64,000 nt of DNA from the NCBI RefSeq assembly GCF_025717675.1, contig NZ_JAJIRT010000004.1, positions 186,001 through 250,000 on the forward strand, in the 5' to 3' direction. Each line of letters begins with the position of its first letter. Position 1 is the stretch's first letter. This stretch comes from Paucibacter sp. DJ2R-2 (lineage in GTDB: Bacteria; Pseudomonadota; Gammaproteobacteria; Burkholderiales; Burkholderiaceae_C). The notes beneath the pieces are model-generated. The model made no database searches and was not told the origin of the DNA. It was given only the letters and a program-made list of their open reading frames with translations. This document shows positions 1 to 64,000 of the stretch, one piece after another. Position numbers and translations under genes: made by a program.

Positions 1-1597
1 GCACATCGACGGAAGCGATGGTGGCCTTGCCGTCGATCACCGCATCCGACGCAACGCTGGCGATGGCCGCGGCGTCATTGGCCTTGCCGAAGTGGTAGCT
101 GTTGGAGGCGATCGCCTTCTTGAGCAGGGAGGAGCGCAGCTCATTGCTGCGCACGCGGCTCATGTCCTGGCGTGTGTAGAGCAGCGCGCTGTCGATGTCC
201 CAATCGCCGATCACGCCACTGATGCCGGCGGTGAAGCGCGAGGCCTTGAGCTCGGTGGTGTCGAAGCGCGGCACGTCGGCGAAGCGGTAGATCAGCTGCA
301 CGGCTTCCGGCTTGGCCTTGCCATTGGTCGGGTTGTCCGGGTGGCCGATAGGCAGGATGATGGTCGGGAAGGTCTGCAGCGAACCATCCAGCTTAGGCCA
401 GGTCACGGCTGTGTTGGCGGTGGCGCTGCTGAAGATGCTGGTGGTCAGCGTGCGCGGCGCGACATAGGACTCGGTCGTGGTCTTGGACAGCATGACGTCC
501 GCGTACGCCGTCAGCTCCGAGTTGATGGCGAAGGTGCCGCGCACGGTGGCGCCGATCTTGTCCTGCTTGGAGATTGCCTCAGTGGCGCTGTCCACGTCAT
601 AGCGGCACATGCCATTGGGCATGTTGGCGGTGGTGGACGTGAAACCGGGCAGGCGATTGGGCAGGCCCTTGCCGACGGTCAGCTCATCGGGGCAGCCAGC
701 CAGAGAGCCCAGGAAGAACTTGCCCGAGGTGCTGGAGTTGGCCACGCTGATGCCGTTGAGCGTGGTGCTGCCTGAGGTGCTACTGGGCAGGCTGTAGTAA
801 TTACCCCAAAAAGAGGCGACGCTAGAAGGCGAGAAGCGGCTCAACGATGAGTTGAGATTCAAGGCCTGGTCATAGAGCTCGGGGGCGCCGCGGTCACGCA
901 AGTCCGGGTACATCACACGGTCGCGCTGCGAAACATCCACGCCACCGAAGACATTGAAACGGTCGCGGCTCAGATCGCCAAAACCGAAGCTGGCATTGGC
1001 ACTCTTGGTGCCGCCCACGCCCTTGTCATTGGCGGTGTAGGTGACGCCGGCTTCGGCGCCCTGGTAGTCCTTGCGCAGCACATAGTTCACCACGCCGACC
1101 ACGGCGTCCGAGCCGTAAATGGCCGAGGCACCGTCCTTGAGGATTTCGATACGGTCGATGGCGCCCTTGGGAATGGTGTTGACGCTGACCAGATTGCCAC
1201 GGCCGAAGTTCACGTCGACCGCAGCAGCCGGCGCGATGCGGCGGCCGTTGATCAGGGTCAGCGTGCCTTGCGAGCCGAAGCCGCGCAGCGAGATGGTGGA
1301 CAAGCCGCTGACGAAGCCCGAGGCTGCGCCGTCACCGACCGAGCTCAGGTCGACCGCGCCGGTCGAGCGCAACAACTCTTCGATGGTGCCGAAACCGGAG
1401 TTCTTGATGTCTTCGCGGCTGATGGTCTGCACCACCGACGGCGTTTCGCGATCGGTGCGCTTGATCATGGAGCCGGTGATGGTGACCCGTTCCAGCTCGG
1501 CCTTGGGCGCGCTGTCGGCGGCCTGCGCTTGAGCCTGGGTGGACGCAGCCAGGCTCAGGATGGCCAGGGCGATGAGGTGAGGACGCTGCTGTTGCAC
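1..1597 (-). CDS. TonB-dependent outer-membrane receptor, 3' end cut off by window
   Basis: About 532 N-terminal residues are visible; the gene runs off the left edge, and relatives of this type are usually 900-1000 residues. Translation from a GTG at 1597, placed 7 nt after a GGAG ribosome site, gives a signal peptide ending near AQAQA, then a plug domain with VTITGS close to the mature N-terminus, SVVQTISREDI, INGRRIAP and the typical IEILKDGASAIYGSDAVVGV stretch, followed by beta-barrel sequence. There is no N-terminal STN signalling domain, so it is a plain transporter rather than a transducer. Receptors of this family import a siderophore, vitamin or glycan across the outer membrane with energy from TonB-ExbBD; the substrate cannot be read from the sequence. 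It is divergent from the LysR gene at 1730, which may control it. Confidence 0.9.
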   Translation of the reverse strand, partial: MQQQRPHLIALAILSLAASTQAQAQAADSAPKAELERVTITGSMIKRTDRETPSVVQTISREDIKNSGFGTIEELLRSTGAVDLSSVGDGAASGFVSGLSTISLRGFGSQGTLTLINGRRIAPAAAVDVNFGRGNLVSVNTIPKGAIDRIEILKDGASAIYGSDAVVGVVNYVLRKDYQGAEAGVTYTANDKGVGGTKSANASFGFGDLSRDRFNVFGGVDVSQRDRVMYPDLRDRGAPELYDQALNLNSSLSRFSPSSVASFWGNYYSLPSSTSGSTTLNGISVANSSTSGKFFLGSLAGCPDELTVGKGLPNRLPGFTSTTANMPNGMCRYDVDSATEAISKQDKIGATVRGTFAINSELTAYADVMLSKTTTESYVAPRTLTTSIFSSATANTAVTWPKLDGSLQTFPTIILPIGHPDNPTNGKAKPEAVQLIYRFADVPRFDTTELKASRFTAGISGVIGDWDIDSALLYTRQDMSRVRSNELRSSLLKKAIASNSYHFGKANDAAAIASVASDAVIDGKATIASVDV

Positions 1598-1729
1598 GAG
1601 GAATCTCCAACGGTTCTTTGATGAGATGGGGCTTGGCACCAGGCTTTGGGGTCCTGGCGTCAGGGCTCACGCAAACCATAGAAGCGCGTCACAAAATCGA
1701 CATGAGTAAAGGTTTGTTAAAGTGAAAAA

Positions 1730-2704
1730 ATGGTTATCTCCAGCGCGCCCAAGGCCCTTCCCATCGCCCCAGAAGCAGCTGACAGCTTTGTTCGCAAGCG
1801 CCTGAGCCTGCGCCATTTGCGGGTGCTGCAAGCGCTTTCTGAGGCGGGAAGCCTGGGGGCAGCAGCCGATGCCTTGCATGTCACCCAGCCAGCCGTCAGC
1901 AAGGCTCTGAGCGAAATCGAACAAGGCCTAGGACAAACCCTGTTTGTGCGCCGAGGGCGCAGCTTGCGCGCCACAGCGCTGGGTGAACGGCTGATCCGGC
2001 TGGCGCAGAAACTCGATGCCGACCTGCAACGCGGCGGCGGCGATGTCGCCTCCATCGTGCGCGGTGCCTCCGGGGAGCTGCTGATCGGCGCCACCAATGC
2101 TGCCCTGCCCCAGGTGCTGCCTGATGCGATGGCGGCGATGAAGCAGGAGTACCCCCACATCACCCTGAGCGTGCGCACCCATGCCCTGACCGGGCTGATC
2201 AACGAACTGCGCGAAGGCCGGCTCGATCTGGTGGTGGCGCGCATCCGCCCGCATGAGGCGCCGCCCGATCTGGAGCCCTTGTGTCTGATCGCCCAGCCCG
2301 AGGTGGCGGCCATCAGCACGGTGCACCCCTTGGCCAAGGCCAGCCACAAGCTGGGCTGGGACACGCTCAATCAACAGGCCTGGATCTGGCCACTGCCCGG
2401 CACCCGCTCGCGCAGCCTGCAAGACCGGCTCTGGCACGATATGGGCCAGACCCTACCCACCAATCTGGTCGAAACCGGCGATGTCATGCTGACGCTGAGT
2501 CTGCTCAAGCGCATGCCCATCCTGGCCCTGCTGCCCCAACATGTAGCCAAGCTGGCCGCACAAAACGACATCGCCAAGATCCTGCCCCTGGACGCCGACC
2601 TCGGCCTGGCCGACCTGACCCTCTGGCATTTGCGCGAGCCGCAGAGCGAGGTTGTCGAGCGATTCAAGCAGCTGATGCTCGAAGCCAGCCAAAAGCTCGG
2701 CTGA
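1730..2704 (+). CDS. LysR-family transcriptional regulator
   Basis: 324 residues, the normal length for the family. An N-terminal winged helix-turn-helix lies at about residues 25-85 (LRHLRVLQALSEAGSLGAAA, followed by HVTQPAVSKALSEIE), and a type 2 periplasmic-binding-protein-like effector domain covers about 110-315. The sequence has the flavour of the GbpR/PcaQ branch that controls sugar or aromatic catabolism genes, but the ligand is unknown. It lies back to back with the TonB-dependent receptor, 132 bp between the two starts, which is the classic arrangement of a LysR activator and its target. The short divergent gap probably contains both promoters; I could not fix a convincing T-N11-A operator. 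The start has only a weak, A-rich ribosome site (GTGAAAAA). Confidence 0.92.
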   Translation: MVISSAPKALPIAPEAADSFVRKRLSLRHLRVLQALSEAGSLGAAADALHVTQPAVSKALSEIEQGLGQTLFVRRGRSLRATALGERLIRLAQKLDADLQRGGGDVASIVRGASGELLIGATNAALPQVLPDAMAAMKQEYPHITLSVRTHALTGLINELREGRLDLVVARIRPHEAPPDLEPLCLIAQPEVAAISTVHPLAKASHKLGWDTLNQQAWIWPLPGTRSRSLQDRLWHDMGQTLPTNLVETGDVMLTLSLLKRMPILALLPQHVAKLAAQNDIAKILPLDADLGLADLTLWHLREPQSEVVERFKQLMLEASQKLG

Positions 2705-2706
2705 GC

Positions 2707-2843
2707 GCTTGCAAGTTTTCTACTGCGCGTCCGTCATGCGTCGTTGGTCCGGTGCTCGGAATCCTCACGTACAGGAAGTACGTTCCGGTTCCTGCGCTCC
2801 GTCCGCCTAGCCTGACAGCCGCTCGCTACGAAAATTTCCAAGC
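2707..2843. repeat. Hairpin-forming intergenic repeat (MITE-like)
   Basis: This fills the gap between the convergent stops of the LysR gene and gshA. The outer ends are an imperfect inverted repeat (left GCTTGCAAGTTTTC, right end reverse-complemented GCTTGGAAATTTTC). The centre has a perfect 6-bp stem, ACGTAC/GTACGT, over a short loop, flanked by ATCCTC on the left and TCCGGT..CTGCGC on the right. The same flanks surround a different stem in the element at 57485-57650. No coding capacity. It may also serve as a terminator structure for the two converging genes. Confidence 0.6.
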
Positions 2844-2878
2844 TTGAACGGCAGGATCGACTTGCAGCCGCAAACCGA

Positions 2879-4174
2879 TCAAGCGTAGACCTCGGCTTCG
2901 GGGTCCGTGACTTCGAGCTCATAGCTCGCCGCCAACATCGCCAGGCGAGCGATAACGCCGTACATATAGAAGCGGTTCGGGGCGCTGGCACCGGGCTTTT
3001 CGCCCGGGCGTGGCAGCTGCGAGCTCTGGGCAAAGGCCAGGGGAACAAAGCTGGAACCCGGGGCATTGAGGTTCTCTTCGCTGCCTCGCTCGGCATGGAT
3101 GCGGTAGAAACCGCCGACCACATAGCGGTCCATCATGTAGACCACCGGCTCGGCCACGGCCTCGTTGACACGCTCATGTGTGACCACGCCTTCCTGCACC
3201 AGCAGCTGATGTGGCCCCTGCCCGCTCTGGAACCAGTTCAGCGACTCAGCGCCGCGGCGGCCCAGATCGGCCAGCTCCTTGGCATCGCGCAACATCAGCG
3301 TGCCTTGGCTGTGGCCGCCGGCATCCGGCTTGATCAGCACAAAAGGCTTTTCCTGGATGCCGTAATCCTTGTACTTTTTGCGCGTCTTGCTGAGCACCAG
3401 ATCGACCTGAGTCTGCAGCGCCTCCAAGCCATGACCAGCACTGAGATCCTCGCCGCTGACCGGCACCGACATCGGGTGGATCAGCCAAGGATCCATGCCC
3501 AGCAGCTTGCTGAACTTCTTGGCCACTTCCTCATAGGACTTGAAGTGCTGACTCTTGCGGCGCAGGGTCCCGCCCGCATGCAGGGGCGGCAGCAGGTACT
3601 GCTCATGCAGATGCTCCAGCACCCGCGGCACACCGTCTGATAGCTCGTTGTTGAGCAAGATGGTGCAGGGGTCGAAATCCTTCAGACCCAGCCGACCGCG
3701 CTGGCGCAGCAGAGGCTCGACGGTCAGGCTGCTGCCGTCGGCCAGATTCAGCTCCGTGGGTTCAGTCACCGCCGGGTCCAGCGAACCCAAGCGGACGTTC
3801 AGACCGGCTTGCGTGAAGATGCGCTTGAGGGTGGCGAGGTTGCTGAGATAGAAGCTGCTGTGGGTCTGCTTGCCGGGGATCAGCAGCAGGTTCTTGGCCT
3901 CGGGGCAGATCTTCTCGATCGCCGCCATGGCCGCCTGCACCGACAGCGGCAGCATGTCCTGCGTCAGGTTGTTGAAGCCACCCGGAAACAGATGGGTGCC
4001 CACCGGCGCGAGCTTGAAACCGGCATTGCGCAGGTCGACCGCGGAATAGAAAGGCGGCGTGTGCTCCATCCATTCGAGGCGAAACCATCGCTCGATGGCC
4101 GGCATGGACTCCAGGATGCGCTGCTCCAACTCGTTGATGGGGCCAGTCAAAGCGGTGGTGAGATGGGGAACCAT
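2879..4174 (-). CDS. gshA: Glutamate-cysteine ligase (betaproteobacterial type)
   Basis: 431 residues from ATG at 4174. It matches the Acidithiobacillus/betaproteobacterial family of glutamate-cysteine ligases, not the E. coli GshA fold family. The enzyme joins glutamate and cysteine with ATP in the cytoplasm, the first step of glutathione synthesis. Recognisable stretches are LFPGGFNNLTQDMLPLS, LLLIPGKQTHSSFYL, ILLNNELSDGVP, the ATP-grasp-like FVLIKPDAGGHSQGTLMLRD and the C-terminal PNRFYMYGVIARLA. The frame stays open far upstream of 4174, but the upstream part is unlike the family and overlaps the divergent response regulator, so the internal ATG is preferred although no strong ribosome site precedes it. 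No gshB is present nearby. Converges on the LysR gene across a repeat-filled gap. Confidence 0.93.
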   Translation of the reverse strand: MVPHLTTALTGPINELEQRILESMPAIERWFRLEWMEHTPPFYSAVDLRNAGFKLAPVGTHLFPGGFNNLTQDMLPLSVQAAMAAIEKICPEAKNLLLIPGKQTHSSFYLSNLATLKRIFTQAGLNVRLGSLDPAVTEPTELNLADGSSLTVEPLLRQRGRLGLKDFDPCTILLNNELSDGVPRVLEHLHEQYLLPPLHAGGTLRRKSQHFKSYEEVAKKFSKLLGMDPWLIHPMSVPVSGEDLSAGHGLEALQTQVDLVLSKTRKKYKDYGIQEKPFVLIKPDAGGHSQGTLMLRDAKELADLGRRGAESLNWFQSGQGPHQLLVQEGVVTHERVNEAVAEPVVYMMDRYVVGGFYRIHAERGSEENLNAPGSSFVPLAFAQSSQLPRPGEKPGASAPNRFYMYGVIARLAMLAASYELEVTDPEAEVYA

Positions 4175-4360
4175 GGTCGGGGAGTGCTCGGGTCGGGCCG
4201 AAGGAAGGAAAGAGGGAAGGCAGTGCGGCAGGCTGCGTTTGATTCTAGGAGCACGCAGCTTGGGGCGCCCCTGGCTTTGCCAAGGCCGCCACAATGAAAA
4301 AAGTTTTGCTGCAAGCGATATGCTTGTCCGCATGGACACGCGCAGAACTGCCACTTCGTC

Positions 4361-4765
4361 ATGAAGGCCAAGATCTTGATCGTCGAGGACCAGGCCGACA
4401 TCCGACGCTTGATCCGTTGGGCACTGGAAGACACCGGACATCAGCTCTACGAAGCGCCCAATGGCCATCTGGCCATGGAATTGGCCCGCACCTTGCAGCC
4501 CGATTTGGTCTATCTGGACCTGATGATGCCGGGCGACATCGATGGCATCGAAGTGTGTCGCCAGATGCGCGCCGACCCACGGCTCACCCAGGCCCTGATC
4601 GTCATGCTGACCGCCGACGCCAGCCAAGCCACCAAGACCCGTGCCCTCGCAACCGGCGCCAACTTCTTCCTCGCCAAACCCTTCAGCCCGGCCAAGCTGC
4701 TGGAACTGACCGAGGTCTTGATCAAGAAGCGCCAGGAAAGCGCAGCGCCCGATCCCGGGCCGTGA
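4361..4765 (+). CDS. Single-domain CheY-like response regulator
   Basis: 134 residues containing only a receiver domain. The acidic pocket is E9-D10, the phosphoacceptor is D53 (VYLDLMMPG), the switch threonine is T84 (IVMLTAD) and the conserved lysine is K106 (FLAKPF). All catalytic positions are present, so it should be phosphorylated. There is no output domain, so it acts through protein contact or as a phosphate shuttle. No histidine kinase is adjacent; the nearest complete two-component pair, at 12.5 kb, has its own regulator. It is divergent from gshA across 186 bp in which I see no regulatory motif. A second start codon at 4294 opens a different frame and is not the start of this gene. 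Confidence 0.9.
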   Translation: MKAKILIVEDQADIRRLIRWALEDTGHQLYEAPNGHLAMELARTLQPDLVYLDLMMPGDIDGIEVCRQMRADPRLTQALIVMLTADASQATKTRALATGANFFLAKPFSPAKLLELTEVLIKKRQESAAPDPGP

Positions 4766-4817
4766 TCGCGAAGGGCGGCAAGCGGTACGGAGCCGTCGTT
4801 CGCGAAGAAGCTTCAGC

Positions 4818-4910
4818 ACGCAGAGCTCGCTGAGGACCGCAGAGGACGCTGAGACCAAAAATCTTGCTCCTCTCTCTGCGGCCTCTGCAGTCCTCCGCGC
4901 ACTCTGCGTT
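4818..4910. repeat. Intergenic CGCAGAG-type inverted repeat
   Basis: Two arms of about 38 nt (4818-4855 and 4871-4909) are inverted copies with a handful of mismatches, each built from degenerate CGCAGAGG and CTGAGGAC words, around a 15-nt A/T-rich loop. It would fold into a long imperfect hairpin. It lies downstream of the response regulator and the amtB terminator. Similar CGCAGAG-rich hairpins are dispersed in many Burkholderiales genomes; a copy count here would need the whole genome. Confidence 0.65.
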
Positions 4911-4969
4911 CGAACTGAAACCTCAGCCAACGACAGCTCTGTGCCGACTGCCGCCGTCCGCGCAATTCA

Positions 4970-5005
4970 AAACAAAAGCCGCCCGATCCGAAGACAGGGC
5001 GGCTT
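4970..5005 (-). terminator. Rho-independent terminator of the amtB operon
   Basis: On the minus strand AAGCCGCCC and GGGCGGCTT form a perfect 9-bp stem (5005-4997 with 4984-4976) around a 12-nt loop, followed by TTGTTTTG. It lies 45 nt past the amtB stop codon. Confidence 0.85.
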
Positions 5006-5049
5006 GTGGCTTGCAGGGGCTGCGCAGGGCGCAGCCAAGGGCGCTCAAA

Positions 5050-6606
5050 TCACTTGTGGTACGCGGTCTCGCCGTGCGAGCTGATGTCCAGACCTTGGCG
5101 TTCGTCTTCTTCGCTGACGCGCAGACCGATGACCAGATCGACCAACTTGTAAGCGACCAGGGAGACCACGGCCGACCAGATCACGGTCACGCCCACAGCC
5201 TTGGCCTGCGTCAGCACCTGACCGGCGATGGTGTAGGCATCGGCCGTCACCATGCTGACCGTGACCCAGTCAGCGACCAGGCTGGGGCCACCCAGATTGG
5301 GCGAGTTGAAGACACCGGTCAGCAGAGCGCCAACGATGCCGCCCACGCCGTGCACGCCGAAGACATCGAGCGAGTCGTCCGCGCCCAGCAGCTTCTTCAG
5401 ACCCGACACACCCCACAGGCAAGCGAAACCAGCGATCACGCCGATGATCAGGGCACCGCCGACACCGACATTACCCGCCGCAGGAGTGATGGCCACCAGG
5501 CCGGCCACAGCGCCCGACGCAGCACCCAGCATCGAAGCCTTGCCCTTGTGCAGCGCTTCGCCGACGGACCAGGACAGCACCGCTGCGGCCGTGGCCACCA
5601 GGGTGTTGATGAAGGCCAGGGCAGCGAAGCCATTGGCTTCCAGCGCCGAGCCGGCGTTGAAACCGAACCAACCCACCCACAGCAGCGAGGCGCCGACCAT
5701 GGTCAAGGTCAGGCTGTGCGGGGTGAAGGCTTCCTTGCCGTAACCGATGCGCTTGCCGACCATGAAGGCGCCGACCAGACCGGCCACGGCGGCATTGATG
5801 TGCACCACGGTGCCGCCAGCGAAGTCCAGCGCGCCCCATTGCCAGAGCAGACCGGCCTTGCCGTTCATTTCATCGACCACACCTGCAGCGGTGTAGGCAT
5901 CCGGGCCCATCCAGAACCAGACCATGTGCGCCACCGGCAAATAGCTGAAGGTGAACCACAGGGCCAGGAAAGCCAAGGCAGCGCTGAACTTGATGCGTTC
6001 GGCAAAGGCGCCAATGATCAGGCAGGCGGTGATGCCGGCGAAGGTGGCCTGGAAGGCCGCGAACACGATCTCGGGAATGACCACGCCCTTGCTGAAGGTG
6101 GCTGCGTTGGCAAAAGTGCCGGCCGCGTTGTCCCAAACGCCCTTCATCATCAGGCGGTCGGTACCGCCAATGAAGGCATTGCCCTCGGTGAAGGCGAAGC
6201 TGTAGCCGTAGATCACCCACAGCACGATGATCATGGAGAAGGCGACCATCACCTGCATCAGCACCGACAGCATGTTCTTGCTGCGCACCAGGCCGCCGTA
6301 GAACAGAGCCAGGCCGGGCACGGTCATCAGGATGACCAAGAGGGTGGACAGCATCATCCAGGTGGTGTCGCCCTTGTTGGGGACCAGCACCGGAGCGGCA
6401 GCGGCAGCCTCGCTGGCAGCAGCAGCTGCGGCCGGGGCGGGTGCTTCGGTGGGCGCAGCGACCGGAGCGGCGCTGGCCTCGGGTGCCGAGGTCATGGCGG
6501 TGGCCGCAGCCACCGGGGCCGAAGCCGCGCCGTCTTGCGCCCAGGCGGCCGGTGCGAGCACCGCGGCGGCCAGGGCCAAGGTGGCGAGAAGTTTCTTGAT
6601 GATCAT
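5050..6606 (-). CDS. amtB: Ammonium transporter AmtB
   Basis: 518 residues. The start at 6606 follows TAGGAGATTTGCA, an excellent ribosome site, which excludes longer readings. A cleaved signal peptide (to about AWA-QDG) is followed by an unusual alanine/proline-rich linker of about 50 residues and then the eleven membrane segments of the Amt/Rh family. The two pore histidines are recognisable in VVHINAAVAGLVG and DVFGVHGVGGIVG, and the Amt signature GAFAERIKF is present. It is a trimeric inner-membrane channel for ammonium/ammonia at low external nitrogen, blocked by unmodified GlnK. It is the last gene of the torF-glnK-amtB operon, 64 nt after glnK, under the sigma-54 promoter at 7868-7883. 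Confidence 0.97.
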   Translation of the reverse strand: MIIKKLLATLALAAAVLAPAAWAQDGAASAPVAAATAMTSAPEASAAPVAAPTEAPAPAAAAAASEAAAAAPVLVPNKGDTTWMMLSTLLVILMTVPGLALFYGGLVRSKNMLSVLMQVMVAFSMIIVLWVIYGYSFAFTEGNAFIGGTDRLMMKGVWDNAAGTFANAATFSKGVVIPEIVFAAFQATFAGITACLIIGAFAERIKFSAALAFLALWFTFSYLPVAHMVWFWMGPDAYTAAGVVDEMNGKAGLLWQWGALDFAGGTVVHINAAVAGLVGAFMVGKRIGYGKEAFTPHSLTLTMVGASLLWVGWFGFNAGSALEANGFAALAFINTLVATAAAVLSWSVGEALHKGKASMLGAASGAVAGLVAITPAAGNVGVGGALIIGVIAGFACLWGVSGLKKLLGADDSLDVFGVHGVGGIVGALLTGVFNSPNLGGPSLVADWVTVSMVTADAYTIAGQVLTQAKAVGVTVIWSAVVSLVAYKLVDLVIGLRVSEEDERQGLDISSHGETAYHK

Positions 6607-6670
6607 TGCAAATCTCCTACGGATTTGGGGGTGCCTTGCTGGCGTCTTGTTGAAGTGCGCTCGGGCGTGT

Positions 6671-7051
<381 letters not shown>

Positions 7052-7056
7052 TCAGT

Positions 7057-7794
7057 TCAGAAGGACTTCTTGGCCGAGAGCACAAAACCGCTCTTGCCGA
7101 GGTTCTTGGCCGAAGGGCCGCCGACATAGGCGTCGGTGTTGGTGCCGACGACAGCGGCGCTGAAGGCGATGCCCGCGTACTCCTTGCTCAGGGTGAGCGA
7201 GTAGTCGGTGTAGGACGCGGCAGAGTTGTGCTTGACATTCTGGCGGCCCAGATGCGGCACCAATGTGACGCCATCGCCCAGGTCCAGGGTGGCACTCAGG
7301 TCGAGGTAGCCGCTGCCCTTGCTGTCGGCCGTGCCGAACAGATTGGTCGTGCTGTGCGAGTACTTGGCGGTGAAGACACCGTAGCTCAGAGCGCCGTAGA
7401 CCTCGGTGGTGTTGGCACTCGGGTTCAGGTCATTGCTGGGGTAGATGTATCCCAGCACGCCGACGTCCAGCGTCAGGCCCGCTGCGATTTCGGTCTTGTA
7501 GCCTGCGTAGACATCCAGCTCCAGCGAAGCGCCGCCGTTGTAGGGCGCATCCTTGATCCACTTGATGGTGGAAGCCCAGGTGCCGATGTAGAAACCGTTG
7601 GCTGCCGCGTAGTCCGCACCGCCTTGCAGGGCCGGCTTGACGCGGCTCTGCGAGATGCCGCGATAGCGGTAGTCCGTGGTCACGCTGGCATTGAAGCTCA
7701 GCGGGCTGGCGGCTTCCTCGGCCTGGGCGGCCAGGGGCAGCACAGCGCCGAGCGCGAGAGTGAGAGCAGCAGCTTTGGCGAACGATGTCTTCAT
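7057..7794 (-). CDS. TorF-family putative porin, first gene of the glnK-amtB operon
   Basis: 245 residues from ATG at 7794, preceded by AGGAGTTCCGC. A signal peptide ends near AAQA-EE. The mature protein is short alternating beta-strand sequence with the family features FNASVTTDYRYRGISQS near the N-terminus and a C-terminal aromatic residue (SAKKSF), typical of an outer-membrane barrel inserted by BAM. Proteins of this family (Gcw_chp, TIGR02001) commonly precede glnK-amtB in Betaproteobacteria. The genomic context implies a role in outer-membrane passage of a nitrogen source under nitrogen starvation; this is inference from linkage, as the transported solute has not been shown here. Confidence 0.88.
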   Translation of the reverse strand: MKTSFAKAAALTLALGAVLPLAAQAEEAASPLSFNASVTTDYRYRGISQSRVKPALQGGADYAAANGFYIGTWASTIKWIKDAPYNGGASLELDVYAGYKTEIAAGLTLDVGVLGYIYPSNDLNPSANTTEVYGALSYGVFTAKYSHSTTNLFGTADSKGSGYLDLSATLDLGDGVTLVPHLGRQNVKHNSAASYTDYSLTLSKEYAGIAFSAAVVGTNTDAYVGGPSAKNLGKSGFVLSAKKSF

Positions 7795-7867
7795 GCGGAA
7801 CTCCTGGATGTCAACAAAAGGTGAAAGAAGGAAAAACGGAGAGATACGAGCACTTGGCGGTATGCAG

Positions 7868-7883
7868 TGCAGCTTCCGTGCCA
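7868..7883 (-). promoter_or_regulatory. Sigma-54 (-24/-12) promoter of torF-glnK-amtB
   Basis: The minus strand reads TGGCACGGAAGCTGCA, which matches the sigma-54 consensus TGGCACG-N4-TTGCA at all but one defined position, with the required GG to GC spacing. The predicted start of transcription is near 7857, giving a leader of about 60 nt before the TorF-like gene. Confidence 0.88.
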
Positions 7884-7988
7884 GCTTTGCGCGCCAGCGC
7901 TTTGCTCTCGCGGCATCGCGGCCTAGAGCGAAACCCGCAATGGGCGCACCAACTTGGCCTGCCCAGGTCGGACGCCGCCCGAGCTCAA

Positions 7989-8005
7989 TGCACCCGATTG
8001 GTGCA
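7989..8005. promoter_or_regulatory. NtrC binding site, perfect palindrome
   Basis: TGCACC-N5-GGTGCA is the exact consensus half-site pair for the NtrC (GlnG) enhancer protein. Its centre is about 140 bp upstream of the predicted sigma-54 transcription start, a normal enhancer distance. It sits closer to yifB, but the sigma-54 element is oriented toward torF-glnK-amtB. Confidence 0.85.
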
Positions 8006-8006
8006 A

Positions 8007-8023
8007 AGCACGCTTTGTGTGCC
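8007..8023. promoter_or_regulatory. Possible second, weaker NtrC site
   Basis: AGCACG-N5-TGTGCC keeps the GCAC/GTGC core of the NtrC half-sites but loses the outer bases. Its centre lies 18 bp from the perfect site. NtrC usually binds paired sites as an oligomer, so a strong/weak pair is plausible, though 18 bp is not a whole number of helical turns. Confidence 0.45.
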
Positions 8024-8087
8024 TGAACGGCGCAGCAGCCGGGCACAATCGGCCCAGGGCACGGCCTGCAGGGGAGCACAAGCCACC

Positions 8088-9602
8088 ATGTCTCTGGCAA
8101 TCGTTCACAGCCGCGCGCTGGACGGCCTGGCGGCCGAGCCGGTCCGTGTCGAGGTGCATCTGGCCAACGGCCTGCCCTCCTTCACCCTGGTCGGCCTGGC
8201 GGAGACGGAGGTCAAGGAATCGCGCGAACGTGTGCGGGCCGCCCTGCAAAACAGCGGGCTTTCATTCCCACACAACAAAAGAATCACTGTGAACCTGGCG
8301 CCAGCCGAGCTGCCCAAGGAAGGCGGCCGCTTCGACCTGCCCATCGCGCTCGGCCTACTGGCCGCCAGCGAACAGATCGACCCGCAGCAACTGCCCCAGC
8401 TGGAATGCGCCGGTGAGCTGTCCCTGGGCGGCGAGCTGCGCCCGGTGCGCGGCGCCTTGGCCATGAGCCTGGCGCTGCGCCGCGAGGCCAGCAGCCGGCG
8501 CCTGCTGCTGCCCGAGGCCAGCGCCGCCGAGGCCGCCTTGGTCGAGGGCGTGGCGGTCCATGCGGCAAGCCATCTGCTGGACCTGGTCGCCGCCTTGCAG
8601 CTGGGCAGCGACAGCCCGCTGCCGCGCGCGCAGGCGCTGCCAACCGCCGCGCCCGCCGGCGAGGAACTCGATCTGCGCGACATCAAGGGCCAGGCTGGCG
8701 CCAAACGGGCCCTGGAGATTGCCGCAGCCGGCGGCTTGAGTGTGCTGATGGTGGGCCCGCCGGGCACGGGCAAGTCCATGCTGGCCCAGCGCCTGCTCGG
8801 CCTGCTGCCGCCCCTGAGCGAGGACGAGGCGCTGGAATCGGCCGCCGTGCTCAGTCTGGCCGGCCAGTTCCAGCCCGGGCGCTGGCGCCAGCGGGTGATG
8901 CGCAACCCGCATCACAGCGCCTCGGCGGTGGCTTTAGTGGGCGGCGGCTCACCGCCGCGGCCGGGCGAGATCTCGCTGGCCCAGCACGGCCTGCTCTTTC
9001 TTGACGAACTGCCCGAGTTCAATCGCGCCGCGCTGGAGGCTCTGCGCGAACCCATGGAAACCGGCCGCATCCTGATTTCGCGCGCCGCGCGGCAGGCCGA
9101 ATTTCCGGCCCGCTTTCAGTTGGTCGCCGCCATGAACCCCTGCCCTTGCGGCAACCACGGCAGCGCGCTGCGCGCCTGCCGCTGCTCACCCGATCAGATT
9201 GCGCGCTATCAATCACGCCTCAGCGGTCCGTTTCTGGACCGCCTGGACCTGTTCATCGAGGTGCCGGTGCAGCCGCCCGAACTGCTGCAAGGCGCCGCCG
9301 ACGGCGAAGCCAGCGCCGTGGTGGCCGAGCGCGTGGCCCGTGCGCGCCAGCTCGCCCTGGAACGCCAGGGCTGCAGCAATGCCGGGCTCAGCGCCGCGCA
9401 GCTGGACCAGCATGCCGGATTGGAGCCCGCCGCCCAGGCCTTTCTGATCAAGGCTGCTCAGCGCCTGTCCTGGAGCGCCCGCAGCCACCACCGCGTGCTG
9501 CGCGTGGCGCGCAGCGTGGCCGACCTGGCCGGCAGCCCGCGCATCGAAGTGCCCCACCTCAGCGAGGCAATTCAGTACCGGCGCGGTTTGGCGCCTGCGT
9601 GA
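8088..9602 (+). CDS. YifB/ComM-family AAA+ ATPase (Mg-chelatase-like)
   Basis: 504 residues. The family start MSLAIVHSRAL at 8088 is chosen over an upstream in-frame codon because every homologue begins this way. The N-terminal ChlI/Lon-like domain (1-170) is followed by the Mg-chelatase AAA+ domain with Walker A GPPGTGKS at 223-230, Walker B LLFLDELPEF near 301 and the cysteine cluster CPCG...CRC near 348, and a C-terminal Mg-chelatase subdomain ending HLSEAIQYRRGL. ComM-type members act as hexameric branch-migration helicases that help integrate foreign DNA during natural transformation; whether this species is transformable is unknown. Monocistronic, divergent from the nitrogen operon and convergent with the gene at 9613. 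Confidence 0.92.
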   Translation: MSLAIVHSRALDGLAAEPVRVEVHLANGLPSFTLVGLAETEVKESRERVRAALQNSGLSFPHNKRITVNLAPAELPKEGGRFDLPIALGLLAASEQIDPQQLPQLECAGELSLGGELRPVRGALAMSLALRREASSRRLLLPEASAAEAALVEGVAVHAASHLLDLVAALQLGSDSPLPRAQALPTAAPAGEELDLRDIKGQAGAKRALEIAAAGGLSVLMVGPPGTGKSMLAQRLLGLLPPLSEDEALESAAVLSLAGQFQPGRWRQRVMRNPHHSASAVALVGGGSPPRPGEISLAQHGLLFLDELPEFNRAALEALREPMETGRILISRAARQAEFPARFQLVAAMNPCPCGNHGSALRACRCSPDQIARYQSRLSGPFLDRLDLFIEVPVQPPELLQGAADGEASAVVAERVARARQLALERQGCSNAGLSAAQLDQHAGLEPAAQAFLIKAAQRLSWSARSHHRVLRVARSVADLAGSPRIEVPHLSEAIQYRRGLAPA

Positions 9603-9612
9603 GCTCAAGCCA

Positions 9613-11136
9613 TCAACGCAAGGCCGCCGAAGCCCCACGCCAGGCCGGATCGGCCCAGCGCTGGAAGGCGCCCAGGGCCGTGGCGTCGGGCGACTGGCGC
9701 AGCGGCGTCAGGCTCGTGAGGTCGAGCTGGATGAAGCGGCGCGGGTTGTAGCGGCCCTCGGCGCGCGACTCACTGGCCAGCAGCAGCTCGCGGCCACCGG
9801 GCACCCAGCCGGCGAACTCGACGTAACCCAGGCCGGGCGCAGCCAAGCTCGGCGGCAGCACATCGAGCGTCCAGCCCTGCGGGCCGGCGCGCAGCAACCA
9901 GAGCTCGCGCCAGCCATCCAGCGGCTGCGCCGCCAGGGCAATCGCCCGGCCTTCGCGGCTCAGCGTGGCCGAGGCCAGCGGCAGGCGGGCGACGCTGCAC
10001 TTGCTCAGCACCAGCTGGTCCTGCTGGCGCAGCTGCAGACATTGCTCGCCGGGGCTGCTGCCGGCCACCAAGCTCAGCTGCAGCTGGGCGGAGAGCTGGC
10101 GGTCCTGCAGAGCCGGCAGCGCCAGCCAGCGCACGGCATTGACGCGCATGGCGGCATCATTGAACTCGCCCTGGTCGTCCTCGGCCAGCTCGGCCACCTC
10201 GACCTGGGCCAACTCAGCCTGTGCTTCGGCGGCCAGGGCCGGGGCCCGGCTCAGAAACGCGCGGCTGGCGGCCACGGCGGCACGGCGGCTGCGCAGCCGG
10301 TTGGCCTGGTACTGCGGCAGGCCTTGCAACGGCGCCTGCTGCAAGAGCGCGGCGCGGGCCTCGTCGCTGGCCAGGCGCTGGCTGCTGCTGAGGGTCGTGG
10401 GGCGGCAGTCCGGCTGCGTCAGCGCCAATGCGGCGCGCGCCTTGGCTGCGGGCGAGGCTGCAGGCAGGTTCAAGAGGGCGCGGTAGGCATCACCGGCATC
10501 GCAGAGCTTGACGCTGCCGTCGCCCTGTTCGAAGGCCTCGAAGCGCAGGCCATAACGCGCCGCCACATCGAGCAGGCCGGCGCGGCGCGCGCCGCTGCTG
10601 GCCGCGATGCGCTGGCCCAGCTGGCCGATCGCATCCAGCACCTCCGCGCCGGCCGCCGTGTTCAGCTCGGCCGCCGCTGCCGCCTGCACGAAGGCGCTGG
10701 CCAAGGCCAGAGCCAGGCCCTCCTGTCCCTCCTGCGGCAAGGCCAGTTGCAGCTGTGCCCGCAGCGCGGGTTGATCGCTCGGCAGCGGCAGCAGCTGGCT
10801 GCGCCGCACAAAGCCGCCGCGTTCGCGCCGGTAGTCCCAGACCTGCAGCCAGTCCAGCCGTTCCCCGCGCAGCTCCACGGCCTCGCCGCGAATCAGGCGG
10901 GCCTGCTCGGGGCTGCCTTCCTTGGGCGCGATGCGCAAGGCCGCACCGTCCTGCAGGACCAACATCGCTTGGCGCGACGGCGCTGCCCAGGCCTGCAGCG
11001 CACAGGCGGCCAGAGCTACAGCCACAGTCAGCGAGCAGAGCCAGGTGCCGCGCGAACGTCTGCGAACACGCACGGGCTGCGGCTGGCACCACAGCGGCCG
11101 CGCATGGAACAAGGGAGCGGGCTTGCGTTCACGCAT
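9613..11136 (-). CDS. Secreted or membrane-anchored protein of unknown function with SH3-like region
   Basis: 507 residues. After a basic N-terminus, one hydrophobic segment (about 31-52, ending AWA-APS) serves as signal peptide or anchor. Residues about 55-120 read like a bacterial SH3 domain (MLVLQDGAALRIAP, then GEAVELRGERLDWLQVWDYR), a fold that often binds peptidoglycan or peptides outside the membrane. The rest is alanine/leucine-rich helical sequence and then beta-rich sequence near the C-terminus (GWRELWLLRAG, GYVEFAGWVPGGRELLLASES) that resembles a propeller-like readout. I do not recognise the whole protein. Its start is 3 nt after the stop of the SPFH gene, so the two are co-transcribed and probably act together at the envelope. 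Confidence 0.75.
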   Translation of the reverse strand: MRERKPAPLFHARPLWCQPQPVRVRRRSRGTWLCSLTVAVALAACALQAWAAPSRQAMLVLQDGAALRIAPKEGSPEQARLIRGEAVELRGERLDWLQVWDYRRERGGFVRRSQLLPLPSDQPALRAQLQLALPQEGQEGLALALASAFVQAAAAAELNTAAGAEVLDAIGQLGQRIAASSGARRAGLLDVAARYGLRFEAFEQGDGSVKLCDAGDAYRALLNLPAASPAAKARAALALTQPDCRPTTLSSSQRLASDEARAALLQQAPLQGLPQYQANRLRSRRAAVAASRAFLSRAPALAAEAQAELAQVEVAELAEDDQGEFNDAAMRVNAVRWLALPALQDRQLSAQLQLSLVAGSSPGEQCLQLRQQDQLVLSKCSVARLPLASATLSREGRAIALAAQPLDGWRELWLLRAGPQGWTLDVLPPSLAAPGLGYVEFAGWVPGGRELLLASESRAEGRYNPRRFIQLDLTSLTPLRQSPDATALGAFQRWADPAWRGASAALR

Positions 11137-11139
11137 GGC

Positions 11140-12348
11140 TCACTCCTGAGTTTGGGCTTGGGTCTGGGTGAGCTGGCCGGTGTTGCCCAGCAACCCCGAG
11201 CCGATGAAAGCACCGCTGGCCGAAGGCGGCGCGATGATGACCTGCACCTTGTCGGACAGCTTGTCGGCCATGGCCTTCTGTACCAGCAGCGGGTGCTGGC
11301 TCAGCAAGACACCTTCGCGCGCCATGCGCTCGGCATCGACCTTGCTCAGCTGGGCAATGCGGTAGGCCTCAGCATCGGCCATCTTCTCGCGCGCACGCGC
11401 TTCGGCCTCGGCCTCGATCTGGCGGGCGCGCGCATTGCCTTCGGCCATCTTGATACGCTGGGCGTTGTGGGCCTCGGCCTCCAGCGTGCGCTGCTCGATC
11501 TGCTTTTGCTTGAGCGGCAGGATGTGCTTCATCGCCTCCTCCTGGGCGCGCGCCGCAATCAGCTGCTCACGCTCCGCCGCCTCGGCGGCGATTTCGCGGC
11601 GCGACTTGTCGGCATGCGCCTCCAGCTCGGACTGCTTGACCTGCTGCGCCTTCAGTTGCAGCGTGAACTGCATCTTCTCGGCGGCCAGGCCTTCGGCCAG
11701 CAGGCCGTCCATGCCGGCGCGGTAGTCGGCCGGCAGGTCCACATGGCCGATCTGCAGGCTGCGCAGCTCCAGGCCCTGGCTGGCCAGCTGCTTGCTCAGG
11801 GTCTGGGCAATCGCCTGCTCGATCTCGCGGCGCTTGCTGGAGAAGATCTCGCGCACCGTGTGCTGGGCCACGACCGGGTAGATCGCCGACTGCAGGGCCG
11901 GTTCAATCAGGTCGCGCTCGATCTGCTCGGGCAGGCGCGTGGCCAGGCCCGGCAACTGGCGCGTGTCGATGCGCCAAGCCAGGGTCAGGTCCAGGCCCAG
12001 CGACAAGCCTTCCAAGGATTGCAGCGCTCCGGCGCCATTGGCCGCAGCCATGCGGCTCGCGTGGTAGGTCTGGTCGCGCAGAGGCAAGGCGCGCACCTCG
12101 TGCACGCCGGGCAAGCGCAGCAAGCGGCCTTCGCTGGCGCTGCTGAGGCTGCCGGTGAACAGATTGGTGCGCACCGCCACCTCGCCGCGGCCGACGGTGT
12201 AGAAGGGCGGCACCATCACCAGGCCGGCACCCGCCGCAGCGAGGCCGCTGAGCAGCAGCAAGGCCGGCAAGCGGCGCTGCAGGCCTCCGCCGAGGCGGGC
12301 AGGCAGGTGGCGCAGCGATTCGGGCAGATGCAAGGAGGGGAGCTTCAT
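11140..12348 (-). CDS. SPFH/Band 7 domain membrane protein
   Basis: 402 residues. ATG at 12348 follows AGGAGGCCACCACC, a near-perfect ribosome site, so the longer reading is rejected. A single membrane segment (about 27-47) precedes an SPFH/Band 7 domain (about 50-215, PFYTVGRGEVAVRTNLFTG) and a long charged alanine-rich coiled coil (about 215-345, rich in EAEAEAR). The C-terminus has KVQVIIAPP followed by a Gly/Gln/Thr-rich tail, as in prohibitin/HflK-like proteins. SPFH proteins form large ring assemblies that organise membrane domains and regulate proteases. The partner gene at 9613 starts 3 nt downstream; FtsH or NfeD partners are not linked, which separates it from HflKC and from the QmcA type. 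Confidence 0.88.
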   Translation of the reverse strand: MKLPSLHLPESLRHLPARLGGGLQRRLPALLLLSGLAAAGAGLVMVPPFYTVGRGEVAVRTNLFTGSLSSASEGRLLRLPGVHEVRALPLRDQTYHASRMAAANGAGALQSLEGLSLGLDLTLAWRIDTRQLPGLATRLPEQIERDLIEPALQSAIYPVVAQHTVREIFSSKRREIEQAIAQTLSKQLASQGLELRSLQIGHVDLPADYRAGMDGLLAEGLAAEKMQFTLQLKAQQVKQSELEAHADKSRREIAAEAAEREQLIAARAQEEAMKHILPLKQKQIEQRTLEAEAHNAQRIKMAEGNARARQIEAEAEARAREKMADAEAYRIAQLSKVDAERMAREGVLLSQHPLLVQKAMADKLSDKVQVIIAPPSASGAFIGSGLLGNTGQLTQTQAQTQE

Positions 12349-12497
12349 GGTGGTGGCCTCCTGGGCCGTGGGTTGGGGGTGAAGCCACTGTCGCTTCTGA
12401 GGCCGCGAACACGCCATGCCGGCCACGGGCGGCTTTGCTCCGGGGCGCGGAAGAAAGCTTCCGAGGCAGCACCGTCCGCGCCTCACATAATCCCCAC

Positions 12498-13184
12498 ATG
12501 ACTCGCATTGCCGTGATCGAAGACGACCGCCCGACCAGCGACCAGCTGGTCGGCTGGATCCGCAGCACCCGCCCCGAACTGCAGATCGACACCTGGTTCG
12601 ACCGCGACAGCGCTGAAAGCGCGCTGAGCCGCGAGCGCTACGACCTGGTGCTGCTGGACATCGAGCTGGGCCGCGAGCGCCATGCCGGTGTGGCCCTGAT
12701 CAATGCCATAAACAAGCTGCACCAGGGCACGCCGGTGCTGGTGATCTCGGCCATGCCGGCGGCCATCTACCGCGGCATCATGAAGGCGCTGGACGCCTGG
12801 GACTATCTGCAGAAGACCACCTTCAGCGAGGCCGAGTTCGTCGACACCTTTTTGGACATGCTGCGCGCCTCGCGCAGCCGCCAGACCGCGCCCGAGGCGG
12901 CACAGAGCCTGGTGCTGGACCCGCTGTGGCAGCGCTCGGCCATGTGGCGCGGCCAGCGCATCAACCTGCCGCTGACGGCGCAGCGCATCCTCGCCACCTT
13001 GGTGCAGAAGCGCGGTGAGTTGGTCAGTTATGAGTCCTTGTTCGACGTGGTCAAAAGCGGGCGCAGCAAGGACAATGTCCGCAAGCATGTGGCGGCCATC
13101 CGAGAGGCCTTTCGCGAGGTTGACGCCGAATTCGACGGCATCGAGAACGTGCCCATGCGCGGCTTCCGCTGGACGGCCCGGTGA
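12498..13184 (+). CDS. OmpR-type response regulator
   Basis: 228 residues. The receiver domain has the acidic pair D9-D10, phosphoacceptor D54 (LVLLDIELG) and the conserved lysine in LQKTTF. A winged-helix DNA-binding domain occupies about 135-228 (LPLTAQRILATLVQKRGELV, then VRKHVAAIREAF). Its start is taken at the ATG at 12498 because the receiver domain begins there. The stop overlaps the GTG start of the histidine kinase by 4 bp, so the pair is translationally coupled. It is divergent from the SPFH gene across 150 bp, making the SPFH operon a natural candidate target; I did not find a clear repeated operator. Confidence 0.93.
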   Translation: MTRIAVIEDDRPTSDQLVGWIRSTRPELQIDTWFDRDSAESALSRERYDLVLLDIELGRERHAGVALINAINKLHQGTPVLVISAMPAAIYRGIMKALDAWDYLQKTTFSEAEFVDTFLDMLRASRSRQTAPEAAQSLVLDPLWQRSAMWRGQRINLPLTAQRILATLVQKRGELVSYESLFDVVKSGRSKDNVRKHVAAIREAFREVDAEFDGIENVPMRGFRWTAR

Positions 13185-15286
13185 GCCTGCTGCGCCGCTT
13201 GCCGCGGATGCCGCGGGTTCCGGACATGCCCCGCCTGCCGCTGCTGGCCTTCCGGAACCGCATCGTCTTCCACGGCGTCTTCCTGCTGCTGGCCCTGGCC
13301 ACGCTGCTGCTCGCGGTGACGCTGCTGCGCGAAGAGAAAGAGCGCGCCTACCAACGCTATGCGCAAGGCTTTGAGCACCAGCTGCAAGCGCTGGCGGCTA
13401 GGCTGCGCCACCCGAGCGGCCAGTTGGCGCTACTGAACCCCCAGGCCGAGGCCGAGGATGGCCAGACGCCGCTGCTGCTGCCCTTCTCGACCATCGATTT
13501 CGACGACCCCGCCAAGACACGCAGCGCCGTCGAGATGTCCGGCTGCGCGCGCGACCAGGGCGAGGGCCGCAGCCTCTGCCTGGCGCTGGGCAGCAATGCC
13601 TTTGCCGGCGGTTTTGTCTACGCCATCGGCTCGCTGCCGGCCGGCCCGCTGCAGGGCCGCCAACCGGGTCAGCTGCTGCTGGATGAGGTGCATCGGGTGC
13701 GCATCGGCCTGCAGTGGCGCGGCCAGACCCAGCAATGGCTGGCGCCCTTCGAGGCGCAGAGTGGCGGGCGCTTCCAGCAGCGCGGCCGGCTGACCGGCTT
13801 TGAAGTGCCTCCCGGCGAGACCCAGCTGCGCCCGGCCCGCCCGGACCGCGATTTCCGGGGCTGGTTGTGGCGTGAAGGCCCTTGCCTCGCCGATGCCGCA
13901 CCCTCCACCGCCGACGACTGCCCGCGTCAAACCATGTTTTCCCTGCGCGTGCCCGTCGCGGCCTTGCAGCAGGCCTTGGCCGCGCCGCGCGCGCTGGTCT
14001 GGCCGCCGGCCGATCTGAGCCAGCTGCGCCTGCGCATCGAGCTGCTGGGCCCGCAGGGCGCTGTGCTGTTCGACAACCAGGCCGGCCCGGCCCATTCGCC
14101 GCTGACCCTGGGTGGCCTGGGCCGTGAACTGCAACGGGGCGAGCTGCTGCGCATCAGCCAGCAAGGCCGCAGCGTGGCCGAGCTGCGCGGCGCCGCGTCC
14201 GAGCCACTGGACACCCTGCCCTCGCCTTGGCTGACCCGGCTGATCCGCCGCCTGCCGCTGAGCCAGACACCACCGCCCCCGCTGGCCGAGGCCGAGGTGC
14301 TGACACCGTTGGGCCGCTACCAGCTGCGCCTCAGCGGCGACTGGCGCAGCGTCGACCAAGCGCTCAGCGCGGTGGCGACGCGGGTGTCCTGGCTGGTGGG
14401 CGCCATGCTGGGTGCGATCTTCCTGGCCTGGGCCATCATCACTCTGGGCCTGATGCGCCGCATTGCGCGGCTCACGAAGCGCGCTGCTGCCGTGTCCTAC
14501 AACATGCAGCCGGCCCGCATCGACGAGCGCATCGGCGAGCTCGATGTGGCCGACCTGCGCGGCCGCGACGAGCTGGGCATTCTGGCCGGCACGCTGGCCG
14601 ATCTGCTCTCACGCGCCAAGCTGGCGCTGCGCCGCGAGCAGCTGCGCGCCGAACATGAGCGCGATATGTGGCATGCGGTCGGGCACGAAATCATGTCGCC
14701 GCTGCAATCGCTGCTGGCCCTGCACCCGCGCGAAGACGACCCCAAGCGCCGTTATCTGCTGCGCATGCAGCAGGCGGTGCGTGTGCTCTACGGCACCGCC
14801 AGCCCCAGTGAGGCGCTGGCCGCCGCCGCCCTGAACCCGCAGGCCCTCGATCTGGCCGACTTTGTGCAGCTGATCGCCGAGAACGCGGCCGATGCGGGCA
14901 TCGCTGCGGTGCAGCTGACGCCCTGGCAGGCGGGCGCGCTGCCGGTCGATGCCGACGAACATGCGCTGGAGGATGTCATCGCCCATCTGCTGCGCAATGC
15001 AGATCGCCACCGTCACCCCGGCACCGCCATCCGGATGACGCTGGAGCAGGCCGATGGCATGGCCCAGCTGCATGTGGACAATCAGGGCGAGGCCATCCCG
15101 GCCGCCCTGTTCGATCGCATCTTCGACTATGGCGTCAGCAGCGCCACCGAGGGCGCCGAGCACCGCGGCCAAGGCCTGTTCGTCGCGCGCAGCTACCTGG
15201 CCCGCATGGACGGCCGCATCGTCGCCAGCCACTTGCCAGACGGCGTGCGTTTCTCGATCAGCCTGCCGCTGCGAACCGGCGCTTGA
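13181..15286 (+). CDS. Membrane sensor histidine kinase partner of the upstream regulator
   Basis: 701 residues from a GTG that overlaps the regulator stop. The first membrane helix is at about 29-50 and the second at about 403-425, enclosing an unusually large periplasmic domain of about 350 residues that I do not recognise. A HAMP-like linker follows, then a dimerisation helix with the phosphoacceptor H502 in HAVGHEIMSPLQ, and an ATPase domain (about 565-697) with the N box NADRH and a GEGL-like G box reading HRGQGLFVARSYL. The H box is atypical: E-I-M-S-P replaces the common E-L-R-T-P. It phosphorylates the OmpR-type regulator encoded just upstream; the signal is unknown. Confidence 0.92.
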   Translation: MSLLRRLPRMPRVPDMPRLPLLAFRNRIVFHGVFLLLALATLLLAVTLLREEKERAYQRYAQGFEHQLQALAARLRHPSGQLALLNPQAEAEDGQTPLLLPFSTIDFDDPAKTRSAVEMSGCARDQGEGRSLCLALGSNAFAGGFVYAIGSLPAGPLQGRQPGQLLLDEVHRVRIGLQWRGQTQQWLAPFEAQSGGRFQQRGRLTGFEVPPGETQLRPARPDRDFRGWLWREGPCLADAAPSTADDCPRQTMFSLRVPVAALQQALAAPRALVWPPADLSQLRLRIELLGPQGAVLFDNQAGPAHSPLTLGGLGRELQRGELLRISQQGRSVAELRGAASEPLDTLPSPWLTRLIRRLPLSQTPPPPLAEAEVLTPLGRYQLRLSGDWRSVDQALSAVATRVSWLVGAMLGAIFLAWAIITLGLMRRIARLTKRAAAVSYNMQPARIDERIGELDVADLRGRDELGILAGTLADLLSRAKLALRREQLRAEHERDMWHAVGHEIMSPLQSLLALHPREDDPKRRYLLRMQQAVRVLYGTASPSEALAAAALNPQALDLADFVQLIAENAADAGIAAVQLTPWQAGALPVDADEHALEDVIAHLLRNADRHRHPGTAIRMTLEQADGMAQLHVDNQGEAIPAALFDRIFDYGVSSATEGAEHRGQGLFVARSYLARMDGRIVASHLPDGVRFSISLPLRTGA

Positions 15287-15313
15287 AACTGCGCCGACCC
15301 TGGCCGCCTGATT

Positions 15314-15850
15314 TCAGGACTGCCGCTGCCACTGGCCGTTGCGGACCCGCAGCACATCGCCGACCTGGAACTGCGGATCGTTCTCGCGCACAAAGCTCTG
15401 CACGCGGCCGTCGTCGAGCTTGACGCGCACCACCCAGACCCGGTGCGACTTCTGGCGCTTCTCGATCTCATTGCCGGCCATGCCGCCAGCCACGGCACCG
15501 CCGACTGTGGCGATCTTCTTGCCGGTGCCGCCGCCGATTTGGTTGCCCAGCAAGCCGCCGATCACCGCGCCGCCGACAGCGCCCAAGCCGCTGGCCTTGC
15601 CTTCGCGGCTTTCCTCATGGACTGCGAGCACACGAGCGCAGTCTGAACACAAGACCGACGACTCGGTCTTGCCGGGTGCTGGCTCGCGCTCGGCCTTGCT
15701 CGGCAACGCCGCTGCTGTTGCCACGGGCGCAGGCACGGCTTCGGCCGGCCCTTGTGAACGACCGACGGCATAGGCGCCGCCCAAAAGAACCACAGCGCCA
15801 AGGACGCTGGCCATGATTTGACTGGAAGAAAAGTGCAAAGGGGCTTTCAT
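15314..15850 (-). CDS. Glycine-zipper 2TM-domain envelope protein
   Basis: 178 residues. ATG at 15850 follows GGAGTCTCTTG; an upstream ATG in frame lacks a ribosome site. An N-terminal hydrophobic segment (about 10-30, VLGAVVLLGGAYAVG) is followed by an Ala/Pro linker, a Cys pair (CSDCARVLAVHEESREGKAS) and the glycine zipper (GAVGGAVIGGLLGNQIGGG...AGGMAGNEIE) at about 90-130, then a beta-rich C-terminal domain (RVWVVRVKLDDGRVQSF). SlyB/OsmB-like glycine-zipper proteins sit in the outer membrane or span the envelope and are often induced by envelope stress. It converges on the histidine kinase gene 28 bp away. Confidence 0.88.
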   Translation of the reverse strand: MKAPLHFSSSQIMASVLGAVVLLGGAYAVGRSQGPAEAVPAPVATAAALPSKAEREPAPGKTESSVLCSDCARVLAVHEESREGKASGLGAVGGAVIGGLLGNQIGGGTGKKIATVGGAVAGGMAGNEIEKRQKSHRVWVVRVKLDDGRVQSFVRENDPQFQVGDVLRVRNGQWQRQS

Positions 15851-15953
15851 CAAGAGACTCCGCGCCCGCCAAAAGGAGTCGAAAACGGCGGGCAGGGTTC
15901 GAGGTTCCCACGCGCCGGAGCATTTCGCGACTTTCTGCACGAATCAGTTGTAA

Positions 15954-15969
15954 GCGGGCGTAGGCCCGC
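15954..15969 (-). terminator. Possible weak terminator hairpin after the larger metH gene
   Basis: GCGGGC-GTAG-GCCCGC is a perfect 6-bp stem with a 4-nt loop, 16 nt past the stop of the metH gene on the minus strand. There is no following T run, so it could be a Rho-dependent or mRNA-stabilising structure rather than an intrinsic terminator. Confidence 0.35.
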
Positions 15970-15984
15970 CATGGCCGGTGCCGC

Positions 15985-18726
15985 TCAGAGCAGCGGTGCC
16001 AGCGCCCGCTCGGCCGCTTCCTTGCTCAGCGCCATGCGCTGCGCCCAGTCGGACACCTGGTCTTCACCGATGCGGCCGACATTGAAGTAGGCCGCGTCCG
16101 GGTGTGCAAAGTAGAAGCCCGAGACGCTGGCCGCCGGCGTCATGGCCATGCTGTCGGTCAGGCCCATGCCGATCTCTTCCGGCGTCAGGGTCTGGAACAG
16201 CGCGCGCTTGACCAGATGGTCGGGGCAGGCCGGATAGCCCGGTGCCGGGCGGATGCCGCGGTATTGCTCCTGGATCAGCGCCTCGTTGCTCAGCGCCTCG
16301 TCGGCAGCATAGCCCCAGAACTCGGTACGCACACGCTGGTGCAGACGCTCGGCAAAGGCCTCGGCCAGGCGGTCGGCCAGGGCCTTGAACATGATGGCGG
16401 AGTAGTCGTCGTGGTCGGCCAGGAACTGGGCTTCCTTCTTCTCCACGCCCAAGCCCGCCGTGACAGCAAACAAGCCGATGTAATCCGGCACGACGCCTTT
16501 CGGAGCGATGAAGTCGGACAAGCAACGGTTCGGGCGCTTGACGCCGTCCACCACCGGCCGCTCGCTCTGCATGCGCAGGCCATGCCAAGTCATCAGCACC
16601 TCGCTGCGGCTCTCATCGCTGTAGATCTCGATGTCGTCGTCGTTGACCTGGGCGGCCGGGTAGAGGCCGAACACGCCATTGGCCTGCAGCCAGCGGCCCT
16701 TGATCAGGCGCTCCAGCATGCGCTTGCCATCGCTGAAGACGCGCTGCGCCTCGCTGCCGACGATCTCGTCCTTGAGGATGGCCGGGAAGGGGCCGGCCAG
16801 ATCCCAGGTCTGGAAGAACGGGCCCCAGTCGATGGCTTCGGCCAGATCGGCCAGGTCGTAGTTGCGGATCACGCGGCGGCCGATGAACTGGGGCACCGGC
16901 GGCTGATAACTCGCCCAGTCCACGGCATGCTTGTTGGCGCGCGCCTCGGCCAGGCTGACCATGGGCGTCTGCTTTTTATTGGCATGCAGATGGCGGACCT
17001 GCTCGTAATCGCTGCGCAGGTCGGCGATGAATTTGGCGGCGCGCTCGTCCGAGAGCAGATCGCTGCAAACGCCGACGCTGCGCGAGGCATCGGGCACATA
17101 GACCACCGGGCCTTCGTAATGCGGCGAGATCTTGACGGCGGTGTGAACCCGGCTGCAGGTGGCGCCGCCGATCAAGAGCGGCGTGCCGCGCGAGCGGAAA
17201 TGCTCGTCGCGCTGCATCTCGGCGGCCACATGCTGCATCTCCTCCAGGCTGGGCGTGATCAGGCCGCTGAGGCCGATGATGTCCGCGCCTTCGGCCTTGG
17301 CGCGCGCCAGGATGTCCTGGCAGGGCACCATCACGCCCATGTTCACGACCTCGAAGTTGTTGCACTGCAGGACCACGGTGACGATGTTCTTGCCGATGTC
17401 ATGCACATCGCCCTTAACCGTGGCGATGACGATCTTGCCCTTGGGCTTGGCCTCGCCGCCGGCGTCGATCAAGGCCTTCTTTTCGGCCTCGATATAGGGC
17501 AGCAAATGCGCCACGGCCTGCTTCATCACGCGGGCCGACTTGACCACCTGGGGCAGGAACATCTTGCCGGCGCCGAACAAATCGCCGACCACATTCATGC
17601 CGGCCATCAGCGGGCCTTCGATCACGTGCAGGGGCCGGCCGCCGCTGGCCTGGATGGCCACCCAGGCCTCCTCGGTGTCGGCGTCGATGAAGTCGGTGAT
17701 GCCGTGAACCAGGGCGTGGCTGAGGCGCTGGTTCACATCACCGGCGCGCCAGGCCAGGCGGGCCGTGTCGTCGATGGCCATGCCCTTGGCGCGCTCGGCC
17801 ACCTCGATCAGGCGCTCTCCGGAATCAGCGCGGCGGTTCAGCACCACGTCCTCGACACGTTCGCGCAGTTCGGCATCAAGATCGTCGTAGACGCCCACCA
17901 TGCCGGCGTTGACAATGCCCATGTCCATGCCCGCCTGGATGGCGTGGTACAGGAAGACCGTGTGGATGGCCTCGCGCACCGGGTCATTGCCGCGGAAGCT
18001 GAAGGACACATTGGAGACCCCGCCCGAGACCTTGGCGCCGGGCAGGTTCTGCTTGATCCAGCGCGTGGCTTCGATGAAGTCGACCGCGTAGTTGTTGTGC
18101 TCTTCGATGCCGGTGGCGATGGCGAAGATATTGGGGTCGAAGATGATGTCCTCGGCCGGGAATCCCACCTCGTTCACCAGAATCTTGTAGGCGCGCTCGC
18201 AGATTTCGATCTTGCGGGCGAAGGTGTCGGCCTGGCCCTGCTCGTCAAAAGCCATCACCACGGCCGCGGCGCCGTAGCGGCGCACCAGCTTGGCCTGGCG
18301 GCGGAACTCCGCCTCGCCTTCCTTCATCGAGATGGAGTTGACGATGCCCTTGCCCTGGATGCACTTGAGGCCGGCCTCGATCACGCTCCACTTGGAGCTG
18401 TCGATCATGATGGGCACGCGGGCGATCTCGGGTTCGCCGGCGATTAGGTTCAGGAAGCGCACCATGGCCGCCTGGCTGTCCAGCATGGCCTCGTCCATGT
18501 TCACATCGATGACCTGAGCGCCGTTCTCGACCTGCTGTCGCGCCACGGCCAGGGCCTGCTCGAACTGGCCGTTCAGAATCATGCGGGCGAAGGCCTTGGA
18601 GCCGGTCACATTGGTGCGCTCGCCGACGTTGACGAACAGCGTGCCGGCACCAATCTGCACGGGCTCCAGGCCCGAGAGCTTCATGGCGGGCGGAATCGAT
18701 GCGGCGGGGGATGTGGTGTGGGTCAT
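15985..18726 (-). CDS. metH: Methionine synthase, cobalamin/pterin/activation part of a split MetH
   Basis: 913 residues corresponding to the C-terminal three quarters of E. coli MetH. In order: pterin (methyltetrahydrofolate) binding domain at about 28-290 ([36 protein letters not shown]), the B12 cap helices, the cobalamin-binding domain with GDVHDIGKN, whose H442 is the lower axial ligand of cobalt, and the SAM-binding activation domain at about 600-900 ([24 protein letters not shown]). The homocysteine domain is encoded separately at 20243. Together they methylate homocysteine to methionine. The start at 18726 has GAAGG 6 nt upstream. The leader carries an SAH riboswitch (18806-18916), so expression responds to S-adenosylhomocysteine. 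Confidence 0.97.
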
Positions 18727-18805
18727 GGCGGCCTTCGACGCAAAGGCGGAGCCGCGTACTCACCGCAGCCCCGCACGTGCTCAATCAAGAAAACACAGAG
18801 GAATC

Positions 18806-18916
18806 GGTGAGCGTCGTTGCCGGGCGCCGGCCCTGCGGTTTCCCCGGGCTGCACCTGTCCGAGCCTGGCGGCACACTCGGCTGAATGTGTAAACCCGTCG
18901 CAACGCTCCTCGGACC
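18806..18916 (-). promoter_or_regulatory. S-adenosylhomocysteine (SAH) riboswitch
   Basis: On the minus strand the leader contains GGTCCGAGGAGCGTTGCGAC, then CCAGGCTCGG and finally GGCAACGACGCTCACC. These are the conserved blocks of the SAH riboswitch class: GAGCG pairs with CGCTC (P1), CCGAG pairs with CTCGG, and the terminal CGCTCACC is invariant. The aptamer ends 79 nt before the metH start. An extra GC-rich hairpin (CCGGGGAAACC, GGCCGGCGCCC) sits between the conserved blocks, as allowed in this class. SAH binding normally raises expression of SAH-recycling genes. Confidence 0.9.
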
Positions 18917-19002
18917 GCTGCATTTTACGCACCCCTCCGCGCCCGAACTCAAGCAAAGCCGGGCAAATGCCGACAATCTCTTGTGAACCCTGAACGGCCA
19001 TC

Positions 19003-20205
19003 TTGGACCTGATCCAACTCCCCCCCAACAGCCTGCGCGTCGGTCAGGTGCTCAGCTTCGCCCTGCGCGACGCCGAGGGCAATCTGCTCTTCGCCGCCGG
19101 CCAGCCCCTGCCCAACACCCCCCAGGTGCAGGCCCTGATCGCCCGCGGTGCCTGGGTCCAGGCCCATGAAACCAAGGAGTACCAACGCGCCCTGGCGCAC
19201 AAGATGGACACCTTGATGCACCAAGGTGCGGTGCTCGCGGACATCGTCAAAGTGCAGGCCGACTTCCGCCAGGAGAAGGCGCAGAAGGTCGAGCTCGGCG
19301 AGCAGGCCGCCTGGGCCGATCTGCAGATGCATGCCCACAGCCTGCTGCGCGAGCCCAAAGCCGAGGACTTCAAGCCGCGCTTCCAGCAGCTTCATAACGA
19401 CGCACTGGCGCGCCTGAACGCCAAGCCCGATGCCGTCCTGTTGCTGCTGATCTTCGAGTCCAGCATGAATTTCCAGAGCTACAGCGACCGCCACGCCCTG
19501 CTCAGCCTGGTGCTGGCCGAGCTCTGCGCGCGCCAGCTGGGCTGGCCGGAAGACTGGCGCCTGGCGCTCACGCAGGCGGCACTCAGCATGAATCTGAGCA
19601 TCACCGTCCAACAGGACCGCATGGCTTCGCAGGAAGACGGCCCCAGCCATGCCCAGCAGCAAGCCCTGGTTTCGCATGGCGACCGCAGCGCCGAGCTGCT
19701 CGGCAGCCTGGGGGTCAAGTCTGAACTCTGGCTGAAGACGGTCTGCCTGCACCACGACGCCGGGCCCGGCCCGCTGGCCGGCCGCGCCCCGGCCGAACAG
19801 CTGGCGCGCGTGCTGCGCCGTATCGACATCTTTGGTGCCCGGCTGAGCCCGCGGCGCTCGCGCCAGGCCATGGCCGGCGCCTCGGCCGCGCGTGCCGTCT
19901 TCCTGGATGAGATGAAGCAGCCCGACGAAGCCGGTGCGGCCTTGATCAAGACCACCGGCCTTTACCCGCCCGGAAGCCTGGTGCGCCTGGCCAATGGCGA
20001 GGTTGGCATGGTCATCAAGCGCGGCCACAGTGCCACCGAGCCCCTGGTGGCCTCCCTGCTCGGCAAAAGCGGCAACCCCTTGAGTGAACCGGTGCCGCGC
20101 GACACCCGCCTGGCCAGCCAGGCCATCGCCGCCAGCCTGGCGCCGCATGAGCTGAAGCTGCGTGTCAACGTCGACAAGCTGCTCAAGCTGGCCGGGGCCG
20201 GCTGA
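19003..20205 (+). CDS. Degenerate HD-GYP-like protein
   Basis: 400 residues starting with TTG and no strong ribosome site. An N-terminal beta-rich region (LRVGQVLSFALRDAEGNLLF) matches the domain that precedes HD-GYP in many proteins. The middle part (about 155-300) follows the HD-GYP layout (SDRHALLSLVLAELCARQLG, HGDRSAELLGSLG, LHHDAGPGP, ARVLRRIDIFGARLSPR). The metal-binding HD pair of AALLHDIG is replaced by MN (AALSMNLS), and the GYP motif is absent. It is therefore unlikely to hydrolyse c-di-GMP and may bind it or act as a scaffold. A C-terminal domain (GSLVRLANGEVGMVIKRGH) is shared with other HD-GYP proteins. The gene separates the two halves of metH on the opposite strand. Confidence 0.8.
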   Translation: MDLIQLPPNSLRVGQVLSFALRDAEGNLLFAAGQPLPNTPQVQALIARGAWVQAHETKEYQRALAHKMDTLMHQGAVLADIVKVQADFRQEKAQKVELGEQAAWADLQMHAHSLLREPKAEDFKPRFQQLHNDALARLNAKPDAVLLLLIFESSMNFQSYSDRHALLSLVLAELCARQLGWPEDWRLALTQAALSMNLSITVQQDRMASQEDGPSHAQQQALVSHGDRSAELLGSLGVKSELWLKTVCLHHDAGPGPLAGRAPAEQLARVLRRIDIFGARLSPRRSRQAMAGASAARAVFLDEMKQPDEAGAALIKTTGLYPPGSLVRLANGEVGMVIKRGHSATEPLVASLLGKSGNPLSEPVPRDTRLASQAIAASLAPHELKLRVNVDKLLKLAGAG

Positions 20206-20213
20206 AGCTAGGC

Positions 20214-20246
20214 TCAGCCTTCAGTCAGCCTTCAATCAGCGTTCAG
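20214..20246. repeat. Three tandem 11-nt repeats at a convergent junction
   Basis: Units TCAGCCTTCAG, TCAGCCTTCAA and TCAGCGTTCAG lie head to tail between the stop of the HD-GYP-like gene and the stop of the smaller metH gene. The third copy contains the metH stop codon, so the array probably arose by replication slippage. Confidence 0.75.
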
Positions 20247-21304
20247 GCGGCCTGCTCGGTCAGCTGGCTCAGGAACTTGGAGCCTGAGGGCCGTGGCTGG
20301 TAGGCCGACACACCCTTGGCGATCGCCGCGATGTGGTCGGGCGTGGTGCCGCAGCAGCCGCCGGCGATATTGAGAAAGCCGCTGCGCGCGAACTCGCTCA
20401 TCAGCCGGCCGGTGACATCGGGCGTCTCGTCGAAGCCGGTGTCGCTCATGGGGTTGGGCAGTCCGGCATTGGGGTAGCAGCTGACCGCCACCGGACCGGC
20501 CGCCTTGGCCAGCTCTTCGATGTAAGGGCGCATCAGCGTGGCGCCCAGCGCGCAGTTCAGGCCAATGGCCAGGGGCTTGGCATGGCGCACCGAATGCCAG
20601 AAGGCGGTCACGGTCTGGCCCGAGAGGATGCGACCTGAGGCATCGGTCACCGTGCCCGAGATGATGATGGGCAGGCGCTCACCGGTGTCCTCCATCAGCT
20701 CATCCAAGGCAAAGATGGCCGCCTTGGCATTGAGCGTGTCGAAGATGGTCTCCACCAAGAACAGATCAACCCCGCCCTCCAGCAAACCCTTGGCCTGCTC
20801 GTAGTAGGCGGCGCGCAAGGTGTCGAAATCGACATTGCGGGCACCCGGGTCGTTGACATCGGGGCTGATGCTGGCGGTGCGCGGCGTCGGGCCGAGGGCG
20901 CCGGCGGCGAAGCGCGGTTTGTCTGGCGTGCTGTATTTGTCGCAGGCGGCGCGAGCCAGGCGGGCCGCAGCCACATTCATTTCATAGGCATGCGCCTGCA
21001 GGCCGTAGTCTTCCTGCGCCACGGTGGTGGTGCCGAAGGTGTTGGTCTCGATGATGTCCGAGCCGGCGGCCAGGTATTGCTCGTGGATCTGGCTGATGAC
21101 ATCGGGCCGGGTCAGCACCAGCAGGTCGTTGTTGCCCTTGAGATCGGTCGCGTGCTCGGCAAAGCGGGCGCCACGGAAATCGGCCTCGCTCAGCTTGTAG
21201 CGCTGGATCATGGTGCCCATGGCGCCATCGAGGATGGCAATGCGCGTTTGCATGATCTCGGCTAGGCGGCCGCCGCGGGTGTAGGTGCTGGCTGAGGTGT
21301 TCAT
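20243..21304 (-). CDS. metH: Methionine synthase, homocysteine-binding part of a split MetH
   Basis: 353 residues, equal to the N-terminal domain of E. coli MetH. It has [13 protein letters not shown] near the start and the three zinc-ligand cysteines that activate homocysteine: C251 in GLNCALG and C317-C318 in [10 protein letters not shown]. It must work with the B12-containing subunit encoded at 15985. ATG at 21304 is chosen because homology begins there; the upstream frame reads into the intergenic region and no good ribosome site decides the matter. No SAH riboswitch precedes this half, unlike the larger half, so the two parts may be controlled differently. A terminator at 21372 isolates it from the PEP-CTERM gene upstream. 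Confidence 0.95.
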
Positions 21305-21371
21305 GCTGGCATTGTAGGAACGCCCGACTGTGCCAGGCTGAAGCACGGTTGGCTCCAACACCCTCCGGACG

Positions 21372-21399
21372 AAAAAAAGGCCTGCAGAGCAGGCCTTTT
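21372..21399 (-). terminator. Rho-independent terminator of the PEP-CTERM gene
   Basis: A perfect 11-bp stem AAAAGGCCTGC/GCAGGCCTTTT with loop AGA, followed on the minus strand by a run of seven T in all. It lies 28 nt past the PEP-CTERM stop. The plus strand also ends in TTTT, so it may work both ways. Confidence 0.9.
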
Positions 21400-21426
21400 G
21401 GCGATCTGCGCAGCGCGCAGCTCAGA

Positions 21427-22143
21427 TCACTTGGCTTGGCGGCGGCGACGTGCCACACCGGCCACGGCCAGACCACCGGCCAGCATCAGCAGATAGCTGG
21501 AAGGCTCGGGCACGGCGGCAGCAATCGTGCCATTGACGGCGAAGGGCAGTTCCACGGTCAAGCCAGAGCCGGTCTCGGTGATGGTGCCAAAAGCAGCGCC
21601 AGCCAAAGCTTGAGCCGCATTGCCTTCACGTGCGTCCGATGTCGGCGGCTGCCACGGGCCAGATGCCAGAGAACCGGTCAGGCTCCAGCGCAGCCAGTAG
21701 GTGCCGGCGTCCAGCGAGAAGTCGGCCACATCGGCTTGTGCCTTGTAGATGCCGCGCTGGGTGTTGGTCAGCGTGGTTTCGGTGACGCGATAGCCTTGCA
21801 GGCCACCGTTGGTCACAGCGGTGGTGCCCGAGGCCACCACGGTGCCGGTGTTCACGTCGCCGGAGATGATGCTCCAGGTCGCGTTGCTGAAAGTGAAACC
21901 TGTGGAACCGGTTTGGTAGCCGAAGAAGTCCAGGCTCTGGACATTCCAGACGCTACCGGCAGCAACCGTGAAGTCATCAGCCACGGAAATGCCTGCGGCG
22001 GCATTCATGCCGAAACCGAAGGTCGAGGCCGGCGAGGTCAGCACCGACAGACCGTTACCGCCAACGACCGGGCCGTTGTTGTAAATCACATCAGCGTGTG
22101 CGCCAGCGGCAGCCAGCAAGCTCAAGAGAATCAGCTTTTTCAT
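21427..22143 (-). CDS. PEP-CTERM sorting-domain secreted protein
   Basis: 238 residues; ATG at 22143 follows GGAGTGGAA. A signal peptide (MKKLILLSLLAAAGAHA-DV) and a C-terminal VPEPSSYLLMLAGGLAVAG segment ending in RRRR define the PEP-CTERM tail that is cut and processed by EpsH-type exosortase. The body is a beta-rich domain (about 22-205) with VADDFTVAAGSVWNVQSLDF, TFSNATWSII and TYWLRWSLTGS, a type frequent among exosortase substrates. Such proteins are exported and are thought to join the extracellular matrix or surface of biofilm-forming cells. No exosortase or exopolysaccharide gene lies in this window. Confidence 0.92.
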   Translation of the reverse strand: MKKLILLSLLAAAGAHADVIYNNGPVVGGNGLSVLTSPASTFGFGMNAAAGISVADDFTVAAGSVWNVQSLDFFGYQTGSTGFTFSNATWSIISGDVNTGTVVASGTTAVTNGGLQGYRVTETTLTNTQRGIYKAQADVADFSLDAGTYWLRWSLTGSLASGPWQPPTSDAREGNAAQALAGAAFGTITETGSGLTVELPFAVNGTIAAAVPEPSSYLLMLAGGLAVAGVARRRRQAK

Positions 22144-22310
22144 TTCCACTCCGTCATTGAATTGCGTTACCCGCAGCCCAGGACGTCCAAGCCCCGGGTC
22201 TGCATCCCTCGTTTGGCGCACAGCTCCCGTTCGCCATCGAGCACACAAGTTAACAGCGAGAGGAATACTTCACATCCACGGAACTACGCTCAGGTAATCC
22301 ACAGCTTGAC

Positions 22311-22341
22311 AAGCAAAACGGCCTGCTTCATGCAGGCCGTT
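22311..22341 (-). terminator. Rho-independent terminator of the proQ-like gene
   Basis: A perfect 10-bp stem AACGGCCTGC/GCAGGCCGTT with a 5-nt loop, followed by TTGCTT on the minus strand. It lies 35 nt past the stop of the ProQ-like gene. Confidence 0.85.
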
Positions 22342-22375
22342 GGCGAGTGGATGTCGGCTCTTGGATTCAGCCGCT

Positions 22376-23239
22376 TCAGCGGCTGCCGGCAGGCCTGCCC
22401 TTGCCAGGGCCGCCGGGTCCGCGCGCACCGCGGGGGCCCGCGCCGTCGCGACGGCCGGCGGGGCGGCCATCGCCACGCCCCTCACCACCGGCATGGCCAC
22501 GCGGGCCGCGCGGCGCCGGGCGCGGATCCCGCATTTCACGGGTTTCACGGGTTTCCCGGGTTTCGCGCGGCGGCTCTTCGGCCCGTTCGGCCCGTGCGAT
22601 CTCCAGCAGCCCCGGCAACTCCTCGGCCGACACGCCCTTGAGCACGCAGAAATTCGGCAGTGTCAGCGTGGTGCGCTCGAAGTCATAGAGCAGGCCGGCA
22701 CGGTTGCGGCGCTGGGTCTGAGCCAGATCACGCTCGGCCTGCTCGCTGGCGACCCGCTCCTGTTGGAGGTTGCGCCGGCGGGTCAGCTCTTCGCGAGCCG
22801 CAGCACGGTGTTCGTCGCTGAGTTCGCCGGCCGGCTGGCCGTCCAGGTCGAAGCGCTGCGTGGCCTTGCTCAAGGCGATCAGGTAGCCGGTGTTGCCGGT
22901 GAAGCGGCGCAGAAAGGCTGAAAGCTGGGCCTTGCTGAACTGGCCCGGAGCCCGCTCCTGGATATCGGCCTGCACCCGCAGCTTCAAGGGCTTGAAGGCA
23001 CCGCCGCCGAACAGGGCCGGAAACAAGGCCTTGAGCTGGGCCGCACAGGCTGCCGGGCTCATCTCCTTTGCCGCGGCAGCAGCAGGCACGGCAGCCTCAG
23101 CAGGCGCAACCGTCTCCGGCGCCTGAGGCGGCGTGAGCTCGGCGTCAGCGGCCACGGTGGCGGCCACAACAGCGGCTTCGGCCTGGGCTTCCACCGGCGC
23201 GATGGGAGTGGGCTGCGTCGAATCTGGAATGTCGTTCAT
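22376..23239 (-). CDS. ProQ/FinO-domain RNA chaperone
   Basis: 287 residues. An Ala/Pro/Glu-rich disordered N-terminus (1-58) leads to the ProQ/FinO RNA-binding domain (about 60-165: LKALFPALFGG, KPLKLRVQADI, LRRFTGNTGYLIAL). A helical linker rich in Arg and Gln follows, and the C-terminus from about 220 is a low-complexity Arg/Gly/Pro tail (repeated RET, then RGPRG and GPRGARGPGG). FinO-domain proteins bind the terminator stem of small RNAs and mRNA 3' ends and act as post-transcriptional regulators. The Arg/Gly-rich tail would add non-specific RNA affinity. Isolated gene with its own terminator. Confidence 0.92.
   Translation of the reverse strand: MNDIPDSTQPTPIAPVEAQAEAAVVAATVAADAELTPPQAPETVAPAEAAVPAAAAAKEMSPAACAAQLKALFPALFGGGAFKPLKLRVQADIQERAPGQFSKAQLSAFLRRFTGNTGYLIALSKATQRFDLDGQPAGELSDEHRAAAREELTRRRNLQQERVASEQAERDLAQTQRRNRAGLLYDFERTTLTLPNFCVLKGVSAEELPGLLEIARAERAEEPPRETRETRETREMRDPRPAPRGPRGHAGGEGRGDGRPAGRRDGAGPRGARGPGGPGKGRPAGSR
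22534..22569. repeat. Tandem 9-nt repeats inside the ProQ-like coding region
   Basis: TTTCACGGG, TTTCACGGG, TTTCCCGGG and a decayed fourth copy lie head to tail. On the coding (minus) strand they encode the RET repeats of the tail. The period is a multiple of three, so gains or losses of units change tail length without a frameshift. Confidence 0.75.
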
Positions 23240-23362
23240 GAGGGCAAGTGCGGCAAGACTGCAAAAGGAATCGAGCGCGTATTGTCCACCCAGCGGCCCA
23301 GGCGCCCGTAACCACGCTGTTCGGCCACTTGCGCAGCGCGCACCGAAGCTCGTTCCATATCC

Positions 23363-24040
23363 TCAGTTCAGGCCACCAAACACCTTCTTGAGCAGGGCGC
23401 TGCCCGTGCCCAAGGGATCCTGGCGGATCTTGCGCTCTTCCTCGCCAATGATCTGGAACAGGCCTTCGATGGCCCGGCCGGTCACGTACTGCTGGATATT
23501 GGCATCCTCGGCGCGCAGCAGGCCGAGCCCGGCCGCCTTGCCGGCCACAGCGTTGTACTTGTCGGCCAGGGCCAGCCTCTGGGTGGCCTGGCTGACGATG
23601 GGCAGGAACTTTTCACTCAGGGGCACGCGCGTCTTGCCGGCAAAGAACTGGGTCACCGCGTCGTCGCCGCCCTTGAGCAGCTTCAGGCCATCTTCCACGC
23701 TCATGCCTTTGACGGCGGCCAGCAGCAAGGGCCGGGCCGCAGGCACTGCCGCTTCGGCGGCGCGGTTCATGGTCGTGAGCAGCTCATCGACCTTGCGGCC
23801 CTGCCCCAGGTTCTTGAGCAGCTTCGCGGCATCCTTGAGATGACCGGGCAGCTCGATGCGCACGGCCGGGTTGGCCAGAAAACCATCGGCGCGGCCGAGC
23901 TGGGCCACTGCCGTGGTACAGCCACGCTCCAGCGCCGCGCGAATGCCCGCGGCGGCGTCGCCCTCGCTCAGGCCCGCACGGGCCCAGGGGCTGCACAAAC
24001 TCAGCAGCGGCAACAAGATCAAGGGGCGGCGTTCCATCAT
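23363..24040 (-). CDS. DUF4197 secreted protein
   Basis: 225 residues; ATG at 24040 follows AGGAGACGCC. A signal peptide ends near PWARA-GLSEGD. The mature protein is helical with the DUF4197 features: GLSEGDAAAGIRAALERGC at the N-terminus, ARPLLLAAVKGMSVEDGLKL, a GGDDAVTQFF segment and DANIQQYVTGRAIEGLFQII near the end. The family is found widely in Proteobacteria and Bacteroidetes as a periplasmic protein with no known function. It is 41 nt upstream of nothing else on the same strand except across a gap to the proQ gene; the FAH-family gene ends 40 nt before its start and may be co-transcribed with it. Confidence 0.85.
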   Translation of the reverse strand: MMERRPLILLPLLSLCSPWARAGLSEGDAAAGIRAALERGCTTAVAQLGRADGFLANPAVRIELPGHLKDAAKLLKNLGQGRKVDELLTTMNRAAEAAVPAARPLLLAAVKGMSVEDGLKLLKGGDDAVTQFFAGKTRVPLSEKFLPIVSQATQRLALADKYNAVAGKAAGLGLLRAEDANIQQYVTGRAIEGLFQIIGEEERKIRQDPLGTGSALLKKVFGGLN

Positions 24041-24080
24041 GGCGTCTCCTGCGTCGGCTTGCGGAAAGGGGCTGGGAAGA

Positions 24081-25076
24081 TCACTCGGCGGCTTCGTCCA
24101 GGGACAGCAGGTCCTGGTCGATGGCGCCGAACAGGCTCAGGCCGTCACGGCCCTTCATCTCGATGCGGATGCTGTCACCGAACTTCATGTACTCGGTCTT
24201 GGCGGCGCCGCTGTCCAGCGTTTCGATGGCGCGCTTCTCGGCAATGCTGCTGTAACCGTGGCTGCCATCCTGCTTGCTGACCGCACCAGAGCCGACGATG
24301 CTGCCGGCGCGCAAGCGTCGGGTCTTGGCCGCCTGGGCGATCAGCTGGCCGAAGTGAAAACTCATCTCGGCTCCGGCCTCGCAGTGGCCGACCTTGCGGC
24401 CATTCCACATGGTCTGCAGGCTCAGGTCGACCCGTCCCTCGCGCCAGGAAGCCCCCAGCTCATCGGGCGTCACCGCCACCGGGCTGAAGGAGGCAGACGG
24501 CTTGCTGTGCAAGCTGCCACCACCCCGGGCCTGCTCGGCCGGAGCCAGCTGGCGCAAGCACCAGCCATTGGCCAACATCAAGAGCCGCACGCCCTCGAGC
24601 GCCTCGCCGGCACTCACGCCGCGCTCGACATCGCCGGTCACCACGGCAAGCTCGGCCACGAAATCGATGCCCATGGCTTCGGAGGCAAAACGCGCCGGCT
24701 CGCAAGCCCCGAGGAAGTCGTCACTGCCGCCTTGCGACAGGCAGGGCTCGCTGAGGAAACCGTCGGGCAGCTCGGCCCCGCGGGCCCGACGCAGCAGGGC
24801 CTCATGGCTCAGATAGGCCGAGGCTTCGAGCCACTGGTAGGCGCGCGGCAGCGGCGCCAGGCAGCGCTTGGGCTCGAAATTGAAGGCATGGCGCAAGCGG
24901 CCATGGTTGAGGTCGGTGTAGAGCGTTTCCAGCTGCGGCGACAGAAAACCCCAATCGTCCAGCACTTGCTGCAGCCGAGTGGCGATGCCGCTGGCGTAAT
25001 GGGCCTGGCTCAAGTCGCGCGAGACCAGCACGAGCTGGCCGTCGCGGGAACCATCCTGGTAGGTGGCAAGTTTCAT
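24081..25076 (-). CDS. Fumarylacetoacetate hydrolase-family protein
   Basis: 331 residues from the ATG at 25076 (MKLATYQDGSRDGQLVLV). It has the N-terminal FAH_N_2-like part and the C-terminal FAH catalytic domain, with the metal-binding carboxylate region GIDFVAELAVVTGD, then LMLANGWCLR, FSPVAVTPDELG and LRAGSIVGSGAVS. The family hydrolyses C-C bonds of 2-oxo or acylpyruvate compounds, including fumarylacetoacetate in tyrosine breakdown. No tyrosine or homogentisate genes are next to it, so the substrate is open. Its start faces the DUF3108 gene, and the two share a divergent promoter region of about 50 bp. Confidence 0.85.
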   Translation of the reverse strand: MKLATYQDGSRDGQLVLVSRDLSQAHYASGIATRLQQVLDDWGFLSPQLETLYTDLNHGRLRHAFNFEPKRCLAPLPRAYQWLEASAYLSHEALLRRARGAELPDGFLSEPCLSQGGSDDFLGACEPARFASEAMGIDFVAELAVVTGDVERGVSAGEALEGVRLLMLANGWCLRQLAPAEQARGGGSLHSKPSASFSPVAVTPDELGASWREGRVDLSLQTMWNGRKVGHCEAGAEMSFHFGQLIAQAAKTRRLRAGSIVGSGAVSKQDGSHGYSSIAEKRAIETLDSGAAKTEYMKFGDSIRIEMKGRDGLSLFGAIDQDLLSLDEAAE

Positions 25077-25126
25077 CGATGGTGACAATACAGCGCTGCG
25101 ATGACGGCATTGTCCAATGCGAAACG

Positions 25127-26128
25127 ATGCACCTCGAACTCTTCACCACTCAGCGCTGGCTTCTGGCCCGCCCCTGGCTGCTCGCCCTGGCCGCGAGCCT
25201 GGCCGCGCACGCCTGGCTGATGCAGGCCGGCAGCAGCCAGCCGACAACCAGCGCGGAGCGTGCGACGCCCGGCCTCACCACCGTGCGGGTGCTGAATCAA
25301 AAAATCTCTGCGCCAGTCGCATCCGGGATGACAGCCGAGCCGGCCGCGACGCGCAGGCCAGACCGCCCGCGCCGACCAGGGCCCGCCGTTCCTGCCGAAA
25401 CGCCGGCTGCCCAAGCTGAATCCAGGCCAGATAGCGCACCCGATTCCGCAAACGGGCCGGCGCCCGTGCAAGCCCCACCGGCCAGCGTCCGCCTGGCAGC
25501 GCCCGGCGAATGGCATTACATCCTGCTGCAGAACGGCCAGTACGGCCGCGCCCGCCTCAACTGGCAACCGGGCGAGCGCGACTACAGCTTGCTGCTGGAA
25601 CGCGAGCTGGATGGGCGGCCGCTGCCGGCCTGGAAAAGCCAGGGGCAGCTCGACGCTCAAGGCTTGAGCCCGGACCGCTATGTCCAGCAGCGCCGCGGCC
25701 GAGACATGGTCGCCACCAACTTTCGCCGCGAGGAAGGCTTGATCAGCTTTTCCGCCAGCAGCGAGGAAGTGCCCTTGCCGGCCGGTGTGCAGGATCGGCT
25801 CAGCTGGTGGATACAGCTCGCGGCCATGATCGAAGCCGCACCCGAGCGCTACCCGCCGGGCAGCGAGTTGCGCCTGCCCGTGGTCGCGCTGCGTGGCGAG
25901 GCGCGCGAATGGCGCTTCGAGGTGCTGGACCAGCAAACCCTTGAGTTGCCCGGCGCCAGCATTGCCCGCGCCCTGCATCTGCGCCGGGCCGCGCTCGGGC
26001 CCTACAGCGGCGACATCGAGGTCTGGCTGGACCCGGCGCGCGGCCATATCCCGGTTCAGTTGATCATGGACCTGCCCGATGATCGTGGTTGGCAGATGCA
26101 GTTGAGTGCGCCAGCAGAGAAACCCTGA
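25127..26128 (+). CDS. DUF3108 periplasmic or membrane-anchored protein
   Basis: 333 residues from ATG at 25127, chosen because MHLELFTTQRWLL leads straight into the hydrophobic segment (about 12-33); an in-frame ATG at 25079 would overlap the divergent FAH gene. A Pro/Ala-rich linker (about 40-120) precedes the DUF3108 domain (about 125-330), a beta-rich fold with WHYILLQNGQYGRARLNW, LSWWIQLAAMIEA and a C-terminal EVWLDPARGHIPVQLIM. DUF3108 proteins are found in Proteobacteria and have no established function. Start choice is moderately certain; no clear ribosome site is visible for either codon. Confidence 0.82.
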   Translation: MHLELFTTQRWLLARPWLLALAASLAAHAWLMQAGSSQPTTSAERATPGLTTVRVLNQKISAPVASGMTAEPAATRRPDRPRRPGPAVPAETPAAQAESRPDSAPDSANGPAPVQAPPASVRLAAPGEWHYILLQNGQYGRARLNWQPGERDYSLLLERELDGRPLPAWKSQGQLDAQGLSPDRYVQQRRGRDMVATNFRREEGLISFSASSEEVPLPAGVQDRLSWWIQLAAMIEAAPERYPPGSELRLPVVALRGEAREWRFEVLDQQTLELPGASIARALHLRRAALGPYSGDIEVWLDPARGHIPVQLIMDLPDDRGWQMQLSAPAEKP

Positions 26129-26299
26129 GGACCCCGCATCCACGTGTGTTTTTTGACGCTTCCAACATGAAATTTCTGCCGCGAAGCGCCGAACAGGCCT
26201 GCAATCTGACACTATTTACTCACGGTCAGGTGCAAGGGGCTGCCGATAAGCCTTGAAAGACGGCACGCTGGCCGCAGTTGACGCTGAAAGGAGCCGACC

Positions 26300-26593
26300 A
26301 TGCACATGCTTTACAACTCCCCCAGTTTCAGTGTCGTCAAGTTCGACGTGCAAGTCACCGAACCGGTCCCCGGGGAATTCCTGCAAGCCAACCCCGAGCT
26401 GCAGCTGCACCGCGGCGGCTATGAGATCGTCGACAAATTCTCGCGCCGCGAGATCTTCATCGAGGGCGCCCTGGCCCAGCAGTTCCAGGACGGCGTCGAG
26501 GCCTTGATTGAACAAGACCCGAGCGAGGAAGACCTCGATGACTTCATCGAAGGCTATGCCAGCATGGGCCATCAACCGGTGGTGATGCACTGA
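26300..26593 (+). CDS. DUF3567 small protein, betaproteobacterial
   Basis: 97 residues, preceded by AAAGGAGCCGACC. It begins MHMLYNSPSFSVVKFDV and has GGYEIVDKFSRREIFIEGA, followed by an acidic C-terminal stretch (DPSEEDLDDFIEGYASMG). This is the DUF3567 (BTH_I0359-like) family, confined to Betaproteobacteria, with a known small alpha/beta fold but unknown role. No signal peptide, so cytoplasmic. It stands alone between the DUF3108 gene (171 bp gap with nothing recognisable) and the double-AAA gene. Confidence 0.9.
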   Translation: MHMLYNSPSFSVVKFDVQVTEPVPGEFLQANPELQLHRGGYEIVDKFSRREIFIEGALAQQFQDGVEALIEQDPSEEDLDDFIEGYASMGHQPVVMH

Positions 26594-26693
26594 ACTGCCG
26601 CTAAAAAACACCGCGCCAGGCCCTTGTCCTCGGCGCGCGGCTGCGCCAAGATGGGGCAGCGTCGGCTCTGAGCCGGCGCGCTTTCAGCAAGGG

Positions 26694-29099
26694 ATGCAGC
26701 CCATGGTCAAGCGAACAGCGAGCCCCCGGCCCGCCAAAGCCAAGGCCCCCGCCAGCGGGGGCCCTGTTGTTCTTGGCAAGCCCGCCAGCGCCGCAACGCA
26801 GGCCGAGGTGCGCAGCGCTGTGCGCCTGCTGCCCTCGCCCGGCCTCAAGGACGCACCGGTGCTGGACCGCATGTGTTCGCAGTTCGTGCTGACCTTGACG
26901 GTCAAGCATGCCGGCCGCTTCAACCTGCGCCGTGATTTCAACGGCCTGCTGTCCTTCACCGGCCGCCATCTGGTCTGGCCGCTTCGCGTGCTGGGCCGCC
27001 TGCGGGACTATCTGGCCCTGCGCTGCCAGGGCAATGAACTTTGGCGCGGCCATGAGCAGCTCAGCGACGAGGCGTTTCTGCTGCGCCACGGAGTCTGGAA
27101 CGGCCCGTTCTCGGAATCCACCCTGTTCTTTTATCTCGACGAATACGTCAAGGACGCACCCAAAGACATGCTGGCCTTGCTGGCCACCACCAGCGAATGG
27201 CTGGACCGCCAGCTCAAGCGCGAATCCACCCTGGTCGAGAAGAACATCGACGCACTCGGCACACTGCTGCAACTGAACCCGGCCGAACGTGCCCTGTTGC
27301 TCTACGGCACGCTGGCGCGCTACCAGCGCGAGCTGCGCGGCGCCCTGGTTGAGTTCAAGGTCAACACCGCCCAAGAGGCCTTCGCTGCGATTGCGGCGGT
27401 GGCCGGCGTCAACGAACAGGAAGTCGCCGAAGCGCTGCGAGCCGGCTCGCGCCTGGAGCGCATCGGCATGGTGGAAAACCTGATCTCCGAGCACAACATC
27501 ACCGACCTGGCCGACCTGATGAAGGTCAGCGACCAGCTGCCACCGGTGCTGATGCGCGAATACCCCGGGCCACACGACCTGATGGCCGTATTCACCCGGC
27601 CGGCCACGCGCAGCCAGCTCGGCGCCGACGATTTCGAATTCGTGGCCGAAGACCTGGCCCTGCTCAACACCTTGCTGCGCCAGGCCGTGGCGCGGCGCGA
27701 GCCCGGCGTCAATGTGCTGCTCTACGGCCCACCCGGCACCGGCAAGACCGAGCTGGCCAAAGTGGCGGCGCAGGCCGCGGGCCTGGATCTGTACGAAGTG
27801 GAATATGCCGACCGGGACGGCAACAGCCTCTCGGGCCGTGACCGCTACCGCTCGCTGCAGATCAGCCAGGTCTTCCTCAAGGCCAGCGCCCATGTCGCCC
27901 TGCTGTTCGACGAGGTCGAGGATGTCTTCCCGCCCCTGTCCACCGACACCGCCCAGCTGATTGCACGCCTCGATTCGGCCGCCGAGGCGCCGACCTCGGG
28001 TTCGGTGTCCGGCAAGGCCTGGGTCAACCAGATTCTGGAGACCAACCCGGTGCCGGTGATCTGGATCACCAACCGCATCGAGCAGATCGACCCGGCCTTC
28101 CGGCGCCGTTTCCAGTACCACCTGGAGCTCAAGTCGCCGCCGCCCGGCGCGCGCCTGGGCCTGGTCAACAAGGCCCTGGCCGATGTCCAGGTCAGCGCCG
28201 AATTCGCGGGCCGCCTGGCCGAGCGACGCGGCCTGACGCCGGCGCAGATCCGCACCGCGGTGCGCTTTGCCCAGCTGGCCGGCGACCGCGAAAACTGTGA
28301 GCAGATGATCGAGCGCCAGCTCGCCAATGCCGACAAGGCCTTGGGCCAGCGCGCCCAGGGCCGAGCCATCCGGCCCACGGTGACGCAATACGCGCTCGAG
28401 CTCTTGAACTGCGAGTCGCGCTTCGAGCTGCCACGCATCGTCGCCGCCCTGCAGCGGCGCGGTGTCGGCAACCTCTGCTTCTACGGCCCGCCGGGCAGCG
28501 GCAAGACCGCCCTGGCCGAACACATCGCGCAGACCCTGCAGCGGCCGCTGATGGTGCGCCAGGCCAGCGACCTGGCCAGCAAGTTCGTGGGCGAGACCGA
28601 GCAGAACATGGCCCGCATGTTCGAAGCCGCCGAGTCGGAAGGCGCCGTGCTGCTGCTGGACGAGGCCGACAGCTTTCTGCGCAGCCGCCGCATGGCGGAG
28701 CGCAATTACGAGGTCTCCGAGGTCAACGAAATGCTGGCCGGCATGGAACGCTTTGCCGGCATCTTCATCTGCACCACCAACCTCTTTGAAGAGCTGGACG
28801 AAGCCGCGCTGCGCCGCTTCGCCTTCAAGATCGGCTTCAAGCCCTTGCGTGTCGAGCAGCGCCAGCGCATGTTTGCCCGCGAGGCCTGCGGCGACGAGGC
28901 GGCCACGCTGGACACCGATCAGATCAGCCGTTTGGCCGCCCTGGATCAGCTGACCCCCGGCGACTTCGCGGCAGTGCGCCAGCAGGTGGAAACCTTGGGC
29001 GAGGCCTTGAGCCCCGATGAGTTCCTCTCGCAGCTGGAGGCCGAGCACCGCGTCAAGCCCGGCGTGCGGGCGCGCCGCAGCATCGGCTTCAAGCACTGA
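26694..29099 (+). CDS. Tandem AAA+ ATPase with unrecognised N-terminal domain
   Basis: 801 residues. Residues 1-300 are an all-helical region I do not recognise. AAA module 1 has Walker A GPPGTGKT at 345-352, Walker B LLFDEVED near 403, and an arginine finger in AFRRRFQYH; module 2 has GPPGSGKT at 598-605, Walker B LLLLDEADSF near 652 and ALRRFAFKI. Both modules look competent for ATP hydrolysis, and both resemble the FtsH/SpoVK/proteasome-ATPase branch. Proteins of this plan remodel or unfold other proteins; the target is unknown. The neighbours do not include a protease or MoxR/VWA partner, so the role cannot be narrowed. The TraB/GumN gene starts 41 nt after its stop and may be co-transcribed. 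Confidence 0.85.
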   Translation: MQPMVKRTASPRPAKAKAPASGGPVVLGKPASAATQAEVRSAVRLLPSPGLKDAPVLDRMCSQFVLTLTVKHAGRFNLRRDFNGLLSFTGRHLVWPLRVLGRLRDYLALRCQGNELWRGHEQLSDEAFLLRHGVWNGPFSESTLFFYLDEYVKDAPKDMLALLATTSEWLDRQLKRESTLVEKNIDALGTLLQLNPAERALLLYGTLARYQRELRGALVEFKVNTAQEAFAAIAAVAGVNEQEVAEALRAGSRLERIGMVENLISEHNITDLADLMKVSDQLPPVLMREYPGPHDLMAVFTRPATRSQLGADDFEFVAEDLALLNTLLRQAVARREPGVNVLLYGPPGTGKTELAKVAAQAAGLDLYEVEYADRDGNSLSGRDRYRSLQISQVFLKASAHVALLFDEVEDVFPPLSTDTAQLIARLDSAAEAPTSGSVSGKAWVNQILETNPVPVIWITNRIEQIDPAFRRRFQYHLELKSPPPGARLGLVNKALADVQVSAEFAGRLAERRGLTPAQIRTAVRFAQLAGDRENCEQMIERQLANADKALGQRAQGRAIRPTVTQYALELLNCESRFELPRIVAALQRRGVGNLCFYGPPGSGKTALAEHIAQTLQRPLMVRQASDLASKFVGETEQNMARMFEAAESEGAVLLLDEADSFLRSRRMAERNYEVSEVNEMLAGMERFAGIFICTTNLFEELDEAALRRFAFKIGFKPLRVEQRQRMFAREACGDEAATLDTDQISRLAALDQLTPGDFAAVRQQVETLGEALSPDEFLSQLEAEHRVKPGVRARRSIGFKH

Positions 29100-29140
29100 A
29101 GTTCCAGCGCAGCGCCGCCAAGCTGTGGCATCGTCACGGC

Positions 29141-30109
29141 ATGAACCACCCGCTTCTTGCCCGCCTGCTGATCCTGCTCACCCTGCTGCTCGGCGCCGCG
29201 CCAGCGCTGGCCAAGCCGCCTGCCTGTCCACCCAGCGCCACCGCACCGAGCGCGGAACAAGCCCAAACCTTGGCCGCCCAGGCACCCGACCGCGGCCTGC
29301 TCTACCGCCTGCGTCGCGACGGCATCAACTCCTACCTCTACGGCACCCTGCACATCGGCCGCATGGAGTGGCTGTTTCCCGGGCCGCAGCTGCGCATGGC
29401 CATGGCCCAGACGCAGCTGCTCGCCCTGGAGCTGGACCTGCAGGACTCGGCCACGCTGAAGGTGCTCAGCCAGCCACCACGTCAACGCGAACCCCTGCGC
29501 CTGAGCGAGGCCGAGCGCCAGCGCCTGGCTGCTCAGGCGCGCGCCGCCTGCCTGCCGGAAGGCGCACTGGCGGGCCTGCATCCGGTGCTGCAACTGAGCA
29601 GCTACACGGTGCTGCAGGCCCGCTGGGACGGCCTCGACCCCGGCTTCGGCCAGGAGCAGATGCTCGGCAGCTGGGCGCGCCAGCAAGGCCGCAGCGTCCA
29701 TGCCCTGGAATCGGCCGAGCTGCAGCTGCTGGCTTTGATCCCCCAGCAGACCCAACAGGCGCGCCAGCTGCTGCTCAAAGGCCTGAACCAGCTCGAACGC
29801 GGCCAGGTGAGGCCGGCGCTGCGGCGCCTGGCGGAGGCCTGGGCCGCGGGCGACCTGGCGACCTTGCAGGACTACGAGCGCTGGTGCGATTGCATCCACG
29901 ACGCTCAGGACCGGGCCGAGCTGCAGCGGCTCAACGATGGGCGCAATCCCGCGCTGGCGCGTGGCATCGCCGCCCTGCATGCGCAAGGCCGGCCGGTGCT
30001 GGCCGCCGTGGGTGCCCTGCATCTGAGTGGTGAGCAATCCCTGCCCCTGCTGCTGGCCCAGCTGGGCTTCGAAGTCGAACGCCTGGTGCCGGCGTCAGAC
30101 GTACGCTAG
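29141..30109 (+). CDS. TraB/GumN-family secreted protein
   Basis: 322 residues. A signal peptide ends near APALA-KPP. The family core begins with LLYRLRRDGINSYLYGTLHIG, whose G-T-x-H motif supplies predicted metal ligands, and closes with AAVGALHLSGEQSLPLLLAQ and GFEVERL. The TraB/TIKI family includes metal-dependent proteases that cleave secreted signalling peptides; bacterial GumN-like members are mostly uncharacterised. The protein ends at a TAG codon that is part of the CTAG target sequence of the MITE at 30106-30274. The CTAG persists at the empty site, so the insertion left the protein unchanged. Confidence 0.88.
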   Translation: MNHPLLARLLILLTLLLGAAPALAKPPACPPSATAPSAEQAQTLAAQAPDRGLLYRLRRDGINSYLYGTLHIGRMEWLFPGPQLRMAMAQTQLLALELDLQDSATLKVLSQPPRQREPLRLSEAERQRLAAQARAACLPEGALAGLHPVLQLSSYTVLQARWDGLDPGFGQEQMLGSWARQQGRSVHALESAELQLLALIPQQTQQARQLLLKGLNQLERGQVRPALRRLAEAWAAGDLATLQDYERWCDCIHDAQDRAELQRLNDGRNPALARGIAALHAQGRPVLAAVGALHLSGEQSLPLLLAQLGFEVERLVPASDVR

Positions 30110-30274
30110 GGAATCTCTGCATAAATCCGGGCGAGACCATGCAGTGCGGATCGGGATGGGCTGCAAGGCGCACTTCTCGCCAATAGCTGTAGCTATTGGC
30201 GAGAAGTGCAACGCCGCAGACCGCCCGAGGCCGCGCTAGCAGGGGCCGGGTTGATTCATGCAGAGCTTCCCTAG
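30106..30274. mobile_element. MITE, 161 bp, with CTAG target-site duplication
   Basis: CTAG occurs at both ends (30106-30109 and 30271-30274). The body has terminal inverted repeats GGAATCTCTGCATAAATC and, from the other end, GGAAGCTCTGCATGAATC (16 of 18 match). The centre is a perfect 18-bp stem with loop TGTA (30170-30209; GCACTTCTCGCCAATAGC and its complement). No coding capacity. A CTAG duplication with such ends points to mobilisation by an IS5-group transposase; that link is inference. It sits between the GumN-type gene and phaM. Confidence 0.82.
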
Positions 30275-30320
30275 TTTGACGTCGTACCATGCAGGCCAGC
30301 CACCCAACCTAGGAGCACTC

Positions 30321-31040
30321 ATGGCCGACACCAACAGCTTCAGCAAATTTGTCCCGGGTTTCGACTTCCTGCAAGGCCTGGTCAAGAACGCCGGCGCGGC
30401 CCTGCCCGGCATTGGCCAGTGGGTGGCGCCGACCCTGAACCCCGAGGAACTGGGCAAGCGCATCGAGGAATTGCGCACCGTGCAGTTCTGGCTGGAACAA
30501 AACGCGCGCATGCTGGGCGCCACCATCCAGGCCCTGGAGGTGCAGCGCATGACCTTGTCGACCCTCAAGTCCATGAATGTGCCCCTGGCCCAGCTCAGCG
30601 AGGCGCTCAAGGTGCCGACGGCAGAGCCCACGGGCCTGGGCAGCTGGCCGGGCGTGCCACCGGAAATTCTCGCAGCGGCCAGTCAAGCGACCGCTGCGCC
30701 AGCGGCCAAGCCGAAAAAGGCGGCCGAAGCGCCGGCGCCCAGCATGCCCGTGGTCGACCCCATGCAGTGGTGGGGCGCCCTGAGCCAGCAGTTCACCCAG
30801 CTGGCGGCCACGGCCATGAAGGACAGCGCCACCGATGCGGCCAAGAACCTGGCCGGCAGCATCGTCAAGCAGTCCTTCGACGCCGCCGGTGAAACCCTGC
30901 GCAAGGCGGCCACCGTGCCCGGCGCCATGGCCGGCAGTGCGGTCGGCCTGGTGGCCAAGAGCCTGACACCCAAAGCACCCGCTGCGGCCGCCCGCAAGAC
31001 CGCAGCCAAGGCGGCGCCGGCCCGCAAGCGCAAGCTCTGA
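30321..31040 (+). CDS. phaM: PhaM-type polyhydroxyalkanoate granule protein
   Basis: 239 residues; ATG at 30321 follows AGGAGCACTC. The N-terminal half carries the PhaM signature (FSKFVPGFDFLQGLVKNAG, LNPEELGKRIEELRTVQFWL, ALEVQRMTLSTL), and the C-terminus is a Lys/Ala/Pro tail (KTAAKAAPARKRKL) like that of histone H1. In Ralstonia eutropha PhaM binds PHA synthase and DNA, activates PhaC and helps distribute granules between daughter cells. No other pha genes are in this window. The start is 47 nt after the end of the MITE, so the MITE now forms most of the upstream region. glcD begins 9 nt after the stop. Confidence 0.92.
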   Translation: MADTNSFSKFVPGFDFLQGLVKNAGAALPGIGQWVAPTLNPEELGKRIEELRTVQFWLEQNARMLGATIQALEVQRMTLSTLKSMNVPLAQLSEALKVPTAEPTGLGSWPGVPPEILAAASQATAAPAAKPKKAAEAPAPSMPVVDPMQWWGALSQQFTQLAATAMKDSATDAAKNLAGSIVKQSFDAAGETLRKAATVPGAMAGSAVGLVAKSLTPKAPAAAARKTAAKAAPARKRKL

Positions 31041-31048
31041 GCGGGCCG

Positions 31049-32536
31049 ATGCAGCCGAGCGTCGACCCGTCGCAACGCAGCCACGTCCAGGCTCGCCTGG
31101 TCGCGGCCCTGTCGGCCGAGCTGCCGGCGCACGCCCTGCTCTGGCATGGCGAAGACACGGCGCCCTATGAGTGCGATGGTCTGACGGCCTACCGGCAACG
31201 CCCGCTCGCCGTGGCCTTGCCGGAGACCGAGGCCCAAGTCGGCGCGGTGCTGCGCATCTGCCAGCGCCTGCTGGTTCCGGTGGTGGCGCGGGGCGCCGGC
31301 ACCGGTTTGTCCGGCGGGGCCATGCCGCATGCCCAAGGCCTGACCCTGGGTCTGGCCAAGTTCAAGCAAATTCTCGAGGTGAACCCGGTGGCGCGCACCG
31401 CCCGTGTGCAATGCGGCGTGCGCAATCTCGCCATCTCGGAAGCGGCGGCCGTGCACGGCCTTTATTACGCACCCGACCCGAGCAGCCAGATTGCCTGCAC
31501 CATAGGTGGCAATGTGGCGGAAAACTCGGGCGGCGTGCATTGCCTGAAATACGGCCTGACCTTGCATAACGTGCTTCGTGTGCGGGGCTTCACCATGGCC
31601 GGCGACGCCGTGGAGTTCGGCTCGGAAGCGCTCGATGCGCCAGGCCTGGACTTGCTCAGCCTGGTGCTGGGCAGCGAGGGCATGCTGGCCGTCATCACCG
31701 AGGTCACTGTCAAGCTGACGCCCAAGCCCCAGCTGGCGCGCTGCATCATGGCGAGCTTCGCCGATGTGCGTCAGGCGGGCGCGGCCGTGGCGGCCATCAT
31801 CGCGGCCGGCATCATCCCGGCCGGACTGGAGATGATGGACAAACCGATGACGGCGGCGGTGGAGGATTTCGTCCATGCCGGCTACGACCTGGAGGCCGCG
31901 GCCATCTTGCTCTGCGAGAGCGACGGCACACCCGAAGAGGTGGCCGAGGAAATCGAGCGCATGCAGGCCGTGCTGCTGGCTCACGGTGCAACGCAGTGCC
32001 AGGTCAGTGCCGATGAGGCGCAGCGTTTGAAGTTCTGGAGCGGGCGCAAGAACGCCTTTCCCGCCTCGGGCCGCATCAGCCCTGATTACATGTGCATGGA
32101 CTCCACCATCCCGCGCAAGCGCCTGGCCGACATCCTGCTGGCCATCCAGCAGATGGAGCAGAAGTACCAGCTGCGCTGCGCCAATGTCTTCCATGCTGGC
32201 GACGGCAATCTGCACCCGCTGATCCTGTTCGACGCGCGCGACCCCGACCAGCTGCGTCGCTGCGAAGCTTTTGGCGCCGAGATCCTGGAAACCAGCGTCG
32301 CCCTGGGCGGCACGGTGACCGGCGAGCATGGAGTCGGCGTGGAGAAGCTCAACTCCATGTGCGTGCAGTTCTCGCCGGCCGAGCGCGAGCAGATGTTCGC
32401 GGTCAAGCGCGCCTTCGACCCGGCCGAGCTGCTCAACCCGGGCAAGGTCATTCCCACCTTGCATCGCTGTGCCGAGTACGGCCGCATGCATGTGCAACGC
32501 GGGCTGCTGGCCCACCCCGAACTGGAGAGGTTCTGA
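31049..32536 (+). CDS. glcD: Glycolate oxidase, FAD-linked subunit GlcD
   Basis: 495 residues. The FAD-binding (PCMH) domain at about 50-230 has VVARGAGTGLSGGAMP and CTIGGNVAENSGGVHCLKYG; the C-terminal FAD-oxidase domain carries FHAGDGNLHPLI, TVTGEHGVGVEK and ELLNPGKVIP. With GlcE and GlcF it oxidises glycolate to glyoxylate at the membrane, passing electrons to the quinone pool. The three genes lie in tandem with gaps of 3 and 15 nt and share one terminator at 35138. The regulator GlcC and malate synthase GlcB of E. coli are absent here. Confidence 0.96.
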   Translation: MQPSVDPSQRSHVQARLVAALSAELPAHALLWHGEDTAPYECDGLTAYRQRPLAVALPETEAQVGAVLRICQRLLVPVVARGAGTGLSGGAMPHAQGLTLGLAKFKQILEVNPVARTARVQCGVRNLAISEAAAVHGLYYAPDPSSQIACTIGGNVAENSGGVHCLKYGLTLHNVLRVRGFTMAGDAVEFGSEALDAPGLDLLSLVLGSEGMLAVITEVTVKLTPKPQLARCIMASFADVRQAGAAVAAIIAAGIIPAGLEMMDKPMTAAVEDFVHAGYDLEAAAILLCESDGTPEEVAEEIERMQAVLLAHGATQCQVSADEAQRLKFWSGRKNAFPASGRISPDYMCMDSTIPRKRLADILLAIQQMEQKYQLRCANVFHAGDGNLHPLILFDARDPDQLRRCEAFGAEILETSVALGGTVTGEHGVGVEKLNSMCVQFSPAEREQMFAVKRAFDPAELLNPGKVIPTLHRCAEYGRMHVQRGLLAHPELERF

Positions 32537-32539
32537 GTC

Positions 32540-33619
32540 ATGCTGGGCGAGTTCCAGGAACGCATACGCAGGGCCGCCGCACAAGGCGGGGCGCTGCAGA
32601 TCCAAGGCCAGGGCAGCAAGGCCTTTTATGGTGAGCTGCCAAAGGGCGAGCTGCTGGACGTCTCGGGCTTTGCCGGCATCAGCAGCTATGAGCCCAGCGA
32701 GCTGGTGATCACGGCCAAGGCGGGCACGCCGATATGCGAGCTCGAAGCCTTGTTGGCCGAGCAAGGCCAGCATCTGGCCTTTGAGCCACCCCGCTTCGGT
32801 GGCCGGGGCACGGTGGGCGGCATGGTGGCCAGCGGCCTCAGCGGCCCGACGCGCGCCAGCCAGGGCGCGCTTCGCGAACATGTGCTGGGCCTGAGCCTGC
32901 TGAACGGCCGCGCCGAGCTGCTGAACTTCGGCGGCACGGTGATGAAGAACGTGGCCGGCTACGACGTCTCGCGCCTGATGGCCGGCTCGCTCGGCGTGCT
33001 GGGCCTGATCCTCGAGGTTTCGCTCAAGGTCATGCCTCAGCCGCTGGCGCGCGCCACCGTGCGCTTCGAGCTGGGCCAGAGTCAGGCGCTCAACCAGCTC
33101 AACCGCTGGGGCGGCAAGCCCTTGCCCATACAGGCCAGCGCCTGGTGGGACGGCGCCCTGCTGCTGCGCCTGGCCGGCGCCGGCGCTGCCGTGCGTGCGG
33201 CCCAGCAGGAGCTGGGCGGCGAGCCCATCCCCGAAGCCTTGGCGCAACCGTTCTGGGACGGCCTGCGCGACCACAGCGACGAGTTCTTCGCCGGCGCCGC
33301 GCGTGCGGTGGCCGGCGGCGCCACGCTCTGGCGGCTGAGCCTGCCGCAGACCGCGCCGGCCCTTCAGCTGCCCGGCGAACAATTGATTGAGTGGGGCGGC
33401 GGGCAGCGCTGGGTCACCACGCCCTTGCCGGCTGCGCAAATGCGCGAGGCGGCGCTGGCAGTGGGCGGCCATGCCAGCATCTTCCTGTGCCGCGACGCAC
33501 ACAGGCACGGCGTTTTTGCCCCACCCAGCGAAGCGCTGCTGCGCATCCAGCGCGGGCTCAAGCAATCCTTCGACCCCGACCGGGTGTTCAATCCCGGTCG
33601 GCTCTACCCCGAGCTCTGA
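32540..33619 (+). CDS. glcE: Glycolate oxidase, FAD-binding subunit GlcE
   Basis: 359 residues, shorter than GlcD as expected. It has the PCMH FAD-binding domain only (FYGELPKGELLDVSGFAGI, ITAKAGTPICELEALLAEQG, FGGRGTVGGMVASGLSGP, TVMKNVAGYDVSRLMAGSLG) and a GlcE-type C-terminus (GLKQSFDPDRVFNPGRLYPEL). It starts 3 nt after the glcD stop and ends 15 nt before glcF, which fixes the operon order glcD-glcE-glcF. It binds the second flavin of the complex. Confidence 0.96.
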   Translation: MLGEFQERIRRAAAQGGALQIQGQGSKAFYGELPKGELLDVSGFAGISSYEPSELVITAKAGTPICELEALLAEQGQHLAFEPPRFGGRGTVGGMVASGLSGPTRASQGALREHVLGLSLLNGRAELLNFGGTVMKNVAGYDVSRLMAGSLGVLGLILEVSLKVMPQPLARATVRFELGQSQALNQLNRWGGKPLPIQASAWWDGALLLRLAGAGAAVRAAQQELGGEPIPEALAQPFWDGLRDHSDEFFAGAARAVAGGATLWRLSLPQTAPALQLPGEQLIEWGGGQRWVTTPLPAAQMREAALAVGGHASIFLCRDAHRHGVFAPPSEALLRIQRGLKQSFDPDRVFNPGRLYPEL

Positions 33620-33634
33620 GCCGGCGCCCACCGC

Positions 33635-34900
33635 ATGCAGACCACGCTTTCCGCCGAATTTGAGGGCACGCCCGAGGGCCGGGCTGCGGTCGACATCCTC
33701 AGCCACTGCGTGCATTGCGGCTTTTGCACCGCCACCTGCCCGACCTACCAATTGCTCGGCGATGAACTCGATGGCCCTCGTGGCCGCATCTATCTGATCA
33801 AGCAGGTGTTGGAAGGCGCGCCCCCCACGGCCGCCACCCAGCTGCATCTGGACCGCTGCCTCAGCTGCCGCAGCTGCGAGAGCACCTGCCCCTCAGGGGT
33901 GCAGTACGCACAGCTGCTGGAAATCGGGCGCGACATCGTCGAAGCCAAGGTGGACCGGCCGCGTGCCCAGCAAGCGGTGCGCTGGCTGCTCAAGGAAGGA
34001 CTGACTTCGCCCGCCTTCGGCCCAGCCCTGAAGCTGGGGCAGGCGCTGCGGCCGCTGCTGCCGGCGGCGCTGAAGGACAAGGTGCCGGGCCCCGCACCGG
34101 CTGCGGCCCATGACTGGCCGACCCGGACCCATGCACGCAAGATGGCCCTGCTGCTGGGCTGCGTGCAGCCGGCCATGGCGCCCAATATCAACAGCGCCAC
34201 CGCCCGGGTGCTGGACGCAGCCGGCATCCAGACCCTGGTGGCCGACAGCGCCGGCTGCTGCGGTGCGATACGCAGCCATCTCGGTGATCATGCCGGCGGC
34301 CTGGACGATATGCGCCGCAATATCGACGCCTGGTGGCCGCTGGTGCAAGGCCTGACCGAAGCCGGCCCGATCGAGGCCCTGGTGATGAATGCCTCGGGCT
34401 GCGGTGTCACGGTCAAGGACTATGGCCGCGCCCTGGCGCACGACCCGGCCTACGCCGACAAGGCGGCCCGCGTGAGCGCCGTGACCAAGGACCTGAGCGA
34501 ACTGCTGCCCGGGCTGCTGCCCTTGCTCAGACCACGCCTCAAACCTCGGCCTCGAACGGACGGCGGCGCCGCGCGTGCCAAATTGGCCTTCCACCCGCCC
34601 TGCACGCTTCAGCATGGTCAGCAGCTGCGCGGGGAGGTCGAGGCTGGCCTGCGCGAGCTGGGCTTTGATGTCCAACTGCCCAGTTGCGACGCCCACCTCT
34701 GCTGCGGCTCGGCCGGCACCTACTCTGTCTTGCAGCCGGCTTTATCGAAACAGCTGCGCGATCAGAAGTTGCAGACCCTGGCGCCACTGCATGCCGACAC
34801 CATCGTCTCGGCCAATATCGGCTGCATCCAACATCTGCAGAGCGGTACGCGCACACCGGTGCAGCATTGGATCGAAGTGCTGGATCAAGCGCTGGCATGA
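33635..34900 (+). CDS. glcF: Glycolate oxidase, iron-sulfur subunit GlcF
   Basis: 421 residues. Two [4Fe-4S] ferredoxin motifs are intact: C25-C28-C31-C35 (CVHCGFCTATCP) and C75-C78-C81-C85 (CLSCRSCESTCP). Two CCG domains follow (ADSAGCCGAIR and LPSCDAHLCCGSAG), which bind a further cluster or serve as the interface to the quinone pool. It takes electrons from the flavins of GlcDE. Last gene of the operon; its terminator is 238 nt downstream at 35138-35175. Confidence 0.96.
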   Translation: MQTTLSAEFEGTPEGRAAVDILSHCVHCGFCTATCPTYQLLGDELDGPRGRIYLIKQVLEGAPPTAATQLHLDRCLSCRSCESTCPSGVQYAQLLEIGRDIVEAKVDRPRAQQAVRWLLKEGLTSPAFGPALKLGQALRPLLPAALKDKVPGPAPAAAHDWPTRTHARKMALLLGCVQPAMAPNINSATARVLDAAGIQTLVADSAGCCGAIRSHLGDHAGGLDDMRRNIDAWWPLVQGLTEAGPIEALVMNASGCGVTVKDYGRALAHDPAYADKAARVSAVTKDLSELLPGLLPLLRPRLKPRPRTDGGAARAKLAFHPPCTLQHGQQLRGEVEAGLRELGFDVQLPSCDAHLCCGSAGTYSVLQPALSKQLRDQKLQTLAPLHADTIVSANIGCIQHLQSGTRTPVQHWIEVLDQALA

Positions 34901-35137
34901 CAGCCGACCGGCGGGCTCTCGCTGCGCGCGAGTTGTGCGCAGAACGCGCAAACTCGGGCAAATACCGAGACCACTGCCGAACCAGTTTTTTCACAATCAG
35001 CTCCTCAATGCAGGAGGGTGGAGCCTTTGTACGAACCGAGCTCCCAGCCAGCCAGCCCGGCCACAAGCGAGTGCAGCCAAGCACTTTGACACAGCGCTCC
35101 AAATATTTCTGCCGAGCCAGCCAGCCACAAGCGAACA
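34901..35137. other. Intergenic stretch between glcF and its terminator
   Basis: The stretch has no plausible gene. It contains two copies of the words CAGCCAGCC and CACAAGCGA (near 35046-35064 and 35118-35133), a loose direct repeat of unknown meaning. The leader of the EamA-type transporter gene begins after the terminator. Confidence 0.4.
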
Positions 35138-35175
35138 GACCGGGTATCCCAGGGGGATCCCGGTCTTTTCTTTTT
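35138..35175 (+). terminator. Strong Rho-independent terminator of glcDEF
   Basis: GACCGGG-T-ATCCC pairs with GGGATCCCGGTC through 12 bp with one bulged T and loop AGG, followed by TTTTCTTTTT. A TTG at 35174 inside the T run opens the same frame as the downstream transporter but cannot be its start. Confidence 0.92.
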
Positions 35176-35227
35176 GATCGGCCCCCTACCGAAGGCCCGC
35201 CGCAGGGCCACTGAAAGCCGAGTCATC

Positions 35228-36199
35228 ATGTGGACTGGATTGCTGTTTGCCCTCGGCGCCGGACTGATGTGGGGCCTGGTCTTTGTGGCGCCGCTGCTGA
35301 TGGCGGACTACCCGCCGGCCCTGTTGGTGGCCGGTCGCTACCTGGCCTTTGGCGTGATCGCCCTGCCCCTGGCCCTGATCGACCGGCGCAGCCTGCAGGG
35401 GCTGGCGCGCGCCGACTGGCTGGAGGCCTGCAAGCTCAGCGCCATCGGCAATTTTCTCTACTACCTGTGCCTGGCGGCTGCCATCCAGCGCGCCGGTGCG
35501 GCGCTGCCGACCGTCATCATCGGCACACTGCCAGTGGTGATTGCCATCAGCTCCAATCTGCGCGACCACCGACGCGACGGCCGCCTGCCCTGGCTGCAGC
35601 TGAGCCCGGCCCTGGCCCTGATCGCCGGAGGCATTGCCTGCGTCAACCATGCCGAACTGCAGCGGCTGGCCGTCGGCCTTGAAGCCGGTCCCGAAGCCCT
35701 GCAGCGCTACGCCCAAGGTGCGGCGCTGGCGGTGGTGGCCGTGGCTTGCTGGACCTGGTATCCCATCCGCAATGCCGACTGGTTGCGCGCCCACCAGGAG
35801 CGCAGCCCGCGTGTTTGGGCCACGGCTCAGGGCCTGGTCACCCTGCCCATGGCCTTGCTGTGCTTTGCGCTGCTGGGGCTGTTGCCGCGCGATCTAGGCC
35901 TGCTGCCCGCTGGCTTCGAGCTGCCGCTGGGGCCGCGCCCCTTGGCCTATCTGGGGCTGATGGCAGCCATCGGCCTGTTTTCATCGTGGATCGGCACCCT
36001 GTGCTGGAACGAGGCCAGCCAACGCCTGCCGACCAGCCTGGTCGGGCAGCTGATCGTCTTCGAAACCCTGGCGGCCCTGGCCTATGCCTTTGTGCTGGCC
36101 GGGCGCTGGCCCTCGGCGTGGACCTTGAGCGGCATCGCCTTGCTGATCGCCGGCGTGATCCTGGCGCTGCGCATCAAGCCGCAGCCCAGTGCGGCCTGA
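35228..36199 (+). CDS. EamA/DMT-family inner-membrane transporter
   Basis: 323 residues from ATG at 35228 (MWTGLLFALGAGLMWGLVFV). About ten hydrophobic segments make two EamA-like repeats, with the family features GRYLAFGVIALPLALIDRR and NFLYYLCLAAAIQRAGAALP in the first half and GLFSSWIGTLCWNEASQRLP and LVGQLIVFETLAALAYAF in the second. Members export amino acids, nucleobases or metabolites, but the substrate is not evident. The terminator in front separates it from glcDEF, so it is a single-gene unit converging on pssA with a 15-bp gap. Confidence 0.9.
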   Translation: MWTGLLFALGAGLMWGLVFVAPLLMADYPPALLVAGRYLAFGVIALPLALIDRRSLQGLARADWLEACKLSAIGNFLYYLCLAAAIQRAGAALPTVIIGTLPVVIAISSNLRDHRRDGRLPWLQLSPALALIAGGIACVNHAELQRLAVGLEAGPEALQRYAQGAALAVVAVACWTWYPIRNADWLRAHQERSPRVWATAQGLVTLPMALLCFALLGLLPRDLGLLPAGFELPLGPRPLAYLGLMAAIGLFSSWIGTLCWNEASQRLPTSLVGQLIVFETLAALAYAFVLAGRWPSAWTLSGIALLIAGVILALRIKPQPSAA

Positions 36200-36214
36200 T
36201 ACTTGGCCTCGACC

Positions 36215-36832
36215 TCAGAGCTTGGGAATACGGATGCGGCTCACCATCAGCGAGCCCGACACGGCATAGAGCAGCACCAGAGGGTGCAGGTAGAAGCCAC
36301 CCAACTCCAGGCGGCCCAGCCACAGCTGATCACCGATCGCGCCCTGCGCTGCGGCGGCAGCCAGCACCATGACCAGGACCAGGGAGGTAGGGATGGGCGT
36401 GCCTTCGAAATACTTGACCTTGTCGCCACCTTCGCTGAGCGCCTCGGCCGTGATGTTGAAACGCGCCAGGCGCGACACGCCGCAGGCCACGAAGAACACC
36501 AGCACGATGCGGTCATAGAGACCCTGCATGCCGCAGCCGTAGGCAATGGCTGCGGGCGCCACGCCGAAGGAGATGATGTCCGCCAGGGAGTCCAGCTCGC
36601 GGCCCATGGCCGAGGTCTGCTGGCGCCAACGCGCAACGCGGCCATCCAGCACGTCAAAGACCAGGGCCACCGGGATCAGGGCGCAGGCATAAAAGATGTG
36701 CACGACCGAGCCGGTCTGCAAATAGCTCATCACCGCGAACAAGGCACCCATGCCGGCAAAGGCATTGGCCAGGGTGAACCAGTCGGCGAGATGGAACTCG
36801 CGGATCATGGCGAAAGGTTTGGGTCGATTCAT
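36215..36832 (-). CDS. pssA: CDP-diacylglycerol-serine O-phosphatidyltransferase
   Basis: 205 residues with about six membrane helices. The CDP-alcohol phosphatidyltransferase motif is complete: D60-V-L-D63-G64, A67-R68, then G and D residues in MGRELDSLADIISFG. The enzyme makes phosphatidylserine from CDP-diacylglycerol and serine, the precursor of phosphatidylethanolamine. The motif and the N-terminal WFTLANAFAGMGAL are typical of the integral-membrane PssA type rather than the phospholipase-D type of E. coli. An internal ATG at 36808 (MIREFHLADWF) is an alternative start; neither codon has a good ribosome site. Psd and IlvC partners often linked in Burkholderiales are not present. Confidence 0.88.
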   Translation of the reverse strand: MNRPKPFAMIREFHLADWFTLANAFAGMGALFAVMSYLQTGSVVHIFYACALIPVALVFDVLDGRVARWRQQTSAMGRELDSLADIISFGVAPAAIAYGCGMQGLYDRIVLVFFVACGVSRLARFNITAEALSEGGDKVKYFEGTPIPTSLVLVMVLAAAAAQGAIGDQLWLGRLELGGFYLHPLVLLYAVSGSLMVSRIRIPKL

Positions 36833-36884
36833 GGGCTAAAGCATAAGGGAAGGCGCAGGGCCTTGAACTCAGCCGCTACGCCGC

Positions 36885-37982
36885 TCAGCGTGGATCGTTC
36901 TGCAAGGCGGCGGCCGAGATGGTGGTCGGCCCCACCCAGGCTTTGCGAGCCAGGTGAACGAACAAAAGATGAGGCGGCATGCGCAGCCAGTGACCACGAA
37001 TGTAGAGCAGCTTGCGGCACAGCGGTGTGGCCCAGTCACGGGTGCTGCTGTGTTGGGGCCGCAGGGTGCGGCTGTAGATCCAGTCCAAGGTGTGCTCGGC
37101 GACGCCCTGGCTTCGCTCGGCCTTCAGAGCTTGCAAAGCCGAATCAGGCACGGGGCAGGCCAGCACCTGGACCAGATAGCGCAGGGCCAGGCGCAGAGGC
37201 ATTTGCAAATCCATGGCAGCCGCACGCGCGACCAACTGAGGCCAGAAATTCGGCTCCCTAGAGAAATGGCGCAAGAGCAGATCGAGGTCGCTGAGGTCAC
37301 GCAGCAAGTTCTCCGACTCGCCGTCGTGGAACAGATGGCAGGCGCTGTGCAAGACCATGTCGGTGGGCTGGAGCGTACGCATACCGGGCGAGCCGGGGAT
37401 CTCCACGCTGTCGCGGATCAAGGCTTGCGCATCCGGCTTGAGCCGAGCCGTCGGCGGCAGGATGGTGTGGTGCACATCGAGCGCAGTACCTCGGTGCATC
37501 TGCCGCATGGCAGGGAGCTCGTGCATCCACTGCCGGTAGTAGCGCTGGTCGTAGGCATCGAGGGGCTCGCCGATCCAGCCGGTCATGATCAAGGCAGACT
37601 CGGCCTCGGGCAGCCGTTCGCGCGGCAGAAGGATGTCGATGTCGGCAAACACACGACCGCTGGCCGCCGGCAGATCGCCGACCACATAGGCAGCGCCCTT
37701 GAGGAGAATCAAGGGCAAGCCCAAGCCAGCCAGGGTGTCTCGCAGGAAGCGGCTCTCATAGCGAACCAGCATGTGCTGGCGGTCCGCCATGACGGCCGCG
37801 GATTCCATGTGATGGAGCGGCCGCTCCGGGACCTGCGCCAGAAGATCGGCCGCTTGCAAGCGGCGGTAGAGGCGGCCGAGCAGATTGGCATGACGGGCCT
37901 GGCGCACGAGCAAATCCCACTCGACGGCGCTCAGGGCGGCGATGCGGTGACTGTCCAGCAGGACCTGCCGCAGCAAACTCAT
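36885..37982 (-). CDS. Nucleotidyltransferase-fold protein of the HPr-rel-A cluster
   Basis: 365 residues from ATG at 37982. It belongs to the uncharacterised nucleotidyltransferase family NTP_transf_5: LILLKGAAYVVGD near 91-103, then the predicted metal-binding pair D114/D116 in VFADIDILLPRERL, and TALDVHHTI and DMVLHSACHLFHDGES further on. Similar proteins occur as tailoring genes in some lasso-peptide clusters and beside HprK-related kinases. Here it is the last gene of the four-gene set, 7 nt after the kinase stop. The family chemistry implies transfer of a nucleotide or phosphate group to a protein or peptide, but no activity has been assigned. See the findings for the cluster. Confidence 0.85.
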   Translation of the reverse strand: MSLLRQVLLDSHRIAALSAVEWDLLVRQARHANLLGRLYRRLQAADLLAQVPERPLHHMESAAVMADRQHMLVRYESRFLRDTLAGLGLPLILLKGAAYVVGDLPAASGRVFADIDILLPRERLPEAESALIMTGWIGEPLDAYDQRYYRQWMHELPAMRQMHRGTALDVHHTILPPTARLKPDAQALIRDSVEIPGSPGMRTLQPTDMVLHSACHLFHDGESENLLRDLSDLDLLLRHFSREPNFWPQLVARAAAMDLQMPLRLALRYLVQVLACPVPDSALQALKAERSQGVAEHTLDWIYSRTLRPQHSSTRDWATPLCRKLLYIRGHWLRMPPHLLFVHLARKAWVGPTTISAAALQNDPR

Positions 37983-37989
37983 GGCGGGT

Positions 37990-38919
37990 TCAAACGATGT
38001 TTGCATCGGCAGTCGACAAAGCCAGTTGGTCAAACACCTGCATGGCTTCGTCCAGATCGCTGTACTCGAAGCTGAAGTGTTGGCAGCGGTCCACCAAATC
38101 ACCGACGGCGCGGAAACCTTCGGCCGCCAAGATGTGGTAATTCATGGCGTTGTCGGCAATCTTCATGAACGCTTCGCCGCGCGGCATAGGCGTCAGCTTG
38201 GTGCTCGCACCGGCCCGGTAGCGGGGCAGCACCATCCAAGCCGGCCAGGCGGGCTCATCGACGGCTTCGACACTGGCCTGCGGTGCTGCCATCATGGCCA
38301 CGGTGCCCTTGGTGGTGTCATGAACCGGGCGGCTGAACAAGGCTTGCGGCGCAAAGCGCTGAATGACGTCGATCGACACATTCTTCAGGTTCACCGGCCT
38401 GGCCAAACCCAGCATGGCGCCGGTGTCCAGTCGAATGATGCTGAGTTCGTCCGACAACAAGCGCCAGCCGCGATTCACCAGGGCCGCACACAGAGTGCTT
38501 TTCCCGGAGCCGGGCGGCGCCGGAAGGATCAAGGTACGGCCATTCCGCGCCACGGCTGCGGCATGAAGAATCAGCGCATGGTTGCTGTAAGCCGTGATGC
38601 ACCAGTTCAAGCCCCACTCGATCATGGGTAGAGCTTGGTCGCGCGGCAGCGGCGTGAAAGGCTCGACGCCGTCGACCGAGAACAGGGCTTGCGGACGGAT
38701 CCAGCGGCGCAAGCCGCGGCTGGTATTCACCGCGACATGAAAGTCGATGAACTCCTCGGGGCCTAGCAGTCGGTGATGCGCATAGTTCTGCGCCACCTCA
38801 GAGGCGATCGCAGCGATGTCCGACTGCAAGCGGCAGTTGAACGGGCCAGTCGCAATTCGCAGGCCGTCCCCGAGCAAGGCCGCACGAAGCTCATGCTCAG
38901 ACAGGTGTTCAAGCAGCAC
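37990..38919 (-). CDS. HprK-related kinase A
   Basis: 309 residues from GTG at 38919, overlapping the PqqD-like gene by 11 bp. The Walker A loop is PPGSGKS at 135-141 with K140, preceded by ALILHAAAVARNGR and followed by LLSDELSIIRLDTG, where the acidic pair fits the HPr kinase/phosphorylase catalytic site. The N-terminal 110 residues are specific to the HprK-related subfamily A. True HprK phosphorylates HPr on serine; this subfamily lacks the HPr-recognition part and its substrate is unknown. The co-encoded PqqD-like protein and nucleotidyltransferase imply action on a peptide or protein delivered by the PqqD-like module. Confidence 0.9.
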   Translation of the reverse strand: MLLEHLSEHELRAALLGDGLRIATGPFNCRLQSDIAAIASEVAQNYAHHRLLGPEEFIDFHVAVNTSRGLRRWIRPQALFSVDGVEPFTPLPRDQALPMIEWGLNWCITAYSNHALILHAAAVARNGRTLILPAPPGSGKSTLCAALVNRGWRLLSDELSIIRLDTGAMLGLARPVNLKNVSIDVIQRFAPQALFSRPVHDTTKGTVAMMAAPQASVEAVDEPAWPAWMVLPRYRAGASTKLTPMPRGEAFMKIADNAMNYHILAAEGFRAVGDLVDRCQHFSFEYSDLDEAMQVFDQLALSTADANIV

Positions 38920-39244
38920 GGCTTGCCTTCACCAGCAAACCAGCCGCCAGCAAGGCATCCACTGCCTCACTCACCTCAACAAAGACCTGATCTGCAGCCG
39001 CCTCAGGCTCTTCCGCCTGGACACAACGCAACAACTCATTGACCGTGCAGGCTGACCCTGTGGAAACCTGCTGCCAGATAAAAAAAGCCAACCAACTCAT
39101 CAACTGAGTTTCGCCGCTGGCTTGGTCAAAGAACACTTGCCCGTCTTCAAACTTGCGCCACAACAAGCGTCGAGCGGCGCCTGCGAGCACAAGCTCGGGC
39201 GCCACCGCGACGGACGTGGAAACGATCAAGTGACTTTCAAGCAA
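38909..39244 (-). CDS. PqqD-like protein (HPr-rel-A system)
   Basis: 111 residues with a winged-helix PqqD-like fold: RRLLWRKFEDGQVFFDQASG (the beta hairpin region), QLMSWLAFFIWQQV, a helical CTVNELLRCVQ and SEAVDALLAAGLLVKA at the end. PqqD-like domains are RiPP recognition elements that bind the leader of a precursor peptide and present it to a modifying enzyme. The sequence starts with TTG at 39244 or a little further in; no good ribosome site decides. It overlaps the kinase gene by 11 bp, so the two are translated together. Likely partner: the small secreted protein encoded 97 bp upstream, or a peptide encoded elsewhere. Confidence 0.82.
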   Translation of the reverse strand: MLESHLIVSTSVAVAPELVLAGAARRLLWRKFEDGQVFFDQASGETQLMSWLAFFIWQQVSTGSACTVNELLRCVQAEEPEAAADQVFVEVSEAVDALLAAGLLVKASRAA

Positions 39245-39341
39245 CTAACGGGCCGACTACGAGTTTGCTGACTCTCACTCCAAGAGCTAGCGCTGACGCG
39301 AGGCAGCCTGGCTTGTGGCGCACTGACAGCCAAGGCTAGCC

Positions 39342-39923
39342 TCAAGCCTGACCGGTCAAGTACCTCAAGTACTGCACCACTTCGGCTCGATTCCAGGTCA
39401 CCACCGGAGCGGTCAGCACGGTATATCGATTCGTGCCAACGGTCGAGTTCCACATGCTTTTCACCACGCTTGCGGCCGGGAAATTCAGACCGCCGTTAAC
39501 GATGGCCTGCAGATACACGGCCACGATCAAGGCCTTCTCGTTGCCGTTGCCCAGATTCAAAGCGTCCATGAAGGTCGAAGAATCCGCGGCCGCGCCGATG
39601 GTCGGGCTGAAGGCGCAGCCCGTGGAGACACCGGTGCCCGTGAATTGCCCCGAGACTACGCTGGTCTTCCATTGGTCAGGGCGCTTGCCCGGAGCCGCGC
39701 AGCTGCTCGAACCCGTGCGGCTCAGATTGCCAGACGCTGAAAAACCGGAGGGCAGCTTGCAATTGCAAGCCAGCACCGGTGTCGAAGTCAGCGCCAAAAG
39801 GGCTGGCGCCGCGAGGCTACCGCGCAACAAGCGACGACGGCTGCCTGAGGGCACGGGACCCGCAATGGGGCTGACCTCGGGGGAGGCTTGGCTCACTGGC
39901 TGGTTGTCATTGAAGTTGTTCAC
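39342..39923 (-). CDS. Small secreted protein, possible substrate of the HPr-rel-A cluster
   Basis: 193 residues from GTG at 39923, preceded by AGAGGCAAGAAC. The N-terminus (about 1-27) is Asn/Gln/Pro-rich; a basic SRRRLLRGS and hydrophobic LAAPALLALTSTPVLA then form a Tat-like or Sec signal peptide ending before CNCK. The mature part has several cysteines (CNCK, SSCAAPG, TGCAFSP), Gly/Ser-rich sequence and a C-terminal half with DALNLGNGNEKALIVAVYLQ and VQYLRYL. I do not recognise the family. The position as the first gene of the operon, upstream of a PqqD-like protein, kinase and nucleotidyltransferase, makes it a candidate substrate or a structural component. The 97-bp gap to the PqqD-like gene has no terminator. 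Confidence 0.7.
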   Translation of the reverse strand: MNNFNDNQPVSQASPEVSPIAGPVPSGSRRRLLRGSLAAPALLALTSTPVLACNCKLPSGFSASGNLSRTGSSSCAAPGKRPDQWKTSVVSGQFTGTGVSTGCAFSPTIGAAADSSTFMDALNLGNGNEKALIVAVYLQAIVNGGLNFPAASVVKSMWNSTVGTNRYTVLTAPVVTWNRAEVVQYLRYLTGQA

Positions 39924-40267
39924 GTTCTTGCCTCTGTTTCAGTGCGGTGCTCGCGGAATACTCGCCAGCCAGCAGTCAAGCCTGCCGACCCATCCGTCGC
40001 GCGAGACCTGGAGTGTCGCAGACGGCTTGCCCGATCGACTTGCAGCCAAGTCCATCCAAGCAAGCGTATGGTAGAGGACTCTGCGTTTGCGCCAAATGAC
40101 AACCGAGCCCTCAATCCGGGGGGTCACAGCCACTTTTGGACACAAAATCGCGAGATCGTGAAAAGTTCCTTTCGGTGAAACTCTGCAAATCATGCCCAAT
40201 AGACGTTTGGGGCACCTAGATGACATGTCACGTCACTTCGCGGCAAGAACCTGAGAGGCAGAACTTA
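39924..40267. other. Divergent promoter region with a 10-bp palindrome
   Basis: 344 bp without a gene between the HPr-rel-A operon and the solute-binding protein gene. A perfect palindrome, TGACATGTCA, lies at 40221-40230, 37 bp before the start at 40268 and followed by a related CGTCAC word; it may be an operator. I see no terminator or coding frame worth calling. Confidence 0.45.
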
Positions 40268-41056
40268 ATGGGTGGCACTCGGACGTTCTTCCAGTTTTTG
40301 ATCTGTTTCGCGCTGATCTCGTCCACCACCGGGTGGGCGCAGTCGGCGTCATCGGTGGGGTCAGCCGAACCCTTGACCGTTCTGCTCGAGCCCGTCCCGC
40401 CCTTTTCCTACGAAGACCCTTCAGGACAGCCAGCAGGCTACGCCGTGGAATTGATGCAGGAGTTGCTCAAGCGCTCGGGCCATGGCTACAAAGCAGAGTT
40501 CAATTCTTGGGCGCGGATCTACCAGCGCGCCCAATCCACGCCGCGGGTTCTGGTGGTCAGCATGGCACGCCTGGCCGAGCGCGAGTCGGCGTTTTTCTGG
40601 ATTGGACCGACCGCCGCGCGTCGGGTGTTTCTGTACCGACTCAAGTCACGACCCGAGATCAACCCGCCCACGCTGGAGGCCGCCAAGGCCTACAAGATCG
40701 CCGTGGTCCGGGAAGATGCCGCGGAGCGCGACTTGGTCGCCCAGGGCTTTGAGCTGGGCAAGCAACTGGACCGCAGCCCCGACCACGCGGCCATGCTGCG
40801 CAAGCTTTTTATTCAGCGCGACGACCTGGTCGCATTGAATAGCACGGTGGCAGCGGCGGTGACCGGCCAGTTCGGCTACGACTTCAAGCAGATCGAACCG
40901 GTGCTCAAGCTGTCCGAAACCTCGCTGTTCATGGCCTTGAGTCGCAGCAGCGGCGAAGGCTTGCACCAGCAACTGCTGCGCGCCTGGGACAGCATGAAGC
41001 GCGACGGCACAGTGGCGGCCATCGCAGCCGGCCACCCTTTCGTGGTGCTGGACTGA
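40268..41056 (+). CDS. Periplasmic solute-binding protein (bacterial type 3 family)
   Basis: 262 residues; ATG at 40268 has GAGG 8-9 nt upstream (AGAGGCAGAACTTA). A signal peptide ends near WAQSA. The mature protein has the family-3 solute-binding pattern: PFSYEDPSGQPAGYAVELMQ near the start, TPRVLVVSMARLAERE, WIGPTAARRVFLYRL, and a LNSTVAAAVTGQFGYDF hinge region. Such proteins bind amino acids or other small polar molecules, either for an ABC importer or as sensing proteins. No permease or ATPase is linked, so it may serve as an orphan binding or sensing protein. It converges on the YpfJ-type gene with a 7-bp gap. Confidence 0.85.
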   Translation: MGGTRTFFQFLICFALISSTTGWAQSASSVGSAEPLTVLLEPVPPFSYEDPSGQPAGYAVELMQELLKRSGHGYKAEFNSWARIYQRAQSTPRVLVVSMARLAERESAFFWIGPTAARRVFLYRLKSRPEINPPTLEAAKAYKIAVVREDAAERDLVAQGFELGKQLDRSPDHAAMLRKLFIQRDDLVALNSTVAAAVTGQFGYDFKQIEPVLKLSETSLFMALSRSSGEGLHQQLLRAWDSMKRDGTVAAIAAGHPFVVLD

Positions 41057-41063
41057 GCGCAGC

Positions 41064-41957
41064 TCAGAGCGCGGCTGCCTTGAAGCTGTCGCAGGCCTTC
41101 AGATCGCCACTCTCCAGCCCGCGCTTGAACCAGCGCACCCGCTGCTCGCTGCTGCCATGGGTGAAGCTTTCGGGCACCACCGTGCCCTGAGCGCGCCGTT
41201 GCAAGGTGTCGTCGCCGATCTGCGCCGCCGCATTCAAGGCTTCCTCGATATCGCCCTGCTCCAACCAGCTCTTGCTGCGTTGCGAGTGGAAGGCCCAGAC
41301 CCCTGAATAGCAATCCGCCTGCAACTCCAGGCGCACGCTCAGGGCGCGGTAGTCCCGCTCGCTGACCCGCTGGCGGGCGCGCTCCAGCTTGGCCGTCGTG
41401 CCTTGCAGATTCTGCAGGTGGTGGCCCACCTCGTGGGCAATCACATAAGCCTGAGCAAAATCACCCGGCGCGCCCAAGCGCTCGCGCAAGGTGTCGTAGA
41501 AGCTCAGATCGATGTAGACCTTGCGGTCCGCTGGACAGTAGAACGGGCCCATGGCGGCCTCGCCCGTGCCGCAGCCGGTGTCAGACCGGCCCGAGAACAG
41601 CACCAGATGCGGCTGCTCGTACGACTGCTGGCTGCGCGCGAAGTAAGCCGTCCAGACATCCTCGGTGTCAGCCAACACCGTGCGCACAAAGCGCGCGCCG
41701 GCATCCTGAGCCGGCGGCCCGCTGCGCTGCGCGGCAGGTGCAGCGGCCGGCAGCTCGCCGCCGCCCCCCTGCAAGAGCCCCAAGACCGTCAGCGGATTGA
41801 TGCCCAGAGCCCAGGACACCAGCAGCGCCAGCACGATGCCCCCGAGGCCCAGCCCACGCCCACCGGGCATGCGACCACCAAGGCCCACGCCGCCGCCGCG
41901 ACCATCAGCCCGACGGTCCTCCACGTTCTCGCTTTCGCGCTGGCCTTCCCATTTCAT
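41064..41957 (-). CDS. ypfJ: YpfJ-type neutral zinc metallopeptidase
   Basis: 297 residues. A Gly/Arg-rich cytoplasmic N-terminus (1-35) precedes one membrane helix (about 36-60), then an Ala/Pro linker. The catalytic domain contains [22 protein letters not shown] and the zinc-binding motif H175-E-V-G-H-H180. The downstream carboxylate region reads [16 protein letters not shown], and the C-terminus has [20 protein letters not shown]. It is a membrane-anchored peptidase facing the periplasm, whose substrate is unknown. Convergent with the binding-protein gene; divergent from the DUF2807 gene across 150 bp. Confidence 0.92.
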
Positions 41958-42107
41958 GGCGCACTCCCGCTGCTCCGCCCGGCCCCGCGCCGGACGTCGA
42001 CTTGCATCCTAGCCTGTGCCTCTTGCAGTCTGTCGCACAGACCTTGGCCACCAGTCGGTCCCTGCCGACACTGGCCACCAAGCTCACGCATCCCAAGGAG
42101 ACAGCTC

Positions 42108-42929
42108 ATGCGCCCCAATCGCCACACCCCCCTGCTGGCCCTGATCAGCCTGGCCCTGGCCTGCGGCACCGCCCTGGCCGGCCACGGCCAGAATGAGCAG
42201 GACTGGAACCTGCGACTCAAGAAAGAGGGAAACGGCTGGAGCCTCAACTTCAGCAGCACCCAGGACTACGGCAGCGGCAGCTCGCGCCTCAAGGGTTCGG
42301 GAAACTGGGTGGAGAAACAGCGCAGCGTCGCCGCCTTCAGCAAGCTGCGCTTGGAAGGCCCCCTCGATGTGCGCCTGAGCCAGGCCAGCGGCGACAGCGT
42401 CAAGGTGGCGGCCGATGACAATATCGAGCCCTTGATCGAAACCCGGGTCGAAGGCGACACCCTGGTCGTGCGCATCCAGAAGGACGCGGGCTTCCGTACC
42501 CGCCAAGCCCCTGTCATACGGATCGAGAGCAAGAACCTGCAAGCCGTGGCGCTCGAGGGCTCGGGCGATCTGCAGCTGGACCGATTCAAGGGCGAGCGCC
42601 TGAGCCTCAGCCTCAATGGTTCCGGCGATGTCCGGGTCGGCCAGCTCGAAGTGCAGGAGCTGACGGCCAGCCTGATCGGTTCGGGCGATTTGCAAGTGGC
42701 CGGCCGCGCCGACACCCAGAGCTGGACACTGAATGGCTCGGGCGATGTCGATGCCCGTGCGCTCAGCGGACGCAAGGTCAAGGCGGAACTGAGCGGCTCG
42801 GGCGATCTGGCCCTGGGCGTGTCCGAGACTTTGGACGCCAGCTTGCGCGGCTCCGGGGATCTCAGCTACGGCGGGCGCCCCCAGTTGCGCCAATCCATCA
42901 GCGGATCGGGCGAAATCAGCCGACGCTGA
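42108..42929 (+). CDS. DUF2807 (GIN) adhesin-like secreted protein with GSGD repeats
   Basis: 273 residues; ATG at 42108 follows CAAGGAGACAGCTC. A signal peptide ends near TALA-GHG. The DUF2807 domain (about 75-273) is built from short beta-strand repeats, each closing on a GSGD-type turn: EGSGDLQ, NGSGDVR, IGSGDLQ, NGSGDVD, SGSGDLA, RGSGDLS and SGSGEIS, about 20 residues apart. This regular spacing suggests a right-handed beta-helix. DUF2807 proteins are surface or periplasmic, and their function is unsettled. Codons 1-70 lie upstream of the repeats in a charged region with no match. Confidence 0.88.
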   Translation: MRPNRHTPLLALISLALACGTALAGHGQNEQDWNLRLKKEGNGWSLNFSSTQDYGSGSSRLKGSGNWVEKQRSVAAFSKLRLEGPLDVRLSQASGDSVKVAADDNIEPLIETRVEGDTLVVRIQKDAGFRTRQAPVIRIESKNLQAVALEGSGDLQLDRFKGERLSLSLNGSGDVRVGQLEVQELTASLIGSGDLQVAGRADTQSWTLNGSGDVDARALSGRKVKAELSGSGDLALGVSETLDASLRGSGDLSYGGRPQLRQSISGSGEISRR

Positions 42930-42994
42930 AACGCATTGCCCGCCCGGGCCGGCAGATGCAGCAGAATGCTCGCATCCGCCGGAGTTGCCCACTG

Positions 42995-43915
42995 ATGACC
43001 ACTGCCCCCGCGCCGCTGCCCCCGGGTCTGGCCGAAACCCTGCTCGAATTGCAGGAGCAGAGCCCGCTGCTGGTGGCCTTGTTCGACGCGCGCGATGTGC
43101 TCTGCCACGCCAACACGGCCTTCCGCGAAGCCTATTGCGTCGAGCCGGATGGCTTGCTCACCTGGGCCGACATGATGCGCGACAACCATGCGCAAGGCCA
43201 CGGCGCCCTGATCGAAACCAGCGACATCGACACCTGGCTGGCCTCGGTCAGCAGCCGGCGCGGCAAGCTGCCCTACCGGGCCTTCGAAGTCGACCTCTGT
43301 GACGGCCGCTGGCTCTGGGTCACCGAGACCACGCAAGCGCAAGGCTGGATGTTGCTGGTCGCCAGCGACATCACCAGCCTTCGCCAGGACAATCGCAGCC
43401 TGCGCCTGGCCCATGTGCGCGCCCTGGCAGCGGCCCACACCGACCCGCTCACAGGACTGAGCAACCGGCGTCACTGCATGCAGATGCTGCAAGACGTGCT
43501 GGTACGAAGCGAGACCTGGCCGCTCTGCGTGGCCGCGCTCGACCTGGACGGTTTCAAGAGCATCAATGACCGCTTCGGCCACGGCTCCGGCGACCAGGTT
43601 CTGTGTGATTTCGCGCGCCAGCTGCAGGCCAGCATCCGCCGCGAGGACGGCTGCGCCCGCATCGGCGGAGAGGAGTTTCTCTTGATCCTGCCGGCCACCG
43701 CCGCCCCGCAAGCAGAGGCCATCATGAACCGTCTGCTTGAGCGCGTGCGCAAGGCCCGACCTCTGGCCGAACATGGCGAGCTGAGCTACACCTGCTCGGT
43801 CGGCTTGGCGCAGGCCATCTGGGGCGAGAGCGCGACCAGCCTGCTGGCACGGGCCGACGCCGCCCTCTACCAGGCCAAAGCCGCGGGGCGTGACCGGATC
43901 TGCCTGGCCGACTGA
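42995..43915 (+). CDS. Diguanylate cyclase with PAS-like sensor domain
   Basis: 306 residues from ATG at 42995, which has GGAG 10 nt upstream; an upstream in-frame ATG lacks one. Residues 20-140 form a PAS-like domain (LLVALFDARDVLCHANTAFRE ... GWMLLVASDITSLRQ), and 150-306 a GGDEF domain. The signature is GGEEF at 224-228, a functional variant, with DFDGFKSINDRFGHGSGD-like substrate residues (LDLDGFKSIND) upstream. An inhibitory I-site R215-x-x-D218 is present, five residues before GGEEF. No signal peptide or membrane segment. It should make c-di-GMP under product inhibition; what the PAS domain senses is unknown. Confidence 0.94.
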   Translation: MTTAPAPLPPGLAETLLELQEQSPLLVALFDARDVLCHANTAFREAYCVEPDGLLTWADMMRDNHAQGHGALIETSDIDTWLASVSSRRGKLPYRAFEVDLCDGRWLWVTETTQAQGWMLLVASDITSLRQDNRSLRLAHVRALAAAHTDPLTGLSNRRHCMQMLQDVLVRSETWPLCVAALDLDGFKSINDRFGHGSGDQVLCDFARQLQASIRREDGCARIGGEEFLLILPATAAPQAEAIMNRLLERVRKARPLAEHGELSYTCSVGLAQAIWGESATSLLARADAALYQAKAAGRDRICLAD

Positions 43916-43990
43916 AAAGCGCCTTGCGCAGCGCAGCGCGCCGTCCAGTGATTGCTCCGGGCTGATGGCGTTTGCGCACGCGCCAGACGC

Positions 43991-45823
43991 TCAGTCAGAT
44001 TCGCCCAGGAAGCCGCCACTCTGGTGAGCCCACAGCCTGGCGTACAAACCGCCCTGAGCCAACAGGCTGGTGTGGTCGCCCTGCTCGACGATCTCGCCGC
44101 CGTCCATCACGATCAGACGGTCCATGGCGGCGATGGTTGACAGGCGGTGGGCGATCGCCACCACCGTCTTGCCTTCCATCAGGCGGTAGAGGCTGGTCTG
44201 GATCGCCGCCTCGACTTCCGAATCCAGCGCGCTGGTCGCCTCGTCCAGCAGCAGGATGGGCGCGTCCTTCAGCATCACCCGGGCAATGGCAACGCGCTGA
44301 CGTTGGCCGCCGCTGAGCTTGACGCCGCGTTCGCCGACATGGGCGTCAAAACCGCTGCGCCCCTTCGGGTCGCTGAGGCCGGCGATGAAGGTCATGGCCT
44401 CGGCCCGCTCGGCCGCCTGCACCATCTGTGCTTCGTCGGCGTCGGGGCGGCCGTAGAGCAGGTTGTCGCGCACCGAGCGATGCAGCAGCGAGGTGTCCTG
44501 GGTGACCATGCCGATCTGAGCGCGCAGGCTGTCCTGGGTCACGCCGGCGATGTCCTGGCCGTCAATCAAGATGCGGCCCTGCTCCAGGTCATGGAAACGC
44601 AGCAGCAAATTGACCAGGGTGGACTTGCCGGCACCAGAGCGCCCGACCAAGCCGATCTTCTCGCCGGCGCGGATCTGCAGGTCCAGGGCCTTCAGCACCG
44701 GCTTCGTGCCGCCATAGGCAAAGCTGACCTGCTCGAAGCGGATCTCGCCGCGGCTGACCTGCAGCGGCTGGGCGCCGTCCGCGTCGCGCACCGTCACGCC
44801 ACGCGCCAGGGTGCTGATGCCGTCCTGCACCGTGCCGATGTGCTCGAACAGGCTGGACATCTCCCACATGATCCAGTGTGCGATGCCGTTGAGACGCAGG
44901 GCCATGGCCGTGGCCGCCGCCACCGCGCCGACGCCGACCTCGCCGCGCGTCCACAGCCACAGCGTCATGCCGGCGGTACTGGCGATCAGGCCCATGGACA
45001 GCACATGGTTGACCACCTCGAAACCGCTGACCAGGCGCATCTGCCGGTAAGCCGTGCCCAGGAATTCCTGCATCGCGCCGCGCGCGAACTGCGCCTCGCG
45101 CTGGCTGTGCGAGAACAGCTTGACGGTGCTGATATTGGTGTACGCGTCGGTGATGCGGCCCGTCATCAGGCTGCGCGCATCGGCCTGCGCACTGGCCGCT
45201 TGGCCCAGGCGCGGCACGAAGTGGTACAGCGCCAGACCGTAGCAAAGCAACCAGCCCAGGAAGGGCAGCATCAGGATCAGATCGAAACTGCCCACCACGC
45301 CCAGCATGGTGATGAAGTAGATGGTGATGAAGACCAGGATGTCGGTGACGATGAGCACGCAGTCGCGCACCGCCAGCGCCGTCTGCATCAGCTTGGCCGA
45401 CACCCGGCCGGCAAACTCATCGGCAAAGAAGCTCATGCTCTGGCCGAGCAGATGGCGGTGGAAGTTCCAGCGCAGGCGCATCGGGAAATTGGCCGACAGG
45501 CCCTGGTACTTGCTCAAGGCCTGCAAGGCGATCAGCAGCGGGCTGAGCAGCAGGATGCCGGCCAGCAAGGCCAGACGGCCCTTCTCCTGCGCCCACAAGC
45601 GGTCGGCCGGCACCTGGCTGAGAAAGTCCACCACCGAGCCGAGCATTGCGAACAGCAGGGCCTCGAAAGCACCGATGCCGGCGGTCAGCAGCGTCATTGC
45701 CAGGATCAGGCCACGCATGCCGCGCGTGGCCGACCAGACAAAGGGGAAGAAGCCCAGCGGCGGCTGCGGCGGCGGGCCGGCCGGGAAGGGGTCGACCCGG
45801 CGCTCGAACCAGGAAAACAACAT
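43991..45823 (-). CDS. ABC exporter, fused membrane and ATPase domains (MsbA-like half-transporter)
   Basis: 610 residues. Six membrane helices span about 25-330. The ATPase domain has Walker A LVGRSGAGKST, the signature LSGGQRQRVAIARVML, Walker B ILLLDEATSALD and the H-loop AIAHRLSTI. It should form a homodimeric exporter for lipid, peptide or drug. Its ATG overlaps the stop of the phosphatase gene by one base (TGATG), so its translation depends on the upstream gene. That coupling suggests a shared substrate, perhaps a phosphorylated lipid or metabolite. No adhesin or HlyD-type partner is linked. Confidence 0.93.
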   Translation of the reverse strand: MLFSWFERRVDPFPAGPPPQPPLGFFPFVWSATRGMRGLILAMTLLTAGIGAFEALLFAMLGSVVDFLSQVPADRLWAQEKGRLALLAGILLLSPLLIALQALSKYQGLSANFPMRLRWNFHRHLLGQSMSFFADEFAGRVSAKLMQTALAVRDCVLIVTDILVFITIYFITMLGVVGSFDLILMLPFLGWLLCYGLALYHFVPRLGQAASAQADARSLMTGRITDAYTNISTVKLFSHSQREAQFARGAMQEFLGTAYRQMRLVSGFEVVNHVLSMGLIASTAGMTLWLWTRGEVGVGAVAAATAMALRLNGIAHWIMWEMSSLFEHIGTVQDGISTLARGVTVRDADGAQPLQVSRGEIRFEQVSFAYGGTKPVLKALDLQIRAGEKIGLVGRSGAGKSTLVNLLLRFHDLEQGRILIDGQDIAGVTQDSLRAQIGMVTQDTSLLHRSVRDNLLYGRPDADEAQMVQAAERAEAMTFIAGLSDPKGRSGFDAHVGERGVKLSGGQRQRVAIARVMLKDAPILLLDEATSALDSEVEAAIQTSLYRLMEGKTVVAIAHRLSTIAAMDRLIVMDGGEIVEQGDHTSLLAQGGLYARLWAHQSGGFLGESD

Positions 45824-47523
45824 CAGCGGGCCAGCGCTGCGGGCGATGCGCCCGGCAGCGGCAGGGGGCGCCCCTGCGACTGCGCCGGTGCCGGCACCTG
45901 CAGGATGTCGGCCAGGGTCGGCGCAATGTCCACCACCTCCACCGGCGTCTTCACCTCACCGCGGCCCAGCCAGGCCGGGCCCCAGCCCAGGATGGGCACA
46001 TGCTGGTCATAGCGGTGCGGCGTGCCATGAGAGCTGCCACCGGTGCGCGAGCTGAACAGCCAGTTGGGCTTGATGACGAACTGCACCGGCGCCGACACCT
46101 CAGGGTGCCAGGCCTTGCGCATGGCGTCCAGGAAGGGCGTGGCCGTGTCGGCACTGCGCAGCTGCGCAGGCGTGAAGGCGGCAACGATGCCGTTCATGCC
46201 GCGCAGCAGGCGTGCGGCTTCTTCATGAACATCGGCCGGCGCCAGGCCACGGGCCGCGATCAGCTGGTGATCAAAGAGCACGCCAGCGGCCGAAAACTTG
46301 ACGGCCCAACGGCCCTCGCCGAACTTCTGAACCAGGCCGGCATTGAGCGCCGTCATGACCACGCCCGGATTGAGCAGCTCGGCGTCGCGCCCCTGGGTCT
46401 TGGCCCAGTCCGGCGAATCCGCAAAGCCATGGTCAGCCGTCAGCATCACCAGGTAGTTGGCGCGGCCAACCCGTTGGTCCAAGTACTGAAAGAAGCCCTG
46501 CAGATAACGGTCCAGGTGCAGGAAATGGTCGTGCGAGAGGCGCGACTCGGGACCGAAGGCATGGTTGACATAGTCATGGCTGGACAAGCTGACCGAAAGA
46601 ATGTCGGTCTGCGCATCGGCGCCCAGCTGTTCGCCTTCGATGGCGGCGCGAGCGAAGGCCAGGGTCAGCTCGTCGCCATAGGGCGAGGGCAGGATGTTGC
46701 CGTAGAACAGCGGGCCCGGCTTCTCGTGCTTGGCGCCCAGAACCGCCGGCAAGCGATTGCCATTGCCGCCATTGAACTGCCAGGGCTGCCCGTCGGGCAC
46801 CGAACCGGCATAGGCCGACTCGGGCAAGAGCGGCGCCCAAGCCTTGCCGAAGAAGGCATCGGCCGGCTTGGCGGCATTGAAATCACGCACCCACTGCGGG
46901 TGGCTGCTCATGTAGTAGGTGCTGGAGGCGAACTGGCCGTCCTCGCTCATATACATATACGCCGTGCCCTTGTGGCCGGCCGGCAGGATGGCGCCCCGGT
47001 CCTTGCCCGAGATGCCGATCACCTTGGACGCCGGCTGGCGCGTGCGCAGCACATCGCCCACGGTTTCGGCGCGCAGATTGCGCGGACTGGTGCCGGCCAG
47101 CGGGTCGGTTTTGTGATCGATGTATTGGTAGGCGGTGTCGCCGGTGTTGTAGACCGGTGCAAAGGTCTGCGCGTCGTTCCACTCATTGCTGATGATGCCG
47201 GTGCGCTGCGGGTAGGCGCCGGTCAGCATGGTGGCGTGGCCGGCGGCCGTGACCGTGTGGCCATGGGCGTAACGGGCATCGGAGAACCAGGCGCCCTGGT
47301 CGAGGAAACGCTTGAAGCCATCGGCCTGCAGCTGCTCGCGGTAGGCCAGCACCTGACGCATGGGCAGGCCGTCCACCACCAGGAACACGACCAGCTTGGG
47401 CGGCGCCTTTGCCGCGCCCGGAGCGGCGGACTCGGCCAAGGGCGTGCTCGAACAAGCGGCCAGGGCCAAGGTGATGCTCAGGGCCAGGGCCGCGAGAGGA
47501 AGTCTGGGCAAAGGTGAATGCAT
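45823..47523 (-). CDS. Alkaline-phosphatase-superfamily lipoprotein (PafA-like)
   Basis: 566 residues. The N-terminus is a lipoprotein signal (ALALSITLALAACSST, with LAAC as lipobox). The catalytic domain begins KLVVFLVVDGLPMRQVL, with the nucleophile threonine in HGHTVTAAGHATMLTG, and continues with SVSLSSHDYVNHAFGPES and LTADHGFADS, which supply zinc ligands. It belongs to the type I phosphodiesterase/nucleotide pyrophosphatase group and resembles the PafA phosphatases that hydrolyse phosphomonoesters in the periplasm. Its 3' end is coupled to the ABC exporter start. The upstream neighbour on the same strand is the large sensor kinase, across 57 bp. Confidence 0.92.
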   Translation of the reverse strand: MHSPLPRLPLAALALSITLALAACSSTPLAESAAPGAAKAPPKLVVFLVVDGLPMRQVLAYREQLQADGFKRFLDQGAWFSDARYAHGHTVTAAGHATMLTGAYPQRTGIISNEWNDAQTFAPVYNTGDTAYQYIDHKTDPLAGTSPRNLRAETVGDVLRTRQPASKVIGISGKDRGAILPAGHKGTAYMYMSEDGQFASSTYYMSSHPQWVRDFNAAKPADAFFGKAWAPLLPESAYAGSVPDGQPWQFNGGNGNRLPAVLGAKHEKPGPLFYGNILPSPYGDELTLAFARAAIEGEQLGADAQTDILSVSLSSHDYVNHAFGPESRLSHDHFLHLDRYLQGFFQYLDQRVGRANYLVMLTADHGFADSPDWAKTQGRDAELLNPGVVMTALNAGLVQKFGEGRWAVKFSAAGVLFDHQLIAARGLAPADVHEEAARLLRGMNGIVAAFTPAQLRSADTATPFLDAMRKAWHPEVSAPVQFVIKPNWLFSSRTGGSSHGTPHRYDQHVPILGWGPAWLGRGEVKTPVEVVDIAPTLADILQVPAPAQSQGRPLPLPGASPAALAR

Positions 47524-47580
47524 GGTGGAAGCGTGGTGAAACAGACAAGCGCCGTGGCAAGGAGGCGCAAGCTTAGTCGA

Positions 47581-50500
47581 TCATGGCGACCCCGCCGGCC
47601 CGCGCGGCGCCACGCGCGGCAGGACGATCTCGAATTGAGCCCCCTCGCCCGGTGCGCTGCGCACGCTGATGCTGCCGCCCAGGGTGGCGGTGACGATGTT
47701 GTAGCTGATGTGCAGGCCCAGGCCGCTGCCTCCCTGACCCAAGCGGGTGGTGAAGAAGGGGTCGAAGATGCGGCCGATGTTCTCTGCGCTGATGCCACGG
47801 CCGTTGTCGCTGAAGAGCAGGCGCAGGCGCTCGCCGTCCAGGGCCTCGGCCTGCAACTGCAGCAAGCCACCCTTGCGGCCGTCCAGACCGTGGACCATGG
47901 CATTGATGATGAGGTTGGTCAGCACCTGGCCCAGCGGCCCCGGAAAGCTGTCCAGGGTCAGGCCTTCGGGCACCTCCAGGCGCAGCTCATGCTCATCGCG
48001 GCGCAGGCGGTTGCCCAGGGTCAGGACCACCTCGCGGCACAGCGTGGCCAGGTCGAAGACGCGGCGTTGGTCCGAGGTCTGGTCCACGGCGATCTGCTTG
48101 AAGCTGGTCACCAGGCTGGCCGCCTGGCCCAGGCTGCGCACCAGCAGCTGGCTTGATTCTTCGGCCGTCTGGCAAAAGCGCTCCAGCTCCGAACGCCGCA
48201 GCGCGCCCGACTGCACCTGCTGCAAAAAGCGCTTGCTGCTGTCGCTCAAGGTGCTGGCCATCAAGAGGCTGTTGCCGATCGGCGTATTGAGCTCATGGGC
48301 GACACCGGCCACCAGCGAGCCCAGGGCCGCCAGCTTCTCCTGCTCGACCAGTTGGTTCTGGGTGATCTGCAGGCGCCGGTAGGCCTCGGCATTGTCCAGG
48401 GCAACCGCGGCATAGGCGCCCAGAGTGCGCAGGATGTCCAGGTCTGCGGCGCCAAAGGCGCGCAGCCTGGGGCTCAAGGCGCTGATCACGCCCAGGACCT
48501 CGCCCTTGAGCATCATGGGCACATAAAGCCCCGAATGCACCTCGTCCGGCTCGGCGCCGCTCTGCAGCTGGGCGCGCAGCGGTGCCTCGCCCTCGGGCTG
48601 CAAGTCCCGGTTGTCCTGCCCCAGGTCGGCCAGGTTGAGCTCGCGCGCCTGCAGCGCGCATTGGGCCGCCGGGCCGGGCCCGTCGAGCGCGCGCTGATAG
48701 GGTTTGAAGGCCTGGCCGCGCTGCATGACGAAGTCGAAGTTGATCTGGCGCGCCTGCCAGTCCACCAGGCCGACGCCGAACACGCTGCAATCGACCAGCT
48801 CGTTGACATGGCGGTAGAGCGTCTGCTGGATCGCGGCCACATCGAGCGAAGCGGTGATCTGCCGGCCGATCTCGCTGAGCAGGCCGATATCACGGCGCGC
48901 CTTCTCCGCCACCTCGCGCTGCGCATCGGCGGCCTGCTTCTCGCGCGCCAGCTGTTGCTGCTGCTCCTGCAACTGCTCGGTGCGCTGCTCGACCAGCTCG
49001 CTCAGGCGCTGACGGCTCTGCTGCAGCACGCGCACGCGCAATCGGTAGGCCAGGGCCATGGCCAGCAGGAACAAAGTGACCATGCCCGCCCGCCACCACC
49101 AGCTGCGCCAGAACGGCGGCTGCACAGAAAGCTCCAGCAGCACCCGACTCTCGCTCCAGAGGCCATCCGGATTGGCTGCCTTGGCATGCAGGCGGTAACG
49201 GCCGGGGTCGAGATTGGTGTAGGTGGCCAAGCCCAGATCGCCGATGCCGTAGATCCAGTCACGGTCAAAGCCCTCCAGCTTCCAGGCATAGCGCAGGAGC
49301 TGCCGCTGATTGAAATGCAAGGCCGCCAGCTCGAAGCTGACCATGGTCTCGTGATGCGAGATCTGCAGGCTTTCGATCAGATGCAAAGGGCCATCCAGCC
49401 CCTTCAGGGTCGGCGCCCGGTCCGGCGTCGCCGCGGCGCCACTGGCCGCGGCACCAAGGGCTGGATCGACGGCACGCACCGAGCGGTTCAGGATCAACAC
49501 ATCGCTGAGCACCAGCTGCGGCGGCGTCGGGTTGTCGCGCAGCGCCTCGGGTTGGAAACGCAGCAACCCGGGCCCGCCAAAGTAAAGGCTGCCGTCCGGC
49601 CCACGCGCCGCCGAGCCGAACGCAAAACCGCCACCGAAACGGCTGCGCCCGGGGTAGAAGCGGGCCTGCCGGCGATCCGGCTGCACCCGCGTCAGACCCT
49701 GCTCATTGCTGAGCCAGATTTCGCCATTCAAGGCATCCTGGATGGCGCTGAACTCCCCCTTGGGCATGCCGGACAGCTCACGCCAGGACTTGATCTCCCA
49801 AGCGTCGCCACGCGCCAGCAACTGGTACAGGCCCATCTCGGTGGCCAGCCAGATCCGGCCCTGCGCATCCTGGCGCATGCCGAAGATCGGCAGCTTGCCC
49901 GGGGCCGGCATGTCGGCACTGGGCAGCACCGGCTGGCTGAACTGCTGCTTCTCGGCATCCCAGAGCTGCAAGCCGCCTTTGCTGCCGACCCAGAGCCGGC
50001 CGTCGCGGTCCTCCAGCAAGCAGTCCACCACGTCATGACTCAGACTGCCGGCCTGCCCAGGCTGACCGCGAAACACGCTGAGGCGGCGCTCGCGGTCCAG
50101 GCGGTAGAGCCCGCCGGCGCTGCCGGCCCAGACCTGGCCCTGGCGGTCACGCAGCAGCGAGCTGATGGACGCGCCACCCGGCGATCGATGGCCCAGCTCC
50201 ACGGCCTGGCTGCGGCCGCGCCGCGGGTCGTAAAGCAACAGGCCGCCATCGCCGCCCAGCCACAGGCGCCCATCCGGCTCGGCCAGCATGGCCTTGATGC
50301 GCTTCAAGGGCACCGCTGAGGCGTCGATGCGCTCGGTGTCACCGCTGGGCAGATGCAAGCGGTTCAGGCCGCCGCCATAGGTGCCCAGCCAGGCATGCTC
50401 GGGGCCATCGAGCAGGGTCGCCATGACCGTGTTGTTGGACAGGCTGCGCGGGTCGCCCGGCACCTCCAAATAGCTGCTGAAACCGCGCGCGGCCAAGTCC

Positions 50501-51588
50501 GTCAGGCTGATGCCGCTGCCCCAGGTGCCGACCCAGAGCGTGCCGCTGCGGTCCTGCATCAAGGCGGCCACGCTGTCACCGGCCAGGCTGCTGCTGACGC
50601 CAGGCAGGTGCACATAGGACTCGCTGTGGCTTTGCCCGGCGCGCCAACGGTGCAGTGCCGGCGAGGCGCCCACCCCAATCCACATGGCGCCGTCCTGATC
50701 GAGCAACAAGCTGTGGACCACGGCGCGCGGCAGGCGCAGGTGTTCGGGCAAGGCCTCGGGCTGAGGCGGCGAGCGGCCATCGGCAGGAATGCGCCAGAGC
50801 TGCAGGCCAGCGGCCATGCCGACCCAGAGCCGGCCCTCGCGATCAAAAGCCAGGCGGCGCGCCAGCAACTCGACCGGGCTGAACTGCCCGGTCGGGCTGC
50901 CTTGCAAGGTGTTGAGCTGTTGCTGCAGCCGCCCTTGGGCGTCGATGTGCACGACCCGGTGACCTTGCGCCAGCCAGATCCCGCCCTGGCCGTCCGCCAG
51001 CAGGCTGCGCACACGCTGATCTTCTTGTGGCTGCGCCCAGCCCTCGGCTTGCCAGCGTTCGAAGCGGCCGCTCGCCGGGTCGAGCAGGAACAGGCCCATG
51101 GGGGTGGCCACCCAGAGTCGCTGCGGCCCGGCCGGCGCCAGACCCAGCACGGGTTGGTCCTGCAGGGCCAGCTCCTTGGGCATGGCGATGCGGCGCACGC
51201 TGTCATCGCGCAGATCGATGCGGTCCAGGCCGGTGCGCGTGCCGACCCAAAGCACTTGACCGGCACGGTCCTCCCACAAGCTGTGCACCAAGCCATGGCT
51301 GAGCTTGCCCGGCTGCTCGGGATCAGGCTCCCAGACCTTGAAATGGCGGCCGTCATAGCGGGCCAGGCCATTGCCGGTGCCGACCCACACCAGGCCCCGG
51401 CTGTCCTGCAGCATGGTCACCACGCCGGAGCCGGGCAGACCCTCGTCGCTGCCCAGCTGGTTGAAGCGCAAGCCATGCAGGGCGGCCGCCTGGGCAAGAC
51501 CTGGCCCCAGGACGAGCAAGCCAGCCAGCAGCAGACGCAGCAGCGCGGCTTGCAAACGGCGGTACGGGGCTCGGGCGTGCTTCGGCAA
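47581..51588 (-). CDS. Large beta-propeller sensor histidine kinase
   Basis: About 1335 residues from TTG at 51588, which has GGGAG 8 nt upstream; a GTG at 51699 is an alternative, but its ribosome site is too close. After a signal/membrane segment, two propeller regions (about 40-720) carry many LWVGT and IWLA repeats (two-component regulator propeller), then a Y_Y_Y domain (about 780-850), a membrane helix near 860, a coiled coil, a GAF domain (about 930-1080), a dimerisation helix with the phosphoacceptor histidine in SLVAGVAHELNTPIG, and an ATPase domain with GRGISAENIGR and GQGGSGLGLHIS. This plan is typical of hybrid two-component systems sensing polysaccharides, but there is no receiver or DNA-binding domain. 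No response regulator gene is adjacent, so it is an orphan. Confidence 0.9.
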   Translation of the reverse strand: MPKHARAPYRRLQAALLRLLLAGLLVLGPGLAQAAALHGLRFNQLGSDEGLPGSGVVTMLQDSRGLVWVGTGNGLARYDGRHFKVWEPDPEQPGKLSHGLVHSLWEDRAGQVLWVGTRTGLDRIDLRDDSVRRIAMPKELALQDQPVLGLAPAGPQRLWVATPMGLFLLDPASGRFERWQAEGWAQPQEDQRVRSLLADGQGGIWLAQGHRVVHIDAQGRLQQQLNTLQGSPTGQFSPVELLARRLAFDREGRLWVGMAAGLQLWRIPADGRSPPQPEALPEHLRLPRAVVHSLLLDQDGAMWIGVGASPALHRWRAGQSHSESYVHLPGVSSSLAGDSVAALMQDRSGTLWVGTWGSGISLTDLAARGFSSYLEVPGDPRSLSNNTVMATLLDGPEHAWLGTYGGGLNRLHLPSGDTERIDASAVPLKRIKAMLAEPDGRLWLGGDGGLLLYDPRRGRSQAVELGHRSPGGASISSLLRDRQGQVWAGSAGGLYRLDRERRLSVFRGQPGQAGSLSHDVVDCLLEDRDGRLWVGSKGGLQLWDAEKQQFSQPVLPSADMPAPGKLPIFGMRQDAQGRIWLATEMGLYQLLARGDAWEIKSWRELSGMPKGEFSAIQDALNGEIWLSNEQGLTRVQPDRRQARFYPGRSRFGGGFAFGSAARGPDGSLYFGGPGLLRFQPEALRDNPTPPQLVLSDVLILNRSVRAVDPALGAAASGAAATPDRAPTLKGLDGPLHLIESLQISHHETMVSFELAALHFNQRQLLRYAWKLEGFDRDWIYGIGDLGLATYTNLDPGRYRLHAKAANPDGLWSESRVLLELSVQPPFWRSWWWRAGMVTLFLLAMALAYRLRVRVLQQSRQRLSELVEQRTEQLQEQQQQLAREKQAADAQREVAEKARRDIGLLSEIGRQITASLDVAAIQQTLYRHVNELVDCSVFGVGLVDWQARQINFDFVMQRGQAFKPYQRALDGPGPAAQCALQARELNLADLGQDNRDLQPEGEAPLRAQLQSGAEPDEVHSGLYVPMMLKGEVLGVISALSPRLRAFGAADLDILRTLGAYAAVALDNAEAYRRLQITQNQLVEQEKLAALGSLVAGVAHELNTPIGNSLLMASTLSDSSKRFLQQVQSGALRRSELERFCQTAEESSQLLVRSLGQAASLVTSFKQIAVDQTSDQRRVFDLATLCREVVLTLGNRLRRDEHELRLEVPEGLTLDSFPGPLGQVLTNLIINAMVHGLDGRKGGLLQLQAEALDGERLRLLFSDNGRGISAENIGRIFDPFFTTRLGQGGSGLGLHISYNIVTATLGGSISVRSAPGEGAQFEIVLPRVAPRGPAGSP

Positions 51589-51730
51589 GACGGTCTCTCC
51601 CACGGGGCCGTGCAAGCCTAACCCGGAGGCCGGCAAAAAGACATCGGGGCATATCGCGGCCAGGGCATATCGCTGCCGGCGCAACAGCGCGGCCCTCACA
51701 CCTCCTACTGGACGCCGCCCTGCGCTTGGA

Positions 51731-52306
51731 TCAGCTCGGCTCCGCCCGGCAGCCGCGCGGCTCGGCCTGCCAGCTCATGAGCTCGCCCCAGCTGGAGTCG
51801 GGCGCCGCCCGCTCCATGGCCGACTCGGCGGCCTGGCTCAGCTCCAGCCCGCTGGCACGCGGGCCGGTGGCAGCGGCGGCGCCGACGCGCAGGCTGGCGA
51901 ACAGCAGTTCATCCTGCAGCTCATACGGCCCGCTCAAGGCACGCTGCAAACGCGCCTGGATCTGTGCCAGCGGCGCTCGCTCCATATTCTGCAGAACCAC
52001 GGCAAAGCGCAAGGTGCCGATGCGCGCGACCACATCGTGGCCGCGCACCCGGCAGCGCAGGCGGGCCCCCACGGCCTGCAACAAGCCTTGCTGCTGCAGC
52101 GCTGAAAGCGCCTGGCCGCTGCGCTCGGCGCGCGCCTCGACCTGCATCAGCAGCAAGGCCGGCCGGGTGCCGACCCGGCGCGCCTGGCCCAACTCGCGGT
52201 TCATCAGCGCAGCCAGGCCCAACATGTCTTGCAACAGCTCCAGCGCCGGCAGCTCGCCGGCGCGGCGGCGCGGTCGCTCCAGGCTGGCCGGCAAAGGCAT
52301 TGGCAT
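51731..52306 (-). CDS. Degenerate GGDEF-like protein
   Basis: 191 residues. ATG at 52306 has GAGG 7 nt upstream (GAGGGAACGCC) and is preferred over a GTG at 52345. Sequence from about 45 on follows the GGDEF layout: RPALLLMQVEARAERSGQAL in place of the substrate-binding strand and helix, then VRGHDVVARIGTLRFAVVLQ, where GTLRF replaces the GGDEF loop. The catalytic signature is lost, so it is not a diguanylate cyclase. It may bind nucleotide or act through protein contact. There is no signal peptide. It is divergent from the ECF sigma factor across 279 bp of hairpin-rich sequence. Confidence 0.72.
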   Translation of the reverse strand: MPMPLPASLERPRRRAGELPALELLQDMLGLAALMNRELGQARRVGTRPALLLMQVEARAERSGQALSALQQQGLLQAVGARLRCRVRGHDVVARIGTLRFAVVLQNMERAPLAQIQARLQRALSGPYELQDELLFASLRVGAAAATGPRASGLELSQAAESAMERAAPDSSWGELMSWQAEPRGCRAEPS

Positions 52307-52380
52307 GGCGTTCCCTCGGTCCCAAACGGCAGTGATCTTGTTCACGGTCGCAGATTCTTTTTTTGATGGTGGGCAGCCCC

Positions 52381-52497
52381 GGCGTCAGCGACGCCGATGA
52401 CAGCCGGCCCCTGACACCCGCGCTGCGGGTGAAGGCACGACACCCTTCGACAGCCCCTTGTGTGGCCTCCCTGGAATCGACAAGCTGTCGTGCCTTC
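52381..52497. repeat. Cluster of inverted repeats upstream of the ECF sigma gene
   Basis: Three structures follow each other: GGCGTC-AGC-GACGCC (52381-52395), ACCCGC-GCT-GCGGGT (52416-52430), and a 12-bp perfect inverted repeat GAAGGCACGACA (52431-52442) with TGTCGTGCCTTC (52486-52497), 43 nt apart. None is followed by a T run in either direction. They lie 88-204 bp upstream of the ECF start and upstream of the degenerate GGDEF gene on the other strand. Confidence 0.7.
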
Positions 52498-52584
52498 CCT
52501 TGTTAAAACGCAGCCCGCAGCGCAAACCCGACATGGCCGATGAAAAAAATTGAGGTCGCGGCCGGCTGCTAGAGTGCCTGCCCA

Positions 52585-53136
52585 ATGAGCGACATCACCC
52601 AACTGCTGCGCGCCGCCCAAGACGGCGACCGCCAGGCCACCGATCAGGTGATGGCCTTGCTCTACGCCGACCTCCAGCGCCTGGCCCGACGCCGCCTGCA
52701 GCAGGCCGGCCACCTGACCCTGCTCGACCCCACCGGCCTGGTGCACGAAAGCTATCTGCGCCTGCAGGCCAGCGGCCAGCTCGACTTCCCCGACCGCAAG
52801 CATTTCCTGGCCTATGCCGCCAAGGTGATGCACAGCATCGTCATCGACCTGGTGCGCAGCCGCCAGGCCGAGCGCCACGGCGGCGGCCTGGAGCAGCTGA
52901 CCCTGAACACGGCCGTGGCCAATCTGCCGCCGCAAGGCGACGAGCAAATCCTGCGCGTGCACGAAGCGCTGGAAGAGCTGGCCGCCCTGGAGCCGCGCCT
53001 GGCCCAGGTGGTGGAGATGCGCTACTTCGGCGGCCTGCTGGAAAGCGAGATCGCCGAAAGCCTGGGCGTGACCGAGCGCACCGTGCAGCGCGATTGGCAG
53101 AAAGCCCGGCTGTTCCTGTCCATGTCCCTGAGCTGA
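52585..53136 (+). CDS. ECF-type RNA polymerase sigma factor
   Basis: 183 residues, with region 2 at about 10-90 (LLYADLQRLARRRLQQAGHL, DPTGLVHESYLRLQ, FLAYAAKVMHSIVIDLVRS) and region 4 at about 120-180 (LEPRLAQVVEMRYFGGLLESE, GVTERTVQRDWQKARLFL). It belongs to the Sigma70_ECF branch usually encoded beside a serine/threonine kinase; here the kinase begins 4 nt after its stop. There is no anti-sigma factor, so activity is more likely controlled by phosphorylation or by the kinase protein itself. Its own target promoters cannot be read from this window. Confidence 0.9.
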   Translation: MSDITQLLRAAQDGDRQATDQVMALLYADLQRLARRRLQQAGHLTLLDPTGLVHESYLRLQASGQLDFPDRKHFLAYAAKVMHSIVIDLVRSRQAERHGGGLEQLTLNTAVANLPPQGDEQILRVHEALEELAALEPRLAQVVEMRYFGGLLESEIAESLGVTERTVQRDWQKARLFLSMSLS

Positions 53137-53140
53137 ACGG

Positions 53141-55852
53141 ATGGCCGAGATCGACAAAGCCCGCTGGGCCCGCCTGAGCCCCCTGCTCGATGAACTGCTG
53201 GACCTGGCGCCCGAGCAGCGCCCCGCCCGCCTGCAAGCCCTGCGCGATCAGGCCGAGCTGGGCCCCGAGCTGAGCACAGACTTGATCGAGGACCTGGCCG
53301 AGCTGCTGCTCCGGCAAGAGGCCCTGGAGGCCGAGGACTTTCTCGCCAGCCCCGCTCTCAGCGTGGCCGAGGCCGCCAGCACCCACAACCAGGCCGGCCA
53401 AACGGTGGGCGCTTACACCCTGGAGCGCGAAATCGGCCAGGGCGGCATGGGCACGGTCTGGCTGGCCCGCCGCACCGACGGTCGCTTCGAAGGCCAGGTG
53501 GCGATCAAATTCCTGAACACCGGACTGCTGGGCCGCGGCGACGCCGGCCGCTTTGCCCGCGAAGGCCAGATCCTGGCCCGGCTGACCCATCCGCACATTG
53601 CCCGCCTGATCGATGCCGGCGTGGCGCCCGAACACCAGCAGCCCTATCTGGTGCTGGAATACATCGACGGCCTGCCCTTGGACCGCTTCTGCGTCGAGCG
53701 CGGTCTCGACTGCGAAGCCCGGGTGCGCCTGTTCCTCGATGTGCTGGCCGCCGTGGCTCATGCCCACACCCGCCTGATCCTGCACCGAGACCTCAAGCCC
53801 ACCAACATCCTGGTGACGGCGGCCGGCGAGGTGAAGCTGCTGGACTTCGGCATCGCCAAGCTGCTCCACCGCGCGGGCGACGATGACACCACGCCCCCCG
53901 GCGCTGCCACCGAGCTGACCCGTGTGGCTGGACGCGCTTACACGCCGCGTTATGCCGCGCCCGAGCAGATGCAGGGCGGCGAGGTGACCACCGCCACCGA
54001 TGTCTATGCCCTGGGCGTGCTGCTCTACCTTTTGCTCAGCGGCCAGCACCCGACCGAGGGCCGCGACGAGGCGCAGACCACCCCGCTGGAGCGCCTGCGC
54101 ACCCTGGTCGAGGTGGAGCCGAAGAAAGTGTCAGAGCGCGTGCCCAGCGGCGTGGCCCGCCAGCTGCGCGGTGACCTGGACACCATCGTCGCCAAGGCGC
54201 TCAAAAAGGCGCCGGCCGAGCGCTATGCCAATGCCGCAGCCTTGGCCGAAGACCTGCGGCGCTGGCTGGGCCATGAACCCATCCTGGCGCGGCCGGACCG
54301 CCCTGGCTATATCTTGCGCAAGTTCTTGCGCCGGCATCGCGTCTGGGTGGCAGCGGGCAGCGCTGCCGTGCTGGGCCTGTCATCCCTGACCGCGCTGAGC
54401 CTGAGCCAGGCCCGACGGGCCGAGCAGGCCGAACATGTCGCACGCCAGCGCAGCAGCGAATCGGATGAGTTGCTCAGCTATCTCCTAGGCGAATTCGCCG
54501 ACAAGCTGCGCCCGGTCGGTCGACTGGACCTGCTGGACAGCGTCGGAGCCAAGGCCCTGGCCCATCTGGGCGCAGCCCGTGGCGCCAACGCGGCACCGCC
54601 CAGCCCGCAGGCGCGGCTGCAACAAGCCAAGGCCTTGACCGTGCTGGGAGAAGTCCAGGTGTCCAAGCTGCAGCTCGACGCCGCCGTGGCGCCGCTGCAG
54701 TCGGCCCAGGCCTTGCTGGCACAAGTACAGCCGGAGCCAGAGCTGGCGGGGCCGTGGTACCGGGCACAAGGTGCTGCCGCGTTCTGGCTGGGCCATGTGC
54801 ACTACACGCAGCGCCACTTTGCAGAAGCGCGCCAGCAATTCGAGGCCTATCGTGATTTCAGCCAAGCCTGGCTGGACGCAGCACCGGGCGAGCTGGACGC
54901 CATGGTCGAGCTCTCCTATGCGCTCAACAGCCTGGGGAGCCTGCAACTGGACAGCGGTGATTTGCCCGGAGCCACCCGGTTGTTCCAGGCGTCCATTGCG
55001 CTGAAACAGCGCGCTCTGAGCCAGGACCCGCAGCAGCTGGGCCTCAAGGCCGAGCTGGCCGACAGCCTGACCTGGCTGGGAACCGCCTTGCTTTGGCAAG
55101 GTGAGCTGCAACAAGCCCGGACCTTGTTCATCGAGGCCTTGCGCGATGTCGAAGCCAATCGAGCCCTGGCGCCAGCCGACCTCGACTGGACGGCCCGCGC
55201 CGCCACGGTGCGCGACTGGATTGCCCAGGCCGAGGCCGCACTGAAGCACACGGAGCTCGCGCAAGAGCAATACCGGGCAGCCGCCGAGTTGATGCGCAAG
55301 CTGCTGCGCCAGGACCCCAATGAGCGCGGCTGGCAACAGCAGTTGCAGCGGATCGAAGCCGGTCAGCTGGCCCTGCGCAGCCACACGAGAGCCGCTCAAT
55401 TGGCGCAAGCGAAAGCCTTGGACCAGGCATTGCGCGAGCAGGCACAGAAGGCCTCAGCGGCGGCAGGCCTGCGCCGTCTGCCGCTGCGCGTCAAGGTCGG
55501 CCTGGAGTTGGCGGCGGCACTGGAGGCGGCGGGGCAAGCTCAGGCCGCCGGCGAGGCCCTCGCCCAATGGGTCGCCCCGCTGCAGGACGGGCTGAAACGC
55601 AGCCCCACCGACCTGCCTCTGTTGGACGCCTTTGCCCAGCAGCAGCTGGACTTGGCGGCCTGGCGCAGCCAGCACGAGAGCACGGCGGCCGGGGCAGCGC
55701 TCTGTCAGGCACTGGTGACCCAATTGGACAAACAAAGGCCCTTGCTGCGCGTTCATCACGGCATCACCCGCAGCTGGGTGCGGGCACATTCCTGCCTGAA
55801 CCGGGAGGCCGAGGTCAAAGAAGAACGGGACTGGCTGGAACAGCGGCACTGA
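53141..55852 (+). CDS. Membrane serine/threonine protein kinase with TPR-like extracytoplasmic domain
   Basis: 903 residues. After an N-terminal helical domain (1-90), the kinase domain (about 92-370) is complete: glycine loop IGQGGMGTVW, catalytic HRDLKPTN with D217, and the metal-binding DFG at 235-237. A single membrane helix (about 400-420, VWVAAGSAAVLGLSSLTALS) follows, and the remaining about 480 residues are helical repeats with several A-x-x-Y/L patterns that look like TPR or similar helical repeats and would face outside. The kinase should respond to an extracytoplasmic signal and modify the ECF sigma encoded 4 nt upstream, as in sigma/kinase pairs such as EcfP-PknT of Vibrio. The pairing here is inferred from context. 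Confidence 0.93.
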   Translation: MAEIDKARWARLSPLLDELLDLAPEQRPARLQALRDQAELGPELSTDLIEDLAELLLRQEALEAEDFLASPALSVAEAASTHNQAGQTVGAYTLEREIGQGGMGTVWLARRTDGRFEGQVAIKFLNTGLLGRGDAGRFAREGQILARLTHPHIARLIDAGVAPEHQQPYLVLEYIDGLPLDRFCVERGLDCEARVRLFLDVLAAVAHAHTRLILHRDLKPTNILVTAAGEVKLLDFGIAKLLHRAGDDDTTPPGAATELTRVAGRAYTPRYAAPEQMQGGEVTTATDVYALGVLLYLLLSGQHPTEGRDEAQTTPLERLRTLVEVEPKKVSERVPSGVARQLRGDLDTIVAKALKKAPAERYANAAALAEDLRRWLGHEPILARPDRPGYILRKFLRRHRVWVAAGSAAVLGLSSLTALSLSQARRAEQAEHVARQRSSESDELLSYLLGEFADKLRPVGRLDLLDSVGAKALAHLGAARGANAAPPSPQARLQQAKALTVLGEVQVSKLQLDAAVAPLQSAQALLAQVQPEPELAGPWYRAQGAAAFWLGHVHYTQRHFAEARQQFEAYRDFSQAWLDAAPGELDAMVELSYALNSLGSLQLDSGDLPGATRLFQASIALKQRALSQDPQQLGLKAELADSLTWLGTALLWQGELQQARTLFIEALRDVEANRALAPADLDWTARAATVRDWIAQAEAALKHTELAQEQYRAAAELMRKLLRQDPNERGWQQQLQRIEAGQLALRSHTRAAQLAQAKALDQALREQAQKASAAAGLRRLPLRVKVGLELAAALEAAGQAQAAGEALAQWVAPLQDGLKRSPTDLPLLDAFAQQQLDLAAWRSQHESTAAGAALCQALVTQLDKQRPLLRVHHGITRSWVRAHSCLNREAEVKEERDWLEQRH

Positions 55853-55950
55853 GCTCAGCGCCGGCTGCGAGTGCTGGCATATGAAACAAGCTCACCGGCT
55901 CATTGGCATGAATCAAGCAACGGACCGGCACATTCCGGAGAGGGTTTCGT

Positions 55951-56340
55951 ATGAGCAACACCACCAGCATCTACTACGTCAAAGCATCGCCCACGGGCAG
56001 CCGCAGCTCACCCATGAATGCGAGCTGCAGCTATTTCGCTGACCCCGCCTGCCAGCAGCCGATCTCCGGCACCCTGGTCTACGGCCAGGGCATCACGAAT
56101 TGCCAGATCGCCCAGGCCAGCGGGTCCGGCCTGCAGCTGAAGAGCGCCACCTACGACACACTGAACCAGCCGGCGGCCAGCACGACCAGCAATTTCGTCA
56201 CCGCTGTGAACGGCGTGGTCACCATCCCCATGCCGGCCGACGGCAGCAGCACCAAGGGCGTGATCCTGGTCTTCTCGGATGCGAACACGAGCGCGCTCTA
56301 TCCGAGCTACGACCCACAGATCCGCAACAACGGCAACTGA
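55951..56340 (+). CDS. Small hypothetical protein after the ECF/kinase pair
   Basis: 129 residues; ATG at 55951 follows GAGAGGG at a spacing of 6. There is no signal peptide or membrane segment. The sequence is Ser/Thr/Asn-rich and beta-like, with three cysteines (SCSYFADPACQQ, GITNCQ), a VVTIPMPADGSSTKGVILVF stretch and an Asn/Tyr-rich end (YPSYDPQIRNNGN). I do not recognise it. It lies 98 nt after the kinase stop and 9 nt before the convergent RDD gene. It may belong to the regulon of the ECF factor. Confidence 0.55.
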   Translation: MSNTTSIYYVKASPTGSRSSPMNASCSYFADPACQQPISGTLVYGQGITNCQIAQASGSGLQLKSATYDTLNQPAASTTSNFVTAVNGVVTIPMPADGSSTKGVILVFSDANTSALYPSYDPQIRNNGN

Positions 56341-56348
56341 GGCCGCGC

Positions 56349-57359
56349 TCAGTCCGGTGTCTGCGGCGGCGGCGAAGGCTGGCCCTCAGACACCGGCGGC
56401 AGGCGCCGCTGCGCGCGCAAGTCCAACACCACCGTGTGCGCCGTCTTGTCCTGCAGCCCCTGCCGGTTTGGGTCCCAGAGGATCTGCAGCAGACCGATGC
56501 CACCGGTGACGGTGGCCGCGGCATAACCGCCAAAACGCCTGAAGCCCAACATCAAGGTCATGGGCTTGCCGCTGAGTTCCTGCACACGCAGGCCCAGCAG
56601 ACGCTTGCCCAGGGTCTGGCCCGGCCAGAGCAGGGGCAGCAGGCAGAAATACAGCGCCGGCGTCACATAGTGGCGCAGCAGCTCATCCATCCAGCGCTGG
56701 GCGGCCTTGAGCCAACGCATGGCCTGGGGCTGGCCGGCCAGCACCACTTCTTCACGCAGCTGATCCAGCTGTTTCTCCTGCGCGCGGACCAGGCCGTGCA
56801 AGGCTTGGTGGTGCACCTCGAGGGCCGCGGCTCGCACTGCGGCTGATGCCGCGGCATCTGCGGCATCGACGCTCCCTTCCGGCTCGTCCTCCGCCCGCTC
56901 ACGCAACTCGCGCAACTCAGCCTTGCTGAGCGTGCCGCTCGCTTGGCTGGCGGTCTCGGCCGCCGACTCGGCATCAGCCTCCGGGTCGCCCTGAAACAGC
57001 GTCACCACACCCTGGTAGCTGAACCAGGCCACCAGCAGCCAGGCCAACCAGCGCCGCTGCGGCCGCAGCATCGGGGGCGGTGACGCCGCCGGTTCGGCGC
57101 CGGCCTCGCCGCGCTGCCGCCGCCGCCAGCGCAGGCGAGCGAACACCTCGGGTCGAAACTGGCGCAGCCAGGTGTAGAGCCCCAGGGCCGCAGCCATCAT
57201 CAGCCAGTTGTTGGCCAGCTGACTCACCAGGGCGAGTACCGCCACATCGATGCCCATGGCCAGGGCCCGCTGGCGCGGCGTGGCCAAAGGCTGGCCGAGC
57301 AGCTCGGGCGCGACATTGAAGTCCTCAGGCGTGACGGTGGCGCGCGGATCTTGGGGCAT
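56349..57359 (-). CDS. RDD-family membrane protein with charged insert
   Basis: 336 residues from ATG at 57359 (MPQDPRATVTPEDFNVAPE). The RDD core is split: the first part (RQRALAMGIDVAVLALVSQL, then GLYTWLRQF) and the second (LLPLLWPGQTLGKRLLGLRV, MLGFRRFGGYAAATVTGGIG, LQDKTAHTVVLDLRA) are separated by about 130 residues that contain one more membrane helix and an acidic, Ala/Glu-rich coiled-coil-like region. RDD proteins are inner-membrane proteins of loosely known function, sometimes Na/H antiporters. An upstream ATG at 57443 is in frame but its product would be basic and Pro/Cys-rich, so it is less likely; neither has a good ribosome site. Its upstream region contains the MITE at 57485. 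Confidence 0.82.
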   Translation of the reverse strand: MPQDPRATVTPEDFNVAPELLGQPLATPRQRALAMGIDVAVLALVSQLANNWLMMAAALGLYTWLRQFRPEVFARLRWRRRQRGEAGAEPAASPPPMLRPQRRWLAWLLVAWFSYQGVVTLFQGDPEADAESAAETASQASGTLSKAELRELRERAEDEPEGSVDAADAAASAAVRAAALEVHHQALHGLVRAQEKQLDQLREEVVLAGQPQAMRWLKAAQRWMDELLRHYVTPALYFCLLPLLWPGQTLGKRLLGLRVQELSGKPMTLMLGFRRFGGYAAATVTGGIGLLQILWDPNRQGLQDKTAHTVVLDLRAQRRLPPVSEGQPSPPPQTPD

Positions 57360-57484
57360 GGGAGGGCAGGCAGTGGCAGGGCAGGGAAAGCAAGGCGGTC
57401 GTGGCCGTCGGCTGCACTCTAAGCGATGCCAGCTGTGAGTCACACGCCATGACAGACAATCGCCGCCGCCGGCTCGGAGGAGCC

Positions 57485-57650
57485 TAAGAACTTATCCGTA
57501 AATAGTCAGGGTCGGCTGGCGGCCGCTTTGAACGCATTGCTGCGTTGCAGATCCTCGCGATACCTACGGGTATCGCTCCGGTCTGCGCCTTGCTCTGCGC
57601 TCAAATCGCCTTGCCATCCTCTGACCCGCCTATTTGCGGACAAGTTCTAA
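57485..57650. mobile_element. MITE, 160 bp, with TAA target-site duplication
   Basis: TAA flanks both ends (57485-57487 and 57648-57650). Terminal inverted repeats are GAACTTATCCGTAAATAG and, from the right end, GAACTTGTCCGCAAATAG, 16 of 18 matching. The centre carries a perfect 8-bp stem GCGATACC/GGTATCGC with a TACG loop. The stem is flanked by ATCCTC and TCCGGT..CTGCGC, as in the repeat at 2707-2843. No coding capacity. A 3-bp TNA-type duplication is compatible with mobilisation by an IS5-family (IS1031-type) transposase; this is inference. Confidence 0.82.
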
Positions 57651-57719
57651 GCCCAACAATTCGACCAGACACGCGCGCGCACTCGCGGGTCTGAAGATCG
57701 GAGAAAGGTCCCAGCGACG

Positions 57720-59957
57720 ATGCAACGCTCAGTTCCCCATCAGCTCCGCCGCACAGCCAGCCCCGGGCTGCGCAGCCTGACGCTGTGCTTTTTCACCCTG
57801 TTCGCGGCAAGCACGCTGGCGCCGGCCGCGCCCGCCGGCGGCCCGCCGGAAGCCGGCCGGCCACGCGTCGGCCTGGTGCTGTCGGGCGGTGGTGCACGCG
57901 GCCTGGCCCATATCGGTGTGCTCAAGGCCTTGCAGCAGCTGCAAGTGCCGGTGGACCTGGTCGTGGGCACCAGCATGGGGGCGGTGGTCGGCGGCGCCTA
58001 TGCGGCCGGACGCAGCGTCGAAGAACTCGAGCAGCTGGTGCGCACGGCCGACTGGACCCGCATCCTGGCCGACCGACCCGCGCGACCGGATCTGAGCTTC
58101 CGGCGCCGCGAGGAAGACCGCCTGCTGGCCTCCCGCATCGAGCTGGGCCTGGACCGGGAAGGCTTGTTGCTGCCCAGTTCGGCCGCCGGCAACAGTGCGC
58201 TCGAGTTCACCCTGGAGCGGCTGGCACCCAACCAGCGCTCCGAGCAAGCGATCGATCAACTGGCCCTGCCCTTCCAGGCCCTGGCCACCGATCTGGTCAA
58301 CGGCCGCTTGGTTGTGCTCAAGGACACGCCGCTGAACCAGGCCATGCGTGCGTCGATGGCGGTGCCGGGGCTGTTCTCGCCGGTGCGGGTCAAGGGCCGG
58401 CTGCTGGTGGACGGCGGCCTGGTGCGCAACCTCGGCGTCGACGTGGCTAGGGCCATGGGCGCCGACGTGATCATCGCCGTCAATGTCGGCTCGCCCCTGC
58501 TGGATGAGCAGGAGATCCAGAGCGCGCTCAGCGTCACGGATCAGATGATCAAGATCCTGACCACCCAGAATGTCGAGCGCTCGCTGGAGGAACTGGGCAG
58601 CGCCGATGTCTTGCTGACGCCGGAAATGAGCGGTATCGGCCTGACCGATTTCGAATCCGCCGAGCGCGCCATCGATGACGGCCTCTTGACCGCCTTGGCG
58701 GCCAGCGAACGCCTGCGCGCGCTCGCCCTGCCCGCGCCGCGCTACGCCCTGCATGAAGAGCGCCGCCGCCTGCGCAGCCAGGCCGAGGCCGGGCCCTTGC
58801 CGCTGGCGGCCCTGCGCATCCAGGGCAGCCGCTTCACCAACCCGCAGGCCCTGCAGCGCGAGATCGACCTGCAGCCCGGCCAGTCCACCAGCCGCGAGCG
58901 CATCCAGCAGGCCAGCGCTCAGCTCTACGGGCGTGGCGACTTCGAACGGGTGCAGACCCAGGTCAGCGACGATCAGGGGCGGCGCGAGGTCGTGATGACG
59001 GTGACCGAAGCGGCCTGGCAGCGCAGCCGCCTGCGCCTGGGCATCGAACTGGCCAGCGACTTCAAGAGCTTCAACCGCAACACCTTGTCGGCCCTGCACA
59101 CCTTGAGCTGGCTGAACAGCTGGGGTGCCGAGCTGCGCAGCAGCGTCAAGCTGGGCAGCTACAAGGAGCTCAAGTCCAGCGTGATGCAGCCGCTGGGGCC
59201 GGGCTCTCGCTGGTATGTGGAGCCTTCGCTCGAGATCATGGGCATCCGCGACAACGAATCGCTCAAGCCCTATCAATGGGATATGGCGCATCTGGGCTTC
59301 GCCTTGGGCCGGCAACTCGGCGCCTGGGGTGATGTGCAGCTGGCGGGCTTGCGCATCCGTTCGGACTATCGCGACGCCGACTTCCGCATCCGCGCCAACT
59401 TCGGTGTGCCGGAATTCCGCTGGCGCCTGGACAGCCTGGACGCGCCCGCCTTCCCGAGCAGCGGCCGCCTGCTCAACCTGGCGCTGCGCCGCTACCCGCT
59501 GACCGTGGAAGGCCAGGCCTCGACCTACCAGATCAAGTTCATGCAGGCCTTCCGGCGCGGCGAATGGGCCGGCCACCTCTACGGCGCCTATGCCGGCAGC
59601 CTGGGGGAGGCACGCATCGAGCTGCCGCAGGGCGAAGGTCTGGGCGGCTTCCTGCGCCTCTCGGGCAGCGAGCCGAGCTCCAAGACCCAGTCCTATGCCC
59701 TGACCCGCGTGGTGCTGGCGCGCCGCGTCGGCCAGATGCCGGTCGGCTTCGGTGACGCCGTGCGCGCCGGCTTCTCGCTGGAGCTGGGCCAGGAGCTGGC
59801 CGTGCCCTACGGCGAGCGCACGCTGCGCAGCCTGAATCGCTTCGCGGCCAGCGGCTTCGTCGCGGTGGACTCGCGCTTCGGCCCGGTCTATCTGGCCCTG
59901 GGCGCCACGCGCGACGGCGGCGGCCGCCTCTACTTCTTCGTCGGTCCGGTCTGGTGA
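57720..59957 (+). CDS. Patatin-type phospholipase autotransporter (type Vd, PlpD-like)
   Basis: 745 residues. A signal peptide (about 1-38) precedes a patatin domain (about 45-330): oxyanion-hole motif G56-G-G-A-R-G61, nucleophile S85 in G83-T-S-M-G87 and the catalytic D231-G-G. Next is a POTRA-like module (about 365-440), then a beta-barrel of the Omp85 superfamily to the end (FVGPVW with a C-terminal aromatic). The plan is that of PlpD-type type Vd secretion: the barrel secretes or displays the fused lipase. The product likely hydrolyses phospholipids at or outside the cell surface. The gene begins 70 bp after the MITE, which therefore supplies part of its upstream region. Confidence 0.92.
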   Translation: MQRSVPHQLRRTASPGLRSLTLCFFTLFAASTLAPAAPAGGPPEAGRPRVGLVLSGGGARGLAHIGVLKALQQLQVPVDLVVGTSMGAVVGGAYAAGRSVEELEQLVRTADWTRILADRPARPDLSFRRREEDRLLASRIELGLDREGLLLPSSAAGNSALEFTLERLAPNQRSEQAIDQLALPFQALATDLVNGRLVVLKDTPLNQAMRASMAVPGLFSPVRVKGRLLVDGGLVRNLGVDVARAMGADVIIAVNVGSPLLDEQEIQSALSVTDQMIKILTTQNVERSLEELGSADVLLTPEMSGIGLTDFESAERAIDDGLLTALAASERLRALALPAPRYALHEERRRLRSQAEAGPLPLAALRIQGSRFTNPQALQREIDLQPGQSTSRERIQQASAQLYGRGDFERVQTQVSDDQGRREVVMTVTEAAWQRSRLRLGIELASDFKSFNRNTLSALHTLSWLNSWGAELRSSVKLGSYKELKSSVMQPLGPGSRWYVEPSLEIMGIRDNESLKPYQWDMAHLGFALGRQLGAWGDVQLAGLRIRSDYRDADFRIRANFGVPEFRWRLDSLDAPAFPSSGRLLNLALRRYPLTVEGQASTYQIKFMQAFRRGEWAGHLYGAYAGSLGEARIELPQGEGLGGFLRLSGSEPSSKTQSYALTRVVLARRVGQMPVGFGDAVRAGFSLELGQELAVPYGERTLRSLNRFAASGFVAVDSRFGPVYLALGATRDGGGRLYFFVGPVW

Positions 59958-60352
59958 GCGGTCACCCTGAAGCTACGTAACGTCCATCTTACATAGCGCA
60001 GTTTGGTAGCGAAATTCGGCACCCTGGGCCGCGCCACAGGGCCTGTGCCACAAGTCACTCGCCAAGACGAGGGCGGGCTCAGACACTGCGCATCGCCCTG
60101 AAACACGGGGCTTTGCAGCGCCCGCCGAGATTCAAACGACCACGACGGGCACCGCAAACCACCATCCAGGGAGGGTGCCCCATGTCTTCAACAATCAGCC
60201 AGCACGGAGCCGTACACGGCCCCGCTTGCCGGACCACAGCGCCGCACTGAAGCGGCCCCACTCCTGAATACCTCCTGTCGATGACTCACAAGGTCGTCGT
60301 GGCAGAGCCCTGCCTGACACCTCCCTTCACCACATTGGGAACTCAAGACATC
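59958..60352. other. Intergenic region ahead of the lipoprotein cluster
   Basis: 395 bp with no gene I can support. Short frames exist on both strands but lack ribosome sites, conserved features or codon use like that of neighbours. No hairpin with a T run was found. It presumably contains the promoter of the three-lipoprotein array. Confidence 0.4.
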
Positions 60353-61195
60353 ATGAACAAGCCATCCATCCTGAGCCTGCGCGCCGCCGGCCTGATCTCC
60401 ACCCTGAGCCTGGCTGTGGGCCTGGGCGCCTGCAGCGACGGCGGCGGCAGCTCGCCCGAGCCGCAGCCCGTCCCGAAATCCAAGATCACCAATGTGAACT
60501 ACCTCGACGCGGTGGCCACAGGCGCGGTGGCCATCGAGCGCTTGGGGGCCATGCAGGCCAGCAGATCGCTGGCCGTACCCTTGGTCGAGCAGGCGCCCGG
60601 CCAGCTGCCTTGCCCTAAAGGCGGGACCGTGGGCCTGAGCCGCAATGGCAAGGAGCGCGTGTTCACGGTCAGCAACTGTCAGCTGGAGCAGATCACCTTG
60701 ATCTCGGGCAGCTACACCATCAGCTACGACAGCTCGGTGCTGAATGCCGAGCACCGCTTCCAGGCACTCAACTACCGCATGGACGGCGACATCGCGGTGG
60801 AGACCCTGGATGGCAAGCTCAGCACCAAGACCGACAGCAGCAACAGCAGCGAGGACGGCGAACTGAGCGTGCTGCGCAATGGCAAGACCGACCGCTACAG
60901 CGCCTACAGCCTGCGTGCCAGCCTGGCAGTGGGAGGCCCGACGACGCTGAGCGCCAAGCTGGCGGCGGCGCGCTTCGAGCTGCCGCTGACCTTGAGCATG
61001 AGCATGAGCCCGAACCCCTACGTCGCCAGCCAACTCACGCTCACCGCCGAGGACCAGTCGAACCTGCGCTCGGCCAAGGCCGCCGACGGCCGGGACACTT
61101 TCGAGCTGCGCGGCACACCCGGAGACCCGAGCATCGAAACCCTGTACCCGCAAAAGGCCGAGCTGGACGCAGCTCTCAAACGCGCCCGCACCTGA
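60353..61195 (+). CDS. Lipoprotein of unknown family, copy 1 of 3
   Basis: 280 residues from ATG at 60353; an upstream in-frame ATG would bury the signal peptide. The lipobox is LGAC in SLAVGLGACSDGGGSS. The mature protein has a linker PEPQPVPKSK and then a beta-rich body with a cysteine pair (LPCPKGG and FTVSNCQL) and a C-terminal Lys/Arg-rich helix (KAELDAALKRART). The two genes downstream share the layout of a lipobox, glycine linker, paired cysteines and a C-terminal basic helix, so all three are probably one family. I do not recognise it. The genes stand in tandem with gaps of 107 and 80 bp. Confidence 0.8.
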   Translation: MNKPSILSLRAAGLISTLSLAVGLGACSDGGGSSPEPQPVPKSKITNVNYLDAVATGAVAIERLGAMQASRSLAVPLVEQAPGQLPCPKGGTVGLSRNGKERVFTVSNCQLEQITLISGSYTISYDSSVLNAEHRFQALNYRMDGDIAVETLDGKLSTKTDSSNSSEDGELSVLRNGKTDRYSAYSLRASLAVGGPTTLSAKLAAARFELPLTLSMSMSPNPYVASQLTLTAEDQSNLRSAKAADGRDTFELRGTPGDPSIETLYPQKAELDAALKRART

Positions 61196-61302
61196 CGCTC
61201 CGCCCTCAGGCCAGGCATCCCGTCCGGTCCCGGAAGCCTCGCAAGGCTTTCGGGACCATGGGCTCCAAGCGTCCTCTGGCGTTGAACTGATCCCACCGAA
61301 CC

Positions 61303-62142
61303 ATGACACCCTTATTCAACCGCGCTTCCTTGGCGGCGCTGTTTGCCACCCTGCTCTGCGCCTGCGGTGGCGGCGGCAGTACCCAGAGCCTGGAACTGAC
61401 GCCCAGCCGCGAAGAGAAGCTGATCACGCAGGGTCAGATGCTAGCCAGTCTGGCCGTGGCCCTGGTGGCCGATGACTACAGCCAGACCCTGATCCTCCAG
61501 CTCTTCCGCAATCAGGTGATGGATCTCTACCAGACCCAGACGGTCAGCGGCAGCTACCCCTGCAAGGTCAGCGGCCGCCTGGAACTGATCCGTGAAGGCC
61601 CCATCTGGCGCTACAGCGCGCACGACTGCCACAACATCAATATCCAGCTGGCCTCGGGCAGCTGGACCCTCGACACCAGCCAGGCCGCGAGCATGGGCCT
61701 GCAGTTGCAGATCAAGCAGCTGGTCTTCCGCAAGTTCTACAGCGACATCCCGGACATCATGGCGGACGGCAGCTTCAGCATCGACAAACCGAACGCCGGC
61801 GGCCTCGAACAACAAGGCCGGCTCAGCCTCAGCTATGGCGGCGAGACCCGGGTCTACGAGCAGATTGCCTTGTCGGGGCCCGCCAGCAGCGCCGGCAGCC
61901 AAGAGGAGCGGCGCCTGCAGGTGGCCCGCTCGCCCGGCACTCCGCTACCCTTGACGATGCAGCTTCGCAAGGGGCGGCTGATGACCGTTTCGGCCGCTGA
62001 CGGGTCGAATGTCAGCACCGACATCGGCAGCACCGGCGACTATGTCCTGGAACTGCGCCACAGCGCCCAAGGCCCCGTGGTGCTCAGCCGTCAGATCAAT
62101 CGCAAGGATCTGCAGCTGGCCATCGCCAAAGCACGGCTCTGA
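61303..62142 (+). CDS. Lipoprotein of unknown family, copy 2 of 3
   Basis: 279 residues. The signal peptide ends at LLCAC-GGGGSTQS (lipobox cysteine before GGGGS). The body has TVSGSYPCKVSGRLELIREG and PIWRYSAHDCHNINIQL, giving two cysteines about 40 residues apart, then SGSWTLDTSQAASMGLQL, and ends with INRKDLQLAIAKARL. The next gene has the same elements in the same order, so these two are close paralogues; copy 1 is more distant. Beta-rich throughout, consistent with a lipid-anchored periplasmic or surface domain. Function unknown. No ribosome site of note; the ATG at 61303 is the only start that keeps the signal. Confidence 0.85.
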   Translation: MTPLFNRASLAALFATLLCACGGGGSTQSLELTPSREEKLITQGQMLASLAVALVADDYSQTLILQLFRNQVMDLYQTQTVSGSYPCKVSGRLELIREGPIWRYSAHDCHNINIQLASGSWTLDTSQAASMGLQLQIKQLVFRKFYSDIPDIMADGSFSIDKPNAGGLEQQGRLSLSYGGETRVYEQIALSGPASSAGSQEERRLQVARSPGTPLPLTMQLRKGRLMTVSAADGSNVSTDIGSTGDYVLELRHSAQGPVVLSRQINRKDLQLAIAKARL

Positions 62143-62222
62143 GCTCGGCTGGCGTCCGAAGCACACCAAGTCCAGTCAAAATACCAACTGACGCGACCGC
62201 GCCCCGGCCAACCCCTGCTGCC

Positions 62223-63083
62223 ATGACAACCACTCACGAACTGCCCCATTTTTCCTTTGGCTCTGCCGCAGTGGCCTTGGCCGTGGCCCTGCTCGCCGGC
62301 TGCGGCGGTGGCGGCAGCGAAACCTTGGCGCTGACGCCTGACCGTGAGATCAAGCAGATCAACACCGACACCATGCTCAACGCGGCAGCGATCGGCTATA
62401 TCGCTCATCTGCATGCCTACCAGGACACGGCGCAACTGCTGCGCGAGCGCGTGCTGGAGCTCTACAAGACCCAGCTGGTCTCCGGCAAGTACGCCTGCGC
62501 CAAGAGCGGCAGCCTGAGTCTGGAGCGCATCGGTGACATCTGGCGCTATGCCGCCCAGGACTGCGACATGATCAACGTCCAGATCCAGTCGGGTCAGTGG
62601 GAAATCGACGCCAGCCAGGCGGCCAGCGCGGGCGTCAAGGTCAAGCTGATCAATGTGCTGTATCCCAAAGCCTTTGTCGACACCCCCAATATCGTCGTCA
62701 ATGGCGCCTTCACCTTCGACATTCCGGGCAGCCCGACGCCGAGCAGCCAAGGCACCTTGACTTACAGCTACTCCAACACGGTGCGCGAATACGGTGACAT
62801 CCGCCTGACCCAGCGCCAGGGCAGCAGCGTGTCCTATGACCAACGGAGCATCACCATCGTCAAGTCGCCGGTCACCAGCCTGGTGTTGACGGCCGCCGCG
62901 AACGCGGCCAACGAACTCCGCGTCACCGCCGCCGACGGCTCCTCGGTCAGCCTGCCCCTGAACACCAGCAACGCCGCCGACTACACCCTGAGCCTGCGCA
63001 ACAGCGCCAGCGGGTCGGTGCTGCTGACCAAGACGGTGAGCGACCGCGACATGCGCCTGGCCCGCATCGCCGCCCGGCTTTGA
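62223..63083 (+). CDS. Lipoprotein of unknown family, copy 3 of 3
   Basis: 286 residues. The lipobox is LLAGC-GGGGSETL. The body has LVSGKYACAKSGSLSLERIG and IWRYAAQDCDMINVQIQ (aligned with SGSYPCKV and IWRYSAHDC of copy 2), followed by SGQWEIDASQAASAGVKV, a central YSYSNTVREYGDIRL strand and the ending SDRDMRLARIAARL. The shared cysteine pair and C-terminal basic helix support a common fold with copies 1 and 2. Divergence along most of the sequence shows that the duplications are old. The 80-bp gap to copy 2 and 60-bp gap to the next gene hold no terminator that I can see. Confidence 0.85.
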   Translation: MTTTHELPHFSFGSAAVALAVALLAGCGGGGSETLALTPDREIKQINTDTMLNAAAIGYIAHLHAYQDTAQLLRERVLELYKTQLVSGKYACAKSGSLSLERIGDIWRYAAQDCDMINVQIQSGQWEIDASQAASAGVKVKLINVLYPKAFVDTPNIVVNGAFTFDIPGSPTPSSQGTLTYSYSNTVREYGDIRLTQRQGSSVSYDQRSITIVKSPVTSLVLTAAANAANELRVTAADGSSVSLPLNTSNAADYTLSLRNSASGSVLLTKTVSDRDMRLARIAARL

Positions 63084-63143
63084 GGACGCATGCTCCGGGT
63101 TGACCCGGTGTGACCAATGGATGGGTCGAAGGCGAGGGCAAGA

Positions 63144-64000
63144 ATGAGCTCCAACAGCGACGCACCCACCATGAAACTCCTGATCCTCGGCGGCACCCAG
63201 TTCCTCGGTCGACACATGGCCGAACAAGCCCTGGCCGCCGGCCACGAGGTGACCCTCTTCAACCGCGGCAACCAGGGCCGGCGCCTGCTGGCCGGTGTCG
63301 AACAGCTGCAGGGCGACCGACGCGGCGACCTGTCCATCCTGCGCGGCCGGCGCTGGGATGCAGTGCTGGACCCGAGCTGCTACGTGCCGAGCGCTGCGCG
63401 CCGCAGCGCCGAGCTGCTGCGTGATGCCGTCGATCATTACTGCCTGGTCTCCACCATCTCGGTCTACCCGCAGATCGACGCGGACACCGACGAGCACGCG
63501 GCCGTCGCCGAACTCAGCGCCGAGCAACTGGCGCAGGCCGAAGCTCAGGCCACAGCCCCCGGCTCGCAGTCGGGCGGCGGCTATGGCGCGGCCTATGGCG
63601 GGCTCAAGGTGCTGTGCGAGCGCACTGTTCAAGACTTGATGGGCGAGCGCGCCCTGATCCTGCGCCCGGGCTTCATCGTCGGCCCCTATGACTACAGCCC
63701 GCGCCTGCCCTACTGGCTGCAGCGCTTGGCCGATTCAGCCCGCGATGGCGAGCCGGTGCTGGCGCCGGGCCGGCCCGAGCGGCCGGTGCGCTTGATCGAC
63801 GCCCGCGACATCGCCCGCTTTGCCTTGCAGCGAGCGCAAGCGCGCCAAGGCGGCCTGTTCAACACCGTCGGCGCCGACGGCCTCAATATGGGCGGCCTGC
63901 TGGAGACGGCGCATAGCGCCAGCGACAGCAAGGCCGAGCTGGTCTGGCTGCCGGATGAAAGCCTCCAGGCCGCCGGCATCCAACCTTTTGCCGACCTGCC
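63144..64000 (+). CDS. NAD-dependent epimerase/dehydratase-like protein, 3' end cut off by window
   Basis: 285 residues are visible. The ATG at 63144 has GAGG 7 nt upstream; a second ATG at 63171 (MKLLILGGTQFLG) is also possible. A Rossmann fold begins LLILGGTQFLGRHMAEQAL, with the dinucleotide motif G16-G17-T-Q-F-L-G22. It continues with NRG, the LVSTISVYP strand, and an active-site pair of the SDR type in YGAAYGGLKVLCE (Y-x-x-x-K). Downstream are LRPGFIVGPYD and PVRLIDARDIARFAL. The family includes sugar epimerases and isoflavone-reductase-like proteins; the substrate is unknown. It stands 60 bp after lipoprotein copy 3. Confidence 0.88.
   Translation, partial: MSSNSDAPTMKLLILGGTQFLGRHMAEQALAAGHEVTLFNRGNQGRRLLAGVEQLQGDRRGDLSILRGRRWDAVLDPSCYVPSAARRSAELLRDAVDHYCLVSTISVYPQIDADTDEHAAVAELSAEQLAQAEAQATAPGSQSGGGYGAAYGGLKVLCERTVQDLMGERALILRPGFIVGPYDYSPRLPYWLQRLADSARDGEPVLAPGRPERPVRLIDARDIARFALQRAQARQGGLFNTVGADGLNMGGLLETAHSASDSKAELVWLPDESLQAAGIQPFADL

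What the first reader, a model, noticed from the sequence alone, without database searches (positions are those of the whole stretch)
36885..39923. HPr-rel-A gene set: secreted protein, PqqD-like module, HprK-like kinase and nucleotidyltransferase
Seen: four same-strand genes, of which the PqqD-like and kinase genes overlap by 11 bp and the kinase and nucleotidyltransferase are 7 nt apart. Known: PqqD-like folds bind precursor leaders; HprK-like kinases and NTP_transf_5 proteins tailor some lasso peptides; the HPr-rel-A combination is recurrent but of unknown function. Inference: this is a stand-alone phosphorylation/nucleotidylation system acting on a peptide or protein, perhaps the 193-residue secreted protein encoded upstream, with no cyclase, protease or export gene. 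It is the best candidate here for an undescribed system.
Basis: partly seen in the sequence, partly recalled or inferred. Interest (0 to 1): 0.8.

Follow-up and report, generated by a model that had tools for sequence, protein, structure and literature searches.

The report
Kinase cassette tailoring an exported protein
Four neighbouring bacterial genes form a fixed cassette in which three enzyme-like proteins very probably modify a small protein before it is exported, perhaps for the bacterium's sugar coat; the exported protein matched no family in the libraries searched.

Summary
Four minus-strand genes at 36885-39923 encode a Tat-signal protein (here SEC), a PqqD/RRE-like protein, an HprK-related kinase A (387.9 bits, cut-off 200) and an NTP_transf_5 protein. 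In three genomes it has moved behind the fourth gene.

SEC matches no Pfam or NCBIfam family (76 members). It has an invariant Arg-Arg and Ser59, the latter in a low-confidence tail before a domain without a significant PDB match. Distant loci carry two other kinds of Tat protein instead. The PqqD model resembles lasso RREs. In one family the kinase nearly implies an XrtA exopolysaccharide locus (70/73 against 34/226 genomes).

Best reading: the RRE presents SEC to the kinase, which phosphorylates a serine; the NTP protein extends the phosphate; Tat exports the product. This chemistry is inferred from lasso peptides and 2026 'LPP' RiPPs. New variant of a known kind.

The parts
39342..39923 (-). 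SEC: 193-aa exported client protein; Tat-type signal (R29 R30 ... A52), motif C55-KLP-S59-GFSA-S64, folded domain from about residue 80
   Evidence: ORF; companion of the trio; invariant R29 R30 S59; AF2; no Pfam/NCBIfam family
39768..39839 (-). codons 29-52 of SEC: RR to presumed signal-peptidase site; most conserved stretch of the protein, proposed leader/recognition element
   Evidence: mean pairwise column identity 0.453 against 0.132 (residues 1-28), 0.335 (53-72) and 0.199 (73-193); leader role inferred
39747..39749 (-). codon of Ser59, proposed phospho-acceptor
   Evidence: invariant in 76/76; 140 Ser + 9 Thr of 158 in a looser alignment of 159; role inferred
38909..39244 (-). PqqD-like discrete RRE
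   Evidence: TIGR04353 27.1 bits, below the cut-off of 35; model pLDDT 89.3; best Foldseek matches lasso RREs 5v1v, 5v1u and 6jx3, prob 1.00, E 1.4e-3 to 3.9e-3, none below 0.001
37990..38919 (-). HprK-related kinase A
   Evidence: TIGR04352 387.9 bits; invariant H119, G137, G139-K140-S141-T142, D157, E158 in 21 aligned
36885..37982 (-). NTP_transf_5 nucleotidyltransferase-family protein
   Evidence: PF14907 192.7 bits; D114 and D116 conserved in 80/80

Best explanation
The four genes are one protein-maturation cassette. SEC is the ribosomal precursor and client. In the cytoplasm the PqqD-like RRE recognises SEC, most likely through its unusually conserved signal segment, and presents it to the HprK-type kinase. 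The kinase phosphorylates a serine just behind the signal (best candidate Ser59 of the C-x(2,3)-S motif). The NTP_transf_5 protein then transfers a nucleotidyl or sugar group onto that phosphate. The finished, folded protein is exported by Tat, the signal is removed, and the modified protein joins or decorates the XrtA-type exopolysaccharide matrix. Shown: the gene set and its constancy, the Tat-type signal, intact enzyme motifs, the RRE-like model, the statistical tie to XrtA loci. Read from a tree and flanking genes: swapping of the cassette as a unit. Inferred: client role of SEC (strongly), RRE binding site, phosphorylation and its site, chemistry of the NTP step, export route in vivo, place in the matrix.
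For: SEC precedes PqqD-HprK in 80/80 named loci (worst E 4.3e-16), with the NTP gene in 79/80; 40/40 and 37/40 regions. Kinase (over cut-off) and SEC both present in the same 17 of 18 genus genomes, both doubled in G002, both absent in G001. All 73 kinase-bearing family genomes are accounted for: by the coordinates have a SEC hit directly upstream; in G085, G190 and G267 SEC lies directly behind the NTP gene, so linkage survives a change of gene order; G028 has a SEC found by a wider profile, G220 is split over two contigs, G275 and G283 carry another protein with a CW.S-type end at the place. R29, R30, S59 invariant in 76. Signal segment most conserved. RRE-like model. Catalytic-type residues of kinase and NTP protein kept. 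Folded domain with the Ser59 region in a low-confidence tail. Precedents: PadeK, PsmK/PsmN (passages of PMC9266682) and LppK, which phosphorylates Ser3 of its core peptide (PMC13381572). XrtA marker in 70/73 kinase-positive against 34/226 kinase-negative genomes; XrtA-type genes within -7/+8 kb in 50 of 160 regions.
Against: No experiment. Three of 40 class/phylum regions (L171, L172, L178) and four of 20 further ones (L296, L299, L300, L310) have the kinase without a recognised Tat client, L307 is unresolved, and five of the 37 clients found are weak by score (L165, L166, L169, L181, L182). Profile searches miss the PqqD gene in 2 of 40 family and 7 of 40 class/phylum regions, and the adjacent NTP gene in 1 of 40 and 5 of 40, so the trio too is less constant far away. 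Class II and III clients lack the class I motif, so one common phospho-site is unproven; the pattern C.{2,3}[ST] followed by a near Ser fits 142 of 159 class I-profile sequences. In the LPP paper deleting lppN changed nothing visible. The XrtA statistic is not corrected for phylogeny; G083, G201 and G220 lack the marker; in the window's own genome the XrtA locus is on another contig. The [YW]xxP leader motif of lasso/LPP RREs is in 1 of 79 SEC N-termini, so any leader recognition must differ.
Confidence: 0.55

Rival explanations
1. SEC is not phosphorylated: the PqqD protein is a Tat-signal chaperone (proofreading, as recalled for TorD/DmsD-type proteins) and kinase plus NTP protein act on the PqqD protein or a small molecule to time export.
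For: The most conserved stretch is the Tat signal itself, not the mature domain; three client classes share only a similar signal; NCBIfam names TIGR04353 a peptide chaperone.
Against: Ser59 just behind the signal is invariant in 76 sequences although the mature protein diverges; related kinases phosphorylate the precursor peptide itself.
Confidence: 0.2
2. A secreted antimicrobial or signalling RiPP-like protein: SEC is a toxin-like or communication product diversified by cassette swapping.
For: Divergence of SEC and apparent replacement of the whole cassette at a fixed chromosomal slot; RRE-type maturation.
Against: No further gene, so no candidate immunity, protease or exporter gene, is constant; SEC-like domains also occur inside open frames of 1295-4460 aa, which could be surface proteins; strong tie to XrtA polysaccharide loci.
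Confidence: 0.12
3. A regulatory HPr-kinase-like system (carbon control) with SEC as an unrelated neighbour.
For: Weak sequence likeness to HPr kinase (1jb1, E 0.044; the best PDB sequence hits are midasin, E 2.8e-4).
Against: HPr(Ser) kinase model only 13.9 bits against a cut-off of 240; SEC is a regular companion, not an occasional neighbour.
Confidence: 0.03

Closest known systems
LPP RiPPs (linear polyphosphorylated peptides, lpp cluster of Paenibacillus alginolyticus; PMC13381572, 2026)
   Same: Discrete RRE, HprK-like kinase, NTP transferase, ribosomal precursor (35-200 aa) without macrolactam cyclase, leader removed by a signal-peptidase-type enzyme, first seen within capsular polysaccharide loci; Ser3 of the core is phosphorylated (read: abstract, outline, sections 6 and 7, passages).
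   Different: LPP has its own SpI peptidase and MsbA-like transporter, a YxxPxVLxHQxIxFETxxS motif and mainly Bacillota hosts. Here: Tat-type signal, no constant peptidase or exporter gene, a client with a predicted folded domain; of the 31 named loci in the tree one (L250) is Thermodesulfobacteriota, the others are Pseudomonadota.
Paeninodin-type lasso peptides with kinase and nucleotidyltransferase (paeninodin, pseudomycoidin; PMC9266682, passages read)
   Same: HprK-like kinase (PsmK phosphorylates the C-terminal Ser) and an annotated nucleotidyltransferase (PsmN installs hexoses on the phosphoserine), with B1 proteins in the pathway.
   Different: No macrolactam cyclase or B2 protease is constant here; the client is a protein of about 200 aa, not a threaded peptide.
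HPr-rel-A system (NCBIfam TIGR04352, TIGR04353)
   Same: The kinase is a full member by score; PqqD-like protein and nucleotidyltransferase are in the neighbouring positions.
   Different: No model in the NCBIfam release searched matches the exported client; it is called 'hypothetical protein' in the two annotated records opened.
XrtA/PEP-CTERM exopolysaccharide system
   Same: Its chain-length determinant is present in 70 of 73 cassette-bearing genomes of the family.
   Different: SEC matches no NCBIfam model beyond single weak hits and bears a Tat-type signal.

Membership tests
HPr-rel-A system | HprK-related kinase A over the curated cut-off | tested here: met
   387.9 bits, cut-off 200
HPr-rel-A system | PqqD family peptide chaperone TIGR04353 over its cut-off | tested here: not met
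   27.1 bits, cut-off 35; same position in 80/80 named loci and RRE-like model, so divergent rather than unrelated
HPr-rel-A system | adjacent nucleotidyltransferase (that this defines the system is recalled, from no call) | tested here: met
   PF14907 192.7 bits; 79/80 named loci
LPP RiPPs (PMC13381572) | RRE + HprK-like kinase + NTP transferase, no cyclase | tested here: met
LPP RiPPs (PMC13381572) | dedicated SpI leader peptidase and MsbA-like transporter in the core cluster | tested here: not met
   no such constant neighbour among the recurrent clusters of 160 regions; the ABC-transporter-like ORF at 43991-45823 falls in a cluster of 10 of 160 regions
LPP RiPPs (PMC13381572) | YxxP-type leader motif | tested here: not met
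   [YW]xxP in 1 of 79 SEC N-termini
LPP RiPPs (PMC13381572) | kinase-dependent Ser phosphorylation of the precursor | not testable with these tools
   needs mass spectrometry
Lasso peptides | macrolactam cyclase and B2 protease in the cluster | tested here: not met
   no such constant neighbour; the asparagine-synthase-like cluster near 8 of 160 regions is, by its representative, the XrtA amidotransferase TIGR03108
PQQ biosynthesis | PqqD over the Pfam cut-off | tested here: not met
   PF05402 19.3 of 23.4 bits
HPr kinase/phosphorylase | TIGR00679 over its cut-off | tested here: not met
   13.9 of 240 bits
Tat substrates | twin arginine before a hydrophobic stretch | tested here: met
   RR in 76/76; RR in 156 and KR in 1 of the 159-sequence set, the other two being a truncated ORF and a fragment
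Tat substrates | export by the Tat translocase | not testable with these tools
   needs a tat mutant or reporter assay

The most novel reading that the evidence does not exclude
A general 'leader-swap' system for tailoring whole folded proteins: one signal peptide serves both as Tat signal and as RiPP-type leader, so that the same RRE-kinase-NTP trio can install a phosphate-linked sugar or nucleotide on unrelated exported proteins (at least three client classes) and couple them to XrtA exopolysaccharide, a bacterial protein-to-polysaccharide linkage of a kind not described in the papers found here.
Probability: 0.25. Interest if true: 0.88.

Novelty: new variant of a known kind. Interest (0 to 1): 0.72.

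Why it matters
NCBIfam names the HPr-rel-A genes, the model names give no function, and no paper held here contains these names. This work supplies the likely missing piece, the client proteins, shows at least three kinds behind similar Tat signals, and points to one invariant serine in the main kind. The open question becomes a simple mass-spectrometry test. If right, RiPP-type chemistry extends from small peptides to folded exported proteins and ties to the exosortase-A exopolysaccharide system.

Tried and rejected
Considered and rejected: chance adjacency; HPr-kinase regulation; defence system (PADLOC: one 12.1-bit hit of the kinase, none for the others); known RNA family in 36000-41000 (Rfam none); promoter or terminator signals (one promoter-like site on the + strand, no terminator-like site in 36800-40300).

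Led nowhere: fold of SEC in PDB (no match at E<=0.001); PDB sequence search with the SEC profile (three hits, best 0.0096, a glucose-6-phosphate isomerase, taken as chance); Pfam/NCBIfam scans of 76 SEC members (only single-member weak hits: formate_TAT 0.0013 and Pfam TAT_signal 0.0074, which fit the signal, and three others at 0.0054-0.0093 taken as chance); scans of three class II proteins (no Pfam hit, one NCBIfam hit at 0.04). Literature: searches gave 0 papers; some gave 4, 2 and 1 papers and 65 gave 2,652 (20 listed); one gave 11. Of all these I opened only PMC13381572 and PMC9266682; the rest are known from listings.

From these 80, L190, L220, L235, L257 and L259 were left out of A2 (near-duplicate; no RR in the ORF; mis-set start; near-duplicate; N-containing fragment), giving 75 plus the window. 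The identity comparison used 77 of 81 (L208, L220, L235, L259 out). The kinase tree used 31 of 80 named loci, 17 genus rows and the window. A3 used 46 of 80 PqqD plus the window. A1 holds 21 chosen kinases. Of the 73 kinase-positive family genomes, the kinase region was opened in 37; the others are judged from hit coordinates. Class names I, II, III are mine, assigned by eye.

Full report
WHAT IS THERE. The window lies in an assembly of 5.80 Mb (G000, contig C29). Loci identical between unnamed genus-mates and named records (G009 with Paucibacter sp. Y2R2-4, G011 with a Rubrivivax MAG) place its genus in the Paucibacter/Roseateles neighbourhood of Sphaerotilaceae. The four genes reported are real and at the stated coordinates. 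The kinase is a clear HprK_rel_A (387.9 bits, cut-off 200) and the last gene a clear NTP_transf_5 protein (192.7 bits, cut-off 31.2); the PqqD-like gene is below both curated cut-offs (27.1 of 35; 19.3 of 23.4). SEC, the 193-aa protein, has no family.

CONSTANCY OF SEC. The kinase model was searched over 18 genus, 299 family, 369 class and 398 phylum genomes: over the cut-off in 17, 73, 41 and 61, and in 0 of 14 controls (the draws overlap). From genus and family hits I opened 40 stretches of up to 20 kb; one (L066) is not a cassette. An iterated profile from SEC found a relative about 0.85-1.4 kb before the kinase match in 40 of 40 (39 plus the window; L083 has two copies); PqqD was found in 38 of 40 (not L055, L065) and NTP in 39 of 40 (not L058, a short contig). 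Of 40 stretches from the class and phylum searches, 37 had a SEC-profile hit at the place, 32 at E<=1e-3 and five weaker (L165, L166, L169, L181, L182) but with a twin-arginine signal; PqqD was found in 33 and an adjacent NTP gene in 35. L171, L172 and L178 had neither SEC nor PqqD (L171 begins 1.4 kb before the kinase). Several named loci repeat unnamed ones, so these counts are not independent. In the genus, an SEC profile hits exactly the 17 genomes that have the kinase, two copies of each in G002 and none of either in G001.

FAMILY-LEVEL CO-OCCURRENCE. In 299 family genomes the SEC profile hit 78, among them 71 of the 73 kinase genomes. By the coordinates, 66 of 73 have the hit directly before the kinase. 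In three genomes of one genus (G085, G190, G267) SEC, with Tat-type signal and C.VSG..SGN motif, lies directly behind the NTP gene instead, while PqqD stays before or at the kinase: the partnership outlives the gene order. G028's listed hits are a large protein, but a wider profile finds SEC beside the kinase; in G220 SEC+PqqD end one contig and kinase+NTP end another; G275 and G283 carry a different protein ending in CW.S-type motifs at the place. The seven hits outside kinase genomes are six weak ones (E 1.6e-5 to 9e-4, four of them confined to profile positions up to 65) and G263, whose main hit lies in an 1808-aa frame.

SEC ITSELF. In 76 aligned members R29, R30 and S59 are invariant, and L45, C55 and L138 are at least 90% conserved. 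In a looser set of 159, Ser59 is 140 Ser + 9 Thr of 158 and Ser64 147 Ser + 5 Thr of 156. The signal segment (29-52) has mean pairwise column identity 0.453, the motif region 0.335, the rest of the mature protein 0.199 and the N-terminus 0.132: the stretch that normally drifts is the one kept. AlphaFold2 gives a confident domain from about residue 80 (blocks of ten at pLDDT 85-97) behind a low-confidence part holding S59, S64 and S68; Foldseek finds no PDB match at E<=0.001. The same kind of domain ('EGLTPGFWKNH' in several) occurs once or twice in each of six large open frames of family members examined (1295-4460 aa).

OTHER CLIENTS. In the class/phylum set the protein at the place falls, by my reading, into class I (24 of 40), class II (8: L162, L165-L169, L173, L174), class III (1: L181) and unassigned (4: L151, L153, L179, L182), with none in 3. 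Class II ends in SCW.SF or close to it; class III ends in GFTC[FY]ASLQ. Twenty further divergent regions gave class II in 8 and class III in 7, one unresolved (L307) and none in 4 (L296, L299, L300, L310). A Sphingomonas parapaucimobilis plasmid carries class III and a Vibrio alfacsensis plasmid class I; both clients are annotated 'hypothetical protein'. The clients of all three classes begin with a similar twin-arginine signal. Similar leader with unrelated cargo is what RiPP precursors look like; that step is inference.

THE ENZYMES. The kinase keeps H119, P-loop residues (G137, G139-T142), D157 and E158 in 21 of 21. PMC9266682 reports a His-Lys-Asp-Asp motif for lasso-tailoring kinases (passages); mapping it onto H119-K140-D157-E158 is mine, and the last residue would be Glu for Asp. 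The NTP protein keeps D114 and D116 in 80/80. The PqqD model (pLDDT 89.3) matches lasso RREs best (5v1v, 5v1u, 6jx3; E 1.4e-3 to 3.9e-3, prob 1.00; nothing below 0.001).

NEIGHBOURHOOD AND XRTA. Across 160 regions (80 named, 80 others, window included; overlapping sets) clusters by single-linkage BLAST show kinase 159, NTP 131 and the main SEC cluster 122; no other gene exceeds 45. XrtA/PEP-CTERM polysaccharide genes (clusters named through one representative each: PrsT, chain-length determinant, export protein, amidotransferase, glycosyltransferase) are within -7/+8 kb in 50 of 160 regions; the HtrA-like protease cluster is in 45 of 160, mostly directly beside the cassette. The XrtA chain-length determinant TIGR03007 is over its cut-off in 104 of 299 family genomes. 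Counting by hand, it is in 70 of 73 kinase genomes and 34 of 226 others; by genus 35 of 36 and 16 of 105 (Fisher 4e-38 and 1e-19, no correction for phylogeny). The window's genome has the marker on another contig.

EVOLUTION. Kinase copies of the genus are scattered in the tree; the window's groups with Zoogloea, Dechloromonas and Roseateles/Pelomonas copies (15 rows, support 99/98). Yet in 13 of 18 genus copies (12 fetched regions plus the window) the cassette has the same neighbours, pssA on one side and a solute-binding and/or metallopeptidase-like gene on the other. In ten of the twelve fetched ones pssA is 83-87% identical to the window's while the kinase is 47-52%; in L053 and L057 pssA is 98-99% and the kinase 86%; in L065 the cassette is inverted relative to these neighbours. 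The simplest reading is replacement of the whole cassette in a fixed slot, as for surface antigens. Pairwise identities of the four proteins are correlated (Spearman 0.43-0.61, 77 loci), which fits co-inheritance but also shared descent.

COMPARISON. The closest described system found is the LPP RiPP family of Bacillota (PMC13381572: abstract, outline, sections 6 and 7 and passages read): discrete RRE, HprK-like kinase, NTP transferase, no cyclase, first seen within capsular polysaccharide loci, kinase-dependent multiple phosphorylation of Ser3 of the 45-residue core. It differs in peptidase, exporter, leader motif and client. Lasso peptides with PsmK/PsmN (PMC9266682, passages) supply the precedent for a hexose on the phosphoserine. 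Neither is a home for this system by membership; both support 'works like'.

VERDICT. Client role of SEC about 0.85; serine phosphorylation of SEC by the kinase about 0.6, at Ser59 about 0.4; extension of the phosphate by the NTP protein about 0.4; matrix or XrtA role about 0.5. Overall a new variant of a known kind (RRE-guided HprK/NTP tailoring), notable for its Tat-signal clients with folded domains.

Noticed in passing
L066 7805-10094 and around (G000:C22:147000-166999): A second, distant HprK-like ORF (33 bits to TIGR04352) in the window's genome sits beside an ORF that reads like an NTP_transf_5 protein, glycosyltransferase-like and methyltransferase-like ORFs and a radical-SAM-like ORF: possibly another peptide-tailoring island (names by eye, not scanned).
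   Followed up: partly
L282-L287: Six large open frames of family members carry one or two domains homologous to the folded part of SEC.
   Followed up: partly
L317 5978-6655; L318 and L319 (reverse strand): In three genomes of one genus SEC lies behind the NTP gene instead of before the PqqD gene.
   Followed up: yes
160 regions around the kinase: An HtrA-like serine protease cluster in 45 of 160 regions, 31 of them also near XrtA-type genes; a candidate processing partner.
   Followed up: partly
L065 (G003), pssA slot: The cassette is inverted in an otherwise conserved slot, and cassette genes are far less similar than flanking genes across the genus.
   Followed up: yes
L055 and L054 (G002:C31): Two diverged cassettes 43 kb apart in one genome.
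   Followed up: no
L083 7444-8964: Two tandem SEC paralogues before one PqqD-kinase-NTP set.
   Followed up: no
L172, L178: HprK_rel_A kinases without adjacent SEC or PqqD, L172 next to a glycosyltransferase-like and an aminotransferase-like ORF (names by eye).
   Followed up: no
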